64,000 nucleotides of DNA from Promethearchaeia archaeon. GTDB lineage: Archaea > Asgardarchaeota > Lokiarchaeia > Sigyniarchaeales > SOKP01. Numbering within the stretch: the first letter of the stretch is position 1; every line of letters begins with the position of its first letter. A model generated the notes under the pieces. The model had not been told where the DNA came from. It saw only the letters and a list, made by a program, of their open reading frames with translations, and did not search any database. The position numbers were made by a program, and so were the translations under genes. Shown piece after piece: positions 1 to 64,000 of the stretch. The DNA lies in the NCBI GenBank assembly GCA_029856155.1, contig JAHQWL010000040.1:1-64000 (forward strand). Reading direction: 5' to 3'.

Positions 1-294
1 TGTATCATCCGTGATTGTTCCATTTGTAGCCCGATACCTAAAAAAGGGAGAGGTATTAAAACCTAGACTAGATATATAGTTATTGTCGAAAAAAACACGA
101 ACTAAGTCAAAGTTTTTGCTATAAGGATTCTCAAAGGATAATTGAGGTGTTTCCACTTTAAAAGTTGCTGAATCTTCCCGGGTTTGATTCTCTAGATTGT
201 CAAAGTTAATTGGAAACGTCTTTATAGTGATAAGAATAATTAAGAGTGCGGACAGTATGATTCTAATATTTTTAGAATTTTTATATTTGATATC
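1..294 (-). CDS. Partial secreted or membrane-anchored protein, 3' end outside the window
   Basis: The reverse strand is open from 294 down to the window edge. The predicted protein starts with a short lysine-rich stretch, then a hydrophobic segment (about residues 12-24, Leu/Ile-rich) like a signal peptide or membrane anchor. A soluble part follows with ordinary amino-acid usage. No family is recognised. The frame is closed upstream by TGA at 295-297 and contains no ATG, GTG or TTG near its beginning, so either a rare start is used (ATT, ATA or CTG are present) or the 5' end is broken. The frame, hydrophobic N-terminus and codon use suggest a real gene or a recent remnant. Confidence 0.4.
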
Positions 295-394
295 TCACAC
301 CTATATACAGGCAATTTAGTGATATTATTAAAGATGATCTGTAATTGAATTTGCATTTTGACGAGTTTGTAATAGATTATCTTAAAATGAAAAA

Positions 395-514
395 CTATTT
401 ATATTTTTGTAAATTCGCTCCAAAATCAAGAAATAGACCTTTCCCGTTCTCCTCAACATAGATTTTATTGCCTCCTATGGTATCATTTCCATTATAAACT
501 GTGATTGAAGTCAT
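395..514 (-). pseudogene. N-terminal fragment of an RNase J-like metallo-beta-lactamase fold protein
   Basis: A 39-residue reading frame starts at ATG (512-514) and stops at 395-397. Its product carries the segment TIGGNKIYVEENGKG followed by LFLDFG. This is the first beta-hairpin of RNase J-type and other beta-CASP-related metallo-beta-lactamases, where it precedes the metal-binding HxHxDH motif. The rest of the enzyme is absent: downstream sequence in all three frames gives no HxHxDH motif. It is most likely the surviving 5' end of a deleted gene. Expression as a peptide cannot be excluded. Confidence 0.6.
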
Positions 515-1053
515 TGGAATTTATCTTTCGCTAATTATCTTATGTTACAATTGAGGTGCTTTCTTAATAAGTCTTTGAGTACTTCATTTTTTAAATTTAT
601 TAGGCTAATTACTTAAAATAACTTCCATGATTTTTGTCTTATTTTTTCAATAAAAAACGGAATTTTTAGTCGTCAATCTTTTTAATTTTTTCTTTTTCAG
701 GGTAAAATTTTAAAAAATACTATAGACATTAATTCTTTTCTTTTCTCTTGTTATAGTTCTCTTAACTTTTTTTTGTGCCCAACCATGGACACATCTTAAA
801 TTACAACCTTCAATAATATTTAAAAAAAGACGTTTCAACCCCTTCACGAAGGAATATTATTAAGTTAGGAACATCTATATAGTAAATTAAAAAGAATAAC
901 ACTATGCTAAAGTTTTATTAAGTTGTATCACTATTTAAAATTCTTTTCTAATTTCTTCCAAATTATTTTTCTTTAAAAAGACTGAATTAGACATATTTTC
1001 AATGAGTTATTATAATTGTTCTTGCCATAGACATTTCATTTAACATTGAAAAT
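515..1053. other. AT-rich stretch without a recognised gene
   Basis: About 540 bases of very AT-rich DNA lie between the metallo-beta-lactamase remnant and the 568-residue membrane protein. Stops are frequent in all frames and no coding pattern or RNA gene is recognised. It probably contains the promoter of the downstream gene, but there are too many TATA-like runs to choose one. Confidence 0.5.
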
Positions 1054-2760
1054 ATGCCCGAACCTCAACAAAATACGCTTTCAATCTCACATAAAGTAAT
1101 AGATAATACCCTAATGGTTAATTTCAAATTTCCTCAAAACTTAATATTCAAATCAGAAAAATCGTTTAAAATGTACTTGGATTTTGAACCTGTTATTTCT
1201 AAAAGATCCAAGATTAAGAATTTGTTAGTGCCCATCTATTCACTAAAAAAAGGGATAAGGCGTGCCGTCTCAATAGTAATTAGACAAACTCCAGAAATAT
1301 ATAAAAATTTAGTGTCATATCGAAAAGATTTAATTAGTTTTTGTAAAACAGCTTGTAATGATTATTCAAAATTGAATTTTCACACTCCTGAATATAAGAG
1401 AATCCGCAAAAAAATCAAAGAAATGGATAAAAAATTACGAATGTTCCTAAAACACAATAATAGAGAGAAAATACAGCAATTGTGGAACTTATTAGACGAG
1501 TATGAAAAACGGGAAAGCAAATTGGAGCAAAATTTAATAAATCAGTTTTTCACTCAAAAAAAACCAGAATTTATTTTATTAAGAGAAACATACATAGGGA
1601 TTTGCAGAGATATATTAAAAATTTTTAAAGAGAAAGTCCCTGATTCCTATGAGAATCAGGCTTCATTTGAAGAATTAGAGAAATCTCTAGAATTTTTTAG
1701 AGACATTAATAATATAATAGATCCTACTAAAGTTAAGTATTTTACTGATATTTTACTAAATTGGAAAAAAAAAATCAAGAAATCTCTTATTAAAATCGAA
1801 AATAAAAAAGAAAATAAAGAGAGAGACGATGAGATTGATAAAAACATTAATCCTAAAAGAATAATAACTCATCAAAATATTTTACAATCACTTTTTTATA
1901 ATGCTAAAATTGAAAGTAAAAAGAGAAAAAAAGCGAAGTTATCAAAAAGCTTGAATATTGACTATAATAATCCGAATATGTTATTTGAGTTCGATTTAGA
2001 GAGAGTGTATAAAAATTTTCTTTCATTTCTCTCAGCTGTCATTAAACACAGTATTAGATATAAGAAGACAATTGAAGATGATTATTTAAAAATTGACCTA
2101 AAAAAAAATGATATTGATATAATCTGTAATAAATTCAAAGTGTTTAATAAAAAGGTATTAAAAATTAAGCAATTTAATTCATTAATCGGAATTCAATTAA
2201 ATTTCTCTGAAATCTTTACATTGGTGTGGGGTAATTTCACGAAAGATAAATCGCGATCGAAGTTATTTAAGAAAAATAATTGGTATTCTAATATTCAATT
2301 TTCGGAACGTGCTAAAAATGCTCTCAAAATAGGTCTGTCAGTTTTTGCAGTTATTTTTTTAACTATTGGTTTAACCATGAGTACCATTACAAATTCAAGA
2401 CCTACGATTGTTGGAAAATATGATTCAGTAAAGATTGATTATCAATTCTGGGAGTCCGACAAATATAAGGATTATAATATACTTAATCCGTTATTTGATA
2501 ATACTATTTGGATTACTATGATACCAATTACAGAGAATTCTACTTCGGGGCTTATCTTAGGGTTATATAATAATCTATTGGGAAAAGAAGTGTATTATGA
2601 AAGCGGATTAATATGGCTAGAGAAATGCATTGACCAAGATCGAGACGGTATAGATGATATCACTGAAAAACCCGCACTCACATATGGAAACAGTTCAGAC
2701 CAATATTTCAATACATATTTGATGATCCAATTTAAAGTTCTTAGCATTCGAAAAACTTAG
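1054..2760 (+). CDS. Membrane-anchored protein of unknown function with long charged N-terminal region
   Basis: This 568-residue protein has no recognised family. Residues 1-425 are highly charged, Lys/Glu-rich and mostly helical in character, with likely coiled-coil stretches around 100-160 and 200-270. One membrane segment is clear at about 427-447 (IGLSVFAVIFLTIGLTM). The remaining roughly 120 residues would lie outside the cell, with Gly/Asn/Trp-rich sequence and an acidic motif, DQDRDGIDD, resembling calcium-binding thrombospondin type 3 repeats. The topology (large cytosolic helical part, single anchor, small external calcium-binding-like part) is inferred. Its last codons run into a UvrC-like remnant in another frame, so the present C-terminus may be a rearrangement junction. 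Confidence 0.7.
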   Translation: MPEPQQNTLSISHKVIDNTLMVNFKFPQNLIFKSEKSFKMYLDFEPVISKRSKIKNLLVPIYSLKKGIRRAVSIVIRQTPEIYKNLVSYRKDLISFCKTACNDYSKLNFHTPEYKRIRKKIKEMDKKLRMFLKHNNREKIQQLWNLLDEYEKRESKLEQNLINQFFTQKKPEFILLRETYIGICRDILKIFKEKVPDSYENQASFEELEKSLEFFRDINNIIDPTKVKYFTDILLNWKKKIKKSLIKIENKKENKERDDEIDKNINPKRIITHQNILQSLFYNAKIESKKRKKAKLSKSLNIDYNNPNMLFEFDLERVYKNFLSFLSAVIKHSIRYKKTIEDDYLKIDLKKNDIDIICNKFKVFNKKVLKIKQFNSLIGIQLNFSEIFTLVWGNFTKDKSRSKLFKKNNWYSNIQFSERAKNALKIGLSVFAVIFLTIGLTMSTITNSRPTIVGKYDSVKIDYQFWESDKYKDYNILNPLFDNTIWITMIPITENSTSGLILGLYNNLLGKEVYYESGLIWLEKCIDQDRDGIDDITEKPALTYGNSSDQYFNTYLMIQFKVLSIRKT

Positions 2761-2839
2761 GAAAACTTCAAAAGAAGAGATTGATCAAATTGTTGGAAAG
2801 AAGTTAGCTAATAAAATTCAATTAGCTTATAGGGAATAG
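2726..2839 (+). pseudogene. C-terminal remnant resembling excinuclease UvrC helix-hairpin-helix
   Basis: Overlapping the end of the preceding gene in another frame, a 37-codon open stretch ends at TAG 2837-2839. It encodes a peptide containing FEKLRKTSKEEIDQIVGKKL, which matches the second half of the tandem helix-hairpin-helix domain at the very C-terminus of UvrC (typically a FGS-x-EKL-x-x-AS-x-EEL pattern then GKKLAEKI). It is preceded by an in-frame TGA at 2723-2725 and has no start codon. I read it as the tail of a deleted uvrC gene; an XPF-type helix-hairpin-helix is less likely. Confidence 0.5.
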
Positions 2840-3438
2840 CTTTACTTTCTATTATAGATTGTAATTGAATGTATATAAAAAATATTAATTTAATAATTTA
2901 TAAATATAAGACTATTCTAAATGGTTTTTCAATCTATGGATGTTTATGGAACCCAATAAATTCAATGATATTTCACCCTTTTAGTTTATTTGTTGTAACT
3001 TTCAATAATAAATGAGATTTTTGCAGGAATAAATAAGACAATTCTTAAAAATAAATAAGACAACCAACTTACCATCCCCCTACTCTATTTTTCTATAATT
3101 TTTATTACTTAAATCCATTAATAAAACCATTTATAATTGATTTCTCAAAAATCTCTTTTAAATTTATCTCAAATAAGCAAATCTCTCATTTGATTAAATC
3201 TATTTATTCTTATATACCTAAAGTACTTTTCATGTATATATCTTTTTCTTAGGTTTGAATTTTCAATTGGAGAAGAAGTAGAAATTAAAGAAAGAACCAT
3301 AGATTTATGTTTCAAAACCACTTACGGTGCAGATGTTTTTAGATTTATTATATTTGATCACCTACTTATTGATTCTTTTTATTTTAAATTGAAAAAAATC
3401 CAAGGATATAAAATGTCAAGTTTTTAATAAAAATGTAA
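2840..3438. other. Gene-poor stretch with degraded coding fragments
   Basis: No intact gene is visible. From about 3233 to 3427 the plus strand has an open stretch without a start codon, including FSIGEEVEIKERTIDLCFKT and ending at TAA 3425-3427. It has protein-like composition but is not assigned. It lies just before a TFIIB-like tail and could be part of the same decayed gene. The remainder is AT-rich with dense stops. Confidence 0.4.
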
Positions 3439-3573
3439 AAATATTTGATACCACTTTTAATTACATGGACAAATTATTTAAATAGTGATTATCGAACAAT
3501 AAGCACTAAAATTACTGAAGCGACTTTAAGAACTAGAATAAAAAATATTAAAGAATTATCAAATTTAAACTAA
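3439..3573 (+). pseudogene. Possible C-terminal remnant of transcription factor B (TFIIB)
   Basis: A 44-codon open stretch without a start codon ends at TAA 3571-3573. Its end reads ISTKITEATLRTRIKNIKEL, close to the last helix of archaeal TFB/TFIIB cyclin repeats (usual pattern: (V/I)TEVT(L/I)RNRYKEL). The upstream cyclin repeats are missing or degraded. It ends 4 bases before the GTG start of the metallophosphoesterase gene. The match is short, so the identity is tentative. Confidence 0.4.
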
Positions 3574-3577
3574 GAGT

Positions 3578-5638
3578 GTGATTATGAATTCGAAAGGCTT
3601 ATTTTTAGTTAGCCCAAACTTTGGGCATCCCAGAATATTGAATATTGACAGAGAATTAACCAAGCAAGACTTTAAAACAGATTTATTAATCATAACTCAT
3701 ATAGAGAATCCAAAAAAAGTAAAAGAAGTATTAACTAACAATATAAAATTTATACCTATTTTTGAATATAAGTGGAAATTAGAGCAACTTATCGAAAAGA
3801 GAGGATTAAGAGATAAAATTAAGAGTTTATGGAAAAAAATAAAAAAAATTTTCTCATTTGAAAAAAAAGAAAAAGGATTTGAAATTTCAATTGAAGAATT
3901 AGATAAGTTTGGAAACAAACAAGTAAGGGTTAAAAAAATAAAAAAGAAAGATTTAAAGAAAATAAAACCACGTGCTTTTAGGGGAAATCCAATAATCACT
4001 AAAATCATAAACATAAGGTCAACAACTCCAACAAAGATCAATAAGTCAATATATATAGAGGATCAATATTGTAACCCACAGAATTATTTAAGAAAATTAG
4101 AGGTGTTTGGTAATTTAGAATATTTTTATACAATTACTTTAGAATTTAACTTAACTGATGAGATTTTAGACTTTTTATCAAATAGAAATTTCATTATGTT
4201 TGATATTTTATTGGCAAATTCTAATTTGGATAAAAAAGTAAATTATCATGCGATTGTCATTTCGAAAAATGATTGGAGAAATATTAATATCGTGCAAGCT
4301 ACTGATTTACATATAGCTAAAAGAAATGATGAAATGTTTAATAAAATTAATAATATGTATCAAAATCTTAGAAGTGAAAATATCAAAAGAATAAATCAAA
4401 TCGAAACGATTCCACCAAAATCAAAAGATAAGGATGAGATTAGAAAATCTCTTGTTAAAATCGATCTCTCATATAAAAAGAGATTGATTAATCCAAACAA
4501 TCTTTTTAGAAAATTTGTTAAAATTATAAATAAAAAAGTTATCAATAATGAAATTGATTTTGTAATTATTACAGGAGATATTGTAGATTTTACTAATATG
4601 AGTAAAATCTCTTCAAGTAAAAATAATATTTTTGCTTATGAGAATAGTAATTGGAAGACTTTCAAAAATATTCTCTTAAATATAGACCAAAATAATCAAA
4701 AAGGTATAAAAAAAACCGAAGAAATCTTATGTCCTATCTTTACCATTCCCGGAAATCATGATTATCGCCCTTGGCAGTATGATTTAACTTGGGGAGGAAT
4801 TTATAAAAAAATAGGGCTTAAAAAAATCGAAGCTCAGGCATTAAAAGAAGAATATTCAGCTTCTCCAATAAGAGCTATTTTAAGAAGTGAAAATGCATTA
4901 GAAGGATACTTATCAGAAATAAATGCTTCATTAGATTACTATTTAAAATTAGGTAATTCTTTATTCATTTTTTTAAATACTGGCGCGGATTCCTATAAAA
5001 AAATGGCTGATTTTTTATCAGGAAGTCCATCTCTAACAGGTCTTACTCAGAAACAAATAATTTTTTTAAATAATATTATTAAATCTAAGTATAATAAAAA
5101 TTCTCAAATTTTTCTGTGTTTACATGCGCCTCCAATAAATACAAGGGAGAAACGAGGTATTTTAAGTCGAATAAAAAAAAAATTTAAAAAAATAATGAAA
5201 ATAAAATTAGATCAGTTCAGAGAATCTAAATTTGCTGGTCTAAAAAGGAAAATAGAAAAAACCCGTATTGATGATAAATTTAATGTTAGATATGGAACGA
5301 TTTCTTCTAATTGGGAGAAATTGATTAATTTTTGTTATGATTATTGTACTCTTATTATATCAGGTCATACACACATGTTAAATGAATATAGATTGAAAAA
5401 GATTTTTCAAAATAGCTCTAATGATGAAGAAGAAAAAGATTCATCGATTGCAGTATTTTATGATGTTTATTCTGAGATTTATAATAATAATCAGAATATT
5501 CAAAAATATAGGCCCTTCATAGTTCAGACTCCTGCCTTGGGACTGAAATCCTTTAAAAGACGTAAGAAAGTAGGAGCATATCGAGAGATATTAATCAAAA
5601 ATGGAAAATTGTTTTCATTTCAAGTTAATTACGTTTAA
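3578..5638 (+). CDS. Calcineurin-like metallophosphoesterase with large N-terminal domain
   Basis: The C-terminal two thirds carry the five blocks of the binuclear metallophosphoesterase fold: ATDLH near residue 242, ITGDIVD near 331, PGNHDY near 391, LHAPP near 514 and SGHTHM near 594. These supply the two-metal site for phosphoester hydrolysis. About 230 residues before the first motif form a separate, lysine-rich domain of unknown type. No signal peptide is evident. At 686 residues it is much longer than CpdA-type enzymes, and it has long lysine-rich insertions between motifs. The start is GTG 3578 or the ATG two codons later. The substrate cannot be read from sequence. Confidence 0.85.
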   Translation: MIMNSKGLFLVSPNFGHPRILNIDRELTKQDFKTDLLIITHIENPKKVKEVLTNNIKFIPIFEYKWKLEQLIEKRGLRDKIKSLWKKIKKIFSFEKKEKGFEISIEELDKFGNKQVRVKKIKKKDLKKIKPRAFRGNPIITKIINIRSTTPTKINKSIYIEDQYCNPQNYLRKLEVFGNLEYFYTITLEFNLTDEILDFLSNRNFIMFDILLANSNLDKKVNYHAIVISKNDWRNINIVQATDLHIAKRNDEMFNKINNMYQNLRSENIKRINQIETIPPKSKDKDEIRKSLVKIDLSYKKRLINPNNLFRKFVKIINKKVINNEIDFVIITGDIVDFTNMSKISSSKNNIFAYENSNWKTFKNILLNIDQNNQKGIKKTEEILCPIFTIPGNHDYRPWQYDLTWGGIYKKIGLKKIEAQALKEEYSASPIRAILRSENALEGYLSEINASLDYYLKLGNSLFIFLNTGADSYKKMADFLSGSPSLTGLTQKQIIFLNNIIKSKYNKNSQIFLCLHAPPINTREKRGILSRIKKKFKKIMKIKLDQFRESKFAGLKRKIEKTRIDDKFNVRYGTISSNWEKLINFCYDYCTLIISGHTHMLNEYRLKKIFQNSSNDEEEKDSSIAVFYDVYSEIYNNNQNIQKYRPFIVQTPALGLKSFKRRKKVGAYREILIKNGKLFSFQVNYV

Positions 5639-5688
5639 CATAATTATTTATTTATATAGATAAAAGTATAAAAAAAAGGTGATCATTA

Positions 5689-5859
5689 ATGACTTTCCAA
5701 GAACTAGGAATTAGTATTAATGCAATCAATGGTCGAAAAGATATAAATATAAATAATCCTCCACTCGTTCAAGAGAAAGAATTTATGGATTCGGATACTT
5801 TAAGAAATTTATTAAATCGTGGTCAAAAACCAAATAATAAGAAAAATCATAAAAGCTAA
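5689..5859 (+). CDS. Small hypothetical protein (56 aa)
   Basis: An ATG at 5689 is preceded by a clear ribosome-binding site, AAAGGTGATC (about 5676-5685), and opens a 56-codon frame. The product is hydrophilic and Asn/Lys-rich, with basic residues at the C-terminus and no Cys or membrane segment. It follows the metallophosphoesterase by 50 bases on the same strand and may be cotranscribed. No family is recognised. The ribosome-binding site is the main reason to believe it. Confidence 0.55.
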   Translation: MTFQELGISINAINGRKDININNPPLVQEKEFMDSDTLRNLLNRGQKPNNKKNHKS

Positions 5860-6112
5860 TTAGGAAACCATTACGGGAGAAACTAATTATTAGAGAGAAT
5901 GGGCTCAAGATAAATACTTTAATGCCTCAACTTCTATAGGGATTAAAATTTAATATCGAGATTATGAAAGACTTCTATGATATAGATTTAGAAGAAAAAT
6001 AACTAATCTCAGTAGACACAGGCATTTAAATATAAAAAAGATGTACTTTTTAAAACAGCATGACATTATTTAATTATAATAATTAGACATTAGAGATCGA
6101 AGTGAGATACAA

Positions 6113-6562
6113 ATGGAACTATTTGATTGGTTATTTATCATTTCAAGCATGATTTTTTTCTCTTCTGTAATTGGAGTATTTATCTTAACTGCTAATAATA
6201 AGACTGATAAAGTTAAAGTATTTGGAGTGATTTTTGCTGTTTTAATGCTTCCAATCGGTGCGATATTGATTAATTATATTGTAATTGGAAAACCTCTGAA
6301 ACTAATTATATATGTAATACTGATCCTTTTTTATTTGCTGGTAGAGTTTTTGCTTGATCAGGTTTTCAAGATTGATTTTCGATCAAAACTAAGTACACAC
6401 GTTCCTTATATCATTATTGAATGGGCTGCTTGCTATTCTCTCTTGTTTGGCTCTCTCGCAATCGATTTAACTTGGGGATGGGTAATATTTTTCTTTTTTT
6501 TGGCCTTCATAATTGCGTTAGTATATAATATTGTAAAACTTAAGAAACTGAAAAAAGAATAG
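6113..6562 (+). CDS. Four-helix integral membrane protein of unknown function
   Basis: The 149-residue product has about four hydrophobic segments (residues 5-27, 36-57, 63-82 and 108-140) with a lysine-rich C-terminal tail (KLKKLKKE). No charged catalytic motif or known transporter signature is visible. It starts at ATG 6113 after AGTGAGATACAA. It stands alone between two short gene-free stretches. It is convergent with the rubredoxin genes downstream. Confidence 0.65.
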   Translation: MELFDWLFIISSMIFFSSVIGVFILTANNKTDKVKVFGVIFAVLMLPIGAILINYIVIGKPLKLIIYVILILFYLLVEFLLDQVFKIDFRSKLSTHVPYIIIEWAACYSLLFGSLAIDLTWGWVIFFFFLAFIIALVYNIVKLKKLKKE

Positions 6563-6797
6563 ATATCTGTAGATATAATAAAGAAAAATATAATCAAATT
6601 AAGAAGATCGTTAAGTCCTCGTATTAATAGGGAAATAAGGATTGATTAAAGCGAGGATTATTTTTACAAGAATCTCCAAAAACTCTTTATCGGCCCCAAA
6701 TTGATGAGGAAATAAGACATGATGATAAATAAGAGCTTCTTAATATTTAATTTTATGGATTTGATTAGTGAATATGTATTAGAAATTCTTTTAAAAT

Positions 6798-6947
6798 TTA
6801 TGTAGGCATCTCTTTTCTCACAAAAAATTTTTTTGAAGATTTACACTTTGGACATCTAAATTCATTTTCATCTAATTCTTCGAAAGGTTTATCTTTTTCA
6901 TCATTATCGTAAATATAATTACATCTTTTACACCGGTAAAGCGAAAT
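6798..6947 (-). CDS. Rubredoxin with probable ATT start
   Basis: The 49-residue frame contains both rubredoxin iron knuckles, YRCKRCNYIYD near the N-terminus and FRCPKCKSSKKFF near residue 36. The spacing fits a [Fe(Cys)4] electron carrier, although the linker is Asp/Glu-rich and short. No ATG, GTG or TTG lies in frame: TGA closes it at about 6954-6956. An ATT codon at 6945-6947 lies five bases after GAGGTGA, a good ribosome-binding site, and would give the normal rubredoxin beginning (Met)-Ser-Leu-Tyr-Arg-Cys. It follows the rubredoxin reductase gene by 26 bases, so the pair is probably one transcript. Confidence 0.75.
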   Translation of the reverse strand: MSLYRCKRCNYIYDNDEKDKPFEELDENEFRCPKCKSSKKFFVRKEMPT

Positions 6948-6973
6948 TGACTTTCACCTCATTATAAATATAA

Positions 6974-8326
6974 TTAGGAATTACTTTTTTTCTTAAGTTC
7001 TTTTTTGGAGCCTTTACAATTTGGACAGGTCCAATCAGGTGGTAGATCCTTAAAGAGAATACCCATTTTAGCCTCATCATATTCCATTCCACAATTATTA
7101 CATACGTAAGCATATAATTCTAATAATTTTTTCAACTCATCTCTATCAACATCTTCTTCCATCTTGTTATACACATAAGACAATGCTTTATTTTCACCAA
7201 ATAATATGGCTCCTTTTAATTTATTTCCTTTTAGCACTAACTTCTGATAACAACAATCTTTTTTATCGGCTTTTTTTAAGATTTCCCAGGCGCCACCTTC
7301 TTCTTTCGTAGGATCTATAATTCCTATTGATGTTAGTTCTAGTCCTACAATTTTAAGAGTATTTTTAGGTGTAGTTCCTTCATAATCGACGTTTTTTAAC
7401 CCAAGCAAAGAAGCTGCGACTATTTTTGATTGTTCCATACACGCTGGAATAATACCCCATATTTGATTTTTATATTCTATACAATCTCCAACAGCATAGA
7501 TATCTTTTTCACTGGTTTCTAAAAATTCATTAACGATTATTCCTCTATTTGTTTGGATATTTGCTTCCTTAGCTAAATCTATCGTTGGACTAATACCTGC
7601 TTGAATCAAAACAATATCGCTATCAAATTTTCGTCCATCTTTTAATTTAATTCCTTCGACTCTACCATTTCCTAAAATTTCTTCGGTAACAGCATCTAAG
7701 ACTACATTAATTCCTCGACTTTCGATTTCTTCTTTTAACATAGCACCGCATTCTTCATCTAATTGTCTTGGTAATAATCGGGGAAAGAATTCTACTACAG
7801 TAGTTTCCAAATTACACGCTTTTATTTGATTAGCTAATTCTAGACCTAATAAACCCCCACCAATAATTATTGCTGTTCCAACTGAGGATTTTTTTATAAA
7901 ATCTCGTATTTCTAGAGCATCATCAATACTCCGGAGTGTAAAAACACCTTTCTTTTCTTGTTTCATTTCAGCTGCATTTTTAATAGGTGGAATACTAGGA
8001 GTACTTCCAAGTGCTAAAATGAGCTTATCATAGGCAATCAATGAATTCTCTCCTTCTATGTGTATTAATTTTGAGTTTGGGTCGATTTTATTAACTTTTT
8101 TATTTAAATGTAAGTCAATTTGCTTACTTTTATACCAATTTTCTTTAAAAACAATTAAATCATCAATAGTCACTTTCTCAGATATCAATTCTGGTAGCTT
8201 TACCCTTGTATAATAGGGGTATTTTTCTTGCGTATAGATCTCAATTTCTACTTCATCGTTGAGAGATCTTAAATTTTGGGCAGAAAATGTTCCAGAAATA
8301 TTGTTCCCGATTATAACAACTTTCAT
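6974..8326 (-). CDS. FAD-dependent NAD(P)H:rubredoxin oxidoreductase with C-terminal rubredoxin domain
   Basis: Residues 1-390 form a pyridine nucleotide-disulfide oxidoreductase fold of the NirB/NorW/NADH-rubredoxin reductase type. An FAD-binding motif VVIIGNNISG lies at the N-terminus, an NAD(P)-binding IIIGGGLLGLELA near residue 155, and DIYAVGDC for the flavin near 280. Residues about 408-445 are a complete rubredoxin (CNNCG ... WTCPNCKG). This fusion lets the flavoprotein pass electrons to its own rubredoxin and then to a partner, probably the free rubredoxin downstream. Such systems feed oxygen- or peroxide-reducing proteins in anaerobes; none is in the window, so the final acceptor is unknown. 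Confidence 0.88.
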   Translation of the reverse strand: MKVVIIGNNISGTFSAQNLRSLNDEVEIEIYTQEKYPYYTRVKLPELISEKVTIDDLIVFKENWYKSKQIDLHLNKKVNKIDPNSKLIHIEGENSLIAYDKLILALGSTPSIPPIKNAAEMKQEKKGVFTLRSIDDALEIRDFIKKSSVGTAIIIGGGLLGLELANQIKACNLETTVVEFFPRLLPRQLDEECGAMLKEEIESRGINVVLDAVTEEILGNGRVEGIKLKDGRKFDSDIVLIQAGISPTIDLAKEANIQTNRGIIVNEFLETSEKDIYAVGDCIEYKNQIWGIIPACMEQSKIVAASLLGLKNVDYEGTTPKNTLKIVGLELTSIGIIDPTKEEGGAWEILKKADKKDCCYQKLVLKGNKLKGAILFGENKALSYVYNKMEEDVDRDELKKLLELYAYVCNNCGMEYDEAKMGILFKDLPPDWTCPNCKGSKKELKKKSNS

Positions 8327-8438
8327 AGAATAATTAGTTTTTTCATCTTATTTTAACATTATTATTATACATTTTAATCTAGAAGCCAGACCCCAATGAA
8401 CATGCTCAATTTCAAACTTAAATCATAATGACTTATTT

Positions 8439-8446
8439 TTTAAATA
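8439..8446 (+). promoter_or_regulatory. TATA box candidate for the CooS-like gene
   Basis: TTTAAATA is a perfect match to the archaeal TATA-box consensus. It lies 45 bases before the ATG of the CooS-like gene. A start about 25 bases downstream would give a leader near 17 nt containing the weak ribosome-binding site GTGGTTA. The divergent rubredoxin reductase starts at 8326, so this spacer probably carries promoters for both. Confidence 0.45.
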
Positions 8447-8483
8447 CAATAGTTTTAAAAAATTTGGATAAAAGTGGTTAATT

Positions 8484-10388
8484 ATGGAAAACGAAAGAAT
8501 CTCTTATCATAAATCTGTTCAAAAGGTTTATGAAAGAATTAAAAAAGATGGGATGACTAATATTTGGGATCGCTTTGAAGCCCAGGGGTTTGGAGGGGAT
8601 CCTGATAAACGATGTCCATTTTGCTTAAAAGGTGCGCGTTGTGACTTATGTTCTAATGGGCCTTGTAGAGCCGATTCATCAATAGACAAACGGGGCGTAT
8701 GCGGAATGACTGCGGACGGTATGGCAATGCGCATGATGCTTCTTAGGAATGTTATGGGCGCATCAACGTATCATTATCATACTGAAACAACTTTGAAAAC
8801 CTTAAAGGCTACGGTAGAAGGTAAAACTCCATTTAAAATTTCTGAACCCGAGAAATTAAAAAGTTTTGCTGAGCGTCTTGGTTTAGATACATCCGGTTCT
8901 GAAAAAGATATTGCAATTAGATTATATTATTTTGTGAAGGAGGACTTTATTATACCTTATGATGAACAAAGCAAAATTGTTGAGAAATTAGCACCTCCCG
9001 AAAGACAAGAAGTATGGAAAAAATTAGGAATCTTTCCAGGGGGAATTTATGGTGAAATGATGTTCTCAACAAGCTCTTGCCTTACAAATGTAGATGGATA
9101 TTATGCAAGTTTAGCTCTAAAAGCAATGAGACTTGGGATTGCCATGGCCTACCAAAGCCAAATTGTTAATGAATTTACTCAAGATATTTTATTTAATATT
9201 CCCAGACCACATAAAATGAGAGTTAATCTAGGAGTATTAGATCCAGATTACGTAAATATCCTTCCAAATGGGCATGAACCATTTCTAGGATTTGCAATGG
9301 TCCAGCTTGCACGAAAATCTGAATGGCAAGAAAAAGCGAAAGCAATCGGTGCAAAAGGAATAAGAATTATAGCAAATATTGAGACCGGACAAGAAATGAT
9401 ACAAAGATGGGAAATGGATGATGTATTTTATGGATTTACAGGAAATTGGATTATGCAAGAAGCAATCTTGGCAAGTGGCTGCATTGATGCCTTTATCTGT
9501 GATATGAATTGTTGTATGCCAATTGACCCTATATATGCTAAAAAATATAAATTCAAGTTAGTTCCGGTTTCCGAAGTTGTGGTTTTTGAAGGCATAACTG
9601 AACGAGTAGATTATAAACCTGAAAAAGCTGAAGCGCAAGCAGCAACATTAATTCAAATGGCAATTGATAATTTCAAGGAACGTAGAGCAAGTGTGGAACC
9701 TATTACAGGTTTAGATATGAGTGAAGCGGTAGTTGGATTTTCAAGTGAAAGTATTCTTTCTGCTCTTGGAGGGACATTGGAACCTTTACTAGATGTAATT
9801 AAAGACGGTACAATACGAGGAGTTGCCGGATTAATATCTTGTACTACACTTAGAGATTACGGCCAAGATGTGCATACAATTCAAGTGGCTAAAGAATTAA
9901 TTAAAAGAAATGTTTTAGTATTATCAATGGGATGTGGCAATGGTGGCCTACAAGTTGGAGGATTATGTGTACCAGAAGCGAAAGAAATGGCTGGTCCTGG
10001 CTTAAAAGCGGTTTGTGAAAAACTAGGAATTCCTCCAGTTCTTAGTTATGGAACATGTACAGATACAGGTAGAGTTGCCGATTTGATAGGAACTATCTCT
10101 GCCGCACTCGGTGGTGTACCAATTTCAGATTTACCAGTAGTAGCAGCAGCTCCAGAATATATGGAGCAGAAAGCCACAATTGATGCAATATTCGCGTTAG
10201 CATTTGGTCTATATACATATGTTAATCCAGTACCTACAGTCACTGGAGGTGCCGATTTAGTTAAACTCTTAACCGAAGATTGTAAAGATTTAACAGGTGG
10301 AATATTGCATATTGAAACTGATCCAATTCAAGCTGTCGATGCAATGTTAGCCCATATTGAGAAGAATAGGGAAAAATTAGGTATATAA
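8484..10388 (+). CDS. cooS: CooS-type carbon monoxide dehydrogenase homologue with a C-cluster Cys replaced by Glu
   Basis: Length (634 aa) and the N-terminal cysteines for the B and D clusters (CPFCLKGARCDLCSNGPCR and GVCG, about residues 50-80) match CooS enzymes. The C-cluster ligands can be aligned to the well-studied CooS-II: His264 (GHEP), Cys343, Cys453, Cys484, Cys525, and the catalytic Lys563. The position of Cys295, normally in an ICCT-type motif, is instead Glu300 in ANIETGQE. A CooS-V enzyme of Carboxydothermus lacking one canonical cysteine is known to hold an Fe/S/O hybrid cluster, to be inactive with CO and to react with hydroxylamine. The present protein may therefore be a hybrid-cluster redox enzyme, not a CO dehydrogenase. 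No ACS subunits or hydrogenase lie nearby. Confidence 0.88.
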   Translation: MENERISYHKSVQKVYERIKKDGMTNIWDRFEAQGFGGDPDKRCPFCLKGARCDLCSNGPCRADSSIDKRGVCGMTADGMAMRMMLLRNVMGASTYHYHTETTLKTLKATVEGKTPFKISEPEKLKSFAERLGLDTSGSEKDIAIRLYYFVKEDFIIPYDEQSKIVEKLAPPERQEVWKKLGIFPGGIYGEMMFSTSSCLTNVDGYYASLALKAMRLGIAMAYQSQIVNEFTQDILFNIPRPHKMRVNLGVLDPDYVNILPNGHEPFLGFAMVQLARKSEWQEKAKAIGAKGIRIIANIETGQEMIQRWEMDDVFYGFTGNWIMQEAILASGCIDAFICDMNCCMPIDPIYAKKYKFKLVPVSEVVVFEGITERVDYKPEKAEAQAATLIQMAIDNFKERRASVEPITGLDMSEAVVGFSSESILSALGGTLEPLLDVIKDGTIRGVAGLISCTTLRDYGQDVHTIQVAKELIKRNVLVLSMGCGNGGLQVGGLCVPEAKEMAGPGLKAVCEKLGIPPVLSYGTCTDTGRVADLIGTISAALGGVPISDLPVVAAAPEYMEQKATIDAIFALAFGLYTYVNPVPTVTGGADLVKLLTEDCKDLTGGILHIETDPIQAVDAMLAHIEKNREKLGI

Positions 10389-10400
10389 TTGTTAAAAATT

Positions 10401-10589
10401 TTATTTTTTCTTTTTTATTTGATAAACTCCGTCCGATAAAAGCATAAAGTGCAGTTTTCCATATTTATATACTTTATCAACTTTATTATTTTTTGCAATT
10501 TCCACGAATTCTTCCCAAGTCTTTATTTTAACAGTTCTACCGGCTTTCATAACATTCGTTACTTCAATAATTTTGAATTCTTCCGTCAT
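10401..10589 (-). CDS. Small hypothetical protein (62 aa)
   Basis: The product is a small, charged mixed alpha/beta protein with a repeated Val/Ile-Lys pattern, a WEEF motif and a lysine tail. It has no Cys. An upstream ATG would add five residues, but GGAGGA (about 10597-10602) sits 7 bases before the ATG at 10587-10589, so the start is placed there. It lies between the CooS-like gene and the ferredoxin-like gene on the opposite strand. No family is recognised, and a role with its neighbours is only suggested by position. Confidence 0.6.
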   Translation of the reverse strand: MTEEFKIIEVTNVMKAGRTVKIKTWEEFVEIAKNNKVDKVYKYGKLHFMLLSDGVYQIKKKK

Positions 10590-10798
10590 TTCGACTTCCT
10601 CCATTTAATTTATTTATATTCATTTATTAGGTTTAAATTTTTAATTTTATAAGTTATTAGGATGTATTTATTTAAAAACTACTAGCAACTCGAAAAATAT
10701 GATGCTGGTATGTAATCATAAACTATAATATATTCATCGGGAAAAAAAAAGAACATGTTCGAAATTAAAATCATATTCTAATCTCCCATCTTTTAATT

Positions 10799-11584
10799 AT
10801 GACAGTTTCAGAAAAAAATAATTTGACAAAAAGAAAAATCATCAAAATCGATGAAGATCTTTGCACAGGATGCGGAAATTGTGTGGTAGATTGTGCAGAG
10901 GGAGCTTTGAAGGTAATCGATGGAAAAGCTAGGGTTATAAATGAAGTTTTCTGCGATGGTCTTGGTGCGTGCATTTCTGGTTGTCCTGAGGGAGCACTTG
11001 AAATAATTGAAAGAGAAGCTTTAGAGTTCGATGAAGAAGCTGTTGAAAAATATTTAGAATCTATGAAACATAATGAACAAGCTGAAACAGCACAAATAAA
11101 AGAAATTGTTACTGAGCACGTCCACCAATGTGGTTGCCCTTCTGCTCGAACCATGGTTTTTGAGGAACCAAAAACGCAAACAGAAGTATCTGGAAAGATA
11201 CCTTCAGCACTACGACAGTGGCCTGTTCAAATGCATTTAATCAATCCTCGAGCACCTTATTACCAAGGAGCAGATGTACTTTTTTCGGCAGATTGTGTAG
11301 GATTTTCATATGGAGATTTCCATAGAGACTTTCTAAAGCAGAAATCGATAGCAATTGCTTGTCCAAAACTCGATCAAGGTAAAGAAGTTTACATAGAAAA
11401 AATTAAATCTTTAATTGATGACGCAAAAATAAACACACTTACAGTTGCTAGTATGGAAGTGCCTTGCTGTTCTGGTTTATTAGCTTTGGCTCAAGAAGGA
11501 GTTAAACGAGCAAGTAGAAAAGTTCCAATAAAATTTGTTGTCGTGGGCATACAAGGAAATATTTTAAAAGAAGAATGGGTATAA
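10799..11584 (+). CDS. Ferredoxin-domain protein associated with the CooS-like enzyme
   Basis: Residues 15-70 form a dicluster ferredoxin domain. The first knuckle, CTGCGNCVVDC, is complete; the second, CDGLGACISGCPEG, lacks one of the four usual cysteines. A middle motif, HQCGCPSAR, precedes a C-terminal domain with conserved-looking Cys residues (FSADCVG, IACPKLD, VPCCSG). This architecture is the ferredoxin-like family often found beside hybrid-cluster proteins in anaerobes. Here it follows the atypical CooS, with a small opposite-strand gene between. It is the likely electron partner, supporting a hybrid-cluster role for that enzyme. The pairing is inferred from gene order. Confidence 0.8.
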   Translation: MTVSEKNNLTKRKIIKIDEDLCTGCGNCVVDCAEGALKVIDGKARVINEVFCDGLGACISGCPEGALEIIEREALEFDEEAVEKYLESMKHNEQAETAQIKEIVTEHVHQCGCPSARTMVFEEPKTQTEVSGKIPSALRQWPVQMHLINPRAPYYQGADVLFSADCVGFSYGDFHRDFLKQKSIAIACPKLDQGKEVYIEKIKSLIDDAKINTLTVASMEVPCCSGLLALAQEGVKRASRKVPIKFVVVGIQGNILKEEWV

Positions 11585-11604
11585 TTTTTCTTTATATTTT
11601 TTAC

Positions 11605-12261
11605 TTATTGTTTCTCAAATAAGACTTTCTTTTTAATAATTTTTCTAAGCATTACGGATAAAGCTGATTTAGATTTGCCCAATTCGTTAGCTAATTCTTC
11701 TAAGGAAATCTTTCTTGGAATTTCAAAAAATCCGGAAGAAATTGCCTTATCAAGTATATTAGATTCATCATAGGTTAATTTATTTTTATCATCTTCAATA
11801 ATGTATGGAGATAATCCAATTCTTAATAATTCAAAATTAATATTTTTTTCTTCAAAAAGTGTTAATAATTGATCTATTCGTTCTCTACTCGATATCAACC
11901 TCCAATAAGCAAATCCATCCTCAACTCTTACTGGGAAGTCAATAAGGACTCCGCATTTTATTATCGCATATAATAAATAAGGATCTTCTGTTTTCACGTT
12001 AAATTTAACTTTGTTTTCTTCTTTCTCTAATACACTTAACTCGAAAACAGAAGGATGATTCCTAATTTCTACTATAATAGAATCAATATCGTAATGTAAA
12101 ATCTCAATTAGACTATTTCCAATGGACTTCTCAAGATCATAAGGCAGAAAATAGGAAATTTCCATTTTTATATCAGGAAAGTTCTTAAAAATTTCAGAAA
12201 TCCATATCTGATCTGGAAACCTAATCTTAATTCTTGCTAAACTCGACCTACTTGTATCCAT
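11605..12261 (-). CDS. Bat/HTH_10-type transcription regulator
   Basis: The C-terminal 55 residues carry the HTH_10 helix-turn-helix known from the haloarchaeal bacterio-opsin activator family: LTYDESNILDKAISSGFFEI followed by ISLEELANELGKSKSALS. The first 150 residues are a ligand- or protein-sensing region without heme or Cys motifs, typical of short archaeal Bat-like regulators. It converges on the ferredoxin-like gene and is divergent from the flavoprotein gene 86 bases away. It may regulate either, but no operator could be identified. Confidence 0.75.
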   Translation of the reverse strand: MDTSRSSLARIKIRFPDQIWISEIFKNFPDIKMEISYFLPYDLEKSIGNSLIEILHYDIDSIIVEIRNHPSVFELSVLEKEENKVKFNVKTEDPYLLYAIIKCGVLIDFPVRVEDGFAYWRLISSRERIDQLLTLFEEKNINFELLRIGLSPYIIEDDKNKLTYDESNILDKAISSGFFEIPRKISLEELANELGKSKSALSVMLRKIIKKKVLFEKQ

Positions 12262-12347
12262 CTTTTAATATTAGGATTTTGATTTTACAACTTTTATTTT
12301 ATACAATAATGATTAATTATTAATAAAAGCAAGTTAAATGCATTATT

Positions 12348-12944
12348 ATGGTCGAAAAGAAGAATCTACTTTTAGGGATATGTGGAAGTCCAAGAAAGCA
12401 AGGAACAGAATATGCTGTCGAGTATGCCTTAAACTATGCTGCTGAAAAATTTGGATTTGACACAGAGTTTTGGAGTGTTAGAAATAAAAAAATTAATTTC
12501 TGCATTCATTGCGATTATTGTATTCGAGAGAAAAAAGGATGTGTCAATAAGGATGATATGGAAGATCTTTATTCTAAATTGGAAGAAGCTAAATTTCTTC
12601 TCTTTGGTACTCCAGTATTTCAAGGCAATTTATCAGGTCAACTAAAAACGGTAATGGATCGGTGTCGTGCTATGGTTGCTAAGAATCCTAATGTGTTTAA
12701 AGATAAAATTGGAGCGGCATTGGCTGTAGGGGGAGATAGAAGCGGAGGACAAGAGATTGCTATAAGAAGTATTTTAGATTTTTACCAACAAAATCATATT
12801 TTACCAGTATCTGGTGGCGCTTTTGGAGCGAATATAGGTGCTAGTTTGTGGAGTAGAGATATGGGAAAAGAAGGAATCGAAAATGATGAAGAAGGGTTGA
12901 GAACCATCCGAAAAGTAATAAAAAGATTAGTAGATTTTTTATAA
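12348..12944 (+). CDS. Iron-sulfur flavoprotein / NADPH-dependent FMN reductase family
   Basis: A flavodoxin-like fold begins with GICGSPRKQGTEYAVEYAL, the FMN phosphate loop. The motif CIHCDYCIREKKGC near residue 53 is the compact cysteine cluster of archaeal iron-sulfur flavoproteins that bind a [4Fe-4S] cluster beside FMN. FGTPVFQGNLSGQLKTVMDR is typical of the family, as is the GGDRSGGQE loop. Relatives move electrons between ferredoxin and FMN-dependent acceptors, and some reduce oxygen or peroxide. It fits the neighbouring redox-stress genes. Confidence 0.85.
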   Translation: MVEKKNLLLGICGSPRKQGTEYAVEYALNYAAEKFGFDTEFWSVRNKKINFCIHCDYCIREKKGCVNKDDMEDLYSKLEEAKFLLFGTPVFQGNLSGQLKTVMDRCRAMVAKNPNVFKDKIGAALAVGGDRSGGQEIAIRSILDFYQQNHILPVSGGAFGANIGASLWSRDMGKEGIENDEEGLRTIRKVIKRLVDFL

Positions 12945-13048
12945 GCGAGTATGAAGTATTAAATTTAAGTCAAAACAAATAAATATTCTAATTTATCATA
13001 GATATTGTATAATAAAAAAAATAATACTATGAAATAAAAGGAGCTCTG

Positions 13049-13441
13049 ATGGGGCATAAGTTTTGTCATTATGTAATAAATTCGAATATAGATGAGGTAT
13101 GGAATGGGACATTACATTTTTGGCAACTTAATCGAGGAAAAATACTTGATCAATATATTTCAGAAAATGAGTTATATCGCAAACTTATTGTTCGTCATGG
13201 AATGACATTAGCATCATTTGGAGAAACTTATAAGATAATCCTTGGTTATCACCCCTATGAAAATATCACATTCGTTGCTTTTGATATTAAGTTAATGTTT
13301 GGTACTGGCCTACAATGGTTAAAACCTGTAGAATTAATGAAAAAATGGTCTTTCGAGATGAGGATTAACCCCATGAAATTAAGCAAAAGAAAAAATCAGT
13401 ACTTTGAGGAAAATTTTATCGAAATTTGCTCCTATTTTTAG
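13049..13441 (+). CDS. Hypothetical protein, possibly SRPBCC-like
   Basis: A 130-residue soluble protein begins after AAAAGGAGCTCTG, a strong ribosome-binding site. The pattern of alternating hydrophobic strands, with an N-terminal NIDEVWNGTLHFWQ segment and a later FVAFDIKLMFGTG stretch, resembles START/SRPBCC ligand-binding folds. The similarity is weak and no catalytic residues are seen. Trp and aromatic residues are abundant, as in a hydrophobic-pocket protein. Confidence 0.6.
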   Translation: MGHKFCHYVINSNIDEVWNGTLHFWQLNRGKILDQYISENELYRKLIVRHGMTLASFGETYKIILGYHPYENITFVAFDIKLMFGTGLQWLKPVELMKKWSFEMRINPMKLSKRKNQYFEENFIEICSYF

Positions 13442-13540
13442 TTGAAATCATTAATTTCATACAGCTAACACTAGAAAAGTGATAAAAAGATTAGTAGAAT
13501 TTAAAAAATAAAAAATTAATTTAAAAATTCAATAAAAAAA

Positions 13541-13846
13541 TTATTTAACTCCAAATAATTTCTTTGCTTCTTTTTCTCTTAATCCAGAAATCCCCCAAAG
13601 CTCCTTAAACCAATATTTTCCTTTATGAATAACAACCGGGGTGTTCACTATACAACCATCAGCATCACAGAACGTTTTTGAAAAATTGTCATCATGTAAT
13701 AGCTCGTGTACAAATTCCTCATCATTTATATCTCGTTCAATATATCTAACTTCGTGTTTATTGAGCCATTCCTTTAACTCTTTACATCTGTGGCAGCCTT
13801 CCTTGGTTATCACTATTGCTGTCTTAGATTCTGCCAAAATAATCAT
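13541..13846 (-). CDS. Glutaredoxin-like protein (CHRC active site)
   Basis: A compact thioredoxin-fold protein with the redox motif KEGCHRCKELKEWLNK near residue 17. A second Cys pair follows in FCDADGCIVNTPVV, where the cis-proline loop (TPVV) is expected. At 101 residues it is the size of a glutaredoxin. It converges on other dithiol genes in this island and is a paralogue-like companion of the protein at 14557. The electron source could be the ferredoxin:thioredoxin reductase encoded nearby. Confidence 0.75.
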   Translation of the reverse strand: MIILAESKTAIVITKEGCHRCKELKEWLNKHEVRYIERDINDEEFVHELLHDDNFSKTFCDADGCIVNTPVVIHKGKYWFKELWGISGLREKEAKKLFGVK

Positions 13847-14066
13847 CTCATTTTTGTTATTTCTTAGTATTTTATCCTATAAATAAATAATAATTTTAAA
13901 AAATATTTATCTTCTAATTTATAAATTTTAAAATTGTTTAATTATTACTAAAAAGCTTTTTAAAAATAAAAAGCCATTTTTCTCTTTTCCTTTATTCTAT
14001 TTTTAGCAATTTTTAATAATTTATTATGATCAGATTCTTATTTCTTATTCTTATTCTAATCTTAAG

Positions 14067-14516
14067 ATGGATCAAAAAACTCGAAATGAAGCTTTTAATG
14101 AATACATTAAAACACTATTTAATAACTCCAGTTTTAAAGAGCGGGCGATCGCTGCGCAAAACCTTGGTCAATTAAAAGAAGGTAGAGCAATTAATATGTT
14201 AGCTAGAGCTTTAAAATCTGAAAAAGATGATGTAGTCATTAATCATATTATTGAAGCTATGGGGGAAATTGGAGACCCAAAAGCTACAATGCTAATTATA
14301 GAATTTTTAAAACAAGAAGTAGAAAAACCTGAAGAAGATCAGGATAAAACAAGATTATTCACAATTATAGAAAGTCTTATGAAGATTGGCGATAAAAGAG
14401 CGCTCGAGCATTTAGGCATATTATTAGATTCTTGTCATAGCGATATTAGAAATTTAACAGAAGAAGCTTTTGAATGTATTGATCCAGAATGGAAACTGAA
14501 TATTAAATCAGTATAA
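14067..14516 (+). CDS. HEAT-repeat protein
   Basis: The 149-residue product consists of about three HEAT/PBS-lyase-type helical repeats: ERAIAAQNLGQLKEGRAINM, VVINHIIEAMGEIGDPKATM and FTIIESLMKIGDKRALEHLG. Such solenoids bind other proteins. It is the first gene of a tight group with the glutaredoxin-like and FTR genes 40 and 350 bases downstream, so it may scaffold or chaperone those redox proteins. No catalytic motif is present. Confidence 0.8.
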   Translation: MDQKTRNEAFNEYIKTLFNNSSFKERAIAAQNLGQLKEGRAINMLARALKSEKDDVVINHIIEAMGEIGDPKATMLIIEFLKQEVEKPEEDQDKTRLFTIIESLMKIGDKRALEHLGILLDSCHSDIRNLTEEAFECIDPEWKLNIKSV

Positions 14517-14556
14517 ATTAAAAAGATTTTTATAATAATGAGGAAGAAATAAAATT

Positions 14557-14868
14557 ATGGCTGAAATTATAGAAAACATAGCGCAAACTGTTGAGGGATC
14601 CAAAAAAAGCAGAGATATCACAATTTTAACATTATCTACTTGTATGTGGTGTAAAAAATGTAAGGCTTGGTTAAATGAGCGCGATATACAATTTAGATAC
14701 GTAGATGTAGATAAAATTAATTTTGAAGAAAAATCAAAAATTATGGATTATTTAAGGGGAAAATACCAATCTAGAATTTCATATCCATTTATGATCTGTG
14801 ATGATGAAGTTGTAGTAGGATATAATCCAAATAAATACGAAGAATTATTGAAAACTGGAGGAGCTTAA
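14557..14868 (+). CDS. Glutaredoxin/thioredoxin-like protein, probable FTR partner
   Basis: The active site is TLSTCMWCKKCKAWLNERD near residue 29, a CxxC followed by a third Cys, with the expected Pro of the cis-Pro loop at SYPFMI. The gene ends one base before the FTR catalytic subunit begins, indicating one operon and probably a dedicated thioredoxin for that reductase. Length (103 aa) fits a glutaredoxin-like thioredoxin. The start at ATG 14557 is preceded by GAGGAAG. Confidence 0.82.
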   Translation: MAEIIENIAQTVEGSKKSRDITILTLSTCMWCKKCKAWLNERDIQFRYVDVDKINFEEKSKIMDYLRGKYQSRISYPFMICDDEVVVGYNPNKYEELLKTGGA

Positions 14869-14869
14869 A

Positions 14870-15235
14870 ATGGATATGGGAACTAAAGAAGGGATGATGG
14901 AATATTGTAATAAAGTATGCAAAACGAATAATTGGATATTAAATAAAGACCAAGAAACTCTAAATAATTTAATTGACGGGTTATTAGAAAATAAGAATAA
15001 TCATGGATATCAATCATGTCCATGTCGTTTAGCTTCAGGGAATCGAAATTTGGACAGAGACTTGATATGTCCTTGTGATTATGCTCCATTAGATATAAAA
15101 GAATATGGTGCCTGCTACTGCAATTTATATTTACGTCCAGATTACTATGAAACTGTTGGAAAAATATTTATTCTGGTTCCTGAAAGAAGACCTGTAGAGA
15201 AGGAAAAAGCAGTATTAGATTATTTTAAAAAATAA
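14870..15235 (+). CDS. Ferredoxin:thioredoxin reductase, catalytic (beta) subunit
   Basis: The cysteine pattern is that of FTR beta: SCPCRLA near residue 50, ICPCDY near 68 and ACYCNLY near 83. These hold one [4Fe-4S] cluster next to a redox-active disulfide. The enzyme takes electrons from reduced ferredoxin one at a time and reduces a thioredoxin disulfide. The plant-type variable subunit is not encoded here, as is usual for archaeal FTRs. The immediate upstream gene is the likely thioredoxin substrate. Confidence 0.88.
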   Translation: MDMGTKEGMMEYCNKVCKTNNWILNKDQETLNNLIDGLLENKNNHGYQSCPCRLASGNRNLDRDLICPCDYAPLDIKEYGACYCNLYLRPDYYETVGKIFILVPERRPVEKEKAVLDYFKK

Positions 15236-15343
15236 ATCTCTTTTTACTCAACTTTTTTTTTGTCAATTTGTTTTAAAAGAGTTGTAATTAATTTTTTATT
15301 TATAAATAAAATCCTTAAATAATAGGGTTTCTCTATGTAAATT

Positions 15344-15502
15344 ATGACAGATAATGAAATATCTGATGATGAATTAGACGAAGAACTTGATAAAGCATTC
15401 AAAGACAGTGAAAGGTTAAGGGATCATTGTGGAACCCCTATGCCAAGTAATAAAGAAGTAGGTATACAGAGAACCGACGTTAAACTCAAAAAAGATAAGT
15501 AA
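15344..15502 (+). CDS. Small acidic/basic hypothetical protein (52 aa)
   Basis: A 52-codon frame begins at ATG 15344. The first half is strongly acidic (DDELDEELDKAF) and the second half basic, ending KLKKDK. It contains one Cys (DHCGTP). There is no strong ribosome-binding site, though GGGTTT lies about 14 bases upstream. It follows the FTR gene by 108 bases. No family is recognised. Confidence 0.45.
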   Translation: MTDNEISDDELDEELDKAFKDSERLRDHCGTPMPSNKEVGIQRTDVKLKKDK

Positions 15503-15671
15503 ATCCTAAAGAATTTTCTTTTTTATTTATTTTTAAACTTGTTTATATTTGATCGATATTCAATTTTATATTAAAAATAAAGATATAATGTATATAATCA
15601 GATAACTGCTTTATTGAATATTAATGAAGCTTTTATAAAGAATTAATCTTTGTTAATTACGTGAGAAATTT

Positions 15672-16652
15672 ATGAAAGAAAGAATTAAAGGGAGAAAGAA
15701 TTACCCTACCGATGAAGTTGATCCGGATAACTTTCTTAGTGATGAAACAATAAGACATTTCATTAGGAATAAGGATAAAATTCAATTTAAATCAGATGAT
15801 TATAATAAACTCTATAATTGTGTGCATTGTGGAGAATGTGAGACTGAAAGTGAACGTATTTTATTAAAACAAAAATATATTGAAGATGGAAATACATTTG
15901 AAGGGATAAATGAGATGATTGAATATTTTGAGAACTATAGATCGCCATATCCTACAAATAAAATGCGAATAAGACCCCCAAAAGGGATTCCAAGAGATTC
16001 TGATACTTTATTTTTTATGGGTTGTCTCTCTACAATAAGAATTCCCCAATTTACTGAACATGCTCTTCAATATCTAATGCAACAAGAGATTGATTTCACA
16101 ATTTTGGAAACTGAAATTTGTTGTGGATGGCATTTAAAAATAAGCGGGCTGATAAAAGAATATGAAACATCTGTGGAAGAGAATCGAGAACTTTTTAATT
16201 CAAAAAAATTTAAAGAGATAATTTGCTTATGCCCAGCTTGTTATTATCTTTTTAAAAATGAGATGGATGGCTTAAATGCAGATGTAAGATATATTTCTGA
16301 CTACTTGACCCCTTCAAATGTCCGTAAATCGGGTAAAGTAGGGGTACAACATTTATGTCAATTAATGAACAGAGGTAAAGAAGGTGTAGAAACGATTGTT
16401 GATGATATTCTTAGAAAGATTGGTTATGAGGTTTTAGATGTTCCACATTGGTGTTGTGGTGGTGGTTCTGGTTGGATGGGACGAACTGATATAATAGAAC
16501 GAGTTGCTCGGAAGAGAATGTCAGATTTTGATCGAGAGGACCTTGATTATATAACAACTTATTGTCCTTCCTGTTGGTGGATACTTCGTCGATTTAGTAA
16601 AAAATGCAAAATTCACCCAAAAGCTGTAGATTTATTTGAATTATTGCTATAA
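15672..16652 (+). CDS. CCG-domain protein related to heterodisulfide reductase HdrB/HdrD
   Basis: Two complete CCG motifs are visible. The first comprises FFMGCLS, EICCGWHL and CLCPACYYLF; the second QHLCQLM, HWCCGGGSGW and TYCPSCWWIL. In HdrB/HdrD these bind the non-cubane [4Fe-4S] clusters that split disulfides. The N-terminus has a short ferredoxin-like remnant, NCVHCGECETES, that lacks the fourth Cys and the second knuckle, so it may bind no cluster or be fed by another protein. At 326 residues it is shorter than GlpC/HdrD. Given the neighbours, a low-molecular-weight thiol or protein disulfide is a plausible substrate. Confidence 0.82.
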   Translation: MKERIKGRKNYPTDEVDPDNFLSDETIRHFIRNKDKIQFKSDDYNKLYNCVHCGECETESERILLKQKYIEDGNTFEGINEMIEYFENYRSPYPTNKMRIRPPKGIPRDSDTLFFMGCLSTIRIPQFTEHALQYLMQQEIDFTILETEICCGWHLKISGLIKEYETSVEENRELFNSKKFKEIICLCPACYYLFKNEMDGLNADVRYISDYLTPSNVRKSGKVGVQHLCQLMNRGKEGVETIVDDILRKIGYEVLDVPHWCCGGGSGWMGRTDIIERVARKRMSDFDREDLDYITTYCPSCWWILRRFSKKCKIHPKAVDLFELLL

Positions 16653-17100
16653 ATATAATAAATTGAAGAGTTCTTAACCTATAAAAATTTAAGACTTAAA
16701 ATGCTTCAGGAATTTCTACTACAAAATTACTTCCTTGACTATAATTATAATCTATCCGATTTTCAACCCAGGTTTTACCATTATAGCTTTCAATTATCTT
16801 TTTTACGAGAGAGAGTCCTATTCCCATTCCTCTCACATGATTGTCTTTCTTATAACCTTTTCAAAATTTAATCTACTTTCAAGAGACACTAAAATAAACC
16901 TTAATATAAAGATGTAGTTAATTTTTTCCTAATTTATTGAGATTAGTTAGATAAAGCTTAATCTGAAAATATGATAGAGTAAATAAATTTAAATTTATTG
17001 AAAGAGAAAAAGTAATTCTAAAAGCGTTATAACTATTTGGAGACGCTTTGGTTAAAAAAAATTGCCAAGAAATTTATTAAATTTGGGACTTTTTTAATAT
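16653..17100. other. Intergenic stretch holding a histidine-kinase remnant
   Basis: About 450 bases separate the CCG protein from the oxyanion transporter. The only coding trace is the minus-strand kinase remnant at 16696-16860. The rest is AT-rich DNA with probable promoter elements for the transporter; no RNA gene is recognised. Confidence 0.5.
16696..16860 (-). pseudogene. C-terminal remnant of a sensor histidine kinase
   Basis: A 54-codon open stretch ending at TAA 16696-16698 encodes RGMGIGLSLVKKIIESYNGK and ends FVVEIPEAF. This is the G2 box and last strand of a HATPase_c domain. The stretch is closed upstream by TGA at 16861-16863, and the N box, G1 box and HisKA domain are missing. 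It is therefore the leftover 3' end of a histidine kinase gene. Confidence 0.7.
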
Positions 17101-18261
17101 TTGATTAGTGTGGAACAAAGTGAGAGTCTTAATGAAAAAAAAGCTGAAAAAAAATTTAACAAGTTCACTTTAAGAGAATTTGGAGGAGCTTTTGGAGATT
17201 GGGGTACATTAGTTCCATTTATAATTGGATATATATCAATTGTAGGATTAAGTCCAGCAGGAATCTTCATTACTTTGGGAATTACTAATATTATATTAGG
17301 AGTGAAATTTAACCTCCCACTTCCAGTTCAACCTCAAAAGACTATTGGTACTGTAGCTATTTCAAGACATTGGAATTCAGACTTAGTTATTTCTACTGGA
17401 TTTGGTACCGGAGTGATTTGGTTCCTTCTTGGATTTTCAAAAAAACTTAATTACATTGTGAATAAAGTTCCTATTATAGCAGTAAGAGGTATCCAACTAG
17501 GATTAGCCTTCATTTTAGGGTGGACAGGAATTTTATTATTTGGTGAGAATATTATTTTAGGTTTCATTTCAATTTCAATTATTTTATTGCTTATAAAGAA
17601 TAAACCAATACCATCCGCAATAATTCTTACATTTGGGGGAATTTTAATAATGTTTTTTACAGGTGTTATTAGCATTACAGAATTAAAATTAGGTATTCCA
17701 ACATTATCTTTTGGAATACCTACATGGAATAACTTTTTATACGGAATGATATATGCAGGAATTGCCCAATTATTTTTGACGTTGACAAATGTTATGATTG
17801 CTACTGTTGTATTAATTAAAGAGCTTTTTCCAGAGAAAGAAGGGATTGATGCTAATACCTTAGCTTTTAATATGGGAGCAATGAATTTAATTAATCCTTT
17901 TTTAGTAGGGATGCCTTTATGTCATGGTTCAGGAGGATTAATGGCTCAGTACGCTTTTGGTGCTAGAACTGGAGGGTCTATGATATTAGAGGGAATAATG
18001 GAATTATTTCTTGGATTATTTTTTTCTGACACTCTATTTCTTCTTTTTACTAAGTTTCCCATGGCTATTCTAGGAGCTATGCTTATTTATACTGCCTTTT
18101 TATTAGGAAAAATAGCTTTTAGAGATTTTAATATTAAAACGTTCCCAATAATATTGATCTCCGCAATTTTTTCCTACTTTATTAATATAGCTATTGGATT
18201 TCTAATTGGAATAACGCTTTATTATATTTTTAAAAAATTAATTGACAAACCTGAAAGTTGA
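17101..18261 (+). CDS. MOT1-type molybdate/sulfate transporter
   Basis: The 386-residue protein has 10-11 hydrophobic segments and the two signature blocks of the MFS_MOT1/SulP-like molybdate transporters: an N-terminal REFGGAFGDWGTLVPFIIGY and a PVQPQKTIG loop, with PLCHGSGGLMAQYAFGARTG in the second half. MOT1 proteins bring in molybdate, and possibly tungstate, across the membrane. The tungsten-type AOR encoded 20 kb away would need such a cofactor supply, though that link is inference. The start is TTG 17101 or GTG 17110; neither has a clear ribosome-binding site. Confidence 0.85.
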   Translation: MISVEQSESLNEKKAEKKFNKFTLREFGGAFGDWGTLVPFIIGYISIVGLSPAGIFITLGITNIILGVKFNLPLPVQPQKTIGTVAISRHWNSDLVISTGFGTGVIWFLLGFSKKLNYIVNKVPIIAVRGIQLGLAFILGWTGILLFGENIILGFISISIILLLIKNKPIPSAIILTFGGILIMFFTGVISITELKLGIPTLSFGIPTWNNFLYGMIYAGIAQLFLTLTNVMIATVVLIKELFPEKEGIDANTLAFNMGAMNLINPFLVGMPLCHGSGGLMAQYAFGARTGGSMILEGIMELFLGLFFSDTLFLLFTKFPMAILGAMLIYTAFLLGKIAFRDFNIKTFPIILISAIFSYFINIAIGFLIGITLYYIFKKLIDKPES

Positions 18262-18401
18262 TCCAATAAAATTTATATTTTTAACTATTAATACAATTCT
18301 ATTAGAATTTATCCTATAGTAATTCTGAGCTGATTTTTTTTATAATTTAAATGAAAAATTCTTTTAAGTGTGAAAGTAAATATTCATATTAGAATGAACA
18401 A

Positions 18402-19106
18402 ATGGGTGATTATTTGTTATTTTCCGAAAATGAAATGAATAATATAAAAAGAGAGATGGCCAAACTAAAAGAAAAAGTTGTACTTAAACTATTTACTGAT
18501 TTTAAAACTAAAGAAGATGGAACAAAAATAAGAAAGTGTATGGCTTGTGAGGGTTCATATGAGTTATTAAAAATTTTAAAAGAGCATTCAAATGGAAAGC
18601 TAGAAATTGAGGAAATATCTACTGAAGAAAATGAAGAAGAAGCAAAGAAATTCAATGTTACTAAAATACCTGCTATTCTATTTGTAGATGACAATGACAA
18701 TGAAATTATTCGATATTTAGCACACCCAATAGGATCCGAATTTGTACCCTTTCTCAATAGTATACAATATTTTTCAGGGGTTAGACCATATTATGCGGAT
18801 CAAATTCTTACTCACCTTAAAAAAATAGAGAAATCAAAAATAAAAATATTTATAACGCCAACATGCCCTTACTGTCCAGCAACAGTACCCGTCTTAACTC
18901 TCTTTGCTATTGTTTCCAAGGGAAAAATAACAGCAGAAGTAATTGATGTTAACATGAATCCTGATTTAGGAGAGAAATATCAAGTACAAGGGGTGCCCCA
19001 TACTGTTGTCAATGAAAAAAACCACATATATGGAATGTTCACCCCCCAAGATTTATTGGATAAACTTACAAAGGGTCAGCGAGATTTTGGAGGAATGTAT
19101 GCATAA
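18402..19106 (+). CDS. Protein disulfide oxidoreductase, two thioredoxin folds (first of tandem pair)
   Basis: The protein has two thioredoxin-like halves. The first active site is C46-MAC49, the second C155-PYC158, followed by GVPHTVV with its cis-Pro. This layout and length (234 aa) match archaeal PDO/glutaredoxin-like proteins that reduce, oxidise or isomerise protein disulfides and can accept electrons from thioredoxin reductase. The thioredoxin reductase lies two genes downstream in the same operon. The gene is followed after 22 bases by a paralogue. Confidence 0.87.
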   Translation: MGDYLLFSENEMNNIKREMAKLKEKVVLKLFTDFKTKEDGTKIRKCMACEGSYELLKILKEHSNGKLEIEEISTEENEEEAKKFNVTKIPAILFVDDNDNEIIRYLAHPIGSEFVPFLNSIQYFSGVRPYYADQILTHLKKIEKSKIKIFITPTCPYCPATVPVLTLFAIVSKGKITAEVIDVNMNPDLGEKYQVQGVPHTVVNEKNHIYGMFTPQDLLDKLTKGQRDFGGMYA

Positions 19107-19128
19107 TACAGATAAGGTGATATAATAA

Positions 19129-19812
19129 TTGGCTCAAGATTCAAAATATAGGGAAATTATAAGGAGAGAAATGGTTAAATTAAAAAAGCCTGTTAAATTA
19201 AGGGTTTTTACATGTAAAGAAAAGCCTTCATCGGGGAGTTTAATAAGAGAGTGTATGGATTGTAATCAATTTATGGCACTATTGAAAATATATGAAGAAA
19301 ATTCCAATGGAATGCTAACAATTGAGGAATTATGTATTGATGATAACCCTGAATTTGCTAAAAGGTATGATATTTCGAGAGTACCTACAATCTTATTTAT
19401 TGATGAGGAGGGAAGAGAAATTATAAGATATTTAGCAGCTCCTCAAGGCGGCGAAATTCAACCGTTTATCCAAGCTATATTTGCTTTTGCGGGAGCATCA
19501 AATTACTACGAAGCCACAATAAAACACAATTTAGACAGAATTCAACCTTCTACAATTAAAGTAATGATAACTGAAACTTGTCCTTACTGCCCTCAGGTTT
19601 CTACTATCGCCAATAACTTTGCGATTGCATCTAAGGGGAAAATAAGAACCGTGATTGTAGATATTATAGCAAATCCAGATATCGGACAATATTATGACGC
19701 AGCAGGCGTTCCTTATACTATCATAAATGATCAAAAAACCCTGGTTGGAATGGTTGGTGCAAATGAAATATTAAGAGCGTTGATCGGAGGTAATATACAT
19801 GTTCAATATTGA
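19129..19812 (+). CDS. Protein disulfide oxidoreductase, two thioredoxin folds (second of tandem pair)
   Basis: A paralogue of the preceding gene with active sites C42-MDC45 and C151-PYC154 and a cis-Pro in GVPYTII. The start is TTG 19129, supported by AAGGTGAT a few bases upstream and by alignment with its neighbour. Its last 14 bases overlap the thioredoxin reductase start, so the two are translationally coupled and this copy is the likely preferred partner. The differing first CxxC suggests the two copies have different targets or potentials. Confidence 0.87.
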   Translation: MAQDSKYREIIRREMVKLKKPVKLRVFTCKEKPSSGSLIRECMDCNQFMALLKIYEENSNGMLTIEELCIDDNPEFAKRYDISRVPTILFIDEEGREIIRYLAAPQGGEIQPFIQAIFAFAGASNYYEATIKHNLDRIQPSTIKVMITETCPYCPQVSTIANNFAIASKGKIRTVIVDIIANPDIGQYYDAAGVPYTIINDQKTLVGMVGANEILRALIGGNIHVQY

Positions 19813-20743
19813 TATGGATGGGATTGATTTAGAAAAAACGTACGATCTTATAGTTTTAGGTGGAGGTCCTACTGCATTAGGATGCGCCATATATGCAGCT
19901 CGATTTGCGATGGATATCTTAGTTGTTGGCAAAACTTTTGGAGGTTTAATTGCAACAACTCATATTGTAGAGAATTATCCCGCTATTACATCCATAAGTG
20001 GCCAAGGGTTGATGGATATGTTTAAGGACCATATGGATTCACTCAAGATCCCTTACATCTCAGATGAGATACGGAGTATTGATAGAGGTGATGATCACTT
20101 TGAACTCCATTCTTTCTTTCAAAAATTTAAAGCCTATTCAATTTGCATAGCAACTGGGTCAGAAAGAAGGAAATTAGGCATTCCTGGGGAAGAAAAATTC
20201 GTTGGGAGAGGTGTTTCATATTGTGCGACTTGTGATGGCCCATTTTATAAGGATAAAAATGTTTCTGTGATTGGTGGGAGTGATTCCGCTGCTAAAGAAG
20301 CCTTATTTTTAGCTCAAAGTGTAAATAAGGTATATATTATTTACCGAGGCGAAGAAATTAGGGCTGAACCCATAAATAAGCGAAGAGTGTACGATAATGA
20401 TAAAATTGAGATAATTTACAAAACAAAAATTATAGAAATTAAAGGGGATACCACAGTAAAATCAGTAATTTTTGATAATGGAAAAGAATTTGAAGTAGAT
20501 GGGGTGTTTATTGAGATAGGATCGATTCCTAAATCTGAATTAGCAAAACATATTGGAGTTGAAACCAATGAAAAAGGTGAGATTAAAATTAATCGTAAAT
20601 CAGAAACAAACGTTCCAGGCATTTTTGCCGCGGGAGATGTAGCTGATGCTCCTTTTAAACAAGCTATTACAGGAGTTTCTGAAGGCGTAATAGCAGCATA
20701 TTCTGCTTTCGATTACGTTAAAGAAATGAATATTGAATATTAA
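19799..20743 (+). CDS. trxB: Thioredoxin reductase (NAD(P)H, FAD)
   Basis: An FAD-binding VLGGGPTALGCAIYAARF begins near residue 20. The redox disulfide is C142-ATC145 in SYCATCDGPFY, and the C-terminal flavin motif is GIFAAGDVAD. Length (314 aa) and order match low-molecular-weight thioredoxin reductases. The second nucleotide-binding motif reads VSVIGGSDSAAKEA. Nearby IIYRGEEIRAE is a departure from the basic HRRxxxR NADPH motif, so NADH or another donor is possible. Overlap with the PDO gene indicates a reductase-PDO electron pathway. Confidence 0.9.
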   Translation: MFNIDMDGIDLEKTYDLIVLGGGPTALGCAIYAARFAMDILVVGKTFGGLIATTHIVENYPAITSISGQGLMDMFKDHMDSLKIPYISDEIRSIDRGDDHFELHSFFQKFKAYSICIATGSERRKLGIPGEEKFVGRGVSYCATCDGPFYKDKNVSVIGGSDSAAKEALFLAQSVNKVYIIYRGEEIRAEPINKRRVYDNDKIEIIYKTKIIEIKGDTTVKSVIFDNGKEFEVDGVFIEIGSIPKSELAKHIGVETNEKGEIKINRKSETNVPGIFAAGDVADAPFKQAITGVSEGVIAAYSAFDYVKEMNIEY

Positions 20744-20768
20744 TAGATAATTGTTCCTTATTTAATTC

Positions 20769-21302
20769 TTACTTTATGAGCATTTCCATAAAGATCCAGT
20801 TTTGGCGTATAGGATCTAAAATTTCATTTTGAACAACTTCACTCTCTTGATATGGACCAATTTCGTTAAATCCAATTGATTTGTATAGTCCTTGAGCTTC
20901 CTTCATGAATGGACCAGTATCTAATCGAAGCTTTGAAAATTCTAAATCACGTGCTTTATTAATCAAGCTTTCGAGTAATTCCTTACCTAAACCTTTACCC
21001 CGAAATTCAGGACGAACATACATTCTCTTAATCTCACCAATCTTCTGATCGATCCTCCTCATTGATGCTAATCCAACAATTTGATTATTGAATTTACAGA
21101 GAAATAAACACCCCTCAGGTGGCAAAAATTTATAAAATTCATTCATACTTGTATCAACTGCTTCTTTAACTAATTCAGCAACGTCAAAATTAAGATTAAG
21201 CTCTATATTTATTTTTGACACGACCCATTCAAGGTATTCTGAGTATAATTCCTTAATTTGGTTTTTATAATCATCAGTTTCAATTTGAATGATCCTAATC
21301 AT
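20769..21302 (-). CDS. GNAT-family N-acetyltransferase
   Basis: The acetyl-CoA binding signature is visible as MYVRPEFRGKGLGKELLESL (R/Q-x-x-G-x-G/A), preceded by a GLASMRRID strand and followed by LRLDTGPFMKEAQGLYKSIG. The 177-residue length fits a single GNAT domain with a longer N-terminal helix. The acceptor amine cannot be predicted. It converges on the thioredoxin reductase gene. Confidence 0.85.
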   Translation of the reverse strand: MIRIIQIETDDYKNQIKELYSEYLEWVVSKINIELNLNFDVAELVKEAVDTSMNEFYKFLPPEGCLFLCKFNNQIVGLASMRRIDQKIGEIKRMYVRPEFRGKGLGKELLESLINKARDLEFSKLRLDTGPFMKEAQGLYKSIGFNEIGPYQESEVVQNEILDPIRQNWIFMEMLIK

Positions 21303-21398
21303 AGTTTATACAGAATACTTATGCATAAAATTACTTTATTAAAATAGTGTTTAATTTATTAAAATAATTTTAATTCAAAAAAAGAGAAAAAAAAAGAT

Positions 21399-21764
21399 TT
21401 ATTCAATTTCAATCTCAACACTATGGAACTCGGGCTCCTTGAAAGGTACTTCAATCTTTAGAAGTCCATTTTTATAAACAGCTTTTGCTTCTTCTGGTTT
21501 TATAGGACAACAAACAGTATAGGAACCTATATAGATAGTATCTTCGGTTTCTCCTTTAACGAAAAAGCTATCATCATGCATTTTAAGTTTAATTGTTTCT
21601 TTCTCTACTCCAGGCAATTGAATTTCAATTTTATAGGTATTATCTTCGTCATCAGCCCAAGAACACACCTCTGGCGATATTAAAAACTTTTCTGCTTCCT
21701 TTACTTCAGACATATTTTTCAACTCGAGGGTTAAAATTATTGTTTTATTTCTTGTCAAATTCAT
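21399..21764 (-). CDS. Small heat-shock protein, Hsp20/alpha-crystallin family
   Basis: The central region has the alpha-crystallin strand pattern: YKIEIQLPGVEKETIKLKMH, FFVKGETEDT and YKNGLLKIEVPF, the last being the conserved A-x-x-x-n-GxL motif. These ATP-independent chaperones hold unfolded proteins. The start may be ATG 21714 (MSEVKEAEK), which would remove 17 hydrophobic, poorly conserved residues. Two adjacent Cys (CCPI) in the core are unusual and fit the redox-rich surroundings. Confidence 0.8.
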   Translation of the reverse strand: MNLTRNKTIILTLELKNMSEVKEAEKFLISPEVCSWADDEDNTYKIEIQLPGVEKETIKLKMHDDSFFVKGETEDTIYIGSYTVCCPIKPEEAKAVYKNGLLKIEVPFKEPEFHSVEIEIE

Positions 21765-21898
21765 ACAAAAGAGCTGATTTAAAAGTTCTTTCTAAATATT
21801 ATTAATAAAAGAGATTTTTCTCGCTTAATTATTAGTTTAAAAATCAGATCTATTTTTAATTTATAATATTATAGATCTTTAAGTAGTACAGAATCAAA

Positions 21899-22810
21899 TT
21901 AAGGTTGAATTTTAACTGAGTCTTCTGATAAAATTTCTAAAATTTTTCCCCAATATTCTTTTATATCCCAATCTTGGTTCTTTTTTACTTTTTCAGAGAT
22001 TTCTTTCAGAATTTCTCTAATTTTAAGCGAATCAAAATAAGATAAATTTGGCGTGATTACTGATAACATATATTGTTTTTCTCCATATCTCTCATTATCA
22101 TCTGGAAAAGAATCAAAAAATAGATACCCGTTATTCTTAATATTTTCAATGTTTATTAATATACCTTGAGATCTCGTGATTTTATCATGCCCATAAATCG
22201 AAGTTGCAGCATGAAATAATTGCCTACCAACTGTATTAATTGAAAAAGGTAAATTTTTATCAGGGGGATAACCCTCCTCTACAGTAGGACCCGTAATATC
22301 ATTCCAATATATTATAGATAAACATAAAAGCTGTTGATCTTTATCAAAAATGGACGGTTGCTTCTGAATTTTTAACGAGGAGAGTAATTGTTTAATCTCA
22401 TTATCGATAAGATTAGATTTATTATTTCGCGCAATTTTCCCCGAAATTGATGCAATTAAATCTTCTTTTCTGAAGGGTTTGGTTATATAATCATCCACTC
22501 CCAACATTTTACCTAATCGAATATCTTCAGGAGTAGATTTAGCAGTTAGAAATAGAAATGGAATTCGATTCCATTGAGGGGTATTAGATACTGTCTCAAA
22601 AAAATCATACCCATTCATTCCTGGCATCATAATATCACTAATGATTACATCTGGAGGTGATTTTATTTCAGATAAAAGTTTTATAGCATCTCTACCATTT
22701 ATTGCTGTTTTAACTGCATAGTTATTATCTTCCAATAAGACTTTCAAATGAAATAAGATATCTGCATTATCATCAACTATGAGTATTACAGATCGGGACT
22801 CAACTTGCAT
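21899..22810 (-). CDS. Response regulator with unusual C-terminal domain
   Basis: Residues 8-125 are a receiver domain: acidic pocket D13-D14, phospho-acceptor D59 in ISDIMMPG, and the conserved Lys in DYITKPF. Instead of a DNA-binding output, residues about 155-300 form a mixed alpha/beta domain beginning LSIIYWNDITGPTVEEGYPP, with strands in NGYLFFDSF and YMLSVITP. That composition recalls roadblock/longin-type domains common in Asgard signalling proteins, but the assignment is tentative. The kinase gene ends 61 bases upstream, so this is a two-component pair. Confidence 0.82.
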   Translation of the reverse strand: MQVESRSVILIVDDNADILFHLKVLLEDNNYAVKTAINGRDAIKLLSEIKSPPDVIISDIMMPGMNGYDFFETVSNTPQWNRIPFLFLTAKSTPEDIRLGKMLGVDDYITKPFRKEDLIASISGKIARNNKSNLIDNEIKQLLSSLKIQKQPSIFDKDQQLLCLSIIYWNDITGPTVEEGYPPDKNLPFSINTVGRQLFHAATSIYGHDKITRSQGILINIENIKNNGYLFFDSFPDDNERYGEKQYMLSVITPNLSYFDSLKIREILKEISEKVKKNQDWDIKEYWGKILEILSEDSVKIQP

Positions 22811-22871
22811 AGTGGTTCGCTTGATACTCCTATATTGAAAATATCAATTAGAATTATATTTAAATTTTATT

Positions 22872-25040
22872 TTAAAAATTATCTATTCTTGGAAAAAAAA
22901 TGGAAAAGGTTGTTTCATTTCCTAATTTGCTTTCAACAAAAATTTCTCCCTGGTGAAGTTCTATTATATCCTTTGCTATTGATAAACCTAATCCGGTTCC
23001 AGAAGTATCTCTAGCATTTGAAGCTCTATAAAATCTTTCAAAAATATGAGGTAGTTCATCTTCACTAATTCCTATACCACTATTTTTAAATTGAAATAAA
23101 GTCCCATTTTTTCCTTTAGGATTAAAACTTCCTTTGTAATTTTCAATCACAATTATCTTGATAATTGTATTTTCATGTGAATATTTTATTGCGTTATCAA
23201 GAAGAATTCGAAAAACTTGATCAATCCTTTTAATGTCCCCTTTCATATTGATATCTTCATTAATATTAATTTCAAAAGCAATGTTCTTTTCTTCAGCAAA
23301 AGAAGCGAAGAATAATTCCATATCTTGTAATAGCTTTAAGGGATTATAGTTTTCTAAATTAAGCTCTAATTTTTTTTCATCAATTTGAGAGAGCATGAGA
23401 ATATCTTCTGATAAATCTTTTAGAAGTGAAAGATTCCTCTCTTCTATCTCAATAATGTAGTTTTGTAGTTCAGGGGTTAGTGAAGCTTTTTTTTGCTTGT
23501 ATAAATCTAAAGACATCATTAGAACGGTTATTGGTGTTCTCAATTCATGAGAAACTGTCGACACCAAGTTTTTAATTCTTCTTTCTGCTAAAATTCTCTC
23601 TGTGATATTAAGACCATAAATATTAAGATACAATTTTTCAGCTATGGGGGTTATAGTAAATGAATAAAATTGATTATTTAATTCAAGCTCAATTTGTTGA
23701 ATTATTTGAGTATGAAAGACTTCCTCTACTACATTATTTAAACTAGGGGGTATTTTATTCCCAATCTCAATATTAAACAATTTTTGACCAGCATCATTTA
23801 TATATAGGACAATTTCATTACTGACTCTTAATATTGGATTTGGATTCTCCGAAGGAAACTTTGCTAAACTCTTAATTTGTTCTTCTGCTTTTCTGCGTTC
23901 AGTAATATTTCGACCAACAGAAACGATATAATTAATATCTCCATGATCATCAGTAATAACTGAGCCTAAATATTCAAAGGGTATTTTTTTCCCTTCCTTT
24001 GTAATTAATTCCATTTGAACTGTAGTATTGCCAGTTTCTATGGCATTAAGTATAGCCTTTTCAGCTTTTTCTAAATCTTCTTGGTTGTAATATGAATCAG
24101 GTGCTTTCATGGATAATATTTCCTTATCAGTATAACCACTGATCTCATTAAAAGCTTTATTCCATTTTATCGCTTTACCGTTCTTTGGATTGAACACAAA
24201 AAAAGTATCCATTTGAGTATTTAATGCTGTTTTTGTAAATTCCTCACTCTGTTTTAATCTTGTGAATAAAGTATTTAAAGGATCCTCGAATCCCTTTTGG
24301 ACAATTGCTAAATAAATAAAATAAAAAGAAACTATTTTAAAGATATGCCCTATTAAAGAGGAAAGATCATATACACCAATATATAAAGTAAAAGCTACCT
24401 CCGCTATTATTAATGATAAGATCGAAAATATTTTCAATCGAAACGTTGTTAAATTGAGCTCTTTTCTATTTTTATATAATACTATTATAGATACTACTAA
24501 AATTCCAATAATTATATATTCGCTGATAATTTTAAATGGTGTAAGACCTTCACTATAACAAACCGGAAAAATTTTAGTAAAAATCAATATTACCAAAAGT
24601 GTAGTTACAATCGAATATCCAATTAGTAAAAGAGTTGGATTAATCTTTTTATACATTAAAAGAAATGCCAAGAGAAATGAGACTGCTTGAAGATATCTGG
24701 CAGCGATCCATAATTGAGTAGGTAAATTTGCGTCATATCCTTCAAATATATTCATTCCACTATATGCTAAAGTATGGATTAGATCAATTGAGCCAATAAA
24801 TAATAGACTGACGCCTAGAACTAAGAAAATCGAGCTCTCTATATTCTTTCGAGTATTCCATCCAATCATAAAAATGCCAAATGCAATAACTATACTAAAT
24901 AACTCAGCTATAGTATGAAATAACAGAAAGCTATAGAAATTAGTAAGATAAATAAGAAGTAAGATTAAAGCAAAAACAATTAACGATGATCTATATTTTA
25001 CTCGACTTGTTATTTCCTTTTTTTCTTCCTGCGACAACAT
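22872..25040 (-). CDS. Membrane sensor histidine kinase: MASE3, PAS, HisKA, HATPase
   Basis: The N-terminal 250 residues contain about seven membrane helices with the MASE3 hallmark DLIHTLAYSGMNIFEG and ARYLQAVSFLLAF. A PAS domain follows (about 265-385, MDTFFVFNPKNGKAIKWNKA) and a second, weaker PAS-like region to about 480. HisKA carries His498 in VSHELRTP; the HATPase has LLDNAIKYS, GIGISEDELPHIFERFYRA and GTGLGLSIAKDI. All catalytic boxes are intact. The partner response regulator is the next gene. The membrane-embedded sensor implies a hydrophobic or membrane signal. Confidence 0.9.
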   Translation of the reverse strand: MLSQEEKKEITSRVKYRSSLIVFALILLLIYLTNFYSFLLFHTIAELFSIVIAFGIFMIGWNTRKNIESSIFLVLGVSLLFIGSIDLIHTLAYSGMNIFEGYDANLPTQLWIAARYLQAVSFLLAFLLMYKKINPTLLLIGYSIVTTLLVILIFTKIFPVCYSEGLTPFKIISEYIIIGILVVSIIVLYKNRKELNLTTFRLKIFSILSLIIAEVAFTLYIGVYDLSSLIGHIFKIVSFYFIYLAIVQKGFEDPLNTLFTRLKQSEEFTKTALNTQMDTFFVFNPKNGKAIKWNKAFNEISGYTDKEILSMKAPDSYYNQEDLEKAEKAILNAIETGNTTVQMELITKEGKKIPFEYLGSVITDDHGDINYIVSVGRNITERRKAEEQIKSLAKFPSENPNPILRVSNEIVLYINDAGQKLFNIEIGNKIPPSLNNVVEEVFHTQIIQQIELELNNQFYSFTITPIAEKLYLNIYGLNITERILAERRIKNLVSTVSHELRTPITVLMMSLDLYKQKKASLTPELQNYIIEIEERNLSLLKDLSEDILMLSQIDEKKLELNLENYNPLKLLQDMELFFASFAEEKNIAFEININEDINMKGDIKRIDQVFRILLDNAIKYSHENTIIKIIVIENYKGSFNPKGKNGTLFQFKNSGIGISEDELPHIFERFYRASNARDTSGTGLGLSIAKDIIELHQGEIFVESKLGNETTFSIFFPRIDNF

Positions 25041-25155
25041 ATACTTATGAAAGTCTGTAACTTTTTTTGCTTCGATACTAAATAGTATTCTTTTCTAATA
25101 TATTTTAAAATTTTCAAATTATTTAAAATCGCTAAAATCACTAAACCTACATCAT

Positions 25156-25704
25156 TTATATAACTGTAGATTTTTCAAAGATTGCGTATATTGATGTTTT
25201 ATAAAGTGAATAATTAAATTTTGGAGGAATAGTCTCTTTTATTTTTCTTATAAAATCATCAATAACATTTTCATTTAAATTGCTATCAAATACCAAATCT
25301 GGGTCAAATTTATGGAGAAAAATAGAAAAGTCAATGCCATTTTGTATTTCAATTGAATTTATTACTTTGATCATATATTCAAGGGCAAGATCATAACGAT
25401 TAACATCTTGAATATCAATTACATATATAAATTTACTGGTTCCCTTTACATATTTTTTAAAATCGTTGAAATACTCATCAAGATATGCTTTTTGCCCGCC
25501 AAGATCCCAAATAGAATATTCTGAATTTAAGGCTTGAAAATGCTCAACATCAAGACCTCTAGTGGGCATTGGACTATTAAAAGCAGAAATAGCTTTGATA
25601 CCCTTTAAACAATTCAAAATTGATGTTTTCCCACTATTATCTAGTCCTAGAAGCACAATCTTTATTGATTGTTTAGTTGGTTTATCTTTTTTTGAGGATT
25701 TCAT
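25156..25704 (-). CDS. Small GTPase of the Arf/Rag-like type
   Basis: The G1 loop is G20-LDNSGKTS28, switch I has PTRG at 47-50, and G3 is WDLGGQ at 66-71; these are Arf/Arl-type. The base-recognition motif is HKFD (131-134) instead of NKxD, as in Rag/Gtr GTPases. A short lysine-rich N-terminus precedes the fold, with no obvious myristoylation Gly2. Asgard genomes hold many such GTPases. The gene lies 115 bases from the start of the histidine kinase on the same strand. Its effector and membrane target are unknown. Confidence 0.85.
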   Translation of the reverse strand: MKSSKKDKPTKQSIKIVLLGLDNSGKTSILNCLKGIKAISAFNSPMPTRGLDVEHFQALNSEYSIWDLGGQKAYLDEYFNDFKKYVKGTSKFIYVIDIQDVNRYDLALEYMIKVINSIEIQNGIDFSIFLHKFDPDLVFDSNLNENVIDDFIRKIKETIPPKFNYSLYKTSIYAIFEKSTVI

Positions 25705-25745
25705 ATTTTTTTAGGGATTTTAAAATAAAATATATTCTTAAAAAG

Positions 25746-26081
25746 CTAAGATAATGTATCAATGATGTCAACATCGATTAAGTCTTTAAGTTTCTCAGTG
25801 TTAATATTAGCTACTGTTGATTTTATATGAGAGAGAAGAGTAAAGATATCACTATTTTTAATTTTATAGTATTTTATATTGTTTTTTTTCTCAAAATCTA
25901 TAAGGTTATTGTCAATGAGCAAGTTCAAATGTTTGGAAATTGTTGATTGAGATCTACTCAGTGCATCTTGAATTTCTTTTGAGTTTTTCTCACCATTTTT
26001 CAATTGATCTAGTATTTCTAATCTTGTTGGATCGGCTAATACCTTTAAAAATTCTATTGTGTATTTTCTTAATTCGCTCAT
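25746..26081 (-). CDS. ArsR-family winged-helix regulator
   Basis: A 111-residue winged helix with LKVLADPTRLEILDQLKNGE and SRSQSTISKHLNLLIDNNLI, the recognition helix typical of ArsR/SmtB regulators. No metal-binding Cys is present in the recognition helix, so it may respond to something other than a thiophilic metal. It is divergent from the first Lrp-like gene, with promoter and palindromic sequence between them. Confidence 0.85.
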   Translation of the reverse strand: MSELRKYTIEFLKVLADPTRLEILDQLKNGEKNSKEIQDALSRSQSTISKHLNLLIDNNLIDFEKKNNIKYYKIKNSDIFTLLSHIKSTVANINTEKLKDLIDVDIIDTLS

Positions 26082-26170
26082 AGATTTAATAGAATATTTT
26101 TTTTACTAGTTTTTAAAGCTTGTTTTAATGGATTATTAATGTTTTTATAATAATAAAAGTGACACAAAGG

Positions 26171-26210
26171 TTTAAATAGTATGTTATCGTATTATCGTTA
26201 TATGACGATA
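26171..26210 (+). promoter_or_regulatory. TATA box and palindromic operator upstream of Lrp-like gene 1
   Basis: TTTAAATA at 26171-26178, preceded by a purine-rich BRE-like ACAAAGG, is a perfect TATA box. About 25 bases downstream lies the inverted repeat TATCGT-TATATG-ACGATA (26193-26210), covering the expected transcription start. TTATCGT occurs as a direct repeat at 26184-26190 and 26192-26198. Placement over the start site suggests repression by the Lrp-like protein itself or by the divergent ArsR-type protein. Confidence 0.5.
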
Positions 26211-26258
26211 TATGAATATTAATCTGATTTTTAATTTTAATATTAAGAGGTAAAGAAA

Positions 26259-26777
26259 ATGATAAGTGAAAAAATGGGAATGGATGATATCGATTGTAGA
26301 ATTATGGATCTAATTCAGAAAGAGCCCAATCTTACACACACAGAAATTGCGGGGCATGTAAATCGTAGCCAGCCAACTGTGGGGATGCGCATCAAGAGGC
26401 TTGAAAAATTAGGTGTTTTGAAATATCAAGCAGGCGTAAATATCAAAGTGGCAGATCTCTGTTTTGGTAGAGTTGAAATTCAAACAAAGAATCCAAAAAA
26501 GGTTATTGAGATTGTAAAAAACTGCCCCTTCATGATCAACGCATTTAAATTAAGCGGAGATAGAAATATGAGCATCCTTCTGATTGGTACCAACTATAAA
26601 TTCCTTGATAATATCGTAAATATCCACTTTCGGAATAATCCAGATGTTATGTTTACCCACATGGACATAATTGAGAATGTGATTAATGATCTTGTCTTAC
26701 CAATAGATTTAAATCTTGATTTTGGAGAAGTATCTTTGCACGCAACTTGTTGTGAAAAATGTATTTACGCTCAATGA
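26259..26777 (+). CDS. Lrp/AsnC-family regulator 1 with Cys-rich C-terminus
   Basis: The N-terminal helix-turn-helix reads LTHTEIAGHVNRSQPTVGMR, with ID at its start as in AsnC-type regulators. A RAM-like alpha/beta domain follows (strands around 68-75 and 105-112), suggesting effector binding and oligomers. The tail ends CCEKCIYAQ, a Cx3C pair with an additional Cys, which could bind a metal or sense redox state. Two paralogues with similar tails lie within 3 kb. The start has GAGGTAAAG just upstream. Confidence 0.85.
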   Translation: MISEKMGMDDIDCRIMDLIQKEPNLTHTEIAGHVNRSQPTVGMRIKRLEKLGVLKYQAGVNIKVADLCFGRVEIQTKNPKKVIEIVKNCPFMINAFKLSGDRNMSILLIGTNYKFLDNIVNIHFRNNPDVMFTHMDIIENVINDLVLPIDLNLDFGEVSLHATCCEKCIYAQ

Positions 26778-26845
26778 ATGAAAAAACTTACTATTCTTCA
26801 AAATAATAATTTTTCAATTTATTGATATAATTTTTTATTTTAATG

Positions 26846-26863
26846 AACTTCAGTACTGAAGTT
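26846..26863. repeat. 18-bp perfect palindrome between convergent genes
   Basis: AACTTCAGTACTGAAGTT reads identically on both strands. It lies 68 bases after the Lrp-like gene 1 stop and 108 bases before the stop of the convergent ferredoxin gene. It could form a 7-bp stem with a 4-base loop in RNA, but no T-run follows, so a protein-binding site is at least as likely. Confidence 0.5.
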
Positions 26864-26971
26864 GCATTTAACGCTATTTATCTTGAATATTTTGATAAAT
26901 ATCTTCAATTAAAGTAAGGAAAATTTATATATAGAGATATATCAAGAGATTTAAAATGAATTTTTAGTGGG

Positions 26972-27211
26972 TTAATCAATGAGAATAGCTCTAAATTTAC
27001 ACGCTGTAGTACAAATATGGCATTTAACACATCGATCTTCATGATCCTCCACCACAATACATTTAGGTGTAGAGTCTCTATTAATTACTTTATAAATACC
27101 CCTAAAGCAAGCCTCTTCACAAGCAAAATCTTTGCATTGAGTACATTTTGAAGTATCTATATGATGAAATTTATAACTTACAATAGTAGCTTGATCGTCT
27201 GGCTCACTCAT
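26972..27211 (-). CDS. Two-cluster [4Fe-4S] ferredoxin
   Basis: The 79-residue protein has eight cysteines arranged as two cluster-binding knuckles, CTQCKDFACEEACFRG and CVKCHICTTACKFRAI. The first has a longer inter-Cys gap (CxxCx4CxxxC), reminiscent of the ferredoxin subunits of molybdopterin or hydrogenase complexes. It is flanked by Lrp-like regulators and may be controlled by them. It could carry electrons for the ferredoxin-dependent enzymes in this window (FTR, AOR, glycyl radical activase). Confidence 0.83.
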   Translation of the reverse strand: MSEPDDQATIVSYKFHHIDTSKCTQCKDFACEEACFRGIYKVINRDSTPKCIVVEDHEDRCVKCHICTTACKFRAILID

Positions 27212-27323
27212 TATGATTATTCAAATAATAAACTCTTTTTATCTATTAAGGTTATATTCTATAATAAAATCTCTTAAGATTTACTCACCTAGCATTTGAA
27301 TTAACTCATCAAACAAAATTATT

Positions 27324-27992
27324 ATGAATGATATTAGACAAAAAATTATTGAGATTCCAAACTTAATGAAAGGTATTTTTTTTTCCCATCCTAATAGATT
27401 TGTAGCCGAGATTAAATATAAGAGTCAAATAGAAACTGCTCATGTTCATGATCCTGGTAGATTAAAAGAATTGTTGATTAAAGACGTTGAAATTTTATTT
27501 ACACACTCAAATGGAAAATTGAAGTATTACATTAAGGCAGTTAAAACTAAAGAAGAATGGGTTCTAATAGACACTGCTTTACATTCTAAGATTGCTCAAG
27601 AAGTTTTCAAATTCTTACCAGAATTTTCGAATGTGAAAGAAATCAGAAAAGAAGTAAAAATTGGAAATAGCAGAATAGATTTTCTACTTGATGGCGTGCC
27701 ATTAGAAGTAAAAGGCGTGACATTGGTTAAAGAGGGTAATGCTCTTTTTCCAGATGCTCCTACAGAACGTGGAGCAAGACATGTAAAAGAAATTATTGAA
27801 CATAATGGAATTTTACTTTTTTTAGTATTTCGCAAAGCAAAAAGTTTTGCTCCAAATTGGGAGATGGACTCTAGATTTTCAAATAGATTAAGTGAAGCAA
27901 GAAAAAAGGGTATAAGAATAATTGCTGTCCGAATTAGTTTTGATGGAAAAATAGTTTATTATAATAACAAAATTCCTTTATCAAATTTTTAA
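27324..27992 (+). CDS. sfsA: SfsA family protein (DNA/RNA nuclease-like)
   Basis: The conserved opening RFVAEIKYKSQIETAHVHDP, then GRLKELL, and the internal RIDFLLDGVPLEVKGVTLV block identify the SfsA family. That internal block resembles a PD-(D/E)xK nuclease core (D...E-x-K). The ending FAPNWEMDSRFSNRL is also typical. SfsA was first named for sugar fermentation stimulation; nucleic acid binding and nuclease activity have been assigned more recently. At 222 residues it is full length. Confidence 0.9.
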   Translation: MNDIRQKIIEIPNLMKGIFFSHPNRFVAEIKYKSQIETAHVHDPGRLKELLIKDVEILFTHSNGKLKYYIKAVKTKEEWVLIDTALHSKIAQEVFKFLPEFSNVKEIRKEVKIGNSRIDFLLDGVPLEVKGVTLVKEGNALFPDAPTERGARHVKEIIEHNGILLFLVFRKAKSFAPNWEMDSRFSNRLSEARKKGIRIIAVRISFDGKIVYYNNKIPLSNF

Positions 27993-28060
27993 TACTTATA
28001 TTTTAAAAAAGTTTAAAGGATAAAATCTATTGAATTTTTTAGAGAAAAAAAAATCTTTAT

Positions 28061-28609
28061 TTGATTATTATGATATCTGATAAACTAAAGCTTGATGAGA
28101 TTGATAGGCAAATAATATCACTTGTTCAAGAAGATCCTAACCTTACGCACACCGAAATAGCCACAAAGATAAACAGATCACAACCCACTGTTGGTATGCG
28201 AATAAAAAAACTAGAAAAAAATGGAATTTTACAATTCCAGCCAGGGATCAATTTTAAGAAAGTAGATTTACATCTCGCGACCGTTGAGGTAAAAACTAAG
28301 AATCCGGAAGAAATTATGGACATGGCTAAGCACTGTCCTTTTATGCTTAACGCATTTAAACTCTCAGGTGAACATAACGTTTGTATCTTACTCGCGAGTT
28401 CTAAACTTCAGAAGCTTGATAATATTGTTAATTATCATTTTCGAAATAACCCTGAAGTAACTAGTGTTTCTATGGAAATTGTGCTTGATATTGCCAAGGA
28501 TTTCGTTTTACCTATTGATTTTGATTCAGAAGATCATAATCCAACTTTAGAAGATGGCTGCGGTGAAAAATGTAAGTATAGAATCGCAAAAGCGAAGGGT
28601 TTAGTGTAA
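28061..28609 (+). CDS. Lrp/AsnC-family regulator 2 with Cys-rich C-terminus
   Basis: A paralogue of the regulator at 26259 with the almost identical recognition helix region NLTHTEIATKINRSQPTVGM and the same segment CPFM(L/I)NAFKLSGE in the effector domain. Its tail carries GCGEKCKY, again a Cx3C pair, followed by a short basic extension. The ATG at 28061 could be replaced by ATG 28070 (MISDKLK). It is convergent with the third paralogue at 28703. Confidence 0.85.
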   Translation: MIIMISDKLKLDEIDRQIISLVQEDPNLTHTEIATKINRSQPTVGMRIKKLEKNGILQFQPGINFKKVDLHLATVEVKTKNPEEIMDMAKHCPFMLNAFKLSGEHNVCILLASSKLQKLDNIVNYHFRNNPEVTSVSMEIVLDIAKDFVLPIDFDSEDHNPTLEDGCGEKCKYRIAKAKGLV

Positions 28610-28702
28610 ACTGAGTTAGACTAATTTTTTTTTATATTCTTTATTGGTTTTTTAAAGTTAAACTAAGCGTATAATTTCTTATAGAAAATAGATGAAACTT
28701 AC

Positions 28703-29278
28703 TTAAATTTCTTTTTCCGGATTGAATTTAAATTGAGGTATATCTTCCCTCATATTACATTCGGGTCCACAATATCTACCATCAAAATCTTCAATTTGAA
28801 AATCAATTGGGACAACAAAATCATGGATGGATTCAATTAATATATTAGTTTTAACATTGACAACATTTTCATCGCGTCTAAAGCACAAATCTACTAATTT
28901 TTCAATGGTCTGTAAATCCGAAGCGGCAATAAAGCAGAGTACATTAAATTCTCCTGAAATTTTGAACGCATGATTAATAAAGGGACAATTCTCAATCTTT
29001 CGGACAATATTATCAACATCTTTAGTGGAAACATAGACAATAGCAACTTTAATATCGACTTCTTTTATATTAAAGCCTACTTGTTTTGTGAGTAGATGTT
29101 TTCTTTCTAACTTAATTATTCGGGCACCTACAGCGGGTTGGGATTTTTCTATCTCCTTAGCTATATCACTGTGGGTAATATCGGGGGTTTTTTCAATCAT
29201 CTCGATGATTTTTTTATCGTCATTATCAATGTTTAAAATTTCATTAAAACTTTTTTTTTTCATATCCATTACTTTCAT
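28703..29278 (-). CDS. Lrp/AsnC-family regulator 3 with Cys-rich C-terminus
   Basis: The third member of the cluster, more diverged: ITHSDIAKEIEKSQPAVGAR in the helix-turn-helix and CPFINHAFKISGEFNVL in the effector domain. The tail contains YCGPECNMRED, a Cx3C pair at the same place as in the other two. An N-terminal extension of about 15 residues precedes the DNA-binding domain. A TATA-like TTTATAAA lies in the upstream spacer. Confidence 0.84.
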   Translation of the reverse strand: MKVMDMKKKSFNEILNIDNDDKKIIEMIEKTPDITHSDIAKEIEKSQPAVGARIIKLERKHLLTKQVGFNIKEVDIKVAIVYVSTKDVDNIVRKIENCPFINHAFKISGEFNVLCFIAASDLQTIEKLVDLCFRRDENVVNVKTNILIESIHDFVVPIDFQIEDFDGRYCGPECNMREDIPQFKFNPEKEI

Positions 29279-29677
29279 AACCTCACATTAATTTAAACTT
29301 AGTTTTAATGAATTTAAATGTTTATAAAGAGTAATCTTATATATATTAGGATTCGGACTTAGAAAATCTATAATTCAAAAATAAATGAATTGGTAAATTA
29401 TTTTAGGGCTTATATTTAAATTTATGAGTAAAATTCACTCACAATAATGTTTGTTGAATGTATATTGTATAATACACCAAGTTCTCTTACAATTTCTAAA
29501 AAGAAATCAAAATTCTTTTCAAAAAGTAGTTCTTTTTTACTTCCAAAAATGTCTTTAACTCTCTTAGCTCATCTTCAATGCAAACTTTTATTATAGAAAT
29601 TAAGTTAATATAAATTCATAATTAAATTATAAACTCAAAATTAAAATCATTTATGAATTAAGAGGTTGAGGGATTTA
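29279..29677. other. Intergenic stretch with a start-less coding fragment
   Basis: About 400 bases without an intact gene. On the minus strand a frame is open from 29568 to TAA 29422-29424 and encodes a protein-like peptide (RVKDIFGSKKELLFEKNFDF then FLEIVRELG), but no start codon precedes it. It may be the end of a decayed gene of unknown identity. Promoter sequence for the flanking divergent genes is presumably here. Confidence 0.35.
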
Positions 29678-30157
29678 ATGGAAAAAGGTGGAGCAGTTTT
29701 AGGCGTTATTGCATTGATATTAGGTGCTGGAGGCTTAGGTTTTGGGCTGATTACATGGATAGAACAAGGGAAAATAGATTTCTGGTATGATTGTAAAGAA
29801 GATATATATACCCCACCAGCTTTAGTATACGTAACCGTTCCTGATTTATATGTAATCGTTAGACTGGATGCTTCTGCTACGGTTCATCTATTATTCACTA
29901 CAAGTACTAGGATCCTTCCGGATCCAATTAGTTTTGCTGATATGTTTTTCTATTTTTGGATTGATGGTGTACGATTAACTAATCCTTTTACGCGTGCAGG
30001 ACCCTATCAAGGGGATGCAACTTATCAGTATTATCCAGTCGCACTGCAATATTCTCAGACATTGTCCAAAGGAACGCATAATATTAGTATAGTGGTTATT
30101 TCTGAAACAGCGGGTAACTTTATGAGATCAAGCAGTCTTGCTGTAACTCGTTATTAA
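29678..30157 (+). CDS. Membrane-anchored protein with external beta-rich domain
   Basis: The N-terminus (GAVLGVIALILGAGGLGFGLITW) is a single hydrophobic anchor. The following 130 residues are rich in Thr, Ser, Tyr and Val with alternating hydrophobic residues, including ATVHLLFTTSTRILPDP and GTHNISIVVISETAGN, as in an immunoglobulin-like or jelly-roll external domain. ATG 29678 has GAGGG just upstream and is preferred over an in-frame TTG at 29666. No family is recognised. Similar small anchored beta proteins are common in Asgard genomes, but a role cannot be assigned. Confidence 0.7.
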   Translation: MEKGGAVLGVIALILGAGGLGFGLITWIEQGKIDFWYDCKEDIYTPPALVYVTVPDLYVIVRLDASATVHLLFTTSTRILPDPISFADMFFYFWIDGVRLTNPFTRAGPYQGDATYQYYPVALQYSQTLSKGTHNISIVVISETAGNFMRSSSLAVTRY

Positions 30158-30179
30158 TATATAAAATTCAAATCTTATC

Positions 30180-30190
30180 TTTTTTTTTTT
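30180..30190 (+). terminator. T-tract terminator candidate
   Basis: Eleven consecutive T residues lie 23 bases after the stop of the membrane-anchored protein gene. Runs of T on the coding strand are sufficient for transcription termination in many archaea. No hairpin precedes it. Confidence 0.45.
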
Positions 30191-30315
30191 ATTAATTGAT
30201 TTTTTGATTAATTCTTTAAAAAGATCTATCTGGTAATAAGGAACAAAGGTTCTATATTCTAATTTATAAGAAATGACTTTTTTTAAAACATTAAAGCTAA
30301 GTAGCGATATATCAT

Positions 30316-31278
30316 TTAAAGAACATTTGTAAAAATATTAATGAGTATTATTACTACAGCGAACCCTACTAAACCAGTCATGAACTTCAATGGATTTCCT
30401 TTCTCTTTTTCTGGAATAACTTCCCTTACAATAACATATAAAATCACACCAGAAATGAATGAATAAAAAATGAATAGGAGCTCTAAATTAGGCGGTAAAA
30501 ATGAATTTATTATTAATCCAATTATTATACCAGTTAGTGCAGAACTACATGAGATGTACTTAACAATAGGTTTTGCTTCATATTTTTGTTCTTCATAGAT
30601 TTCTAAATCAGTAAAGATGAGATGTGCCTCAGATCGTTTGGTTACAATAGTTCTAAAAAAGGCATATATGAAAAAGAGAATACCTCCTATTAGTTCAATC
30701 CTTAATAACCCTATTAAAATAATACCTACAAGAAAGTGGTAAATATAATCTGTAATAAACCGGAAGTTAGTTAGCTCTTTATTAATCTTATTTTGAATTT
30801 TAATTTTATAGTTATTTATTTCTGATCTCATTCCTTCTTCCTCTTCATTTAATTCAGAAAGTGTCCGAGCTATTTCTCTTAGCACAGCCTCATCCAGATT
30901 TTCATTAGTTAATTCTTTTGTAAGAATTTTTTCCATATTATGTTCAACAGTTTCTAAGATTTTCTCTTTTTTGATTAATTTCCTCATTTTTCTTTGAGTT
31001 CTCATTTCAGCTTTCTGCAGAATTAATTTTTCAGATATATGAATAAATGAAAAGCCAATAAGGACAAAGAGATATTCGAATAATGTTAAATGAAAAGGAA
31101 ATTCAGGCAGTCTTTGAGCAATTTCAGGAAGCACGATTAGGAAGAAATAAGATACAGATATTCCTGCGATTAATGAAGCATGTACTTGAATGAGTTTATT
31201 TTCAAAATAATCTGCGATAAAAAATAAAACTCCAAAAGGTAAAGCAAGAATTAGAACTATTATTAAATTAATACTCAT
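30316..31278 (-). CDS. ZIP-like integral membrane protein
   Basis: The 320-residue protein has about eight hydrophobic segments, with a long charged loop (about 95-175, coiled-coil-like) between the third and fourth. The arrangement of three helices, a cytosolic loop and five helices, together with HASLIAGISVSYFFLIVLPE and FISGVILYVIVREVIPEKEK, matches ZIP metal transporters. However, the HNxxD and HExxH-type metal ligands of helices 4 and 5 are not seen (YHFLVG stands near the position), so metal transport is uncertain. Confidence 0.65.
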   Translation of the reverse strand: MSINLIIVLILALPFGVLFFIADYFENKLIQVHASLIAGISVSYFFLIVLPEIAQRLPEFPFHLTLFEYLFVLIGFSFIHISEKLILQKAEMRTQRKMRKLIKKEKILETVEHNMEKILTKELTNENLDEAVLREIARTLSELNEEEEGMRSEINNYKIKIQNKINKELTNFRFITDYIYHFLVGIILIGLLRIELIGGILFFIYAFFRTIVTKRSEAHLIFTDLEIYEEQKYEAKPIVKYISCSSALTGIIIGLIINSFLPPNLELLFIFYSFISGVILYVIVREVIPEKEKGNPLKFMTGLVGFAVVIILINIFTNVL

Positions 31279-31402
31279 TAATATTGAAAATAGATTTAAA
31301 AATTATTAAAGATCTAGTAATAAACTAAATTTATAAAATTTTCATTGAATCTAATAAATAGATTGTATGAAGAAAGCTCTTAGGTGATTTTTAATCGAGT
31401 TT

Positions 31403-32269
31403 TTGATTATAACTTCAACTGAAGATAACGCCTCAATGAATATTAGGGAAAAATTTTTAAAGTCTAAAGTCAATAATTTTGAGGAGTCAAATTTCATATG
31501 GCATAAAAATCCTGTTTTTAAACTGAAAAATAATTTAACAGAACATGAAATATTTTTGGGGTTAACAAAGGAACCTCTAATTTTTTTGAATGACCTAAAA
31601 TTAGAAGAATCAGAGTTAAAACCTGACTATCTTATTTTTGCTAGCCGTCATACTTCAAAAACAGCCAGACCAGCATTTTTAGTTCATACTACTGGGAATT
31701 GGGGTAGAGATGCTGATTTTGGTGGAGAACCTTATAATTTATCAAAAACAAGTGGATTACTTCATAAAGCAGGATTTATTTCGCTAAGTGAGCAACAATT
31801 TCCACCAGCATTAAAAGAATTCTCACTGGATATCGAAGTGACTCATCATGGTCCCACAATTTTAGATAAACCTTTAGTTTTCATGGAATTAGGGAGTAGT
31901 AAGGCAGAATGGACAATCGACGATGCGGGAGAGATATTAACAAATGTGATCTTGCGTACTATTATGAAATATTTTAAATATAAAGAAATGGGAGATCAAA
32001 ATATAGGTTTAGGCTTTGGAGGTACGCACTATGCTCCAAATTTTAATAGATTAATCAGAAATACGAATATAGCTATGTCTTTCATATGTCCAAAATATTA
32101 CATTCAAGAATTAAATAAAGATATAATTGAGCAAATGGTAAATAATACTCTTGAAAAGGTTGATTATTTTCTTATTGATTGGAAAGGGACAAATTCCGAA
32201 GATAAAAAACATCTAATACCTCTTTTAGAAGAATTTAATATCCCAATAAAGAAAACAAAAGATATGTAA
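31403..32269 (+). CDS. dtdA: D-aminoacyl-tRNA deacylase, archaeal type (DTD2)
   Basis: All marks of the archaeal/plant D-Tyr-tRNA deacylase are present: IFASRHTSKTARPAFLVHTT followed by GNW near residue 80, VTHHGPT near 146, and LGFGGTHYAP near 210. The enzyme hydrolyses D-amino acids wrongly attached to tRNA. The reading frame opens with TTG 31403. No ATG is available before the conserved first strand IITSTEDNASMNI, so the TTG is accepted although its ribosome-binding site, AGGTGAT, is 14 bases away. Confidence 0.9.
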   Translation: MIITSTEDNASMNIREKFLKSKVNNFEESNFIWHKNPVFKLKNNLTEHEIFLGLTKEPLIFLNDLKLEESELKPDYLIFASRHTSKTARPAFLVHTTGNWGRDADFGGEPYNLSKTSGLLHKAGFISLSEQQFPPALKEFSLDIEVTHHGPTILDKPLVFMELGSSKAEWTIDDAGEILTNVILRTIMKYFKYKEMGDQNIGLGFGGTHYAPNFNRLIRNTNIAMSFICPKYYIQELNKDIIEQMVNNTLEKVDYFLIDWKGTNSEDKKHLIPLLEEFNIPIKKTKDM

Positions 32270-32315
32270 TATAAATTAATAAAATTAAATTAAAAATAAA
32301 ATAAATGATAGTCTT

Positions 32316-33218
32316 ATGTTAGGAAAAAACCTTACTATAATTGGTGGTTCTGGTGGCATGGGTAAAGTTTTTGGAGAATTTTTTAAAAGATATGGCTTTA
32401 AAATTACATTACATGCAAGAAATTTAGAAAGATTAGAGAATGTTGCTCATGAATTTGACGTAAATTATGAGTCTTCTTTAGAAGAGAGTGTGAAAGATGC
32501 AGACATAATTTTAGTTTCAATTCCAATTACATCTACTGTTAGTATGATTCAAAAGATTGCCCCATTATTAAAAAAAAATGCCTTACTCATCGATATTACA
32601 TCAATAAAAAACACAGTTGTGAATACAATGAAAAAGATTATTAAAGCTTATCCGATCAATTGCTTGTCACTACATCCTATGTTTGGTCCCGGTATAAAAG
32701 ATATGAAAAATTATGTTATGATTGTTTTAAAAGTTGGTGGAACGGAAAAGTATGATGATTTAGTAGATGAATTGATAGCTTTATTTGAATTAAATGGGCT
32801 AATAATTACTGAGACTACACCTGACATTCATGATAGACGAATTGCTTTAACCCTAGGAGTACCTCATATGTTTAACATTCTCTTTTTAAATCTTATTAGA
32901 AGGTCAAAAGAGCCTTTAACTGAATTAACGAAATATACTGGTACTACATTCTTGTTACAAAAAGTTTTCGCTGAGAGTATAATTCAAAGAGAGAGAGAAA
33001 TGTTTGCAGAAATTCAAATAGAAAATCAAGAATTTCATAAAGTGTTAAATTTATTAGAAAGCTTAATAAAAGAATATAAAACAATAATTCAAAAGAAGAA
33101 TATATCTAAGTTCAATCAGATTTTTAACGAAGCATTAGATTATTCTAAAGAAGATAATGATTTTAAAGATTCTTATAGATATTTTTATGATTTTATGAAA
33201 ATTTTAAAACAAGAATAG
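32316..33218 (+). CDS. tyrA: Prephenate dehydrogenase (TyrA), archaeal type
   Basis: A Rossmann fold at the N-terminus (LTIIGGSGGMGKVFGEFFKR) binds NAD(P). The catalytic region has DADIILVSIPI, LIDITSIK and SLHPMFGPGIKDM, the last carrying the His of prephenate dehydrogenases. The C-terminal helical domain is full length, and no ACT or chorismate mutase domain is fused. The reaction is prephenate to 4-hydroxyphenylpyruvate in tyrosine synthesis. The gene starts 46 bases after dtdA. Confidence 0.87.
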   Translation: MLGKNLTIIGGSGGMGKVFGEFFKRYGFKITLHARNLERLENVAHEFDVNYESSLEESVKDADIILVSIPITSTVSMIQKIAPLLKKNALLIDITSIKNTVVNTMKKIIKAYPINCLSLHPMFGPGIKDMKNYVMIVLKVGGTEKYDDLVDELIALFELNGLIITETTPDIHDRRIALTLGVPHMFNILFLNLIRRSKEPLTELTKYTGTTFLLQKVFAESIIQREREMFAEIQIENQEFHKVLNLLESLIKEYKTIIQKKNISKFNQIFNEALDYSKEDNDFKDSYRYFYDFMKILKQE

Positions 33219-33264
33219 GAAGTATAATTAAATTTATTATTTATAACGACATAAATAATTTCGT

Positions 33265-33699
33265 CTACTGCTTTTTTTTCCTTATTATTTTTATTATAAT
33301 AAATCCTACAAAACCAGCAGTAAAAAATAATAATGTTCGAAAGGGAAATATCCCATCATTTCTATAAATATAAATATCAGTAGCTATAGATATAAAAGTA
33401 CATAATATTAATCCACATAAACCTATAATAAGTAATTCTATTTCCAAGGGTCTCTTATTCCCCCTTTTTATAGAATGGTAATACTTCCTTGGTGTTATTC
33501 CAATAAAAAAACCTCCAATAACAAATAGTAGCCATCCAATAATATAATATAAAGGAGATATAATTATCTCAATTACAAAACACATTATGAAATAATAAAT
33601 AAATGAAAAGGTTCCAATAAAAAAAAGAACTACGCCACTGAGAAGGAGTACATTTATTATTTTTGATGAAATTACCATACTAAATAATTTAACCTTCAA
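33265..33699 (-). CDS. Four-helix integral membrane protein of unknown function
   Basis: The 144-residue product has four hydrophobic segments (about 14-35, 42-66, 84-105 and 118-138), a short basic loop between the second and third (RKYYHSIKRGNKRP) and a basic C-terminus. No transporter or enzyme motif is visible. It is transcribed convergently with tyrA and stands alone. Confidence 0.6.
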   Translation of the reverse strand: MKVKLFSMVISSKIINVLLLSGVVLFFIGTFSFIYYFIMCFVIEIIISPLYYIIGWLLFVIGGFFIGITPRKYYHSIKRGNKRPLEIELLIIGLCGLILCTFISIATDIYIYRNDGIFPFRTLLFFTAGFVGFIIIKIIRKKKQ

Positions 33700-33850
33700 T
33701 TGACTATTTATATATTTCGAATTAAAATATGGAAAATTATTTAGTGCATTATAAATATTTAAAACAAAACACTAAAAGTACCAATATAAACTAAATTTTA
33801 TATTTATGCTCTAATTATATTGAATAGTCTATATAAATTTATTAAAGTGA

Positions 33851-34660
33851 ATGTTTACCTTGAATCTTGGGAAAAGAATAAGATTAGAACGGATTTTTGA
33901 TAGGAAAAGCAAAAAAACTATAATAATTCCAATGGATCACGGATTGACTATGGGTACTATCCCCGGATTAGAAGATTTAGCAGGAATGGTGGATAAAGTT
34001 GCCTTAGGAGGAGCAAATGCTGTTTTAATGCATTCTGGGATGGTTAGTGCAGGCCATAGGCAATATGGAAAGGATATTGGGTTGATTATTCATTTATCAG
34101 GAGCTACTAGTTTATCACCTCACCCTAATAGAAAGGTTTTAGTTTGTTCTGTTGAGCGTGCTTTAAAAATGGGAGCAGATGCGGTTTCAATACATATAAA
34201 TATTGGTGCAGAGGATGAACCAGAAATGCTTCAAGATGCTCAAAAAATTGTGGAAAAAACTAGAGAATGGGGTGTGCCCTTAATAGCAATGATGTATCCA
34301 AGAGGAAAAAAAATTACAAATGAAAACGATCCTAATGTAGTTAATATTGCAGTTAGAGCGGGAGTTGAATTGGGAGCCGATGTAGTTAAAACAAATTATA
34401 CTGGAGATATTGATTCATTTAGCATGATTACTAAAGGAGTAAGACATATTCCAGTTATTATTGCGGGGGGTCCTAAAATGGACACCATTCCAGATTTACT
34501 CCAGATGGCGCAGGACTCGATTGAAGCAGGTGGATCAGGAGTTGCTTTTGGCAGAAATGTATTTCAATCGGAAGATCCTACAAAATTGGTTCGAGCTATA
34601 AGTAAAATCCTTCATGAGAATTATTCTGTAGGAGAAGTAATGAAAGAATTCAAATTTTAA
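33851..34660 (+). CDS. 2-amino-3,7-dideoxy-D-threo-hept-6-ulosonate synthase (archaeal shikimate entry)
   Basis: The protein belongs to the DeoC/FbaB aldolase family. [19 protein letters not shown] near residue 26 and the Schiff-base lysine region [11 protein letters not shown] near 179 are diagnostic. The methanogen enzyme of this type makes the precursor of dehydroquinate from aspartate semialdehyde and a ketose phosphate. Close relatives are fructose-bisphosphate aldolases. The location next to tyrA and in the same window as pheA favours the aromatic amino-acid role. The second pathway enzyme is not in this window. Confidence 0.82.
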
Positions 34661-34676
34661 GAAGAATTGAAAGATA

Positions 34677-35546
34677 TTAAATAGACTCTTCTTTAATTTT
34701 TACGTAATATTTGATTAAATTTTTGAAGACATAGTTAGTAGGAGAAAATCCTTGTGTAGCGGTTTTTAGCAGGATTTTTTGAAGAAAATCACCATACTTA
34801 ACGTTTTGATCTAAAGTAACATTTAATTCTCTGATATTGAAGAAGCTACGAAAAAAGAGGGTTGGAAAATCAACTAATGGTTGTAGTACTTGACTATAGT
34901 AGTTCTTTCCCTCTTTAGTTAACTCTAATTCTTTTTTTATACTATAATGATAGTTTTTCCCTTTCTTTTTAATGTTAATGATTCCATCTGATTCGATTTC
35001 GTTCATGAAATTTTCGACATCAGTCAACTTTACATCTTTTATATTTAATTTGTTTAAGTTATCTAGTATTTCTTGATTTGTTTGGCCTTTCAACTTCATT
35101 AGCGTATAATTTCTGGCAATAATATTATATTTTAATGGAACAGATTCATGATCTAATTTATTGTATTGTATTAGATTTCCTAAAATCTCTTTTGCGACGA
35201 AATATTTTAATATTAGTTGATCTTCCTTAGAAAAATCATTTTTAAATAGCTCAGAATCAAAATAAGAACCATAAAAGGTTTGTAATAAAGTTTTTACTGA
35301 ATAAAAGCCATCCAATGTTGCTTGTTCAACGTTTTTTAGAACTGTAATTCTGTAATCAATATCTTTTAAAAATCTGTCTTTATCAAGAGGTATTTGGCAA
35401 ATAATATGAGGTTCAATATTAAGAGGCTCCAAATATTCGTCCCATTTTTTCTTAAAACGAGGAGATTGAGTTTTTACTATTCCTGATAATTTGTAAACCA
35501 CTTCACAAAGTTTATTTAGAAATTGTTCTTCTGAAACTTCAGTCAT
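34677..35546 (-). CDS. Hypothetical protein with winged-helix-like middle region
   Basis: The 289-residue product is soluble and helical. Residues about 130-215 resemble a winged helix: a MKLKGQTNQEILDNLNKLNI segment, then IESDGIINIKKKGKNYHYSI, and a wing-like ELTKEGKNYY. The N- and C-terminal parts give no recognised family. A role in transcription regulation is possible but unproven. It converges on the aldolase-like gene, 16 bases away. Confidence 0.6.
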   Translation of the reverse strand: MTEVSEEQFLNKLCEVVYKLSGIVKTQSPRFKKKWDEYLEPLNIEPHIICQIPLDKDRFLKDIDYRITVLKNVEQATLDGFYSVKTLLQTFYGSYFDSELFKNDFSKEDQLILKYFVAKEILGNLIQYNKLDHESVPLKYNIIARNYTLMKLKGQTNQEILDNLNKLNIKDVKLTDVENFMNEIESDGIINIKKKGKNYHYSIKKELELTKEGKNYYSQVLQPLVDFPTLFFRSFFNIRELNVTLDQNVKYGDFLQKILLKTATQGFSPTNYVFKNLIKYYVKIKEESI

Positions 35547-35757
35547 CTACGAAATACCTTAACCTTATTCTATTTTTTTTTAACCTATTAATAATATTGT
35601 AACCTATAAATTTTTAAATTTTAAACAAAAAATTAATTGCGATAATTTACAAAACGATATAAATAATTAACTAAGATATTAAATAAAATTGATCGTAATA
35701 TTTGTATATAAATACGATTGTAAATTGAGCTAAACAAATGAAAATTGAGATTGATGA

Positions 35758-36168
35758 GTGTTAATGAATATGAGTGAAAAAAACTTAGAACATATAGCCA
35801 TTGCTGCAAATAACGAAAGCGATTCAGATAATTTTTTTATTGAATTATTAGGGTTAGAAAAAACAAGATCATTTACTGTCTCACCCGATTTGATTGAAAA
35901 ATTCTTTGGTATAAGTAAAGAACAAAAAATTATACGATATGAAAAAGGTTCTCTAAGTTTTGAAGTTTTTATTACTAATGATGAAAGTAATGCACAGGAC
36001 ACTTTTACTCACTCATGCTTATTAATAGAAAACAGAGATGATTTTGTTAAGAGGGCAAGCTCAATGGGATATGATATAGTGAAAGTTCCAAGGAAAGACG
36101 GTGTTGGATATTATCTTTTTATTAAAGATTCTTTTCAAAATCTATATGAAATAAAGGAAAAAATATAA
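35758..36168 (+). CDS. VOC/glyoxalase-family protein
   Basis: The vicinal oxygen chelate fold is suggested by EHIAIAANNESDSDNFFIEL followed by LGLEKT at the N-terminus, a central FTHSCLLIENRDDF, and the C-terminal YYLFIKDSFQNLYEIKE with its metal-binding-type Glu. The first-strand and mid-protein His residues could form a metal site. Relatives include methylmalonyl-CoA epimerase and glyoxalase; the reaction here cannot be named. GTG 35758, ATG 35764 and ATG 35770 are all possible starts. Confidence 0.7.
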   Translation: MLMNMSEKNLEHIAIAANNESDSDNFFIELLGLEKTRSFTVSPDLIEKFFGISKEQKIIRYEKGSLSFEVFITNDESNAQDTFTHSCLLIENRDDFVKRASSMGYDIVKVPRKDGVGYYLFIKDSFQNLYEIKEKI

Positions 36169-36179
36169 TCCTATTAATC

Positions 36180-36602
36180 TTAATTATCTAAAATCCCTGA
36201 ACTCTTAATAATGTCCAAATGATCAAAAGCTAATTTTAATGAAGAAAGATTTGATAAGGGTACAACTTCTAGGGCAGCAGCGTCGTCTAAAGCTTTTGGT
36301 TTCTCCCTTTTTGTTAATGGTTCACATAAATAAGCTATAGTAACAGTGTGTCCTCTTGGATCTCTCTTTGGATCGGAGAAAATTCCAATAAGTTTTAGAA
36401 TTTTCACTGTAATATTTGTTTCCTCTTTCACTTCACGAATACAAGCATTTTCAACAGTTTCTCCTACGTCAACAAATCCTCCAGGTAATGCAAATTGCCC
36501 CTGAAAAGGATGATTTTTGCGCCGGATTAAGACAATATCCTTTTTATTATTTAATAGGATTAAAGCATCAACCGTTAATAATGGTGTAACTGGTTTGGGC
36601 AT
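36180..36602 (-). CDS. Nudix hydrolase
   Basis: The Nudix box is complete: GGFVDVGETVENACIREVKE then ETNI, matching Gx5Ex7REUxEExGU. N-terminal DALILLNNKKDIVLIRRKNH and the acidic C-terminal half match the ADP-ribose pyrophosphatase subgroup. It cleaves a nucleoside diphosphate linked to another moiety, with Mg2+. At 140 residues it is a single domain. It lies 29 bases after the phosphoesterase gene on the same strand. Confidence 0.88.
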   Translation of the reverse strand: MPKPVTPLLTVDALILLNNKKDIVLIRRKNHPFQGQFALPGGFVDVGETVENACIREVKEETNITVKILKLIGIFSDPKRDPRGHTVTIAYLCEPLTKREKPKALDDAAALEVVPLSNLSSLKLAFDHLDIIKSSGILDN

Positions 36603-36631
36603 ATTTATACACCTGTTTTATAGAATTCTTA

Positions 36632-37453
36632 TTATTCATCCCATACTGCTGATGCAAGTAAATGTTCGATTCTAGTTTTCCGTGGTCTAATAAACTCTGT
36701 ATGATGTTCCTTTCGTTCCAGTAATAAATTCTTCTTAAGATTGGTTGAATTAACTATATAAACTTCTAAATTACCTTCATTAAGAAATATATGATTAAAA
36801 CTAGGGGAATCATTAGCGCGGATTTTATTTGAAGTTGAAGTACCACTGTAAAGAAAAGTTGTACTTGAGGAATTCTTCCAAGAAATGGTATACGCATGAG
36901 GAACATGGCGATGGCCCATTAGTACTAGATCTATTTCAAATAAATTAGTAAACTCTAAAATTTCTCCTGCATCTCGAACTGTTGTAAATTTTTGTCCAGA
37001 CATTGGAATTGGAATTAAATGGTGATGTAATGCTATTACTCTATCTTCTAAATTCCGGTTAAATTGACGGCCTAACCAATCCAATTGCTCATCTCCAATC
37101 ATTCCTTCCGCCATATCGTCTCTAGCGGAACAAACACCTACTATCAATGCATTCTTTTCCTCTAGAATCATTCTAGACCTTCTTGGTCCAATAAGTTTCT
37201 CAAAAAATATGAGCCCTGAATTTTTTGCATCATGATTGCCTGGTACTGCAATAAACTTAGTAATATCCTTTATTCTATTTATATATTGAACTACTTTTTC
37301 AAATTGATTAACCCGTCCTTTATGTACGAGGTCCCCAGTGCAAATTACGACATCAGGATGAGTTTCTTTAATATAACTAATAATGTTTTCAAAACAATCT
37401 TCTCGGAATTCACTTCCGTAATGTAAATCGCTAATTTGTATAATTTCTACCAA
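36632..37453 (-). CDS. Metallophosphoesterase, CpdA/Icc-like
   Basis: Five motif blocks are clear: IQISDLHYG at the N-terminus, VVICTGDLVHKG, AVPGNHDAKN, ALHHHLIP and VLMGHRHVPH. The length of 273 residues fits the cyclic-nucleotide phosphodiesterase-like group. It acts on a phosphodiester or phosphomonoester using two metals. Pairing with the Nudix gene suggests a nucleotide-related role, but this is inference. Confidence 0.87.
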   Translation of the reverse strand: MVEIIQISDLHYGSEFREDCFENIISYIKETHPDVVICTGDLVHKGRVNQFEKVVQYINRIKDITKFIAVPGNHDAKNSGLIFFEKLIGPRRSRMILEEKNALIVGVCSARDDMAEGMIGDEQLDWLGRQFNRNLEDRVIALHHHLIPIPMSGQKFTTVRDAGEILEFTNLFEIDLVLMGHRHVPHAYTISWKNSSSTTFLYSGTSTSNKIRANDSPSFNHIFLNEGNLEVYIVNSTNLKKNLLLERKEHHTEFIRPRKTRIEHLLASAVWDE

Positions 37454-37616
37454 TTTTCAGCATCTCCTCATCATGAGGTTAATTTTTAAGAGAGAATTTC
37501 TATATTTATAAATTTATTAATTAGTACTAAATTTAAAATGTTTTTGATGAGATAAAAATCTTAAATAAAAAAAAATAGTTTGAAAAAATTCAAGTTAAAC
37601 AAAAACTAAGATAGTT

Positions 37617-37799
37617 TTAGTTATAGCTCTCTACATTGAGAGAGTGAATTGTCATTGCGAGCTTTTGATGTAAATTACGCTGTTCTGCTAATGATATAAG
37701 AGTGTTTTCATTATCGCAATTAAAACAAACGCCATTAACAATTATATAACGTAATTCTCCACATTGTGGACATTTAAACTCCTTATATATAGCTTTCAT
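37617..37799 (-). CDS. Small zinc-ribbon protein (60 aa)
   Basis: A zinc ribbon is visible as FKCPQCGELRYIIVNG followed by VCFNCDNE, two CxxC knuckles about 15 residues apart. The remainder is a short helix. Such small zinc proteins occur with transcription or translation machinery. The ATG at 37799 follows a GGAG-like ribosome-binding site (reverse of ctcct). Confidence 0.7.
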   Translation of the reverse strand: MKAIYKEFKCPQCGELRYIIVNGVCFNCDNENTLISLAEQRNLHQKLAMTIHSLNVESYN

Positions 37800-37836
37800 T
37801 GTTTTTTCTCCTAAATTTGTAATTTTAATATATAAA

Positions 37837-37995
37837 TTAAATTTGATTTAATTTTGTTATTTTATCGATATCTTGTTTAATTTTTTCAATTATACCATCG
37901 ATAGATTTTTCGAGTGGTGTCTGTAAAACTTCTTTTTTTAATATGATATATTCATCCTTTTGGATTAGTAATGTTAATAGATATCGATTAAACAT
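37837..37995 (-). CDS. Small helical hypothetical protein (52 aa)
   Basis: A 52-codon frame, ATG 37993-37995 to TAA 37837-37839, gives a peptide with hydrophobic N-terminal LLTLLIQKDEYII and an amphipathic helix (KSIDGIIEKIKQDIDKITKL). It lies 37 bases upstream of the zinc-ribbon gene on the same strand, suggesting a two-gene transcript. There is no strong ribosome-binding site. The coding nature is probable, not certain. Confidence 0.4.
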   Translation of the reverse strand: MFNRYLLTLLIQKDEYIILKKEVLQTPLEKSIDGIIEKIKQDIDKITKLNQI

Positions 37996-38078
37996 TTTTA
38001 ATATATAGTTTCTCTATTTTTCTTTATTATTATAGAAAAAAAATAGAGTTTTAAGCACTCTCGTTATATAATATAGAG

Positions 38079-38096
38079 TCTATATAGTCTATATAG
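38079..38096. repeat. Tandem 9-bp repeat of TCTATATAG
   Basis: Two adjacent copies of TCTATATAG, each containing the palindrome CTATATAG, lie between the AOR stop and the small-protein genes. They may be TATA elements or a regulator site for the downstream minus-strand genes. Confidence 0.4.
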
Positions 38097-38154
38097 AAAG
38101 AAGGAGGAATGAAAAATATTAATTCAATGAAATTTTAGAGCCTATTTTTTTCTT

Positions 38155-39957
38155 CTATTTTGGTATTCCTTCTGAATCCCAACCTCTAATATTATAATAT
38201 TTCTCTAACATGTCTTTAAGGGGTGGTATATTCCCTTTTGTTCCTCCTTTAGGGATGGGAATTGAAAATCTTGTTCCGATTGAATCATCCTTTTTTGTAA
38301 TACCACATTTTATATTGTATTTTCTTTTTAAATTAAATAGATTTTCGCCAATACTTACCCAATCTTCAATTGTATAGGACCTCCCTGTGATTGCATTAAC
38401 AGCATCCACCCATGGACTGATCTCACTAGAATAAAAAAAGCCAAACATACATCCTCCTGTTGCTGTGTATGATTCGCAAGCATCTTGTATTTTTTTGACT
38501 GCATTTATGACTTCCTCACCTCCAGAAAATGCATCAATTCTTTCAGTAAGTCCTAATTCCTTTTTAAAATGTGTAGAAAATGATAAGTGAAATGGTTCAT
38601 AACCATGGTATGCCCCACGAGAAGATGTGGCGAAATCTAATGCTGTCATATTGTTCGAACGAGGTTCATGAGCAGGTACTTCAAGACCTTTTCCTTGTAT
38701 GTTAAGATCATCTGGTAAATTATTATTTTGACAAAATATCCGAACACCATCAGCCAAATCGTTCCCAATTTCTTTTCGAAATGCAATTAACTCGATTAAA
38801 TTTTCAATTGCTGAAGTGGCACCCCAAATAGTATATTGATTCTTTTCTGGATCTTTTTCAAACCCTAGACCATTATAGTCAATTTCAATTAATTTTCGCT
38901 CTACCGCTTCTAGAAAAACTCCAAGAACTCCACCAAGAGAAATGCAATCCATCCCTAAATCATTAACCATAATGTTCCATCTAATTAAAGCTTCTAAATC
39001 ATCCATATATAAATTGGAACCCAACATTCCCAAGAATTCATATTCAGGCCATTCCACCCATTCATTATTATACTTAATTTTTCCTCTACAAGCAGTCCAA
39101 CAATTGAAACAAGAATAATGTTGTATTTCATAGTTATCTTTTAGTGAATAAAATCCAATCTTTTTTGTTCCTTTCCATCGACTTAGTGTGAAATTCTTAA
39201 TCGGTACATCTCCCGCACTAACGTAATTATCCATATGTGCAGGAGTACCTACATCATGCATAACTACAGAAAAAGGTGTTGTTTTTGCTATTGTTCTTAT
39301 TCTTTGTGCCGCCTCCATTAATTTATCTTCATTATTGATAGGTACATCTTTAGTACCACGTATAACTATTGCCTTTAAATTTTTACTTCCCATTACTGCA
39401 CCCATACCGCAACGCCCTGCAGCATGACCTTTTTCGCTCATAATTGAAGCGAATTTAACAAGATTCTCTCCTGCTGGTCCTATTGAAGCAACTTTTACTT
39501 TATCATCACCGATTTCTTTCTTTAACAAATCTTCTGTTTCTCGGGTTCCTTTTCCCCATAATTCTGTAGCATCCCGAAATTCAACATTATCATTATGAAT
39601 CCATAAATAGACAGGATTCTCACTTTTTCTGCTAAATATAATATGATCATAACCTGCTTTCTTCAATTCATTTCCAAAAAAGCCACCAGCAGAAGATTCA
39701 CCTAAAATCTTGGTTAACGGGGATTTTGCCATAACAAAATGTCTACCACAGTATGGGACAGGAGTTCCACAAATTGGACCTAAAGAGAAGATAAGGAGAT
39801 TTTGAGCATCAAAAGGATCAATAGCGGGGGGAACTTCTTTGATAAAGATTGCAGCAGCTACTCCAGCCCCTCCAATATATTTTTCTTCTAATTCAGGATC
39901 TACAATTTCTGTAGTAAAGTTCTTAGCTTCTAAATCAATTCTTAATATTTTTCCCAT
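38155..39957 (-). CDS. aor: Aldehyde:ferredoxin oxidoreductase family, tungsten-bis-pterin type
   Basis: This 600-residue protein shows the AOR N-terminus (ILRIDLEAKNFTTEI then KYIGGAG) and the [4Fe-4S] ligands Cys283, Cys286 and Cys290 (SCFNCWTAC) with Cys503 (TGGCMFG). The pterin-binding regions include GPICGTPVPYCGRHFVMAKS and GRCGMGAVMGSKNLKAI. AOR enzymes oxidise aldehydes to acids and reduce ferredoxin. Specificity within the family cannot be read off. It lies 109 bases downstream of the glycyl radical activase on the same strand, so an aldehyde from the glycyl radical enzyme is the attractive substrate. Confidence 0.9.
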   Translation of the reverse strand: MGKILRIDLEAKNFTTEIVDPELEEKYIGGAGVAAAIFIKEVPPAIDPFDAQNLLIFSLGPICGTPVPYCGRHFVMAKSPLTKILGESSAGGFFGNELKKAGYDHIIFSRKSENPVYLWIHNDNVEFRDATELWGKGTRETEDLLKKEIGDDKVKVASIGPAGENLVKFASIMSEKGHAAGRCGMGAVMGSKNLKAIVIRGTKDVPINNEDKLMEAAQRIRTIAKTTPFSVVMHDVGTPAHMDNYVSAGDVPIKNFTLSRWKGTKKIGFYSLKDNYEIQHYSCFNCWTACRGKIKYNNEWVEWPEYEFLGMLGSNLYMDDLEALIRWNIMVNDLGMDCISLGGVLGVFLEAVERKLIEIDYNGLGFEKDPEKNQYTIWGATSAIENLIELIAFRKEIGNDLADGVRIFCQNNNLPDDLNIQGKGLEVPAHEPRSNNMTALDFATSSRGAYHGYEPFHLSFSTHFKKELGLTERIDAFSGGEEVINAVKKIQDACESYTATGGCMFGFFYSSEISPWVDAVNAITGRSYTIEDWVSIGENLFNLKRKYNIKCGITKKDDSIGTRFSIPIPKGGTKGNIPPLKDMLEKYYNIRGWDSEGIPK

Positions 39958-40066
39958 AGTTAATTCATCCTCATAATTAAAACTCTAACAATAATACTAT
40001 TGGATTTAATCATATTAAATAGTTTTTAATAGTTGATAATGAAGTTATTTCATTTATTTTTAAGAT

Positions 40067-40966
40067 TTAAAAATTATTATAATTAAAATCTGAAAAAAAT
40101 GATTTAATTTGGTCTTTTTTCTTACTAGAAAGCCATTCAGAATGATGATATGAAGGTTTGAAACCAATCTTTTCTGGTTTGGATAACCATAATGGATTGT
40201 ATGGTACAAATCCTATTCTCTTTATATGTAGAGTTTTTAAATAGCGTGCTAACTTACTTAAATTTTCTGATGTATCTGTTATATCAGGAATAAGGGGGAT
40301 TCTTGGTAGAACTTCTATATTTTGTTTATTAATTAAATTTTCAAAATTTTCCAAAATGCGCTCATTGGAAACTTTACAATATTGGGCGTGAAGATTAGGA
40401 TCGAACATCTTTAAATCAAAATAAATTAAATCAACATACGGTTGTATCAGCTCATCAAATTTATTTTTATTATATAACCCACATGTCTCAATACATATAT
40501 GGATCTCTTCTTTTTTAAGTTCTTTGAGTAGATTATGAACAAAATCCATATGGTAGAGAGGTTCTCCTCCAGAAAGGGTCACTCCTCCACCAGAATTATC
40601 ATAAAATACTTTGTCTTTTAAAATAATCTTCATTAATTCTTTGATTGTATACATTTTACCTACAAATTTTAAGGCATTATTAGGACAAAAATCTATACAA
40701 CGTCCACATAGGTTACATATCCTTCGATCTATACGATATTTATAATCGAATTTAATCGCATTTTGATTACATTCTTCTAAACATTTACCACATTCTGCAC
40801 ACAATTCCTTATCAAAATATAGTTCCATAAAAGGAGATTTTGCTTCTGGATTTTGACACCAAACGCAAGAAAGGGGACAACCTTTAAAAAAGATAAGTGT
40901 TCTAATTCCCGGACCATCATCTAACGCATTTCTTTTGATGTCTACTATAAGGGTTTTCTCTGTCAT
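40067..40966 (-). CDS. Glycyl radical enzyme activating enzyme (radical SAM)
   Basis: The radical SAM cluster motif is C30-x3-C34-x2-C37 (GCPLSCVWCQNP), followed by two inserted ferredoxin-type clusters (CAECGKCLEEC and CNLCGRCIDFC) as in activases of dehydratase-type glycyl radical enzymes. GGVTLSGGEPLYH is the SAM-binding GGE motif. The enzyme uses SAM and an electron to place the radical on Gly962 of the neighbouring enzyme. It starts 45 bases after that gene ends, in one operon. Confidence 0.92.
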   Translation of the reverse strand: MTEKTLIVDIKRNALDDGPGIRTLIFFKGCPLSCVWCQNPEAKSPFMELYFDKELCAECGKCLEECNQNAIKFDYKYRIDRRICNLCGRCIDFCPNNALKFVGKMYTIKELMKIILKDKVFYDNSGGGVTLSGGEPLYHMDFVHNLLKELKKEEIHICIETCGLYNKNKFDELIQPYVDLIYFDLKMFDPNLHAQYCKVSNERILENFENLINKQNIEVLPRIPLIPDITDTSENLSKLARYLKTLHIKRIGFVPYNPLWLSKPEKIGFKPSYHHSEWLSSKKKDQIKSFFSDFNYNNF

Positions 40967-41011
40967 TATTTCAAGAAATAAAAATTAAAAAATAAAAATA
41001 TTGCATATTTG

Positions 41012-43975
41012 CTATCTTGAATGATATTCATGCCTTTCAATCAGTTCTAATTGCATGTTTTTATTAAGTTTTGTGAAATAAGCATTATATCCTGAGACTC
41101 TAACCAAGAGCCATCTATAATCAATCGGATTAGCCATCGCATCTCTCATAGTTTCCGAAGATACAACGTTAAATTGCCATTGCATCCCATTTAGATCAAA
41201 AAAGCTCTGGACATAGCTCGTGAAAAGATCTAGAGTTTGTTTATGGTCATCAGCTGGATGCGGAACAAGTTTCACATTATAAGAAGCATTATTTGCCATT
41301 TTTAAGAAGTCTAAAGCTGCAACACTTTGAATGCTCGGAAGTAAGATATCAGTGGTACCAGGTGCGGGAGTTAATCCTGGAGTTAACGCCTTTCCTTTCT
41401 TTCTACCCGATGGTAAAGCTCCAGTCAGCATTCCAAATCCCGTATGATAACTTATCGACCAGTAGCCTACCAGATATTTACCACCTCTATAATTTTCGAC
41501 AGAATTGTAAATATCATAACAAAAATCAATTATATCCTGAGCCATTTCAATGGTTCCATCCTCACCTGAACCAAATTTTGGAACTTGTTCTATTTTATGC
41601 AAAACGGACTCGTAACCTTCGAAGTTATTATCAATAGCATCCTTTAATGTAGCAAAATTAAATTCGTTTTTATTGTAGACTAAATCCTTAATGACTAGTA
41701 AACTATCAATTACATCCGTAAGTGCAACAAGTGCAACTCCCGAAGTATTATATACGGCGCCACCATTAATAAGATCCTTAGCTTTTTCTAAAGGACCTTC
41801 GTAAAAACTCGATAAAAGTGGTGTTGGATGTATATATCTATGTGATTCCCCCAAATAATTATTAATTTCAATTGATTGCTCTGCTAAATATTTGAGTTGA
41901 GTTTTATAAGCATTTAGGAAATCTTCAAATGTTATAAAATTGATACGAACATCGCCAGTTTCAATTCCCATTTTTTCTCCCGTTAATGGAATAATTCCGT
42001 TGTTCAATGCCATTTCTAAGGGAGCCACCAAGTTTAAAAGCATACAATTCGTATGACCATAATGTTTTCCTACAATGCTTGGCTCAACACATCCAGTTGC
42101 AGCCCAATCTCTAGCATCTTCTATAGTAAAACCTTCGTGAACCAATGCTTCAATCATAGTTCTATCATTATGAATGCTTGGAGATGCCCCCATGTTTACA
42201 TTTACTTCAGTTAAACGCCGTAAATATTCCTTTGAATTAATTCCAGAATAATATCTAGCATTCATATTAGGATCTTGGAAACCAAGCATCTCATTTGTCT
42301 TTAAAATAATAAAGCTCATATCATTCACAGCGTTATTTCCTTCTCTATCAACACCACCAACTGTCACAGTATCATCTGAAGAACTACCTCCGAAAAGTTT
42401 CCAACCCACATTTGGCATTAGTGGATCGTGGTCGTTAATTCTAATAAACAAGGATCCGACTAACTCAATTGCCTTACTTATGATTTGTTCTTTTTCATTG
42501 TCATTTTTAGCTTTCTCAATCTCTTTTAAAAAGAATGGTTGGAGCATTTGATCTAATCTACCAATTGATAAAGCAGAATTAGCATTTTCACAATGTAAAC
42601 AAACAAAACTCGTCCAAATTGACTGTATTGCTTCTTGAAGCGTTTCTGCTGGTTTTCCTGGTACTTTCGCACATATTCTAGAAATTTCCTTTAATTCTTC
42701 AATTCTTTTTGCTTGTTGTGGTTCATTTGGATCCAAAGATTCAGCAATTCTTATTGCTTCTTCACTCAGATTTTTAGAATATGTTAAAACACCATCTATC
42801 GCTATTTGAATTGCCTTATAGAAATTTTTTTTCTCTTTTGAATCCACTTCTTTTTCTAATTTTTCAGCTTTATGTTTTACACTTTCTAATCCTTCGTTTA
42901 TAACCATTGGAAAACCCGGGACTGTATGGCTGATGGCATTGGTTTTCATCATAAAATAAAATACCCAGCCTTCTTCTAAAGCTTGAGATTTGGGATTATC
43001 GAATTTTTTACGGCAGTATTCTCTCACGTTCCGTTCCATCCAATAAGGAAAAACCTCTAGACTTAAAATTTCTGCATCTTTATCGGAAATATCGTTAGGA
43101 TTTAGCTCGCGTTCACCAATCGTTTTCAGTTCAGGCCAAATAGCTGTCGCAATAAGTTCAGGATACATCGGGATCCCAACTTCTTTTGATGTAGTAGAAC
43201 CAGCAATCAGATGTCTATCATGAATTATAGGTTTTTTATTAGACATTATGTAATTTACTGCTCCTGCTTGTCGTAATTCTGGATCTAGTGGATTTCCAGA
43301 ACTATCTTCCTCGAACCCATTTTCCCTATGATATTGTGTTACTAATTTAGCCCTTTCAACACATATTGCTGGTTTTAAGGCAAAACGCCGGTTTTTTAAA
43401 TATTTTAAACGTGGAAAATCCTCCAAAGAGTATTTTGCTAGATAAGGATCTTCTAATACCTCAACTTTATCAACCTTTCGATTCAAACTTTCATTCTTAA
43501 GCCTTCTACTCTTTTCTCCACTATCAATATTCTCAATTGGATATATTATTCGGTTTTCAGGACCTTTATAATCCTTGATCTTAGCTCCCATAACGAGCGA
43601 TGTGAGATAAGAAAACTTCGTAAGGTAAGACATGTTTCCAATATATCCCATCTCGTTTGTTAAAAGATAATTAAGCGATTCTTCAGCACTCTTGCTATAG
43701 AGATTTGCCAAAGTCTCTTTATCCTTATAATATATAGTGATATTAGGATCATCAATTTTTCCATCTGCCACAGTCATCTTTCCATCTTTAAAAATCACGT
43801 GAACATTAAATGCATCATCTTTAGTTGTAAATTGATACTTGGCATTAAAGATGAAGCCGGTTTTTTCATTATATATCTCTCTACGCATTTTTCTGCGAGT
43901 ATCAAATATCATTGCCAGTAAATTTAACTGATCTTTGAAATTTTCAAGCTCTTTATCAATTTCTAATTCATTCAT
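41012..43975 (-). CDS. Glycyl radical enzyme (eliminase type) with N-terminal SCP2-like domain
   Basis: The C-terminus has the glycyl radical site RVSGYNAYF with Gly962, and the thiyl Cys629 lies in ATGCVEPS with Glu631. GCVEP is characteristic of glycyl radical dehydratases and lyases (glycerol and propanediol dehydratase, choline lyase, isethionate lyase), not of pyruvate formate-lyase. Residues about 1-150 are additional: AFNVHVIFKDGKMTV, DDPNITIYYKD and the helical LLTNEMGYIGNMSYLT resemble an SCP2 sterol-carrier fold. Typical enzymes are about 790-850 residues; this is 987. The substrate is unknown, possibly one presented by or bound in the lipid-binding domain. Confidence 0.88.
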   Translation of the reverse strand: MNELEIDKELENFKDQLNLLAMIFDTRRKMRREIYNEKTGFIFNAKYQFTTKDDAFNVHVIFKDGKMTVADGKIDDPNITIYYKDKETLANLYSKSAEESLNYLLTNEMGYIGNMSYLTKFSYLTSLVMGAKIKDYKGPENRIIYPIENIDSGEKSRRLKNESLNRKVDKVEVLEDPYLAKYSLEDFPRLKYLKNRRFALKPAICVERAKLVTQYHRENGFEEDSSGNPLDPELRQAGAVNYIMSNKKPIIHDRHLIAGSTTSKEVGIPMYPELIATAIWPELKTIGERELNPNDISDKDAEILSLEVFPYWMERNVREYCRKKFDNPKSQALEEGWVFYFMMKTNAISHTVPGFPMVINEGLESVKHKAEKLEKEVDSKEKKNFYKAIQIAIDGVLTYSKNLSEEAIRIAESLDPNEPQQAKRIEELKEISRICAKVPGKPAETLQEAIQSIWTSFVCLHCENANSALSIGRLDQMLQPFFLKEIEKAKNDNEKEQIISKAIELVGSLFIRINDHDPLMPNVGWKLFGGSSSDDTVTVGGVDREGNNAVNDMSFIILKTNEMLGFQDPNMNARYYSGINSKEYLRRLTEVNVNMGASPSIHNDRTMIEALVHEGFTIEDARDWAATGCVEPSIVGKHYGHTNCMLLNLVAPLEMALNNGIIPLTGEKMGIETGDVRINFITFEDFLNAYKTQLKYLAEQSIEINNYLGESHRYIHPTPLLSSFYEGPLEKAKDLINGGAVYNTSGVALVALTDVIDSLLVIKDLVYNKNEFNFATLKDAIDNNFEGYESVLHKIEQVPKFGSGEDGTIEMAQDIIDFCYDIYNSVENYRGGKYLVGYWSISYHTGFGMLTGALPSGRKKGKALTPGLTPAPGTTDILLPSIQSVAALDFLKMANNASYNVKLVPHPADDHKQTLDLFTSYVQSFFDLNGMQWQFNVVSSETMRDAMANPIDYRWLLVRVSGYNAYFTKLNKNMQLELIERHEYHSR

Positions 43976-44126
43976 CTCATTTCTCTCAAATCTGTAGATT
44001 TATAGATCTTATTTTAAGATTAAACTTCTGATATTATAATGTATTTTATTCATTAATTATTTATATCTTTAGTATTAAACTAAAGAGTAGAGTTTACTAA
44101 TTTTAATTCTTTAATAAAAAAGTCTT

Positions 44127-47102
44127 TTATTTATCTTTGTTTTTGATATAATTGTTTTTTATATATTGTAAAACTTCTGCTGAAGTAACTCCTTTTTTTG
44201 TTATTAGGACTTGGCCAAAATCGTTTTTTCCTCCTCCTTTTCCATTGAAATGTTTTTTTATTGCTGATACAATATTACCGATATTAATATCTGATTCTAT
44301 TGATGATTTACTCCCTGACATACCCATAAGCATTATACCTTTTTCACTTTGATTTGATATAAATGTAATTGTAGTAGGATCTTTCTTTAAAATGTTTTGA
44401 CTCAAATTTTTTACATCATTTTGAGTTAAATCTTCTGTAGATTCAAAAATTAATTTAGCATTATGATACAATTGAGCATTTTCTATCCGTTTTTCAATTA
44501 ACTCATCGCTAAACAAGTCCTTGATTGTAGATAACTTTTGTTTTCCTTCTTTCCATTCATTGTATAGTTTTTGAATTTTATTTGATACATCATCTTTTTT
44601 AGTACTTAAAACTTGAGAAATTTCTGATAACACATCACCTTCAAACGTTTCAGAGGAGATTAATTGTAAATCTCTCTCATCTACATTACCAGTTTTTAAC
44701 GCTTTGTTTACATTTTTCCATTTTTCAAGTATTTCTTTTACACGTCCAACAAGTTGCTTGCGATCAACATTTAAAATCTCTTTTAATTCATTAAGAATTC
44801 TTTTATGTTTTTCTTTTAATTTATTTGTAGCCTCTCCAGCTACAAAAGTAAGCCTGACTATTCCATCTTGAATCTTTTGTGATCTAGTAATATGGATATA
44901 ACCTGTTTCTGAAGTATTATTTAAATGTGTGCCCCCACAAGCTTCAACATCAACCCCAGGTATTTCAACAATTCTTAAATATTTTCCTGGCACTGCACCT
45001 CCTTGATAAATCGTCATTCCATATTTTTGTTCTGCTTCAGCACGAGGGATGAAACTGAGATTAAGATCTATTCCTTCTTCAACTATCTGATTTGCTTTCT
45101 TTTCAATTTCAAGAAGTTTATCTCTTGGAATTTGTTCATAGTGGGTTATATCCAAATGAGAGTTTTTAAGTGTTTTTTTAGCTCCTGCTTGATTCACGTG
45201 GCTTCCTAAAACATCTCGTGCTGCGGCATTTACAATGTGAGTAGCAGTGTGATGTTGGGAGAGTTGAGTACGCCACTGCTTATCAACTTCTACTTTAACG
45301 ATATCTCCCTCCTTAAAATTAGGTTTTTCATCTAAAACATGAATCGTATAGTTCCCTTGTTTAAAAGCATCAGAGAATTTTTGTCCATTAATCGTACCTA
45401 CATCATGAAGTTGTCCTCCAGAAGTAGGGTATACTACTGTTTTATCCAAAACAACCATTTTATCAATGATTTTCAATACTTTCGCTTCATTAGAAGTCTC
45501 AGTATAGTCATAATAATAGAGTGATTTTGTTTCAGGAATTCCCTCTAAATCTAATTCCACTTCCTTTCCTGTTGCATGGATTTGTTCGGTTATTTCATGT
45601 CGTTGGACTACTAAATTATAAAAATCGTCTGGAATGTTTACTTTTATCCCAAATTTTTTAGCTGTTGATTTTACCATATCGGGACTTATGCCATTAGAAT
45701 CATATAGTTCTATTAGAGTGTCAGTGGATATATCTCCTTTTTTCAATAATTTTTCTAAAATTTTTCCTGCTTTTTGCTTAGTTACATAAAATTTCTGCCT
45801 CTCAACATCTAGAATTTCTCGAATTTCATTTAAATGTTCTGAAACCTCAGGGAAGATTCCCTTTAATTCTTCAGCATGCCATTGGCAGACATCGGTTATA
45901 TCAATTTCCCAATTAAATTTATCTATAAAACTTATGGCACGACGAAATATTACTCTTAAATTATATCCTCCACCGACATTTGAGGGAAGTTTTCCATCAT
46001 TTATTGCAAAAAGTAAGCTACGTGCATGTTCAGCGATTGAGTAAAGTGCCGTCATTGGTAATATTTTATGTTTTAATTCCCTTAATCCAATTTTTAATTC
46101 TTTCGCAACGCGATTCCAAGCTTCATCCATATCATCAACTTCATCTACATTTAAAAATGCTGAAAATCGTGAAAACTGATTATATAATACTAAATCTAAC
46201 TCAATTTTTGTGATTTCTCTTAATTTTGATAAAACCAATGGAAAAATGGCTTCATACATGTTAGGAGTGCCTTGAGAAAACCATGCTACACGGTCTTGCC
46301 CAAGTCCCATGTCAAGAACTTTAAGTTTAAGTTCACGTGGCCCTTCAGGAGTTTGTTCAAACATAGTATAAACTTGATTAAATAGCTCTACTCCTCTACT
46401 GAAGAATTCAAGGCTACACCCAAAAGAGCCCCCACCTGCCCATGAATCTTCATGTATAGTTATTTCTTCCTTTGGTAGACCAACACCTTCATGAATAAAA
46501 TCATGTATATCCATAAAAAGTTCTCCTTGATTCCATTCTTCAGGTGGTACAAACGTATGCTGCCCTATCATAACAAAACCAGTATTATGAGAACCCGTTA
46601 TTCCAACATTTTCAATATCATTGAATCTTAAACAAAATTGAGGGATTATCAGCTTTTTAGCGGGGGGCTCTACTTCTCCCGTAATAACATATGGTTGAAA
46701 CGCTGATATTGATGCGATTGTAAATTCAGAAGTCGGATTCCATCGAGCTACACAAGGATATCTTTTAATTGGGACATATCCTCTTGGTTCTAAAATCTCA
46801 ACGATTTTCTCCCAAACTCCAATAAAAGTTAATTTAATTTTAGAAGGGTTATCTATAACTACTTGAAAACCTCCTGAACACGCAGGATCTCCACATACTT
46901 CCCTTTCTTTAAGTGTTGTCCAAAAATATCCTCCGCAACATTCACAATTTTTTCTCATATATCCTAATTTTCTAAGCTCCTTAGTAGGAAAGTAGACATC
47001 AGGATTTCTTGAGGCTATTTTTTTAAATATTTGTTTTAATTCCTTATCAGTGTGAGCATCCTTTAGTTCTAATTTTTCTTTATCTGTGAGCACTTTAATC
47101 AA
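44127..47102 (-). CDS. alaS: Alanyl-tRNA synthetase, archaeal type
   Basis: An archaeal N-terminal zinc region (CECCGGYF and CGDPACSGG) precedes the class II catalytic core. The editing domain has the zinc-binding QHHTATH and CGGTHLNN motifs, and the C-terminal DHHA1 domain ends KGGGKNDFGQVLI. At 991 residues it is slightly longer than usual because of a long coiled-coil stretch. It charges tRNA-Ala and clears mis-attached Ser/Gly. Confidence 0.95.
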   Translation of the reverse strand: MIKVLTDKEKLELKDAHTDKELKQIFKKIASRNPDVYFPTKELRKLGYMRKNCECCGGYFWTTLKEREVCGDPACSGGFQVVIDNPSKIKLTFIGVWEKIVEILEPRGYVPIKRYPCVARWNPTSEFTIASISAFQPYVITGEVEPPAKKLIIPQFCLRFNDIENVGITGSHNTGFVMIGQHTFVPPEEWNQGELFMDIHDFIHEGVGLPKEEITIHEDSWAGGGSFGCSLEFFSRGVELFNQVYTMFEQTPEGPRELKLKVLDMGLGQDRVAWFSQGTPNMYEAIFPLVLSKLREITKIELDLVLYNQFSRFSAFLNVDEVDDMDEAWNRVAKELKIGLRELKHKILPMTALYSIAEHARSLLFAINDGKLPSNVGGGYNLRVIFRRAISFIDKFNWEIDITDVCQWHAEELKGIFPEVSEHLNEIREILDVERQKFYVTKQKAGKILEKLLKKGDISTDTLIELYDSNGISPDMVKSTAKKFGIKVNIPDDFYNLVVQRHEITEQIHATGKEVELDLEGIPETKSLYYYDYTETSNEAKVLKIIDKMVVLDKTVVYPTSGGQLHDVGTINGQKFSDAFKQGNYTIHVLDEKPNFKEGDIVKVEVDKQWRTQLSQHHTATHIVNAAARDVLGSHVNQAGAKKTLKNSHLDITHYEQIPRDKLLEIEKKANQIVEEGIDLNLSFIPRAEAEQKYGMTIYQGGAVPGKYLRIVEIPGVDVEACGGTHLNNTSETGYIHITRSQKIQDGIVRLTFVAGEATNKLKEKHKRILNELKEILNVDRKQLVGRVKEILEKWKNVNKALKTGNVDERDLQLISSETFEGDVLSEISQVLSTKKDDVSNKIQKLYNEWKEGKQKLSTIKDLFSDELIEKRIENAQLYHNAKLIFESTEDLTQNDVKNLSQNILKKDPTTITFISNQSEKGIMLMGMSGSKSSIESDINIGNIVSAIKKHFNGKGGGKNDFGQVLITKKGVTSAEVLQYIKNNYIKNKDK

Positions 47103-47234
47103 ATTATGATAATCAAAACTATTTTATAAAACATTTAAAAGAATTATGATTCTCCTATAATAATTTCATCTAATATTTTCTTTCTTAACAATTTTATTAT
47201 CACTCTCTTGATTAATCTTCCGATAAATTATATA

Positions 47235-48338
47235 TTACTTTACCATTAGATAAGATCCTAATATTTTATACCAAATTACATTTTCATTTAACTTATCAAG
47301 AATTTTTTTTATTTTTGGATCATCTTTATCTCCTTCAAAGTCCATCAGAAAAATGTACTCCCAACGACCTCTTCTTCTTGGTCGAGATTCTATTTTTGAT
47401 AAATTGATATTTGCATCAGCAAAGATTTTTAAAACGCCGTATAAAGCGCCTGGAACGTGTTTAGTAATAAATATCAGAGATGTTTTAACTTTACCTTCTT
47501 TTTGATCGTTTTCTTTTTTTGAAATTATTAAAAATCTTGTAAAATTAACTGTATTATCTTCAATTTTAGAGCTTAAAACTTTCAATCCATATTTTTTACT
47601 TGAGAATTCTGTTCCAATAGCAACATAAGAATCATCATTTAATTCACTTACTCTTTGGGCAGCTTCTGCTGTAGAATTGACATTAATTAATTCTGCATTG
47701 GGCATATTTGTTTTAATCCACATTCTAGTTTGAGCAAAAGCTTGGGGGTGAGAAATTATATGTCTAATTTGTGATAAACTAGAATCTTTTGTTGACAATA
47801 AGTTGTGAATAATCCTAATCTCTATTTCCCCATAAATAACGAGATCCTTCTCAATTAATAAATCCAGAGTCTCTCTAACAGTTCCCTGGAGACTATTTTC
47901 TATTGGGATAACACCATAGTTTACTAAATCCTTCTCAACATTTTTAAAAATTTCTGATATAGAATTAAATGGTAAGAATTGTGTAGCAGCTTTTGGAAAG
48001 TATTCTAATGCAGCTTGGTGAGTAAATGTCCCCTTTGGGCCTAGATATCCAACTTTAATCATACTGCCTTGGATGAGTTTACAAGCGCTGATAATTTCTT
48101 TCCAAATCGCCTCTATACTCATCGGTTTTAATATTGTTGATTTTTGTTTAATTAACTCTATTATCTCCTTCTCTGTCTTCAGTTGATGAATTTCTATTCT
48201 TAATTCTTTTTTGAGATCCCCGATTTTTTGAGCAATTTTTCCTCTTTCATTTAAAAGTTCAATGAGTTTGTTATCAATTTTGTAGATCTCCTTTCGAAAT
48301 TCCTCTAATTCCAATTTGAATAAGTCTAGATCTTTCAT
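47235..48338 (-). CDS. pheA: Bifunctional chorismate mutase / prephenate dehydratase (P-protein)
   Basis: Residues 1-90 form an AroQ-type chorismate mutase helical domain (REIYKIDNKLIELLNERGKI). Prephenate dehydratase follows (VGYLGPKGTFTHQAAL, ENSLQGTVRETLDLL) and then a regulatory ACT domain (KHVPGALYGVLKIFADANIN). The protein converts chorismate to prephenate and then phenylpyruvate. The ACT domain suggests feedback by phenylalanine. With tyrA and the ADH synthase in the window it covers phenylalanine and tyrosine branch steps. Confidence 0.93.
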   Translation of the reverse strand: MKDLDLFKLELEEFRKEIYKIDNKLIELLNERGKIAQKIGDLKKELRIEIHQLKTEKEIIELIKQKSTILKPMSIEAIWKEIISACKLIQGSMIKVGYLGPKGTFTHQAALEYFPKAATQFLPFNSISEIFKNVEKDLVNYGVIPIENSLQGTVRETLDLLIEKDLVIYGEIEIRIIHNLLSTKDSSLSQIRHIISHPQAFAQTRMWIKTNMPNAELINVNSTAEAAQRVSELNDDSYVAIGTEFSSKKYGLKVLSSKIEDNTVNFTRFLIISKKENDQKEGKVKTSLIFITKHVPGALYGVLKIFADANINLSKIESRPRRRGRWEYIFLMDFEGDKDDPKIKKILDKLNENVIWYKILGSYLMVK

Positions 48339-48634
48339 TTGTTATTTTTTATATATTACTAAAAATTAAATCATTGATTATTTACATTTAATATTAATTT
48401 TTATTAAACTCAATAGTAAAAAGAACTTCTAGATTATAACTTTAATACAAACGATTCTTTTTAAAATAAAAATTTTATTTCTTAACAATTTTAGTATGCA
48501 ATTTCTGGATAAATCCTTTATCAGAGAGCAGATTCCTTGCCAATACTACTCTACTGATAAAACTTAAATACTATTGTATAAATATTTACTCACGAAGAAA
48601 TCTAATTTTAATTATATAAAGAGGTTGAAATCAA

Positions 48635-48937
48635 ATGGCTCATATTTTAGTTACAGGTTGGACTCCACAGTCCCAAGGAAACAAAATGATAAAAGTATAT
48701 ACGTCAAAAGATAAACCCGCATACCCCGATTTTATAAAAAAAGTACAGCATTGGTTGGCAATGTCTTCAGAGGGGATGATTAAAACTTATGCCGTGTACG
48801 AATGTCCAGATGATAAAATATTAGAAGGATTAAAAGCAATTGGCAGAAGATACACTTTATATGCTCAAATAGAGGGTTACAAATACTATCCTGAAGTACT
48901 ATTTGATGCTCAAGAAATAATCAAAATGTTTCTTTAA
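48635..48937 (+). CDS. Small hypothetical protein (100 aa), possible DUF3303-like fold
   Basis: The product is a compact mixed alpha/beta protein: ILVTGWTPQSQGNKMIKVYT, VQHWLAMSSEGMIKTYAVYE and YTLYAQIEGYKYYPEVLFD. The strand-helix pattern is like small ferredoxin-fold or DUF3303-type proteins. It starts with a good ribosome-binding site, GAGGTTG, 8 bases upstream. A TATA-like TTAAATAC lies about 70 bases upstream. No function can be assigned. Confidence 0.7.
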   Translation: MAHILVTGWTPQSQGNKMIKVYTSKDKPAYPDFIKKVQHWLAMSSEGMIKTYAVYECPDDKILEGLKAIGRRYTLYAQIEGYKYYPEVLFDAQEIIKMFL

Positions 48938-48951
48938 TTTTTATAAATTTC

Positions 48952-48963
48952 TTTTTTTTTTTT
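48952..48963 (+). terminator. T-tract terminator candidate between convergent genes
   Basis: Twelve consecutive T residues lie 14 bases after the stop of the gene at 48635 and touch the stop of the convergent gene. It is a plausible archaeal terminator for the plus-strand transcript. Confidence 0.45.
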
Positions 48964-49408
48964 ATAGTACGAGAGTCTGAAGTCGTGAATATCCTTTTTT
49001 CACAAAATCATAATTAAGTAATTCAATTTTTTCAGGGATTATTTTCAAGAGTAATTTCCTCCTCCCTCGAACAATTTTTTGAGCTTTTTTGAATTCTTCA
49101 TTTCCTTCTTTTAGAAATATCAACCTTTCTTTACCTATAGCGGTAATTTGCATACCTTGTATTTTTCCTTCAGACATAGGAGTATATATACCAATACTAA
49201 TAATTGGGTTTTCTTCTATATTCTTAACTTTCCTTCCCGGAGCTGGCCCTACATAAATATTAAAACTATCTTTCTCTGTATAGAAATCCATTGGAGTCGC
49301 ACGAGGAATATTATTGCTACAAGTACAGAGAACTAATACCTTTCTATTATCTAAAAAGTTACGAATTTCTATCTTTAATTCTTCTTTAGGCATATCTTTA
49401 TTATTCAT
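48962..49408 (-). CDS. Pyridoxamine 5'-phosphate oxidase-like flavin-binding protein
   Basis: The split-barrel FMN-binding fold is suggested by FLDNRKVLVLCTCSNNIPRA, then NIYVGPAPGRKVKNIEENP and SIGIYTPM. Relatives include general-stress FMN proteins and F420-binding enzymes. At 148 residues it is a single domain. The cofactor (FMN, F420 or heme) cannot be chosen from sequence. Confidence 0.8.
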   Translation of the reverse strand: MNNKDMPKEELKIEIRNFLDNRKVLVLCTCSNNIPRATPMDFYTEKDSFNIYVGPAPGRKVKNIEENPIISIGIYTPMSEGKIQGMQITAIGKERLIFLKEGNEEFKKAQKIVRGRRKLLLKIIPEKIELLNYDFVKKGYSRLQTLVL

Positions 49409-49507
49409 TTTCTCTATCGCTAAATTATATAATTTAAATCATAAATGAAAATGAACAAATGAAAATAAATGTTTAATGAATAGTAAAAAAGATCCGATTT
49501 TTTCGCC

Positions 49508-50659
49508 TTAAAAGCCAACTATGCTCGTAGGCGTAAAATCATTATCTGAATCTACAGCAGCTCGTACATATGGTGAAACAGGCCCATTAGCTAAGACCAT
49601 TATTTTTATTTTCGATCCCATATCAGGCTTATTTTGAACGCCAAATTTTAATTGAGCGGTTTCTGGGATCTCATTTGAGATAGTTGATACAACTTTATCA
49701 ACTTTAGATAATGTTAAAGTATGATCACCAGTAACAGATACTAAACATCTATTCACTTGTGTTGGGTCTGGCTTTAAAAGAGGATTATTTAACGCTAATC
49801 TTGCTTTTTCTATTAAATCTGATTCTTCGCCTAAACATTCTGCTATTCCCACTAAGCCAGAAGGATATTTTCCATTTGGGTTTTCCAAAAGTGTTTTTTT
49901 TACATCTGCAAAATCAATGTTAACTAAACCACAATTATTAATTAAATTTACAACTTCACCAATATTTCTTATTAGTATTTCGTCCATAATCTTAAAGCCT
50001 GTTATCATAGGTATTTTTCCGACAATTCCTAGCAAATTATCGTTTGGAATTGGAATTAAGAAATCAGAATATTTAGCAAGATTTTTTAAACCTAGTTGAG
50101 CTCTTACTGATCTTTGCTTACCTTCAGAGCTAAATGGAAGTGAGCAAAAAGTAACTACAATTGCATTATTTTTTTTTGCTTCTGCTGCAATAATGGGTGC
50201 AGCTCCAGTTCCCGTACCACCACCTAATCCGCAAGTTAAAAAGATTATATCAGCATTTAAAGTTTTATTTAACCTGTCGCGGTCTTCTTCTGCTGCTTCA
50301 GCTCCAACTGAAGGGTCATTGCCTGACCCTAATCCATTACATCGTTCTTTTCCAATTAATATTTTATGCTTTGAATTTGAGTAATATAAGTCATGCGCAT
50401 CAGTATTAATATTTACTGTCTCAGCATTACTAATGCCCATATCATCTAATCTTGAAACTGTATTATTTCCAGCACCTCCTACACCAACCACGTATGTTTT
50501 AATTTTCAAAACTTTTAATAGATCTGCTAAAAATTTGTCATCATCACAATTAGGGTTTGAGTTAGGATTTTGGTTAAACTTAGCTATTTCATTGAACCTT
50601 TCTCTTACAGATGATCGAGATTTGGCTAATTCAACTAGGTCAAATATATCATCACTCAT
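49508..50659 (-). CDS. ftsZ: Cell division GTPase FtsZ
   Basis: The tubulin/FtsZ signature GGGTGTGAAP is intact, with the N-terminal GVGGAGNNTVSRL loop near residue 58, NTDAHDLYY and the T7 loop (NIDFADVKK). The C-terminus is short and ends TPTSIVGF, resembling the conserved C-terminal tail that binds FtsA/SepF-type partners. A 50-residue N-terminal extension rich in Asn precedes the core. It polymerises with GTP to form the division ring. No sepF lies in the window. Confidence 0.95.
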   Translation of the reverse strand: MSDDIFDLVELAKSRSSVRERFNEIAKFNQNPNSNPNCDDDKFLADLLKVLKIKTYVVGVGGAGNNTVSRLDDMGISNAETVNINTDAHDLYYSNSKHKILIGKERCNGLGSGNDPSVGAEAAEEDRDRLNKTLNADIIFLTCGLGGGTGTGAAPIIAAEAKKNNAIVVTFCSLPFSSEGKQRSVRAQLGLKNLAKYSDFLIPIPNDNLLGIVGKIPMITGFKIMDEILIRNIGEVVNLINNCGLVNIDFADVKKTLLENPNGKYPSGLVGIAECLGEESDLIEKARLALNNPLLKPDPTQVNRCLVSVTGDHTLTLSKVDKVVSTISNEIPETAQLKFGVQNKPDMGSKIKIMVLANGPVSPYVRAAVDSDNDFTPTSIVGF

Positions 50660-50869
50660 CGAATATCATCAAAAAAATAATTAAATAGAAATATCTAGAT
50701 AATACAGATATATTCTAAAATAAAAAAGGGAGAAATATCTGCGTAATATAAAATAGAGAAAAGATTTATTGAGAACTAAATCATTTTTTTGGTTTGAAAA
50801 AGAAAACACATCATTGTAGAGAATAAATTTATAAGCTTAAATTATCATGAATATCAAGGGGTATAGAAT

Positions 50870-51109
50870 ATGGAAATTGATAACACTAAAGAAAGCAGCG
50901 ATAAAAACATAAGTGCATCAGAAGTTAGCGATTTAATTCAAGTAAGGGCTATAATTAGCTGTCCAAACTGTAATTATAAGAGAAAGTTTAGAAATCAATT
51001 TCCTCGAAAAGACCTTGAATTGCTTACTGTAGCAGTTAAAGTTTTTGATTGGATGACATGTAATACTTGTGGAGATCTACTTAAATTAGATTTAGAATTT
51101 AAAATTTAA
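50870..51109 (+). CDS. Small zinc-binding protein (79 aa)
   Basis: Two CxxC knuckles, ISCPNCNYKRKF and MTCNTCGDLL, separated by about 35 residues form a likely zinc ribbon. The N-terminal 25 residues are acidic and probably disordered. It starts at ATG 50870 after AGGGGTATAGAAT. It is divergent from ftsZ and convergent with the endonuclease Q gene. Confidence 0.65.
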   Translation: MEIDNTKESSDKNISASEVSDLIQVRAIISCPNCNYKRKFRNQFPRKDLELLTVAVKVFDWMTCNTCGDLLKLDLEFKI

Positions 51110-51136
51110 AATGTATTTGTAATTTTACCTTTTTAA

Positions 51137-52447
51137 TTATATCTCAAGATTAATTTCCCCGTACGTTCCTCCTCCCCCTGGAGTATAATTAATCTCGTCA
51201 TTTCTCATTGCTTTTATAATTGACGCTATATTCTCATTAAACTTTTTAATATGATTAATAGGTGTATCGATTATTATCTCAAATTCTGAACCTAACTTTT
51301 CAATAATATTATTATAAGCATTGAGTACCGTTTTACTAGTTTTACTTGTTATGTGTTTCACTGAACGTATGATATCGATTAATGGAACAGCATTAATATA
51401 ATCTGGTCTGTGATCTGGATGATTGGGTTTTTCACTAGTTGAAATCAGATCTATTCTTTCACTTACACCCAATTTTATTTTATAATTTTTACTTAATTCT
51501 TTCTTACAAGAAGGACATACTATTTTGGCCTTATTTACTTGACTAATATAATCTCGTTTAGCGATATCGGGATCATTAGTATATATAATTATAAAATTCT
51601 CTGTTATCGAATATTGGCTAAAGACGTCATTAAACGACTTTCTTGTTTTTTTAAAAAGAATTCTTCTTCTACATTTATTGCAAAACATATTATAATATTT
51701 TCCGAGTTTAGGATGCAACCCTACATTTAGTGATATTTTTCTATTATCTTTTCTTCTTATCGCTAATACTATTTCTTCAAAGGAGGGGTTATCAATATCA
51801 AATCTATTAAATTCTCGGCCTAAAGAGCGTGGTCCTTGTGAATGTGCATCGCTATTACTTAGAAAAGTTACATCTCTTAAACATTCCAATCTGTCTGCAA
51901 GATTCGTATTGGCAGATAATCCAAGTTCTATAAAATGAACTTTTTTTGTAGCATCTTGATAACAATCTGAAAGAGTTTCAAATCTATTTTGCCGAAATAT
52001 CGCTTTAAAAGGAGTAAAAGCGTGAGCAGGACCAATTAAAGCACCTTCATCTGAGATTATATCAACCAATTCTGCGGGAGGTAAATTAACCCTTGGACGT
52101 CCACCCCATTCACCCAAAATATTACTTGAATAAGGTTCTAATTTCTTTTGAATATTTCTAACCATCTCAAAATCTTCAAAAATGACAACTTCATGAACAC
52201 TTTCTTGATCTTCTATTTCAGATTGAAGAATAAAATTAACATCTTTATAATTATAGGCTCTATCTTTATTTTTTTCTAGTTTTTGTTCTAAATATTTTAA
52301 CCAATCTGGCTGTAAAACATCTCCAGTTCCTAAAATATTTAAACCTTTTTTTTTGCAGGTATCGATCATAGTATCTAAATTTAAAGATTTTGATACTCCA
52401 ATAGAATGGGGGGAATGAATGTGTAAGTCAGCATTGAAAAAATTCAT
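51137..52447 (-). CDS. Endonuclease Q-type PHP-domain DNA repair nuclease
   Basis: The PHP metal motifs are clear: NADLHIHSPHS, GTGDVLQPDW, SEIEDQ, GPAHAFTPF and SNSDAHSQGP. A zinc finger follows (CNKCRRR ... CPSCKKEL) and then a C-terminal helical region ending GGGGTYGEI. Endonuclease Q cleaves DNA 5' of deaminated bases (uracil, hypoxanthine) and abasic sites in some archaea. All elements of that family are present at the expected length (436 aa). Confidence 0.85.
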   Translation of the reverse strand: MNFFNADLHIHSPHSIGVSKSLNLDTMIDTCKKKGLNILGTGDVLQPDWLKYLEQKLEKNKDRAYNYKDVNFILQSEIEDQESVHEVVIFEDFEMVRNIQKKLEPYSSNILGEWGGRPRVNLPPAELVDIISDEGALIGPAHAFTPFKAIFRQNRFETLSDCYQDATKKVHFIELGLSANTNLADRLECLRDVTFLSNSDAHSQGPRSLGREFNRFDIDNPSFEEIVLAIRRKDNRKISLNVGLHPKLGKYYNMFCNKCRRRILFKKTRKSFNDVFSQYSITENFIIIYTNDPDIAKRDYISQVNKAKIVCPSCKKELSKNYKIKLGVSERIDLISTSEKPNHPDHRPDYINAVPLIDIIRSVKHITSKTSKTVLNAYNNIIEKLGSEFEIIIDTPINHIKKFNENIASIIKAMRNDEINYTPGGGGTYGEINLEI

Positions 52448-52519
52448 TTTTTATCCAAATTAAATAGTAGTGTTATAAATATTTTTAATTAAATTGAATT
52501 AAGAGTATTTTATTTATGA

Positions 52520-53566
52520 TTAAATAATGATCATTTTATCTTGAATTTGATCACTTAATAGAACTCTAAAATATTCTAATTCCTTCTTGAAAATTACTTT
52601 TTCTAACTTTCCTTCAACTAATACTTTTTCATTTTCTCTTGCGTGCTCACAAAAGCGACCTCTGAATGAGCTGATTTCACTAATATCTTTTATATTAATT
52701 TTGTTTGAATTATTACTAATTTCAAGAATTTTTAAAGGATTGATTTTATATGAACAAGGTGTAAAAATAGAGTCTCTTGAATCTATGATGTGTGCTTTAA
52801 GTTTAATTCTACCAAAATTTTTATATTGATAATCATAAAAATTTCCTTTCCAATCGTTGGGGCTTTTAATATATCTAATAAAAAAATCGGTATCCATATA
52901 TTTTCCCTGATGCTGTTTTCTTTGTTCACTTCTCAGAAAATCTTCAAATGGAATATTAGAACCACCTACTCTCCAATTATAATGCGATTTATATTCATCT
53001 ATATTATACTTCCGACAATTATTTGATTTCTCAAAGATTTTTACCAATTTTTCTTGAAATTTAACACTTGTTTCTGTACCATAAATTATTATGTCAATGT
53101 CAGATTCTTCAGTATTCAGTCCCACCATTATTGATCCTGTAATCCCTATTGAACCCTCAGAAAGATTTCCTTGCGAGCTAAATAATTCACATAATGTTCT
53201 AGAACGCTTTTCGCTAGTTGATAATATTTTTTTTTCTAATAGTTTTTTAAAGCAGTTTCGTGGGGTATAAATTTTTTTTATTTCTTTTTCTTTAACTCCT
53301 TGGACCTCTAAATCAAGTTCTTTAGAAAAAAAAAGATATTCTGGATATTTTTCTCTCAAAAGGGCATATCTATCTTCTAATTTGTAAATTTTTTTAAAAT
53401 TAATACCATTTTTTATCCGGGATCCCTCTGGATGAGGAAAAAATCGTAAAAAGCATATGATATAATCATTTGGATGGAGAAGACCTTTTACATCAAAAAA
53501 TAAATTATCATTTTTTGTTTCTATATAATCTCCTTCAATTCCTTTTAGAATTTTCATGAAATTCAC
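52520..53566 (-). CDS. Minimal nucleotidyltransferase-fold protein
   Basis: Residues about 135-160 contain GSIGITGSIMVGLNTEESDI followed by DIIIYG, the GS-x(n)-DxD signature of the DNA polymerase beta-like nucleotidyltransferases. N- and C-terminal parts (FFDVKGLLHPNDYIICFLRF; EISSFRGRFCEHARENEKVL) are unassigned. It lies 12 bases upstream of the coiled-coil gene in the same orientation. Substrate unknown; similar archaeal proteins are predicted to modify nucleic acids or proteins. Confidence 0.75.
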   Translation of the reverse strand: MNFMKILKGIEGDYIETKNDNLFFDVKGLLHPNDYIICFLRFFPHPEGSRIKNGINFKKIYKLEDRYALLREKYPEYLFFSKELDLEVQGVKEKEIKKIYTPRNCFKKLLEKKILSTSEKRSRTLCELFSSQGNLSEGSIGITGSIMVGLNTEESDIDIIIYGTETSVKFQEKLVKIFEKSNNCRKYNIDEYKSHYNWRVGGSNIPFEDFLRSEQRKQHQGKYMDTDFFIRYIKSPNDWKGNFYDYQYKNFGRIKLKAHIIDSRDSIFTPCSYKINPLKILEISNNSNKINIKDISEISSFRGRFCEHARENEKVLVEGKLEKVIFKKELEYFRVLLSDQIQDKMIII

Positions 53567-53577
53567 AATTCAATTTA

Positions 53578-54735
53578 TTAATAACCAGAGGGAGTTTTTG
53601 TTTTAATATCTGATGGAGTCTTTGTGTTAATTGAGGGAGTTTTCTTTCTTATCTTTCTCAATTCTCTTTCAAATGCCTTTTTCTCATTTAGAAATCGTTG
53701 TTGATCTTTTTCTAATTTTTCTCTTTCACGTTTGATAATATTTTTATCACTTTCTAAGTTCGCTTTTTGCTTTTCCAGTTGTCTATATTCATTGTTTAAT
53801 CTGTTAAATTTTTCCTCTAAATTTGGAATTTTGTGATTCAAGGAGTGATATTTATTTTCTAGGGCAGGAATTTTTTTTTCTAATTCTTTTAATCTTGCTT
53901 CTTGTTGATGTCTTCTTTTTTCCAAATCATTTACATTCCTTTCTATCTTATCTTTATATTTTTTTAGATCTGCTTTTTTCTTATCAATTTCACGAGTTTT
54001 TAGGTCAATATCTTGCTTTTTATAACGAGTTTTTTCTCGTTCTTCTTTTAATTTTTTCTTTTCGTCAGAGATTCGATTTTTTTCATCACTAATCTCTCTC
54101 CTTAGACTATTAATTTCCTTATTTAAATTATCCCGATCTTTAGTTAAATCTTTGATTTCGTTTCTTAAATCCATTAACTTAGATTCTAGATCATTAATAG
54201 TTCTTTCTAAAGCATTTTCTCTTCTTTCCATACCAGGAATTTTTGTTTTTATTTCCTTTATTCGTTTTTCTGTCCGTTGTTTTTCCCATTCTAGATTCTT
54301 TTTTTGATCCCCGATATCCTCTCTCAATTTATCTAATTTTTCTTGAAATCTCTCTAATTCAGCATTTTTTTGATCTAATTCCTGATTTTTATTTCTGATT
54401 TTTTCTCTAAATTGTTGTTCTTTAGTTGTTAAATCACTATTCTGTTGTTTTATTTGATTTTTCGTTCTTTCTAACTCATCTCGTAAGTTATCTCGTTGTT
54501 CAAGGAGATATTTAATTTTAAGTTCTTTTTCTTTTCTTTTTTTCTCAAGATCTTCAACATTTTCTTTATAATTTTCAATTTGATTAATAACTTTTTCCCA
54601 TTCACTCTTTTCTTTATCTAACTTGATCCTTTCTTTTTTTAGTTTTTTAAGCAATTTTTTATCCGAAATTGTATCTAGTTTTTCATCTGGTGTTTTTTCT
54701 CGAATTTGATACTTAGGAATTGGTTCGTCGTTCAT
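53578..54735 (-). CDS. Long coiled-coil protein with KTPS repeats at the C-terminus
   Basis: Residues about 20-350 are a nearly continuous heptad-rich coiled coil, dominated by Lys, Glu, Arg and Gln, without Pro or Cys until the end. The last 20 residues hold three copies of a (T)KTPS motif. The same Lys-Thr-Pro motif occurs in the N-terminal tails of both ubiquitin-like proteins nearby. This suggests a structural or scaffold partner, but there is no catalytic domain and no membrane segment. It is next to the nucleotidyltransferase gene. Confidence 0.75.
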   Translation of the reverse strand: MNDEPIPKYQIREKTPDEKLDTISDKKLLKKLKKERIKLDKEKSEWEKVINQIENYKENVEDLEKKRKEKELKIKYLLEQRDNLRDELERTKNQIKQQNSDLTTKEQQFREKIRNKNQELDQKNAELERFQEKLDKLREDIGDQKKNLEWEKQRTEKRIKEIKTKIPGMERRENALERTINDLESKLMDLRNEIKDLTKDRDNLNKEINSLRREISDEKNRISDEKKKLKEEREKTRYKKQDIDLKTREIDKKKADLKKYKDKIERNVNDLEKRRHQQEARLKELEKKIPALENKYHSLNHKIPNLEEKFNRLNNEYRQLEKQKANLESDKNIIKREREKLEKDQQRFLNEKKAFERELRKIRKKTPSINTKTPSDIKTKTPSGY

Positions 54736-54900
54736 AACGGTTCAATTTTTAATATACTCTATTAATAAATTCATATGAATATTGACTCTAAAGTGTTTGC
54801 TAATCAAGACTTTAATATTAAAATTTTTAATTTTGTTGATTCTATTTATATAGCTTAATTTCTATTATTTTCATATAATCATAGCAAAAAAAGTACAAGA

Positions 54901-54908
54901 TTTATATT
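54901..54908 (+). promoter_or_regulatory. TATA-like element upstream of the first ubiquitin-like gene
   Basis: TTTATATT lies 28 bases before the first ATG, after a purine-rich AGTACAAGA. If used, the transcript would have a very short leader. A Shine-Dalgarno-like GAGG lies 9 bases before the ATG (54924-54927). Other AT-rich matches exist in the spacer, so this is one option. Confidence 0.35.
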
Positions 54909-54935
54909 TAAAATATAATTATTGAGGTTTATTTT

Positions 54936-55361
54936 ATGGGTTTTGATAATGAATTTGATGATGAATTTGATGAACAAGAATTTGATGAAGATTTAGAAGA
55001 ATTAGAAGAAGAGTCTGAAGAAAATACAGAAGAAGATAAAGAAGAACCTTTTGAAAAGATTCCTGAGGAAGAAGTTGAAACAAAAACTCCTACTACTAAA
55101 ATTGTTTCTGGAGGGAAGAAGATTTCAGTATATTTTATGTCTACCATTGGTCCAGGTGAGAAAAAACAAAAACTAACTGTTAATGATGGAAATCTTGTCG
55201 GTGATATTAAAGAAACCGTAGCAAATTTATTTGGTTTAGATCCTGCTGACTTTCATTTATCTTGTGGTGGTATAACAATGGATGAAACTAATTCTTTAAG
55301 CTATTATACTATTTCTGATGGAGATGATATACTTTTAATTCCAGCTAGTACTGCCGGTTAA
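54936..55361 (+). CDS. Ubiquitin-like protein 1 with long acidic N-terminal tail
   Basis: Residues about 62-141 form a beta-grasp, ubiquitin-like domain: KISVYFMSTIGPGEKKQKLT, the helix GDIKETVANLFGLDP and LSYYTISDGDDILLIPAS. The extreme C-terminus is LLIPASTAG: it ends in Ala-Gly with nothing after it and no di-Gly. Residues 1-45 are overwhelmingly Asp/Glu, followed by a KTPTTK linker. It would be charged on its C-terminal Gly by the E1 encoded downstream. A closely related second copy lies at 57230. Confidence 0.85.
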   Translation: MGFDNEFDDEFDEQEFDEDLEELEEESEENTEEDKEEPFEKIPEEEVETKTPTTKIVSGGKKISVYFMSTIGPGEKKQKLTVNDGNLVGDIKETVANLFGLDPADFHLSCGGITMDETNSLSYYTISDGDDILLIPASTAG

Positions 55362-55406
55362 ATCTTTCTTATAGAAATAAAGGGTTTTAAAATTAAGGTC
55401 GCTTTT

Positions 55407-56204
55407 TTAATTTTTCTCTTTTCGTGAGGGAATTAGAGCAATTTCATCGTCATCATCGATACTATAGTCCTTTATTTGTGAGTTCTCATCTAATAATATC
55501 CCCCCGGAAGATAAGAGAAAATCATGTTGTTCATAATCAAATAATAGTGCAATTTTCTCTTTAACTGCTCTTGCTGATTCATCTGTATCTATTATTATAA
55601 TTTTCGTTTTCTCACCCGGTTCCAATAGTGATCGTATATATACGCGAATTTGATCTTCTATTTCTATAGAACTTTTAGGAGGTGTATAAGTTATTGCACC
55701 ATTAATATTATCTCTGTTTTCCAACATATTTTCGATTAACTCTTTTCTCTCATTTGGGTCAAAATATATCATTTCTCTGATAAACAATATCTTGTCCATT
55801 TTTGATAACCCCAATAAGTTGATTTTATTTAATTCTTCCTGACTTAAGATTGAAAAAATATATTTATCAATAATTGGCATATCCTTATAGGACTCATTTG
55901 ATTCAACATAAGCTTCTATTGAGGGCAAAGCATCAATATAATCTTCAATAATAGTGAAATTGTTCTTTTGAATTGACTTTGGTTTTGCGATATACTTTTT
56001 ATCTTTTATCGTCTTGAAGGGACTACTACTTTTAGACTGTAAAACTGAATAAATTGTACTAGTGGATAAAACAGCAACACTACCAATAGTAAGAACAAGA
56101 AATAATGGCGTATTTTCTATGTGATATAGGAAAAAAAAGACATAGAACAAAATACACACAATATAAAGAGCGAAAACACTTAAAATTCTATAATTTTTTC
56201 TCAT
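55407..56204 (-). CDS. Membrane-anchored protein with C-terminal ubiquitin-like domain
   Basis: Two hydrophobic segments occur at the N-terminus (residues 7-29 and 33-57). A middle region without known domain (60-180) is followed by a C-terminal beta-grasp domain: RVYIRSLLEPGEKTKIIIID, AVKEKIALLFDYEQHDFLLS and GGILLDENSQIKDYSIDDDD, ending IALIPSRKEKN. This mirrors the free ubiquitin-like proteins but with an ending in KEKN instead of Gly, so it cannot be conjugated. It may act as a membrane-bound binding or regulatory domain. It sits between the two free Ubl genes, on the opposite strand. Confidence 0.75.
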   Translation of the reverse strand: MRKNYRILSVFALYIVCILFYVFFFLYHIENTPLFLVLTIGSVAVLSTSTIYSVLQSKSSSPFKTIKDKKYIAKPKSIQKNNFTIIEDYIDALPSIEAYVESNESYKDMPIIDKYIFSILSQEELNKINLLGLSKMDKILFIREMIYFDPNERKELIENMLENRDNINGAITYTPPKSSIEIEDQIRVYIRSLLEPGEKTKIIIIDTDESARAVKEKIALLFDYEQHDFLLSSGGILLDENSQIKDYSIDDDDEIALIPSRKEKN

Positions 56205-56289
56205 GATTTTTTAATTAGATTGTTTTCTGAATTTAAAATATTTAATTTAAAATTTAAATGGGATTGGAATAAAATTGGAGTTTTTAATC

Positions 56290-56961
56290 TCATTCACCTT
56301 GAATTGATTTTCTCACATTGAAATATTTTCTAAGATCTAATTTGAATATATTCCTATTTTTTTCTTTTTCAGTTTTTATTAACTTTAAATCTATTAAAAT
56401 ATCTATATATTTTTTAATAGTGCTATGATTCTTTTTTAAACCATCTGCTATCTCTGTGATTTTTAATGCTTTATTTTCAATTCTCATAAATTCTATTATA
56501 TCTTGAACGAGATTCTTTTTCAAATAATAGTGAAACGGGTCAAGTTTTGGATTTGAATCAAATTTGAAGAACATTCTATGATTATTGATTTGTTTTGACC
56601 TAACAAATTGAAATTTTTCTAAGCATGATAAATGCCATAAAGCTTGATTACTGCCAATTTTTAGAACCTTCATTATTTCATTAATATTTGATGGATTTTT
56701 TTTTATAAAATTGAAGATTTCATTTCTTATAGGGTGTTCTATAATATTATTTTTCATTAATTTTGTTCCAGGGATAATAATACGCCGTTTAATTAAATCC
56801 TTTAAAACTAACTCGATTCTATTCTCGTTTATATTAGGGTTGTATCGTACTCTATTATTTATAAAGGAGATAATTTCTCTAATTGAAAAGAAGGTTTTCT
56901 TTTTTAAATACTCCCTTACTAATTCAAGAACAACAGATTCCGTATTATCCAGATGATTCAT
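56290..56961 (-). CDS. Winged-helix transcription regulator
   Basis: The 223-residue protein contains two or three winged-helix-like units. A central IRNEIFNFIKKNPSNINEIM with QALWHLSCLEKFQFV resembles archaeal MarR/ArsR-like regulators; a C-terminal IIEFMRIENKALKITEIAD with STIKKYIDILIDL is a second helix-turn-helix. No ligand-binding domain is evident. Its position in the ubiquitin gene region suggests control of that region, but no operator was found. Confidence 0.72.
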   Translation of the reverse strand: MNHLDNTESVVLELVREYLKKKTFFSIREIISFINNRVRYNPNINENRIELVLKDLIKRRIIIPGTKLMKNNIIEHPIRNEIFNFIKKNPSNINEIMKVLKIGSNQALWHLSCLEKFQFVRSKQINNHRMFFKFDSNPKLDPFHYYLKKNLVQDIIEFMRIENKALKITEIADGLKKNHSTIKKYIDILIDLKLIKTEKEKNRNIFKLDLRKYFNVRKSIQGE

Positions 56962-57229
56962 AAGTCTTTACTTTTATTCCGTCAATTGATCCGGTTTTTA
57001 TAATTATATACTCTCTCTACAACAACTTTTCATAATTCATATATATATTGATAGGGTTTCATACAATTTATAATATAATTTCTTAAGAATTCTAATTTTC
57101 ACCTTTTTATTTTTGATAAGAACTTGAATACTTCAAAATCATTCCAAAGGGTTTTATAATATCTTTTTAACGCCATTTTATTAAGACTAATAAAAATTTA
57201 AAAATTAAAAATAAATGGAAGTGATATGA

Positions 57230-57562
57230 ATGAGTTTTGATGAATTTGATGAAGATTTAGGAGGAAATGAACCTGTAAAGTCTAAAACTCCTGCTAGTAA
57301 AACTCCCGCTGCAGGAAAGAAATTGACTTTATACTTTATGTCAACAATTGGTCCTGGCGAAAAGAAGGAAAAATTAACTGTAAATGACAGTAATCAAGTA
57401 AGAGACATTAAACAAACATTAGGAAATTTATATGGTCTTGATCCTAATGATTTCCATATTTCTAGTGGAGGGGTGACTATGGATGAAAATAGTTCCCTAA
57501 GCGACTATGATGTAAATGATGGTGACGATATTCTATTAATTCCCGCCAGTACAGCTGGTTAG
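57230..57562 (+). CDS. Ubiquitin-like protein 2
   Basis: The closest relative of the protein at 54936, with domain strands LTLYFMSTIGPGEKKEKLTV, helix VRDIKQTLGNLYGLD and DYDVNDGDDILLIPASTAG at the end. It also ends in Ala-Gly. Its N-terminal tail is short (about 30 residues), acidic (FDEFDEDL) and carries KTPASKTPAAG. It is the first gene of the E1-E2-JAMM-RING direction and is followed by a hairpin and T-tract, so it probably is made in excess over the enzymes. The start has GGAAGTGAT upstream. Confidence 0.88.
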   Translation: MSFDEFDEDLGGNEPVKSKTPASKTPAAGKKLTLYFMSTIGPGEKKEKLTVNDSNQVRDIKQTLGNLYGLDPNDFHISSGGVTMDENSSLSDYDVNDGDDILLIPASTAG

Positions 57563-57599
57563 ACTTATAAAACTTTCTTCATAAAATATAATATAAGTT

Positions 57600-57636
57600 A
57601 AGGGCATTTAGCCCTTCAATTTTTTTTATTTTTTTT
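57600..57636 (+). terminator. Hairpin with T-tract between Ubl gene 2 and the E1 gene
   Basis: AAGGGC (57600-57605), loop ATTTA, GCCCTT (57611-57616) form a 6-bp stem; three bases later the run TTTTTTTTATTTTTTTT (57620-57636) follows. This is a rho-independent-like structure, and archaeal RNA polymerase also stops at T-runs. It lies 37 bases after the Ubl stop and 11 bases before the E1 start. Read-through would still allow expression of the enzyme genes. Confidence 0.6.
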
Positions 57637-57646
57637 GTAAAACTTA

Positions 57647-58906
57647 ATGGTGATAATATTGGATAAGGATACAGATTTTTTCGCAAAAGAATTGTCAGTG
57701 GAAGAGAGAGACCTTTATGACCGCCAATTTCGTTTGGAGGGATGGTCCCAGAAATTGGTAAAGAATTCAAGAGTTCTTATAGTTGGGGTTGGAGGTTTAG
57801 GTTGTGAAATTGCTAAAAACTTAGCTATGCTCGGTGTTGGTCACCTTGATCTTATTGATTTAGACATTATTGAACATTCTAATTTAAACCGTCAAGTTCT
57901 TTTTACGGGAGCAAAGATAGGAGAACCTAAGGCAGTTGTTGCAGCTCGAAAGTTGAAAGAAATTAATCCTAACATTATTGTTAAGGGATACCATACCTCT
58001 CTAGAACGTTTGAATCCCACACTATACCAAGCTGCGGATGTTGTTATTGGAGGTCTTGATTCAATGAATGCACGTCTAAATTTAAATGCACAATGTATAA
58101 GATTTAGAAAGCCATTAGTAGATGGAGGAGTATCTGGTTATTATGGTCATGTATACACAGTTTTTCCGTATAAAAATGCTTGTTATGAATGCAATCCATT
58201 GCCAGTAGGGGAAACTGATGAAATGGCTGCTTGTACCGTAGTTGGTATCCCTCGAAAAAGGATCCATTGTGTTTTTAAAGGAGATATGGCATTTAGAGAA
58301 AAATTTGATAGAGATCCAAATCCAAAAAATGTAAATGATATTAAATTCATTCAAAAGGTTGCAAATGAACTAGTAACCAAGTATGATTTCTTTCCTGAAT
58401 ATACTAAGGATGATATTGTGAAAATCATTGATAGACACGATCCTGGTATAATAACTATAAATGCTGTTATTTCTGCATTACAATCACATGAAACCACTAA
58501 AATTCTTCATTGGAAAAAAGGTCATAAAGGATTAGGTGAACCTATTAGAAATTATGTGATCTATAATGCAATTACAATGAAATTTTATCATATTGAAAAA
58601 AAAAGAAATCCAGAATGTTCTCAATGTGGTAAACAGGTTCGTCGAATATCTATAAAATTGAGATCTCAATCACCTTGTATAAATATAATTAAAATATTGG
58701 AGAAAAACGGATTTAAATTAGATCCAGATTCTGAACCGATACTAACTTTACTGGATTTCAATGATATTATGGTAATTGATTTAGAAAAGAATCCAATTGA
58801 AAATCGTCTAAGAAATTACGAATTTATGACGGCAGCAGGGTTTAAAGGTGGAGAAATTTTTGTAACCTTAAAAATAAAACAAAATTTGAATCAGAAAAAG
58901 GTTTAA
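57647..58906 (+). CDS. E1-like ubiquitin-activating enzyme
   Basis: A ThiF/MoeB-type adenylation domain begins RQFRLEGWSQK, with ATP-binding GVGGLG (47-52) and DLDIIEHSNLNRQVLF. Cys179-x2-Cys182 and Cys324-x2-Cys327 form a zinc site. Cys196 in MAACTVVGIPRKR fits the position of the thioester Cys in UBA3-type E1s (CT-x4-P). The last 85 residues (RRISIKLRS ... EIFVTLKIKQ) resemble a ubiquitin-fold domain that binds E2. ATG 57647 has no ribosome-binding site; TTG 57659, four codons later with GGTGAT just before it, is a strong alternative. Confidence 0.9.
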   Translation: MVIILDKDTDFFAKELSVEERDLYDRQFRLEGWSQKLVKNSRVLIVGVGGLGCEIAKNLAMLGVGHLDLIDLDIIEHSNLNRQVLFTGAKIGEPKAVVAARKLKEINPNIIVKGYHTSLERLNPTLYQAADVVIGGLDSMNARLNLNAQCIRFRKPLVDGGVSGYYGHVYTVFPYKNACYECNPLPVGETDEMAACTVVGIPRKRIHCVFKGDMAFREKFDRDPNPKNVNDIKFIQKVANELVTKYDFFPEYTKDDIVKIIDRHDPGIITINAVISALQSHETTKILHWKKGHKGLGEPIRNYVIYNAITMKFYHIEKKRNPECSQCGKQVRRISIKLRSQSPCINIIKILEKNGFKLDPDSEPILTLLDFNDIMVIDLEKNPIENRLRNYEFMTAAGFKGGEIFVTLKIKQNLNQKKV

Positions 58907-58973
58907 AATTAATATTATAAGAAAAAAACAATTATAAAATAAAAAATTAAAGATAATAATAAGGGTTGAGAAA

Positions 58974-59501
58974 ATGAGTATAAGAAGTAGTCGTATTTCC
59001 CGAGATTTTGCGGGATTAAAGAAAATGCTGAAAGAGGGTAGTCTTGTTCAATTAAACCCATTTAATCCTAAAAGGAAGAGTATTGATCATTTAGCAATTT
59101 CATTTAAAGGACCTAAAGGTACTGTTTATGCAGGTGGTCTTTTTAGGCTAGAATTGAAATTCCCAGCTCAATATCCTAATCAACCTCCTTTTGTTAGATT
59201 TCATACTCCAATTTGGCATCCAAATTTTTGGCCAAAACCATCTGAATATAAAGGACAAAGAAATATTTGTCTAGCGTTAGTAGATCCATCGTTTATAGGT
59301 AAAAAAGGGGGATGGAGTCCTTCAAAAACAGCTGTTACGGTTGTTCAAGCGATAATTGCTATGTTAAATACACGCGGTAAATATGTAAATCCTACTGATG
59401 TTTTCAATAAAAAAGCAGCAATTGAAATGATGAAAAATCCCAAATTTTTCGAGAAAAAAGTAAAAAATCTTGTTAAGAAGTATGCAAACAAAAAATGGTG
59501 A
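58974..59501 (+). CDS. E2-like ubiquitin-conjugating enzyme
   Basis: The UBC fold is clear: FRLELKFPAQYPNQPPFVRF, the HPN motif at 82-84 and the catalytic Cys99 in NICLALV, then GWSPSKTAVTVVQAII. An insertion of several residues occurs between HPN and Cys (WPKPSEYKGQR). N- and C-terminal helices are complete, and the C-terminus is basic. Its stop overlaps the next gene's start by 7 bases (ATGGTGA), so the two are coupled in translation. Confidence 0.92.
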   Translation: MSIRSSRISRDFAGLKKMLKEGSLVQLNPFNPKRKSIDHLAISFKGPKGTVYAGGLFRLELKFPAQYPNQPPFVRFHTPIWHPNFWPKPSEYKGQRNICLALVDPSFIGKKGGWSPSKTAVTVVQAIIAMLNTRGKYVNPTDVFNKKAAIEMMKNPKFFEKKVKNLVKKYANKKW

Positions 59502-60325
59502 TTTTATCTATGGACGATAAAGAATCAGCCAAAAATTCAATCAAAGATACAATTAAGAGGAAGATAAAAGAAAAAATAAAACAAGAACTACTAGATGAAA
59601 TCTGTGAAGAACTAGCATTAGAAGAAGACGAATTAACAGAAGAAATTTCTTCAATTCTTACAAAAAAAACTTCTAATAAACCAACTATAAAACTTACAAA
59701 GATCCCTACAGCAGAAATTACAGAAAAAAAAGAGGTTGATATTCAAGAAGAAGAGAAAATCAATAAGGAAATTTATATTTCAGTAAAAGCGATCCTTAAA
59801 ATAGCGAGTCATGCACTTAAATATGCGAATTCTAAGATTCCAAGAGAAAAATGGGTGGAAGTTATAGGACTTTTAGCAGGAAAGATAGAAAAAAACAATG
59901 GTATCTTACATATTGAGGATGCTTATCCAATGGGGCATGGTACAGCTGTCTATGCTGAAATTAAAGATTATAAAAACTATGCTAGAGCATTCCAAGATAT
60001 TAAAAAACAAAGATTATTTATCTGTGGGTGGTATCATTCACACCCGAGCTATGGATGTTTTTTAAGTTCGGAAGATATGGGTACGCAAGCTAGATATCAA
60101 AAACTTTGGGATAAATCCGTTGCTCTTGTCATTGATCCATACCAAATTGATGGAAAATCCACAGGATTTGAAATATATACAGCGGATCTTAGAACTAAAA
60201 CATGGTATCCTTTAGTGTACGGAATTAAGGGATCACTAGATATTAAGATGCTTCCAGAAATTTTAAAATTTATGAATCCAATTATTGAAGGGAAAGCTGT
60301 ATACCTTGAATATGATGAAGATTAA
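59495..60325 (+). CDS. JAMM/MPN+ metalloprotease (Rpn11-like deubiquitinase)
   Basis: The catalytic set is complete: Glu122 in EVIGLLAG, His181-Ser-His183 in WYHSHP, Ser191 and Asp194 (H-x-H-x7-S-x2-D). This is the zinc metalloprotease of Rpn11/AMSH enzymes that cut isopeptide bonds or trim precursors. Residues 1-85 are a charged helical extension (Lys/Glu-rich). The start is ATG 59495, overlapping the E2 stop, or ATG 59510. Because the Ubls here need no trimming, deconjugation is the likely role. Confidence 0.9.
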   Translation: MVILSMDDKESAKNSIKDTIKRKIKEKIKQELLDEICEELALEEDELTEEISSILTKKTSNKPTIKLTKIPTAEITEKKEVDIQEEEKINKEIYISVKAILKIASHALKYANSKIPREKWVEVIGLLAGKIEKNNGILHIEDAYPMGHGTAVYAEIKDYKNYARAFQDIKKQRLFICGWYHSHPSYGCFLSSEDMGTQARYQKLWDKSVALVIDPYQIDGKSTGFEIYTADLRTKTWYPLVYGIKGSLDIKMLPEILKFMNPIIEGKAVYLEYDED

Positions 60326-60354
60326 AATATAAGAAATTTGGTGATAATTAAACT

Positions 60355-61542
60355 GTGCCTAAATTTAAAGCTGTCGCAATAACACTGACGATATTTTTAT
60401 TTATAGGCATAATACATGGTGCAATTTTAAATTCTTTTAATGTATTTGTGAGCTGGTTATTAATAGGAATATGGTTAATTTTTTCTTTCAAAGTTTTAAA
60501 AAATATTAAACAATATCGTGAATATCGAAGTCCTCACAATACTGCATTTTTTACCGTTGGTCCTGTTTTTGTAGGTATATTTTATTCCATCTGGGGAAAT
60601 TTTACTGGTTTATTAGGAGAAAATCTTCTTGTAATTTCAGATTTATATTTAAGTTGGTGGAGTATTCTATTTGGATTTCCTTATGTATTGTATGGCTCAA
60701 TATCGTTATATCATTGTTTTAAAAAATATAATGTAATTTATTTTGGGACAAAATCAATAAACGCACGAAAATTTGGCTATATGTTAGGTTTTTCAATTCT
60801 ATTTTTCATAATTGTTTACTGGATAAGTTTTTATTCACTTATCGACTACTATGAATCGTTATTAATACCTCTCCATTTTTTAATAGATCTTAATCTTTTA
60901 TTATTGCTTATTGGTTCTATATTAATAATAATTATTCACGGTTTTTTTGGAACTCGAACCCAATTACCCCGATTGACAAGAGATTATATAACTAGACGTA
61001 CAAGTAGATTGAATGATTTAGCATCACCTAATAGGCGTAGAGAAAGTACCCGTAGTACAATACGATCATCCCCCACACCATCAACTAGAACAGTATCTCG
61101 TACTTCAAGATCAGTTTCTAATTCCTCAAGATCAACTCCTACTGCACATATACAATCAAGGAGTTCTAGAGTCAAAACAACTACTCGAACTACAAGTGGT
61201 AGTAAAACAGGACAGCCATTTAGAAGTAGTAAAAGTTCTATAAAACACATAAATTTTAAGTTATATAGACCAAAAGCTGCGAATTTGTCAGTGGAAGATT
61301 TTAAATGCATATTTTGTTTTAGATTACCCGAATTTCCTAAGGATAAGGGAAGAGGAATAATTTTATGTCCAAATTGTAGATATCCCGCTCATGCGGATGA
61401 ATTCAAAGATTGGCTCAGAAGCTCTCGTCTTTGTTCTAGATGTAATGCTCCTATTCCATCAAGTTATAGGAAAAATCCTAAAATTATTAGTGTAAAAAAT
61501 TATATAGTCATTTATAAGAGCTTATTAAGCAAAAGACTGTAA
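60355..61542 (+). CDS. Multi-pass membrane protein with C-terminal RING-like zinc domain (candidate E3)
   Basis: About six hydrophobic segments lie in residues 4-200. A 100-residue linker rich in Arg, Ser and Thr follows (200-310). The C-terminus has a cysteine/histidine array: Cys318, Cys321, Cys338, Cys341, His346, Cys360, Cys363, including CPNCRYPAHADEF and RLCSRCNAP. This resembles RING or TFIIH-p44-like treble-clef zinc fingers, with seven visible ligands instead of eight. Directly after E1, E2 and JAMM genes, it is the best candidate for a ubiquitin ligase fixed in the membrane. GTG 60355 is the start (30 bases after the JAMM gene). Confidence 0.75.
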   Translation: MPKFKAVAITLTIFLFIGIIHGAILNSFNVFVSWLLIGIWLIFSFKVLKNIKQYREYRSPHNTAFFTVGPVFVGIFYSIWGNFTGLLGENLLVISDLYLSWWSILFGFPYVLYGSISLYHCFKKYNVIYFGTKSINARKFGYMLGFSILFFIIVYWISFYSLIDYYESLLIPLHFLIDLNLLLLLIGSILIIIIHGFFGTRTQLPRLTRDYITRRTSRLNDLASPNRRRESTRSTIRSSPTPSTRTVSRTSRSVSNSSRSTPTAHIQSRSSRVKTTTRTTSGSKTGQPFRSSKSSIKHINFKLYRPKAANLSVEDFKCIFCFRLPEFPKDKGRGIILCPNCRYPAHADEFKDWLRSSRLCSRCNAPIPSSYRKNPKIISVKNYIVIYKSLLSKRL

Positions 61543-61574
61543 TTTCTTTAAATTATTAGAATTTTAATTAAAAA

Positions 61575-62519
61575 CTAACTTCTAATTTTCAGTTTTTTTT
61601 TTAATTCCCCTACAGTTGTTTTCAATTCAGCATATACGTTATGTGGATGGATACTTTCAAAGCTTTCAATTTTAAATTTTATTTTAAAATCATCTTCAAG
61701 ATTGGCAAAATCTCTTATAATGAAATTTTTTGCCATTTCTCTGATAACATCTTCAGAAAAAAGAGGTTTTAAATGAGCACTTCTTACTAATTCAGCTTCT
61801 TCAGGTCTTTTTAAAACAGATTGAATTTTTCCACTCATGGAGTCCTCTATTACATCAATGATATCTAAAACATCTATCTTATGATTGGTAAGGTCTTTTA
61901 TCTGAATGATTATCGTTCCAATAGATCTTTGATTGTGAGAAGAAAAGGGTAGGATATTTAATAATTTGTTGAGATCCTCCTCTGAAACGTTAATATCTTT
62001 TCTAGAGTTCACAACTTGTTCTGCATATTCCAATGAAAGCTCTTTAGCGCAAGGACATACTGTCATACCGACTGCACTAGCACTTATAAAATAATTATAA
62101 TCAATATTGCCTGAAATATCTCGACTTGCTTTTACAAAAGAACTAATTTTATAGGATTTTTGAATGATTCTTTCATCATTTTCTCTTACTTGTACGATGA
62201 TTTTTCCCTCTAATTTAACTTCAGCTTTTGAAGTATATGGGTGACGTTCCATCAATCTTTTTACAATTCTATCTCCTACAAGCTCAATTGTAGGAGTCGG
62301 TTTGAAAATTACTTCATTAATGACTTCTTCAATAGTCTCTGAAGTTCGGGACATATGTATACCACGTTGCTCAGCAGGAAGATTGATTAATGCCGAAATT
62401 TTAGGGTAAAACGAGTATCTTTTATTTTCTTGAACAATCTCAACTTTTTTTTCTAATTCTACAATACCAACCTTATCTATGGGAATGTCTATTGCTGAAC
62501 CAGAGTCTTGCAAATCCAA
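61575..62519 (-). CDS. mptA: GTP cyclohydrolase MptA (archaeal type, FolE2-related)
   Basis: The family signatures RGIHMSRTSETI near residue 70 and SAVGMTVCPCAKE near 150 identify GTP cyclohydrolase IB/MptA, an Fe(II) enzyme. It makes 7,8-dihydroneopterin 2',3'-cyclic phosphate, the first step to archaeal pterin cofactors (methanopterin-type). At 314 residues it is full length. The start is divergent from the amidohydrolase gene. Confidence 0.9.
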   Translation of the reverse strand: MDLQDSGSAIDIPIDKVGIVELEKKVEIVQENKRYSFYPKISALINLPAEQRGIHMSRTSETIEEVINEVIFKPTPTIELVGDRIVKRLMERHPYTSKAEVKLEGKIIVQVRENDERIIQKSYKISSFVKASRDISGNIDYNYFISASAVGMTVCPCAKELSLEYAEQVVNSRKDINVSEEDLNKLLNILPFSSHNQRSIGTIIIQIKDLTNHKIDVLDIIDVIEDSMSGKIQSVLKRPEEAELVRSAHLKPLFSEDVIREMAKNFIIRDFANLEDDFKIKFKIESFESIHPHNVYAELKTTVGELKKKLKIRS

Positions 62520-62603
62520 TTTAAATTTGGGAATTTAAAGTCACCAGAATCAAAAATTAATTTTTTAATGTTCTATTTTTTAAAAGGATTAGAAATATTT
62601 AAA

Positions 62604-63797
62604 ATGATTTACAATGTTTATGAATTAATGGCTAATAAATACTTATTCAGCAATTATGCTTTAATTGGAGAGAATTTAGATTTAAAGCAGAATGTAAATT
62701 TAGAAATAGACCAAAATGGAAGAATTACCCATATTTCTTGCGATAATATAAGTGAAAATATCGAAATTCTAGCGAATCATCAGACATTTTTAATGATGCC
62801 AGGTTTTATAAACTCACATGTCCATATTGGAGATAATTTCGCAAAAGAATTGGGTTTTAATAAAGATCTAGGGGAAATTGTTGCCCCACCATTTGGTCTT
62901 AAACATAAATTATTAAGACAAACTCCAAAAGATATTAAAATTAATGGAATTCAAAATGCTGTTCTAGAAATGCTTTCAAATGGTATTACATTTTTTATTG
63001 ATTTTCGAGAGGAAGGAGTAGATGGTTTAAAGCTTTTAAAAACAGCGCTTACTGACAGTTCAATTAATTTTTTAGCTTTAGGACGATTTATGGATGAAAG
63101 TGAAATAGAATCTATATTTGATATAGCAGATGGTGTTGGATTATCTAGTTATAAACAAATTACTTCATCAAATAAAAGATTTATTGTATCTGCTAAACAT
63201 AAATTTAAAAAAATTATTGCTTGCCATTGTGCAGAAAAGATTCGTAGTGAAAATTTAATAGATAAAATATTTAACGATAATATTGTTGATGTCATTATTC
63301 ATGGAACCAAATTTACCAAAAAAGATTTAGAAAAAATAAATAGATATAATAAATCTCTTGTTTTATGTCCTCGTTGTAATGGATATTTTGGAACTGGATT
63401 TCCTCCCATCAGTGAAGTTATTAACTTGAAAATTCCAATATCATTAGGCACAGATAATTTAATGGTAAATAATACTGATTTATTTGAAGAGATAAGATAT
63501 CTTTATCGAATTTCGAGGGTTTTATGCAATTATAATAAAGAGCTTCAAGTTTCCTCCAAAGATTTATTGAAAATGATAACAATTAATGCTGCAAAAAATT
63601 TTAATCTCGAAAAAGAGTTTGGCTCAATTTCAATAGGAAAATTTGCTGATGTTTTTTTAATTGATCTTGGCTCTCCAAATCTTTTTTCTTCTAAATTAGA
63701 TTCTAATAATATATATAATTTAATTACTCAAAGAACAAAATCAGAAAATATAAAAAAGACATTTATTAAAGGAGGGTTAGTATTTGAAAAAAGTTAA
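62604..63797 (+). CDS. Amidohydrolase-family protein (cytosine/guanine deaminase or chlorohydrolase-like)
   Basis: The metal-dependent amidohydrolase motifs are present: GFINSHVHIGD near the N-terminus, IIACHCAEKIRS for the next His, ILVIIHGTK-like VIIHGTK and SLGTDNLMVN for the last metal Asp. FADVFLIDLG closes the barrel. ATG 62604 or 62628 is preferred to the upstream TTG at 62508, which would overlap the divergent mptA start. The substrate could be a purine, pterin or pyrimidine; its neighbours (MptA and a riboflavin-pathway reductase) favour a pterin or pyrimidine compound. Confidence 0.82.
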   Translation: MIYNVYELMANKYLFSNYALIGENLDLKQNVNLEIDQNGRITHISCDNISENIEILANHQTFLMMPGFINSHVHIGDNFAKELGFNKDLGEIVAPPFGLKHKLLRQTPKDIKINGIQNAVLEMLSNGITFFIDFREEGVDGLKLLKTALTDSSINFLALGRFMDESEIESIFDIADGVGLSSYKQITSSNKRFIVSAKHKFKKIIACHCAEKIRSENLIDKIFNDNIVDVIIHGTKFTKKDLEKINRYNKSLVLCPRCNGYFGTGFPPISEVINLKIPISLGTDNLMVNNTDLFEEIRYLYRISRVLCNYNKELQVSSKDLLKMITINAAKNFNLEKEFGSISIGKFADVFLIDLGSPNLFSSKLDSNNIYNLITQRTKSENIKKTFIKGGLVFEKS

Positions 63798-64000
63798 CAA
63801 CCCCTATATTATTTTAAACGCTGCAATGACTATAGATGGTAAAATTGCTACTAAAGAAGGTGATTCAGAATTATCGGATAAAGTTGACTGGAAAGAGGTT
63901 CATAAACTTCGAACTCAAGTTGATGCAATAATGGTAGGAAAGGAGACAATTTTAAAAGATAATCCAAAATTGCATATTAAATATTATAACCACAAAGGAT
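63784..64000 (+). CDS. Partial RibD C-terminal/RIB7-like reductase of riboflavin synthesis
   Basis: The frame starts at TTG 63784, overlapping the amidohydrolase stop, with the strong ribosome-binding site GGAGGG (63771-63776) 7 bases upstream. The visible 72 residues contain ILNAAMTIDGKIATKEGDSE and VDAIMVGKETILKDNPKLH, which identify the NADPH-dependent reductase of 2,5-diamino-6-ribosylaminopyrimidinone phosphate in archaeal flavin and F420 synthesis. The gene runs off the window. Confidence 0.85.
   Translation, partial: MKKVNNPYIILNAAMTIDGKIATKEGDSELSDKVDWKEVHKLRTQVDAIMVGKETILKDNPKLHIKYYNHKG

What the first reader, a model, noticed from the sequence alone, without database searches (positions are those of the whole stretch)
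8484..10388. CooS homologue with the Cys295-equivalent replaced by Glu: possible hybrid-cluster enzyme, not CO dehydrogenase
Five other C-cluster ligands and the catalytic Lys563 line up with CooS-II, but the position normally Cys (ICCT) reads IET, giving Glu300. A Carboxydothermus CooS-V enzyme that lacks one canonical Cys holds an Fe/S/O hybrid cluster, is inactive with CO and reacts with hydroxylamine. The adjacent ferredoxin-domain protein is of the type usually found beside hybrid-cluster proteins. A Loki-type archaeon may thus use this for nitrogen-oxide or redox stress, and CO metabolism should not be inferred from the gene alone.
Basis: partly seen in the sequence, partly recalled or inferred. 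Interest (0 to 1): 0.72.

Follow-up and report, generated by a model that had tools for sequence, protein, structure and literature searches.

The report
CODH-like hybrid-cluster enzyme in Lokiarchaea
This Lokiarchaeal gene, which automatic annotation would call carbon monoxide dehydrogenase, belongs to the already known CooS-V-type enzymes whose metal site is built for a different cluster and does not use CO; new here is that it shares a control site and an electron-carrier protein (FrdX) with a small redox-stress gene set, much as hybrid-cluster proteins do in other microbes.

Summary
Observation confirmed. The 634-aa CooS at 8484-10388 has Glu300 where CO-oxidising CODHs have Cys295. It is not a new variant: its closest solved relative, Carboxydothermus CooS-V (51% identity), has the same exchange, carries an Fe/S/O hybrid cluster and is inactive with CO. 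So: new member of a known kind. New context: (i) the adjacent ferredoxin is FrdX, the full-length family that flanks HCP elsewhere, and it adjoins D-1 CooS in several distant phyla; (ii) a palindrome, GAACATGTTC, precedes cooS, frdX and the NADH:rubredoxin oxidoreductase across Lokiarchaea, even where cooS lies elsewhere; (iii) HCP is nearly absent from Asgard archaea. A redox or nitrogen-oxide role like HCP's is likely but the substrate is unproven: CooS-V reduces hydroxylamine very slowly and showed no NO reduction. The genome also encodes CdhA. Side finding: two Lokiarchaeal cooS orthologs carry a 32-nt insert resembling a bulge-helix-bulge pre-mRNA intron.

The parts
8484..10388 (+). cooS of structural group D-1 (CooS-V type), 634 aa
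   Evidence: TIGR01702 731 bits, Prismane 466 bits; best PDB sequence 7b7q CooS-V 679 bits vs 402 for the next CODH; AF2 model TM 0.94-0.95 to CooS-V
9381..9383 (+). codon of Glu300 (Cys295 of CODH-II; Glu295 of CooS-V)
10164..10166 (+). codon of Glu561 (Glu556 of CooS-V, a hybrid-cluster ligand), two residues before Lys563 (10170-10172)
   Evidence: PMC9311411
8398..8407 (.). palindromic site GAACATGCTC (1 mismatch to GAACATGTTC) in the shared divergent cooS/NROR promoter
10751..10760 (.). exact palindrome GAACATGTTC 38 nt before the frdX start codon
10799..11584 (+). frdX: two 4Fe-4S motifs plus C-terminal Cys-containing domain, 261 aa; probable electron carrier
   Evidence: Fer4 domains; same full-length family beside HCP, 289-318 bits
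6974..8326 (-). NADH:rubredoxin oxidoreductase-like flavoprotein with fused C-terminal rubredoxin (NROR), divergent from cooS
   Evidence: Pyr_redox_2, Rubredoxin_C and Rubredoxin domains
11605..12261 (-). HTH_10 transcription regulator, candidate (untested) regulator of the cluster
   Evidence: PF04967; conserved in the cluster
12348..12944 (+). NADPH-dependent FMN reductase family protein
   Evidence: PF03358; conserved cluster member
13541..13846 (-). glutaredoxin-like protein
   Evidence: PF00462; conserved cluster member
14557..14868 (+). glutaredoxin-like protein
   Evidence: PF00462
14870..15235 (+). ferredoxin-thioredoxin reductase catalytic-chain homologue
   Evidence: PF02943

Best explanation
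The gene encodes a group D-1 (CooS-V-type) homodimeric enzyme with a CODH fold. In place of the Ni-Fe C-cluster it most likely holds an Fe/S/O hybrid cluster on His264, Glu300, Cys343, Cys453, Cys484, Cys525 and Glu561. It works as a reductase, not as a CO dehydrogenase. Electrons from NADH (through the flavin/rubredoxin protein) or from low-potential ferredoxin pass through FrdX to the bridging [2Fe-2S] cluster (Cys44/47), then to the [4Fe-4S] cluster (Cys53/56/61/73), then to the hybrid cluster, which reduces a small oxidised nitrogen or oxygen species. Expression is coordinated with frdX and NROR through a GAACATGTTC operator. Shown here: family membership, residue signature, FrdX family identity, gene neighbourhood and shared palindrome. 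Inferred: cluster type in this protein (from the CooS-V structure), electron route, substrate, regulator.
For: Sequence and fold closest to CooS-V. Complete D-1 signature, invariant over intact orthologs. Glu type is one clade, SH-aLRT 100. Two Lokiarchaeal paralogs that keep Cys, His and Ser at these sites serve as an internal contrast. FrdX is a same-strand neighbour in 31 of 96 non-redundant loci, upstream or downstream of cooS, in Lokiarchaea, WOR-3, Methanofastidiosa, Methanomassiliicoccales, Methanophagales, Freyarchaeota and Dehalococcoidia. The same family adjoins HCP. frdX knockdown makes C. difficile sensitive to NO (PMC12915319). The palindrome lies upstream of cooS, frdX and NROR but of 0/29 FMNred, 0/25 Grx1, 0/20 Grx2 genes, background about 2.5% per 250 nt. 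Rrf2 regulator next to cooS in WOR-3, and superoxide reductase between cooS and frdX in L040.
Against: No biochemistry on this protein. CooS-V reduces hydroxylamine poorly (kcat/KM 20 per M per s, below even R. rubrum CODH) and NO reduction was not detected (PMC9311411), so the true substrate is unknown and could be neither. frdX is also found in many Asgard genomes without cooS, so it is not a dedicated partner. No NrfA-type nitrite reductase in the genome, so no obvious internal source of hydroxylamine. Most D-1 loci outside the Lokiarchaea lack frdX nearby.
Confidence: 0.8

Rival explanations
1. It is a CO dehydrogenase with a tolerated ligand change: Glu300 replaces Cys as a ligand of a Ni-Fe C-cluster and the enzyme still converts CO.
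For: CODH fold, Lys563 and five of six C-cluster ligands kept; NCBIfam calls it a CODH catalytic subunit. Genetics in M. acetivorans was once read as hinting at CO use by a D-1 enzyme (PMC6344411).
Against: CooS-V with the same residues has no Ni and no CO activity, and the C295E variant of CODH-II is Ni-deficient and unable to oxidise CO (PMC9311411). The acid-base His is Tyr here. The genes between 6974 and 15235 that were scanned are redox proteins and a regulator, with no CooC, hydrogenase or ACS gene among them.
Confidence: 0.05
2. It is a redox sensor or electron buffer: the morphing cluster reports cellular redox state and slow turnover is the point, not catalysis.
For: Redox-dependent cluster rearrangement and channel gating in CooS-V, very low turnover (PMC9311411); a genomic study proposed redox-sensing or regulatory roles for clade D (PMC13056359).
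Against: A ferredoxin and an NADH-linked reductase that share its palindrome suggest sustained electron supply.
Confidence: 0.15
3. It handles oxygen species or peroxide rather than nitrogen oxides, as part of an oxidative-stress set with rubredoxin, superoxide reductase and flavodiiron protein. (This differs from the best explanation only in the substrate.)
For: Fused rubredoxin in NROR; superoxide reductase within the cluster in L040; superoxide reductase and a flavodiiron-type protein about 4.4 kb apart in this genome; glutaredoxins and FTR-like protein nearby.
Against: FrdX links to HCP and NO defence, and the C. difficile hcpR mutant is sensitive to reactive nitrogen but not reactive oxygen species (PMC12915319).
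Confidence: 0.25

Closest known systems
CooS-V of Carboxydothermus hydrogenoformans (PDB 7b7q; PMC9311411)
   Same: 51% identity over the whole length, same Cys-to-Glu exchange, Glu556/Glu561, type III bridging-cluster cysteines, TM 0.94-0.95
   Different: CooS-V is a divergent member; the window protein belongs to a large, tight group (74-80% identity across archaea and bacteria). The CooS-V paper reports no informative gene context; here there is frdX and a shared palindrome.
Structural group D-1 of Ni-CODHs (PMC6344411)
   Same: All listed residues: His, Glu, Cys x4, Tyr, Lys, type III D-cluster, Glu two before Lys
   Different: The published context for D-1 was a COG1063 dehydrogenase with HypA/HypB; these were not among the families found around the window gene.
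Hybrid cluster protein with FrdX (HcpR regulon; PMC545781, PMC1274295, PMC12915319)
   Same: Active-site residues alike (PMC6344411); FrdX neighbour of the same full-length family
   Different: By sequence a CODH: the HCP model gives 21 bits against a cut-off of 361. The palindrome GAACATGTTC differs from the published HcpR consensus sites.
Canonical CooS CODHs (6t7j, 6elq, 6b6v) and Lokiarchaeal canonical CooS (L061, L062, L148)
   Same: Fold, Lys563, five C-cluster ligands
   Different: They have Cys at 300, His at 96, and Ser, Thr or His at 561

Membership tests
CooS-V / structural group D-1 | Glu in place of the first C-cluster Cys (Cys295) | tested here: met
   Glu300
CooS-V / structural group D-1 | Glu two residues before the Lys (Glu556 of CooS-V) | tested here: met
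   Glu561-Gln-Lys563
CooS-V / structural group D-1 | Tyr in place of the acid-base His, Lys kept | tested here: met
   Tyr96, Lys563
CooS-V / structural group D-1 | Type III D-cluster C-X2-C-X5-C | tested here: met
   Cys44-X2-Cys47-X5-Cys53
CooS-V / structural group D-1 | Groups with CooS-V in phylogeny | tested here: met
   One Glu clade, SH-aLRT 100, against 13 Cys rows; Cys-type clade D members (D-2 to D-4) were not sampled
CooS-V / structural group D-1 | Holds Fe/S/O hybrid cluster without Ni; no CO activity | not testable with these tools
   Needs purified protein
Canonical Ni-Fe CO dehydrogenase | Complete C-cluster ligand set incl. Cys295 | tested here: not met
   Glu300
Canonical Ni-Fe CO dehydrogenase | Acid-base His93 | tested here: not met
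   Tyr96
Hybrid cluster protein (HCP) | Score over the TIGR01703 cut-off | tested here: not met
   21.4 bits vs 360.8
FrdX (neighbouring gene) | Full-length homology to the ferredoxin beside hcp | tested here: met
   L158, L159, L160, L165: 289-318 bits over nearly the whole profile
Bulge-helix-bulge pre-mRNA intron (side finding in L057, L058) | Cuts between 2nd and 3rd base of both 3-nt bulges restore the reading frame | tested here: met
   AU^A with CA^A or UA^A gives GAA UAU AUG GAG; excision restores the frame through to the end of the gene in both
Bulge-helix-bulge pre-mRNA intron (side finding in L057, L058) | Central 4-bp helix between the bulges | tested here: inconclusive
   By eye on the folds: GAAU/GUUC pairs in L057; GAAU/GCUU in L058 has one mismatch and two wobbles; neither is in the predicted minimum-energy fold

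The most novel reading that the evidence does not exclude
D-1 CooS is a stand-in for hybrid cluster protein that arose separately from the CODH scaffold: in Asgard archaea and other anaerobes that lack HCP it took over HCP's electron donor FrdX, and in Lokiarchaea it is under a dedicated operator (GAACATGTTC) shared with FrdX and an NADH:rubredoxin oxidoreductase.
Probability: 0.45. Interest if true: 0.7.

Novelty: new member of a known kind. Interest (0 to 1): 0.5.

Why it matters
Genes of this type are labelled CODH in databases, and a naive reading would assign CO metabolism to many Asgard archaea and other anaerobes. The physiological role of CooS-V-type enzymes is an open question: a published genomic survey found no clear gene context for clade D (PMC13056359). 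The FrdX link, the near absence of HCP in Asgard archaea and the shared palindrome make that question directly testable: does FrdX reduce the enzyme, and do the three genes respond together to nitrosative or oxidative stress?

Tried and rejected
Error or chance substitution at Glu300: rejected, the residue is invariant in the clade. FrdX fold: AF2 model weak (mean pLDDT 65) and no PDB match at E <= 0.001, so the C-terminal domain remains unidentified. Palindrome as a large regulon: not supported in this genome, only 6 exact copies against 7 for the reversed control, 4 of them inside reading frames; its support is cross-genome conservation. frdX as strictly CooS-bound: rejected, the NROR-frdX-HTH10-FMNred-glutaredoxin cluster persists in Lokiarchaea without cooS. 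Broken copies in G186 (internal deletion) and G006 (remnant) were looked at as further intron cases and set aside. A named locus was not accepted as a search centre; HCP was then searched in 42 of the genomes by handle.

Full report
Observation. The ORF at 8484-10388 (+) encodes 634 aa and scores as the CODH catalytic subunit (TIGR01702, 731 bits). Residue 300 is Glu at the position of CODH-II Cys295. The remaining C-cluster ligands (His264, Cys343, Cys453, Cys484, Cys525) and Lys563 are present.

What it is. The best solved relative is CooS-V of C. hydrogenoformans (679 bits, 51% identity; the next CODH scores 402 bits). CooS-V already has Glu at this position. Its structure shows an Fe/S/O hybrid cluster and no Ni; it has no CO activity, slow hydroxylamine reduction (kcat 0.13 per s) and no detectable NO reduction (PMC9311411). 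Inoue et al. defined this type in 2019 as structural group D-1 (PMC6344411). Every D-1 residue feature is met: Glu for the first Cys, Tyr96 for the acid-base His, Glu561 two before Lys563, and a C-X2-C-X5-C D-cluster. The AF2 model (pLDDT 84) matches CooS-V best (TM 0.94-0.95, E 6e-66; next, a Thermococcus CODH, TM 0.91).

Spread. Among 114 aligned distinct CooS rows, 97 carry the identical 16-residue signature; the rows that differ are canonical CODHs or truncated or split copies. In the tree the Glu rows form one side of a fully supported branch. Cys-type clade D sequences were not in the set, so the age of the exchange is not resolved, and the quick tree warns of long branches. Orthologs at 74-80% identity occur in Chloroflexota, WOR-3, Desulfobacterota, Actinomycetota, Methanolobus, Methanomassiliicoccales and others. 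The nearest is a Lokiarchaeota MAG (96%). Of 228 Asgard genomes about 46 hold a full-length, split or contig-cut D-1 gene (my count). The window's genome also has a CdhA and no HCP. Two Lokiarchaeal genomes carry both the D-1 gene and a canonical CooS (L061, L062), and a third has only the canonical type (L148).

Partner. The gene at 10799-11584 has two 4Fe-4S motifs and a C-terminal domain with conserved Cys residues. A profile of 31 such neighbours of cooS matches, over nearly its full length, the proteins directly beside HCP in L158, L159, L160 and L165 (289-318 bits). This corresponds to FrdX as named by Rodionov et al. (PMC545781, PMC1274295); I match it by its position beside hcp and by domain, not by comparison with their sequences. 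In C. difficile frdX and hcp are induced by NO, and knockdown of either gives NO sensitivity (PMC12915319). FrdX lies on the same strand within 6 kb of D-1 cooS in 31 of 96 non-redundant loci, upstream in some lineages and downstream in others, which suggests more than one assembly event. Of 42 named genomes searched for HCP, the 13 with frdX beside cooS have none over the cut-off, while the 9 with HCP have no frdX beside cooS. By hand this is p about 0.02, one-sided, not corrected for relatedness or MAG gaps. HCP is over the cut-off in 1 of 196 Asgard genomes. FrdX is present in 33 of my 46 D-1 genomes and in 60 of the other 182 (counted; confounded by relatedness). So FrdX also works without CooS.

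Control site. Alignment of the cooS upstream region in ten Lokiarchaeal loci showed a conserved GAACATGTTC palindrome. With at most one mismatch within 250 nt it occurs upstream of cooS, frdX (mostly 39 nt before the ATG) and NROR, in 27/48, 24/36 and 22/34 genes of the Lokiarchaeal/Asgard set; these counts include duplicate loci. Counting distinct loci by hand gives 21 cooS, 19 frdX and 17 NROR genes. It precedes none of the FMNred, Grx1, Grx2, HEAT or FTR genes; the background is about 2.5% per 250 nt. It is kept where cooS lies away from the cluster (for example L046, L052, L054, L070, L102). One palindrome in a shared divergent promoter serves cooS and NROR together, so these two are not independent counts in linked loci. 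In the window the sites are 8398-8407 and 10751-10760. The regulator is unknown.

Mechanism. Shown: family, residues, partner family, shared palindrome. Inferred: electrons from NADH or ferredoxin via NROR and FrdX to the bridging [2Fe-2S], the [4Fe-4S] and the hybrid cluster, and reduction of a small nitrogen or oxygen species. Superoxide reductase and flavodiiron-type genes exist in the genome and NrfA was not found, so an oxidative role competes with a nitrosative one.

Side finding. In G017 and G030 cooS is interrupted by 32 nt at the same point, between Tyr559 and Met560, three codons before Lys563. The inserts share 16 of 32 bases but fold alike: an 8-bp hairpin with a 9-nt loop inside a 7x7 internal loop closed by exon pairing (z -4.4 and -3.1), with three pairs changed on both sides. 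Cutting as in archaeal bulge-helix-bulge introns (PMC2738675) restores the frame. dN/dS of the joined genes is 0.04-0.08, and both genomes encode tRNA-intron endonuclease homologues. The central helix is imperfect in G017, and the two genes are not sisters in the tree. The window's own cooS has no insert.

Verdict.

Noticed in passing
L058 (G017) and L057 (G030), cooS orthologs, between codons 559 and 560: 32-nt insert at the identical site in two Lokiarchaeal genera, different sequence but same fold with paired changes; removal restores the frame. Looks like a bulge-helix-bulge pre-mRNA intron next to the active-site Glu-Gln-Lys motif.
   Followed up: partly
L224, site 1501 (G000 contig C9:8318): The only other exact GAACATGTTC of this genome that lies outside reading frames of 90 aa or more is 129 nt upstream of a 277-aa protein of unidentified family.
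   Followed up: no
L061, L062, L148: Three Lokiarchaeal genomes carry a canonical CooS (Cys295, His93 kept); in L061 and L062 a 202-aa protein and an NADH-oxidase-like flavoprotein lie directly beside it.
   Followed up: partly
L199 (G186) and L060 (G006): Decayed cooS: a large internal deletion ending at residue 563 in G186, and a C-terminal remnant with a stop in G006.
   Followed up: partly
L204 (G121): frdX divergent from a gene that by eye looks like a Crp/FNR-family regulator, with a cupin gene on the other side; compare HcpR beside hcp-frdX in bacteria. The regulator was not scanned against a family library.
   Followed up: no
G000 contig C64:23273-28516: Superoxide reductase domain and a flavodiiron-type protein about 4.4 kb apart in the window's genome.
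   Followed up: no
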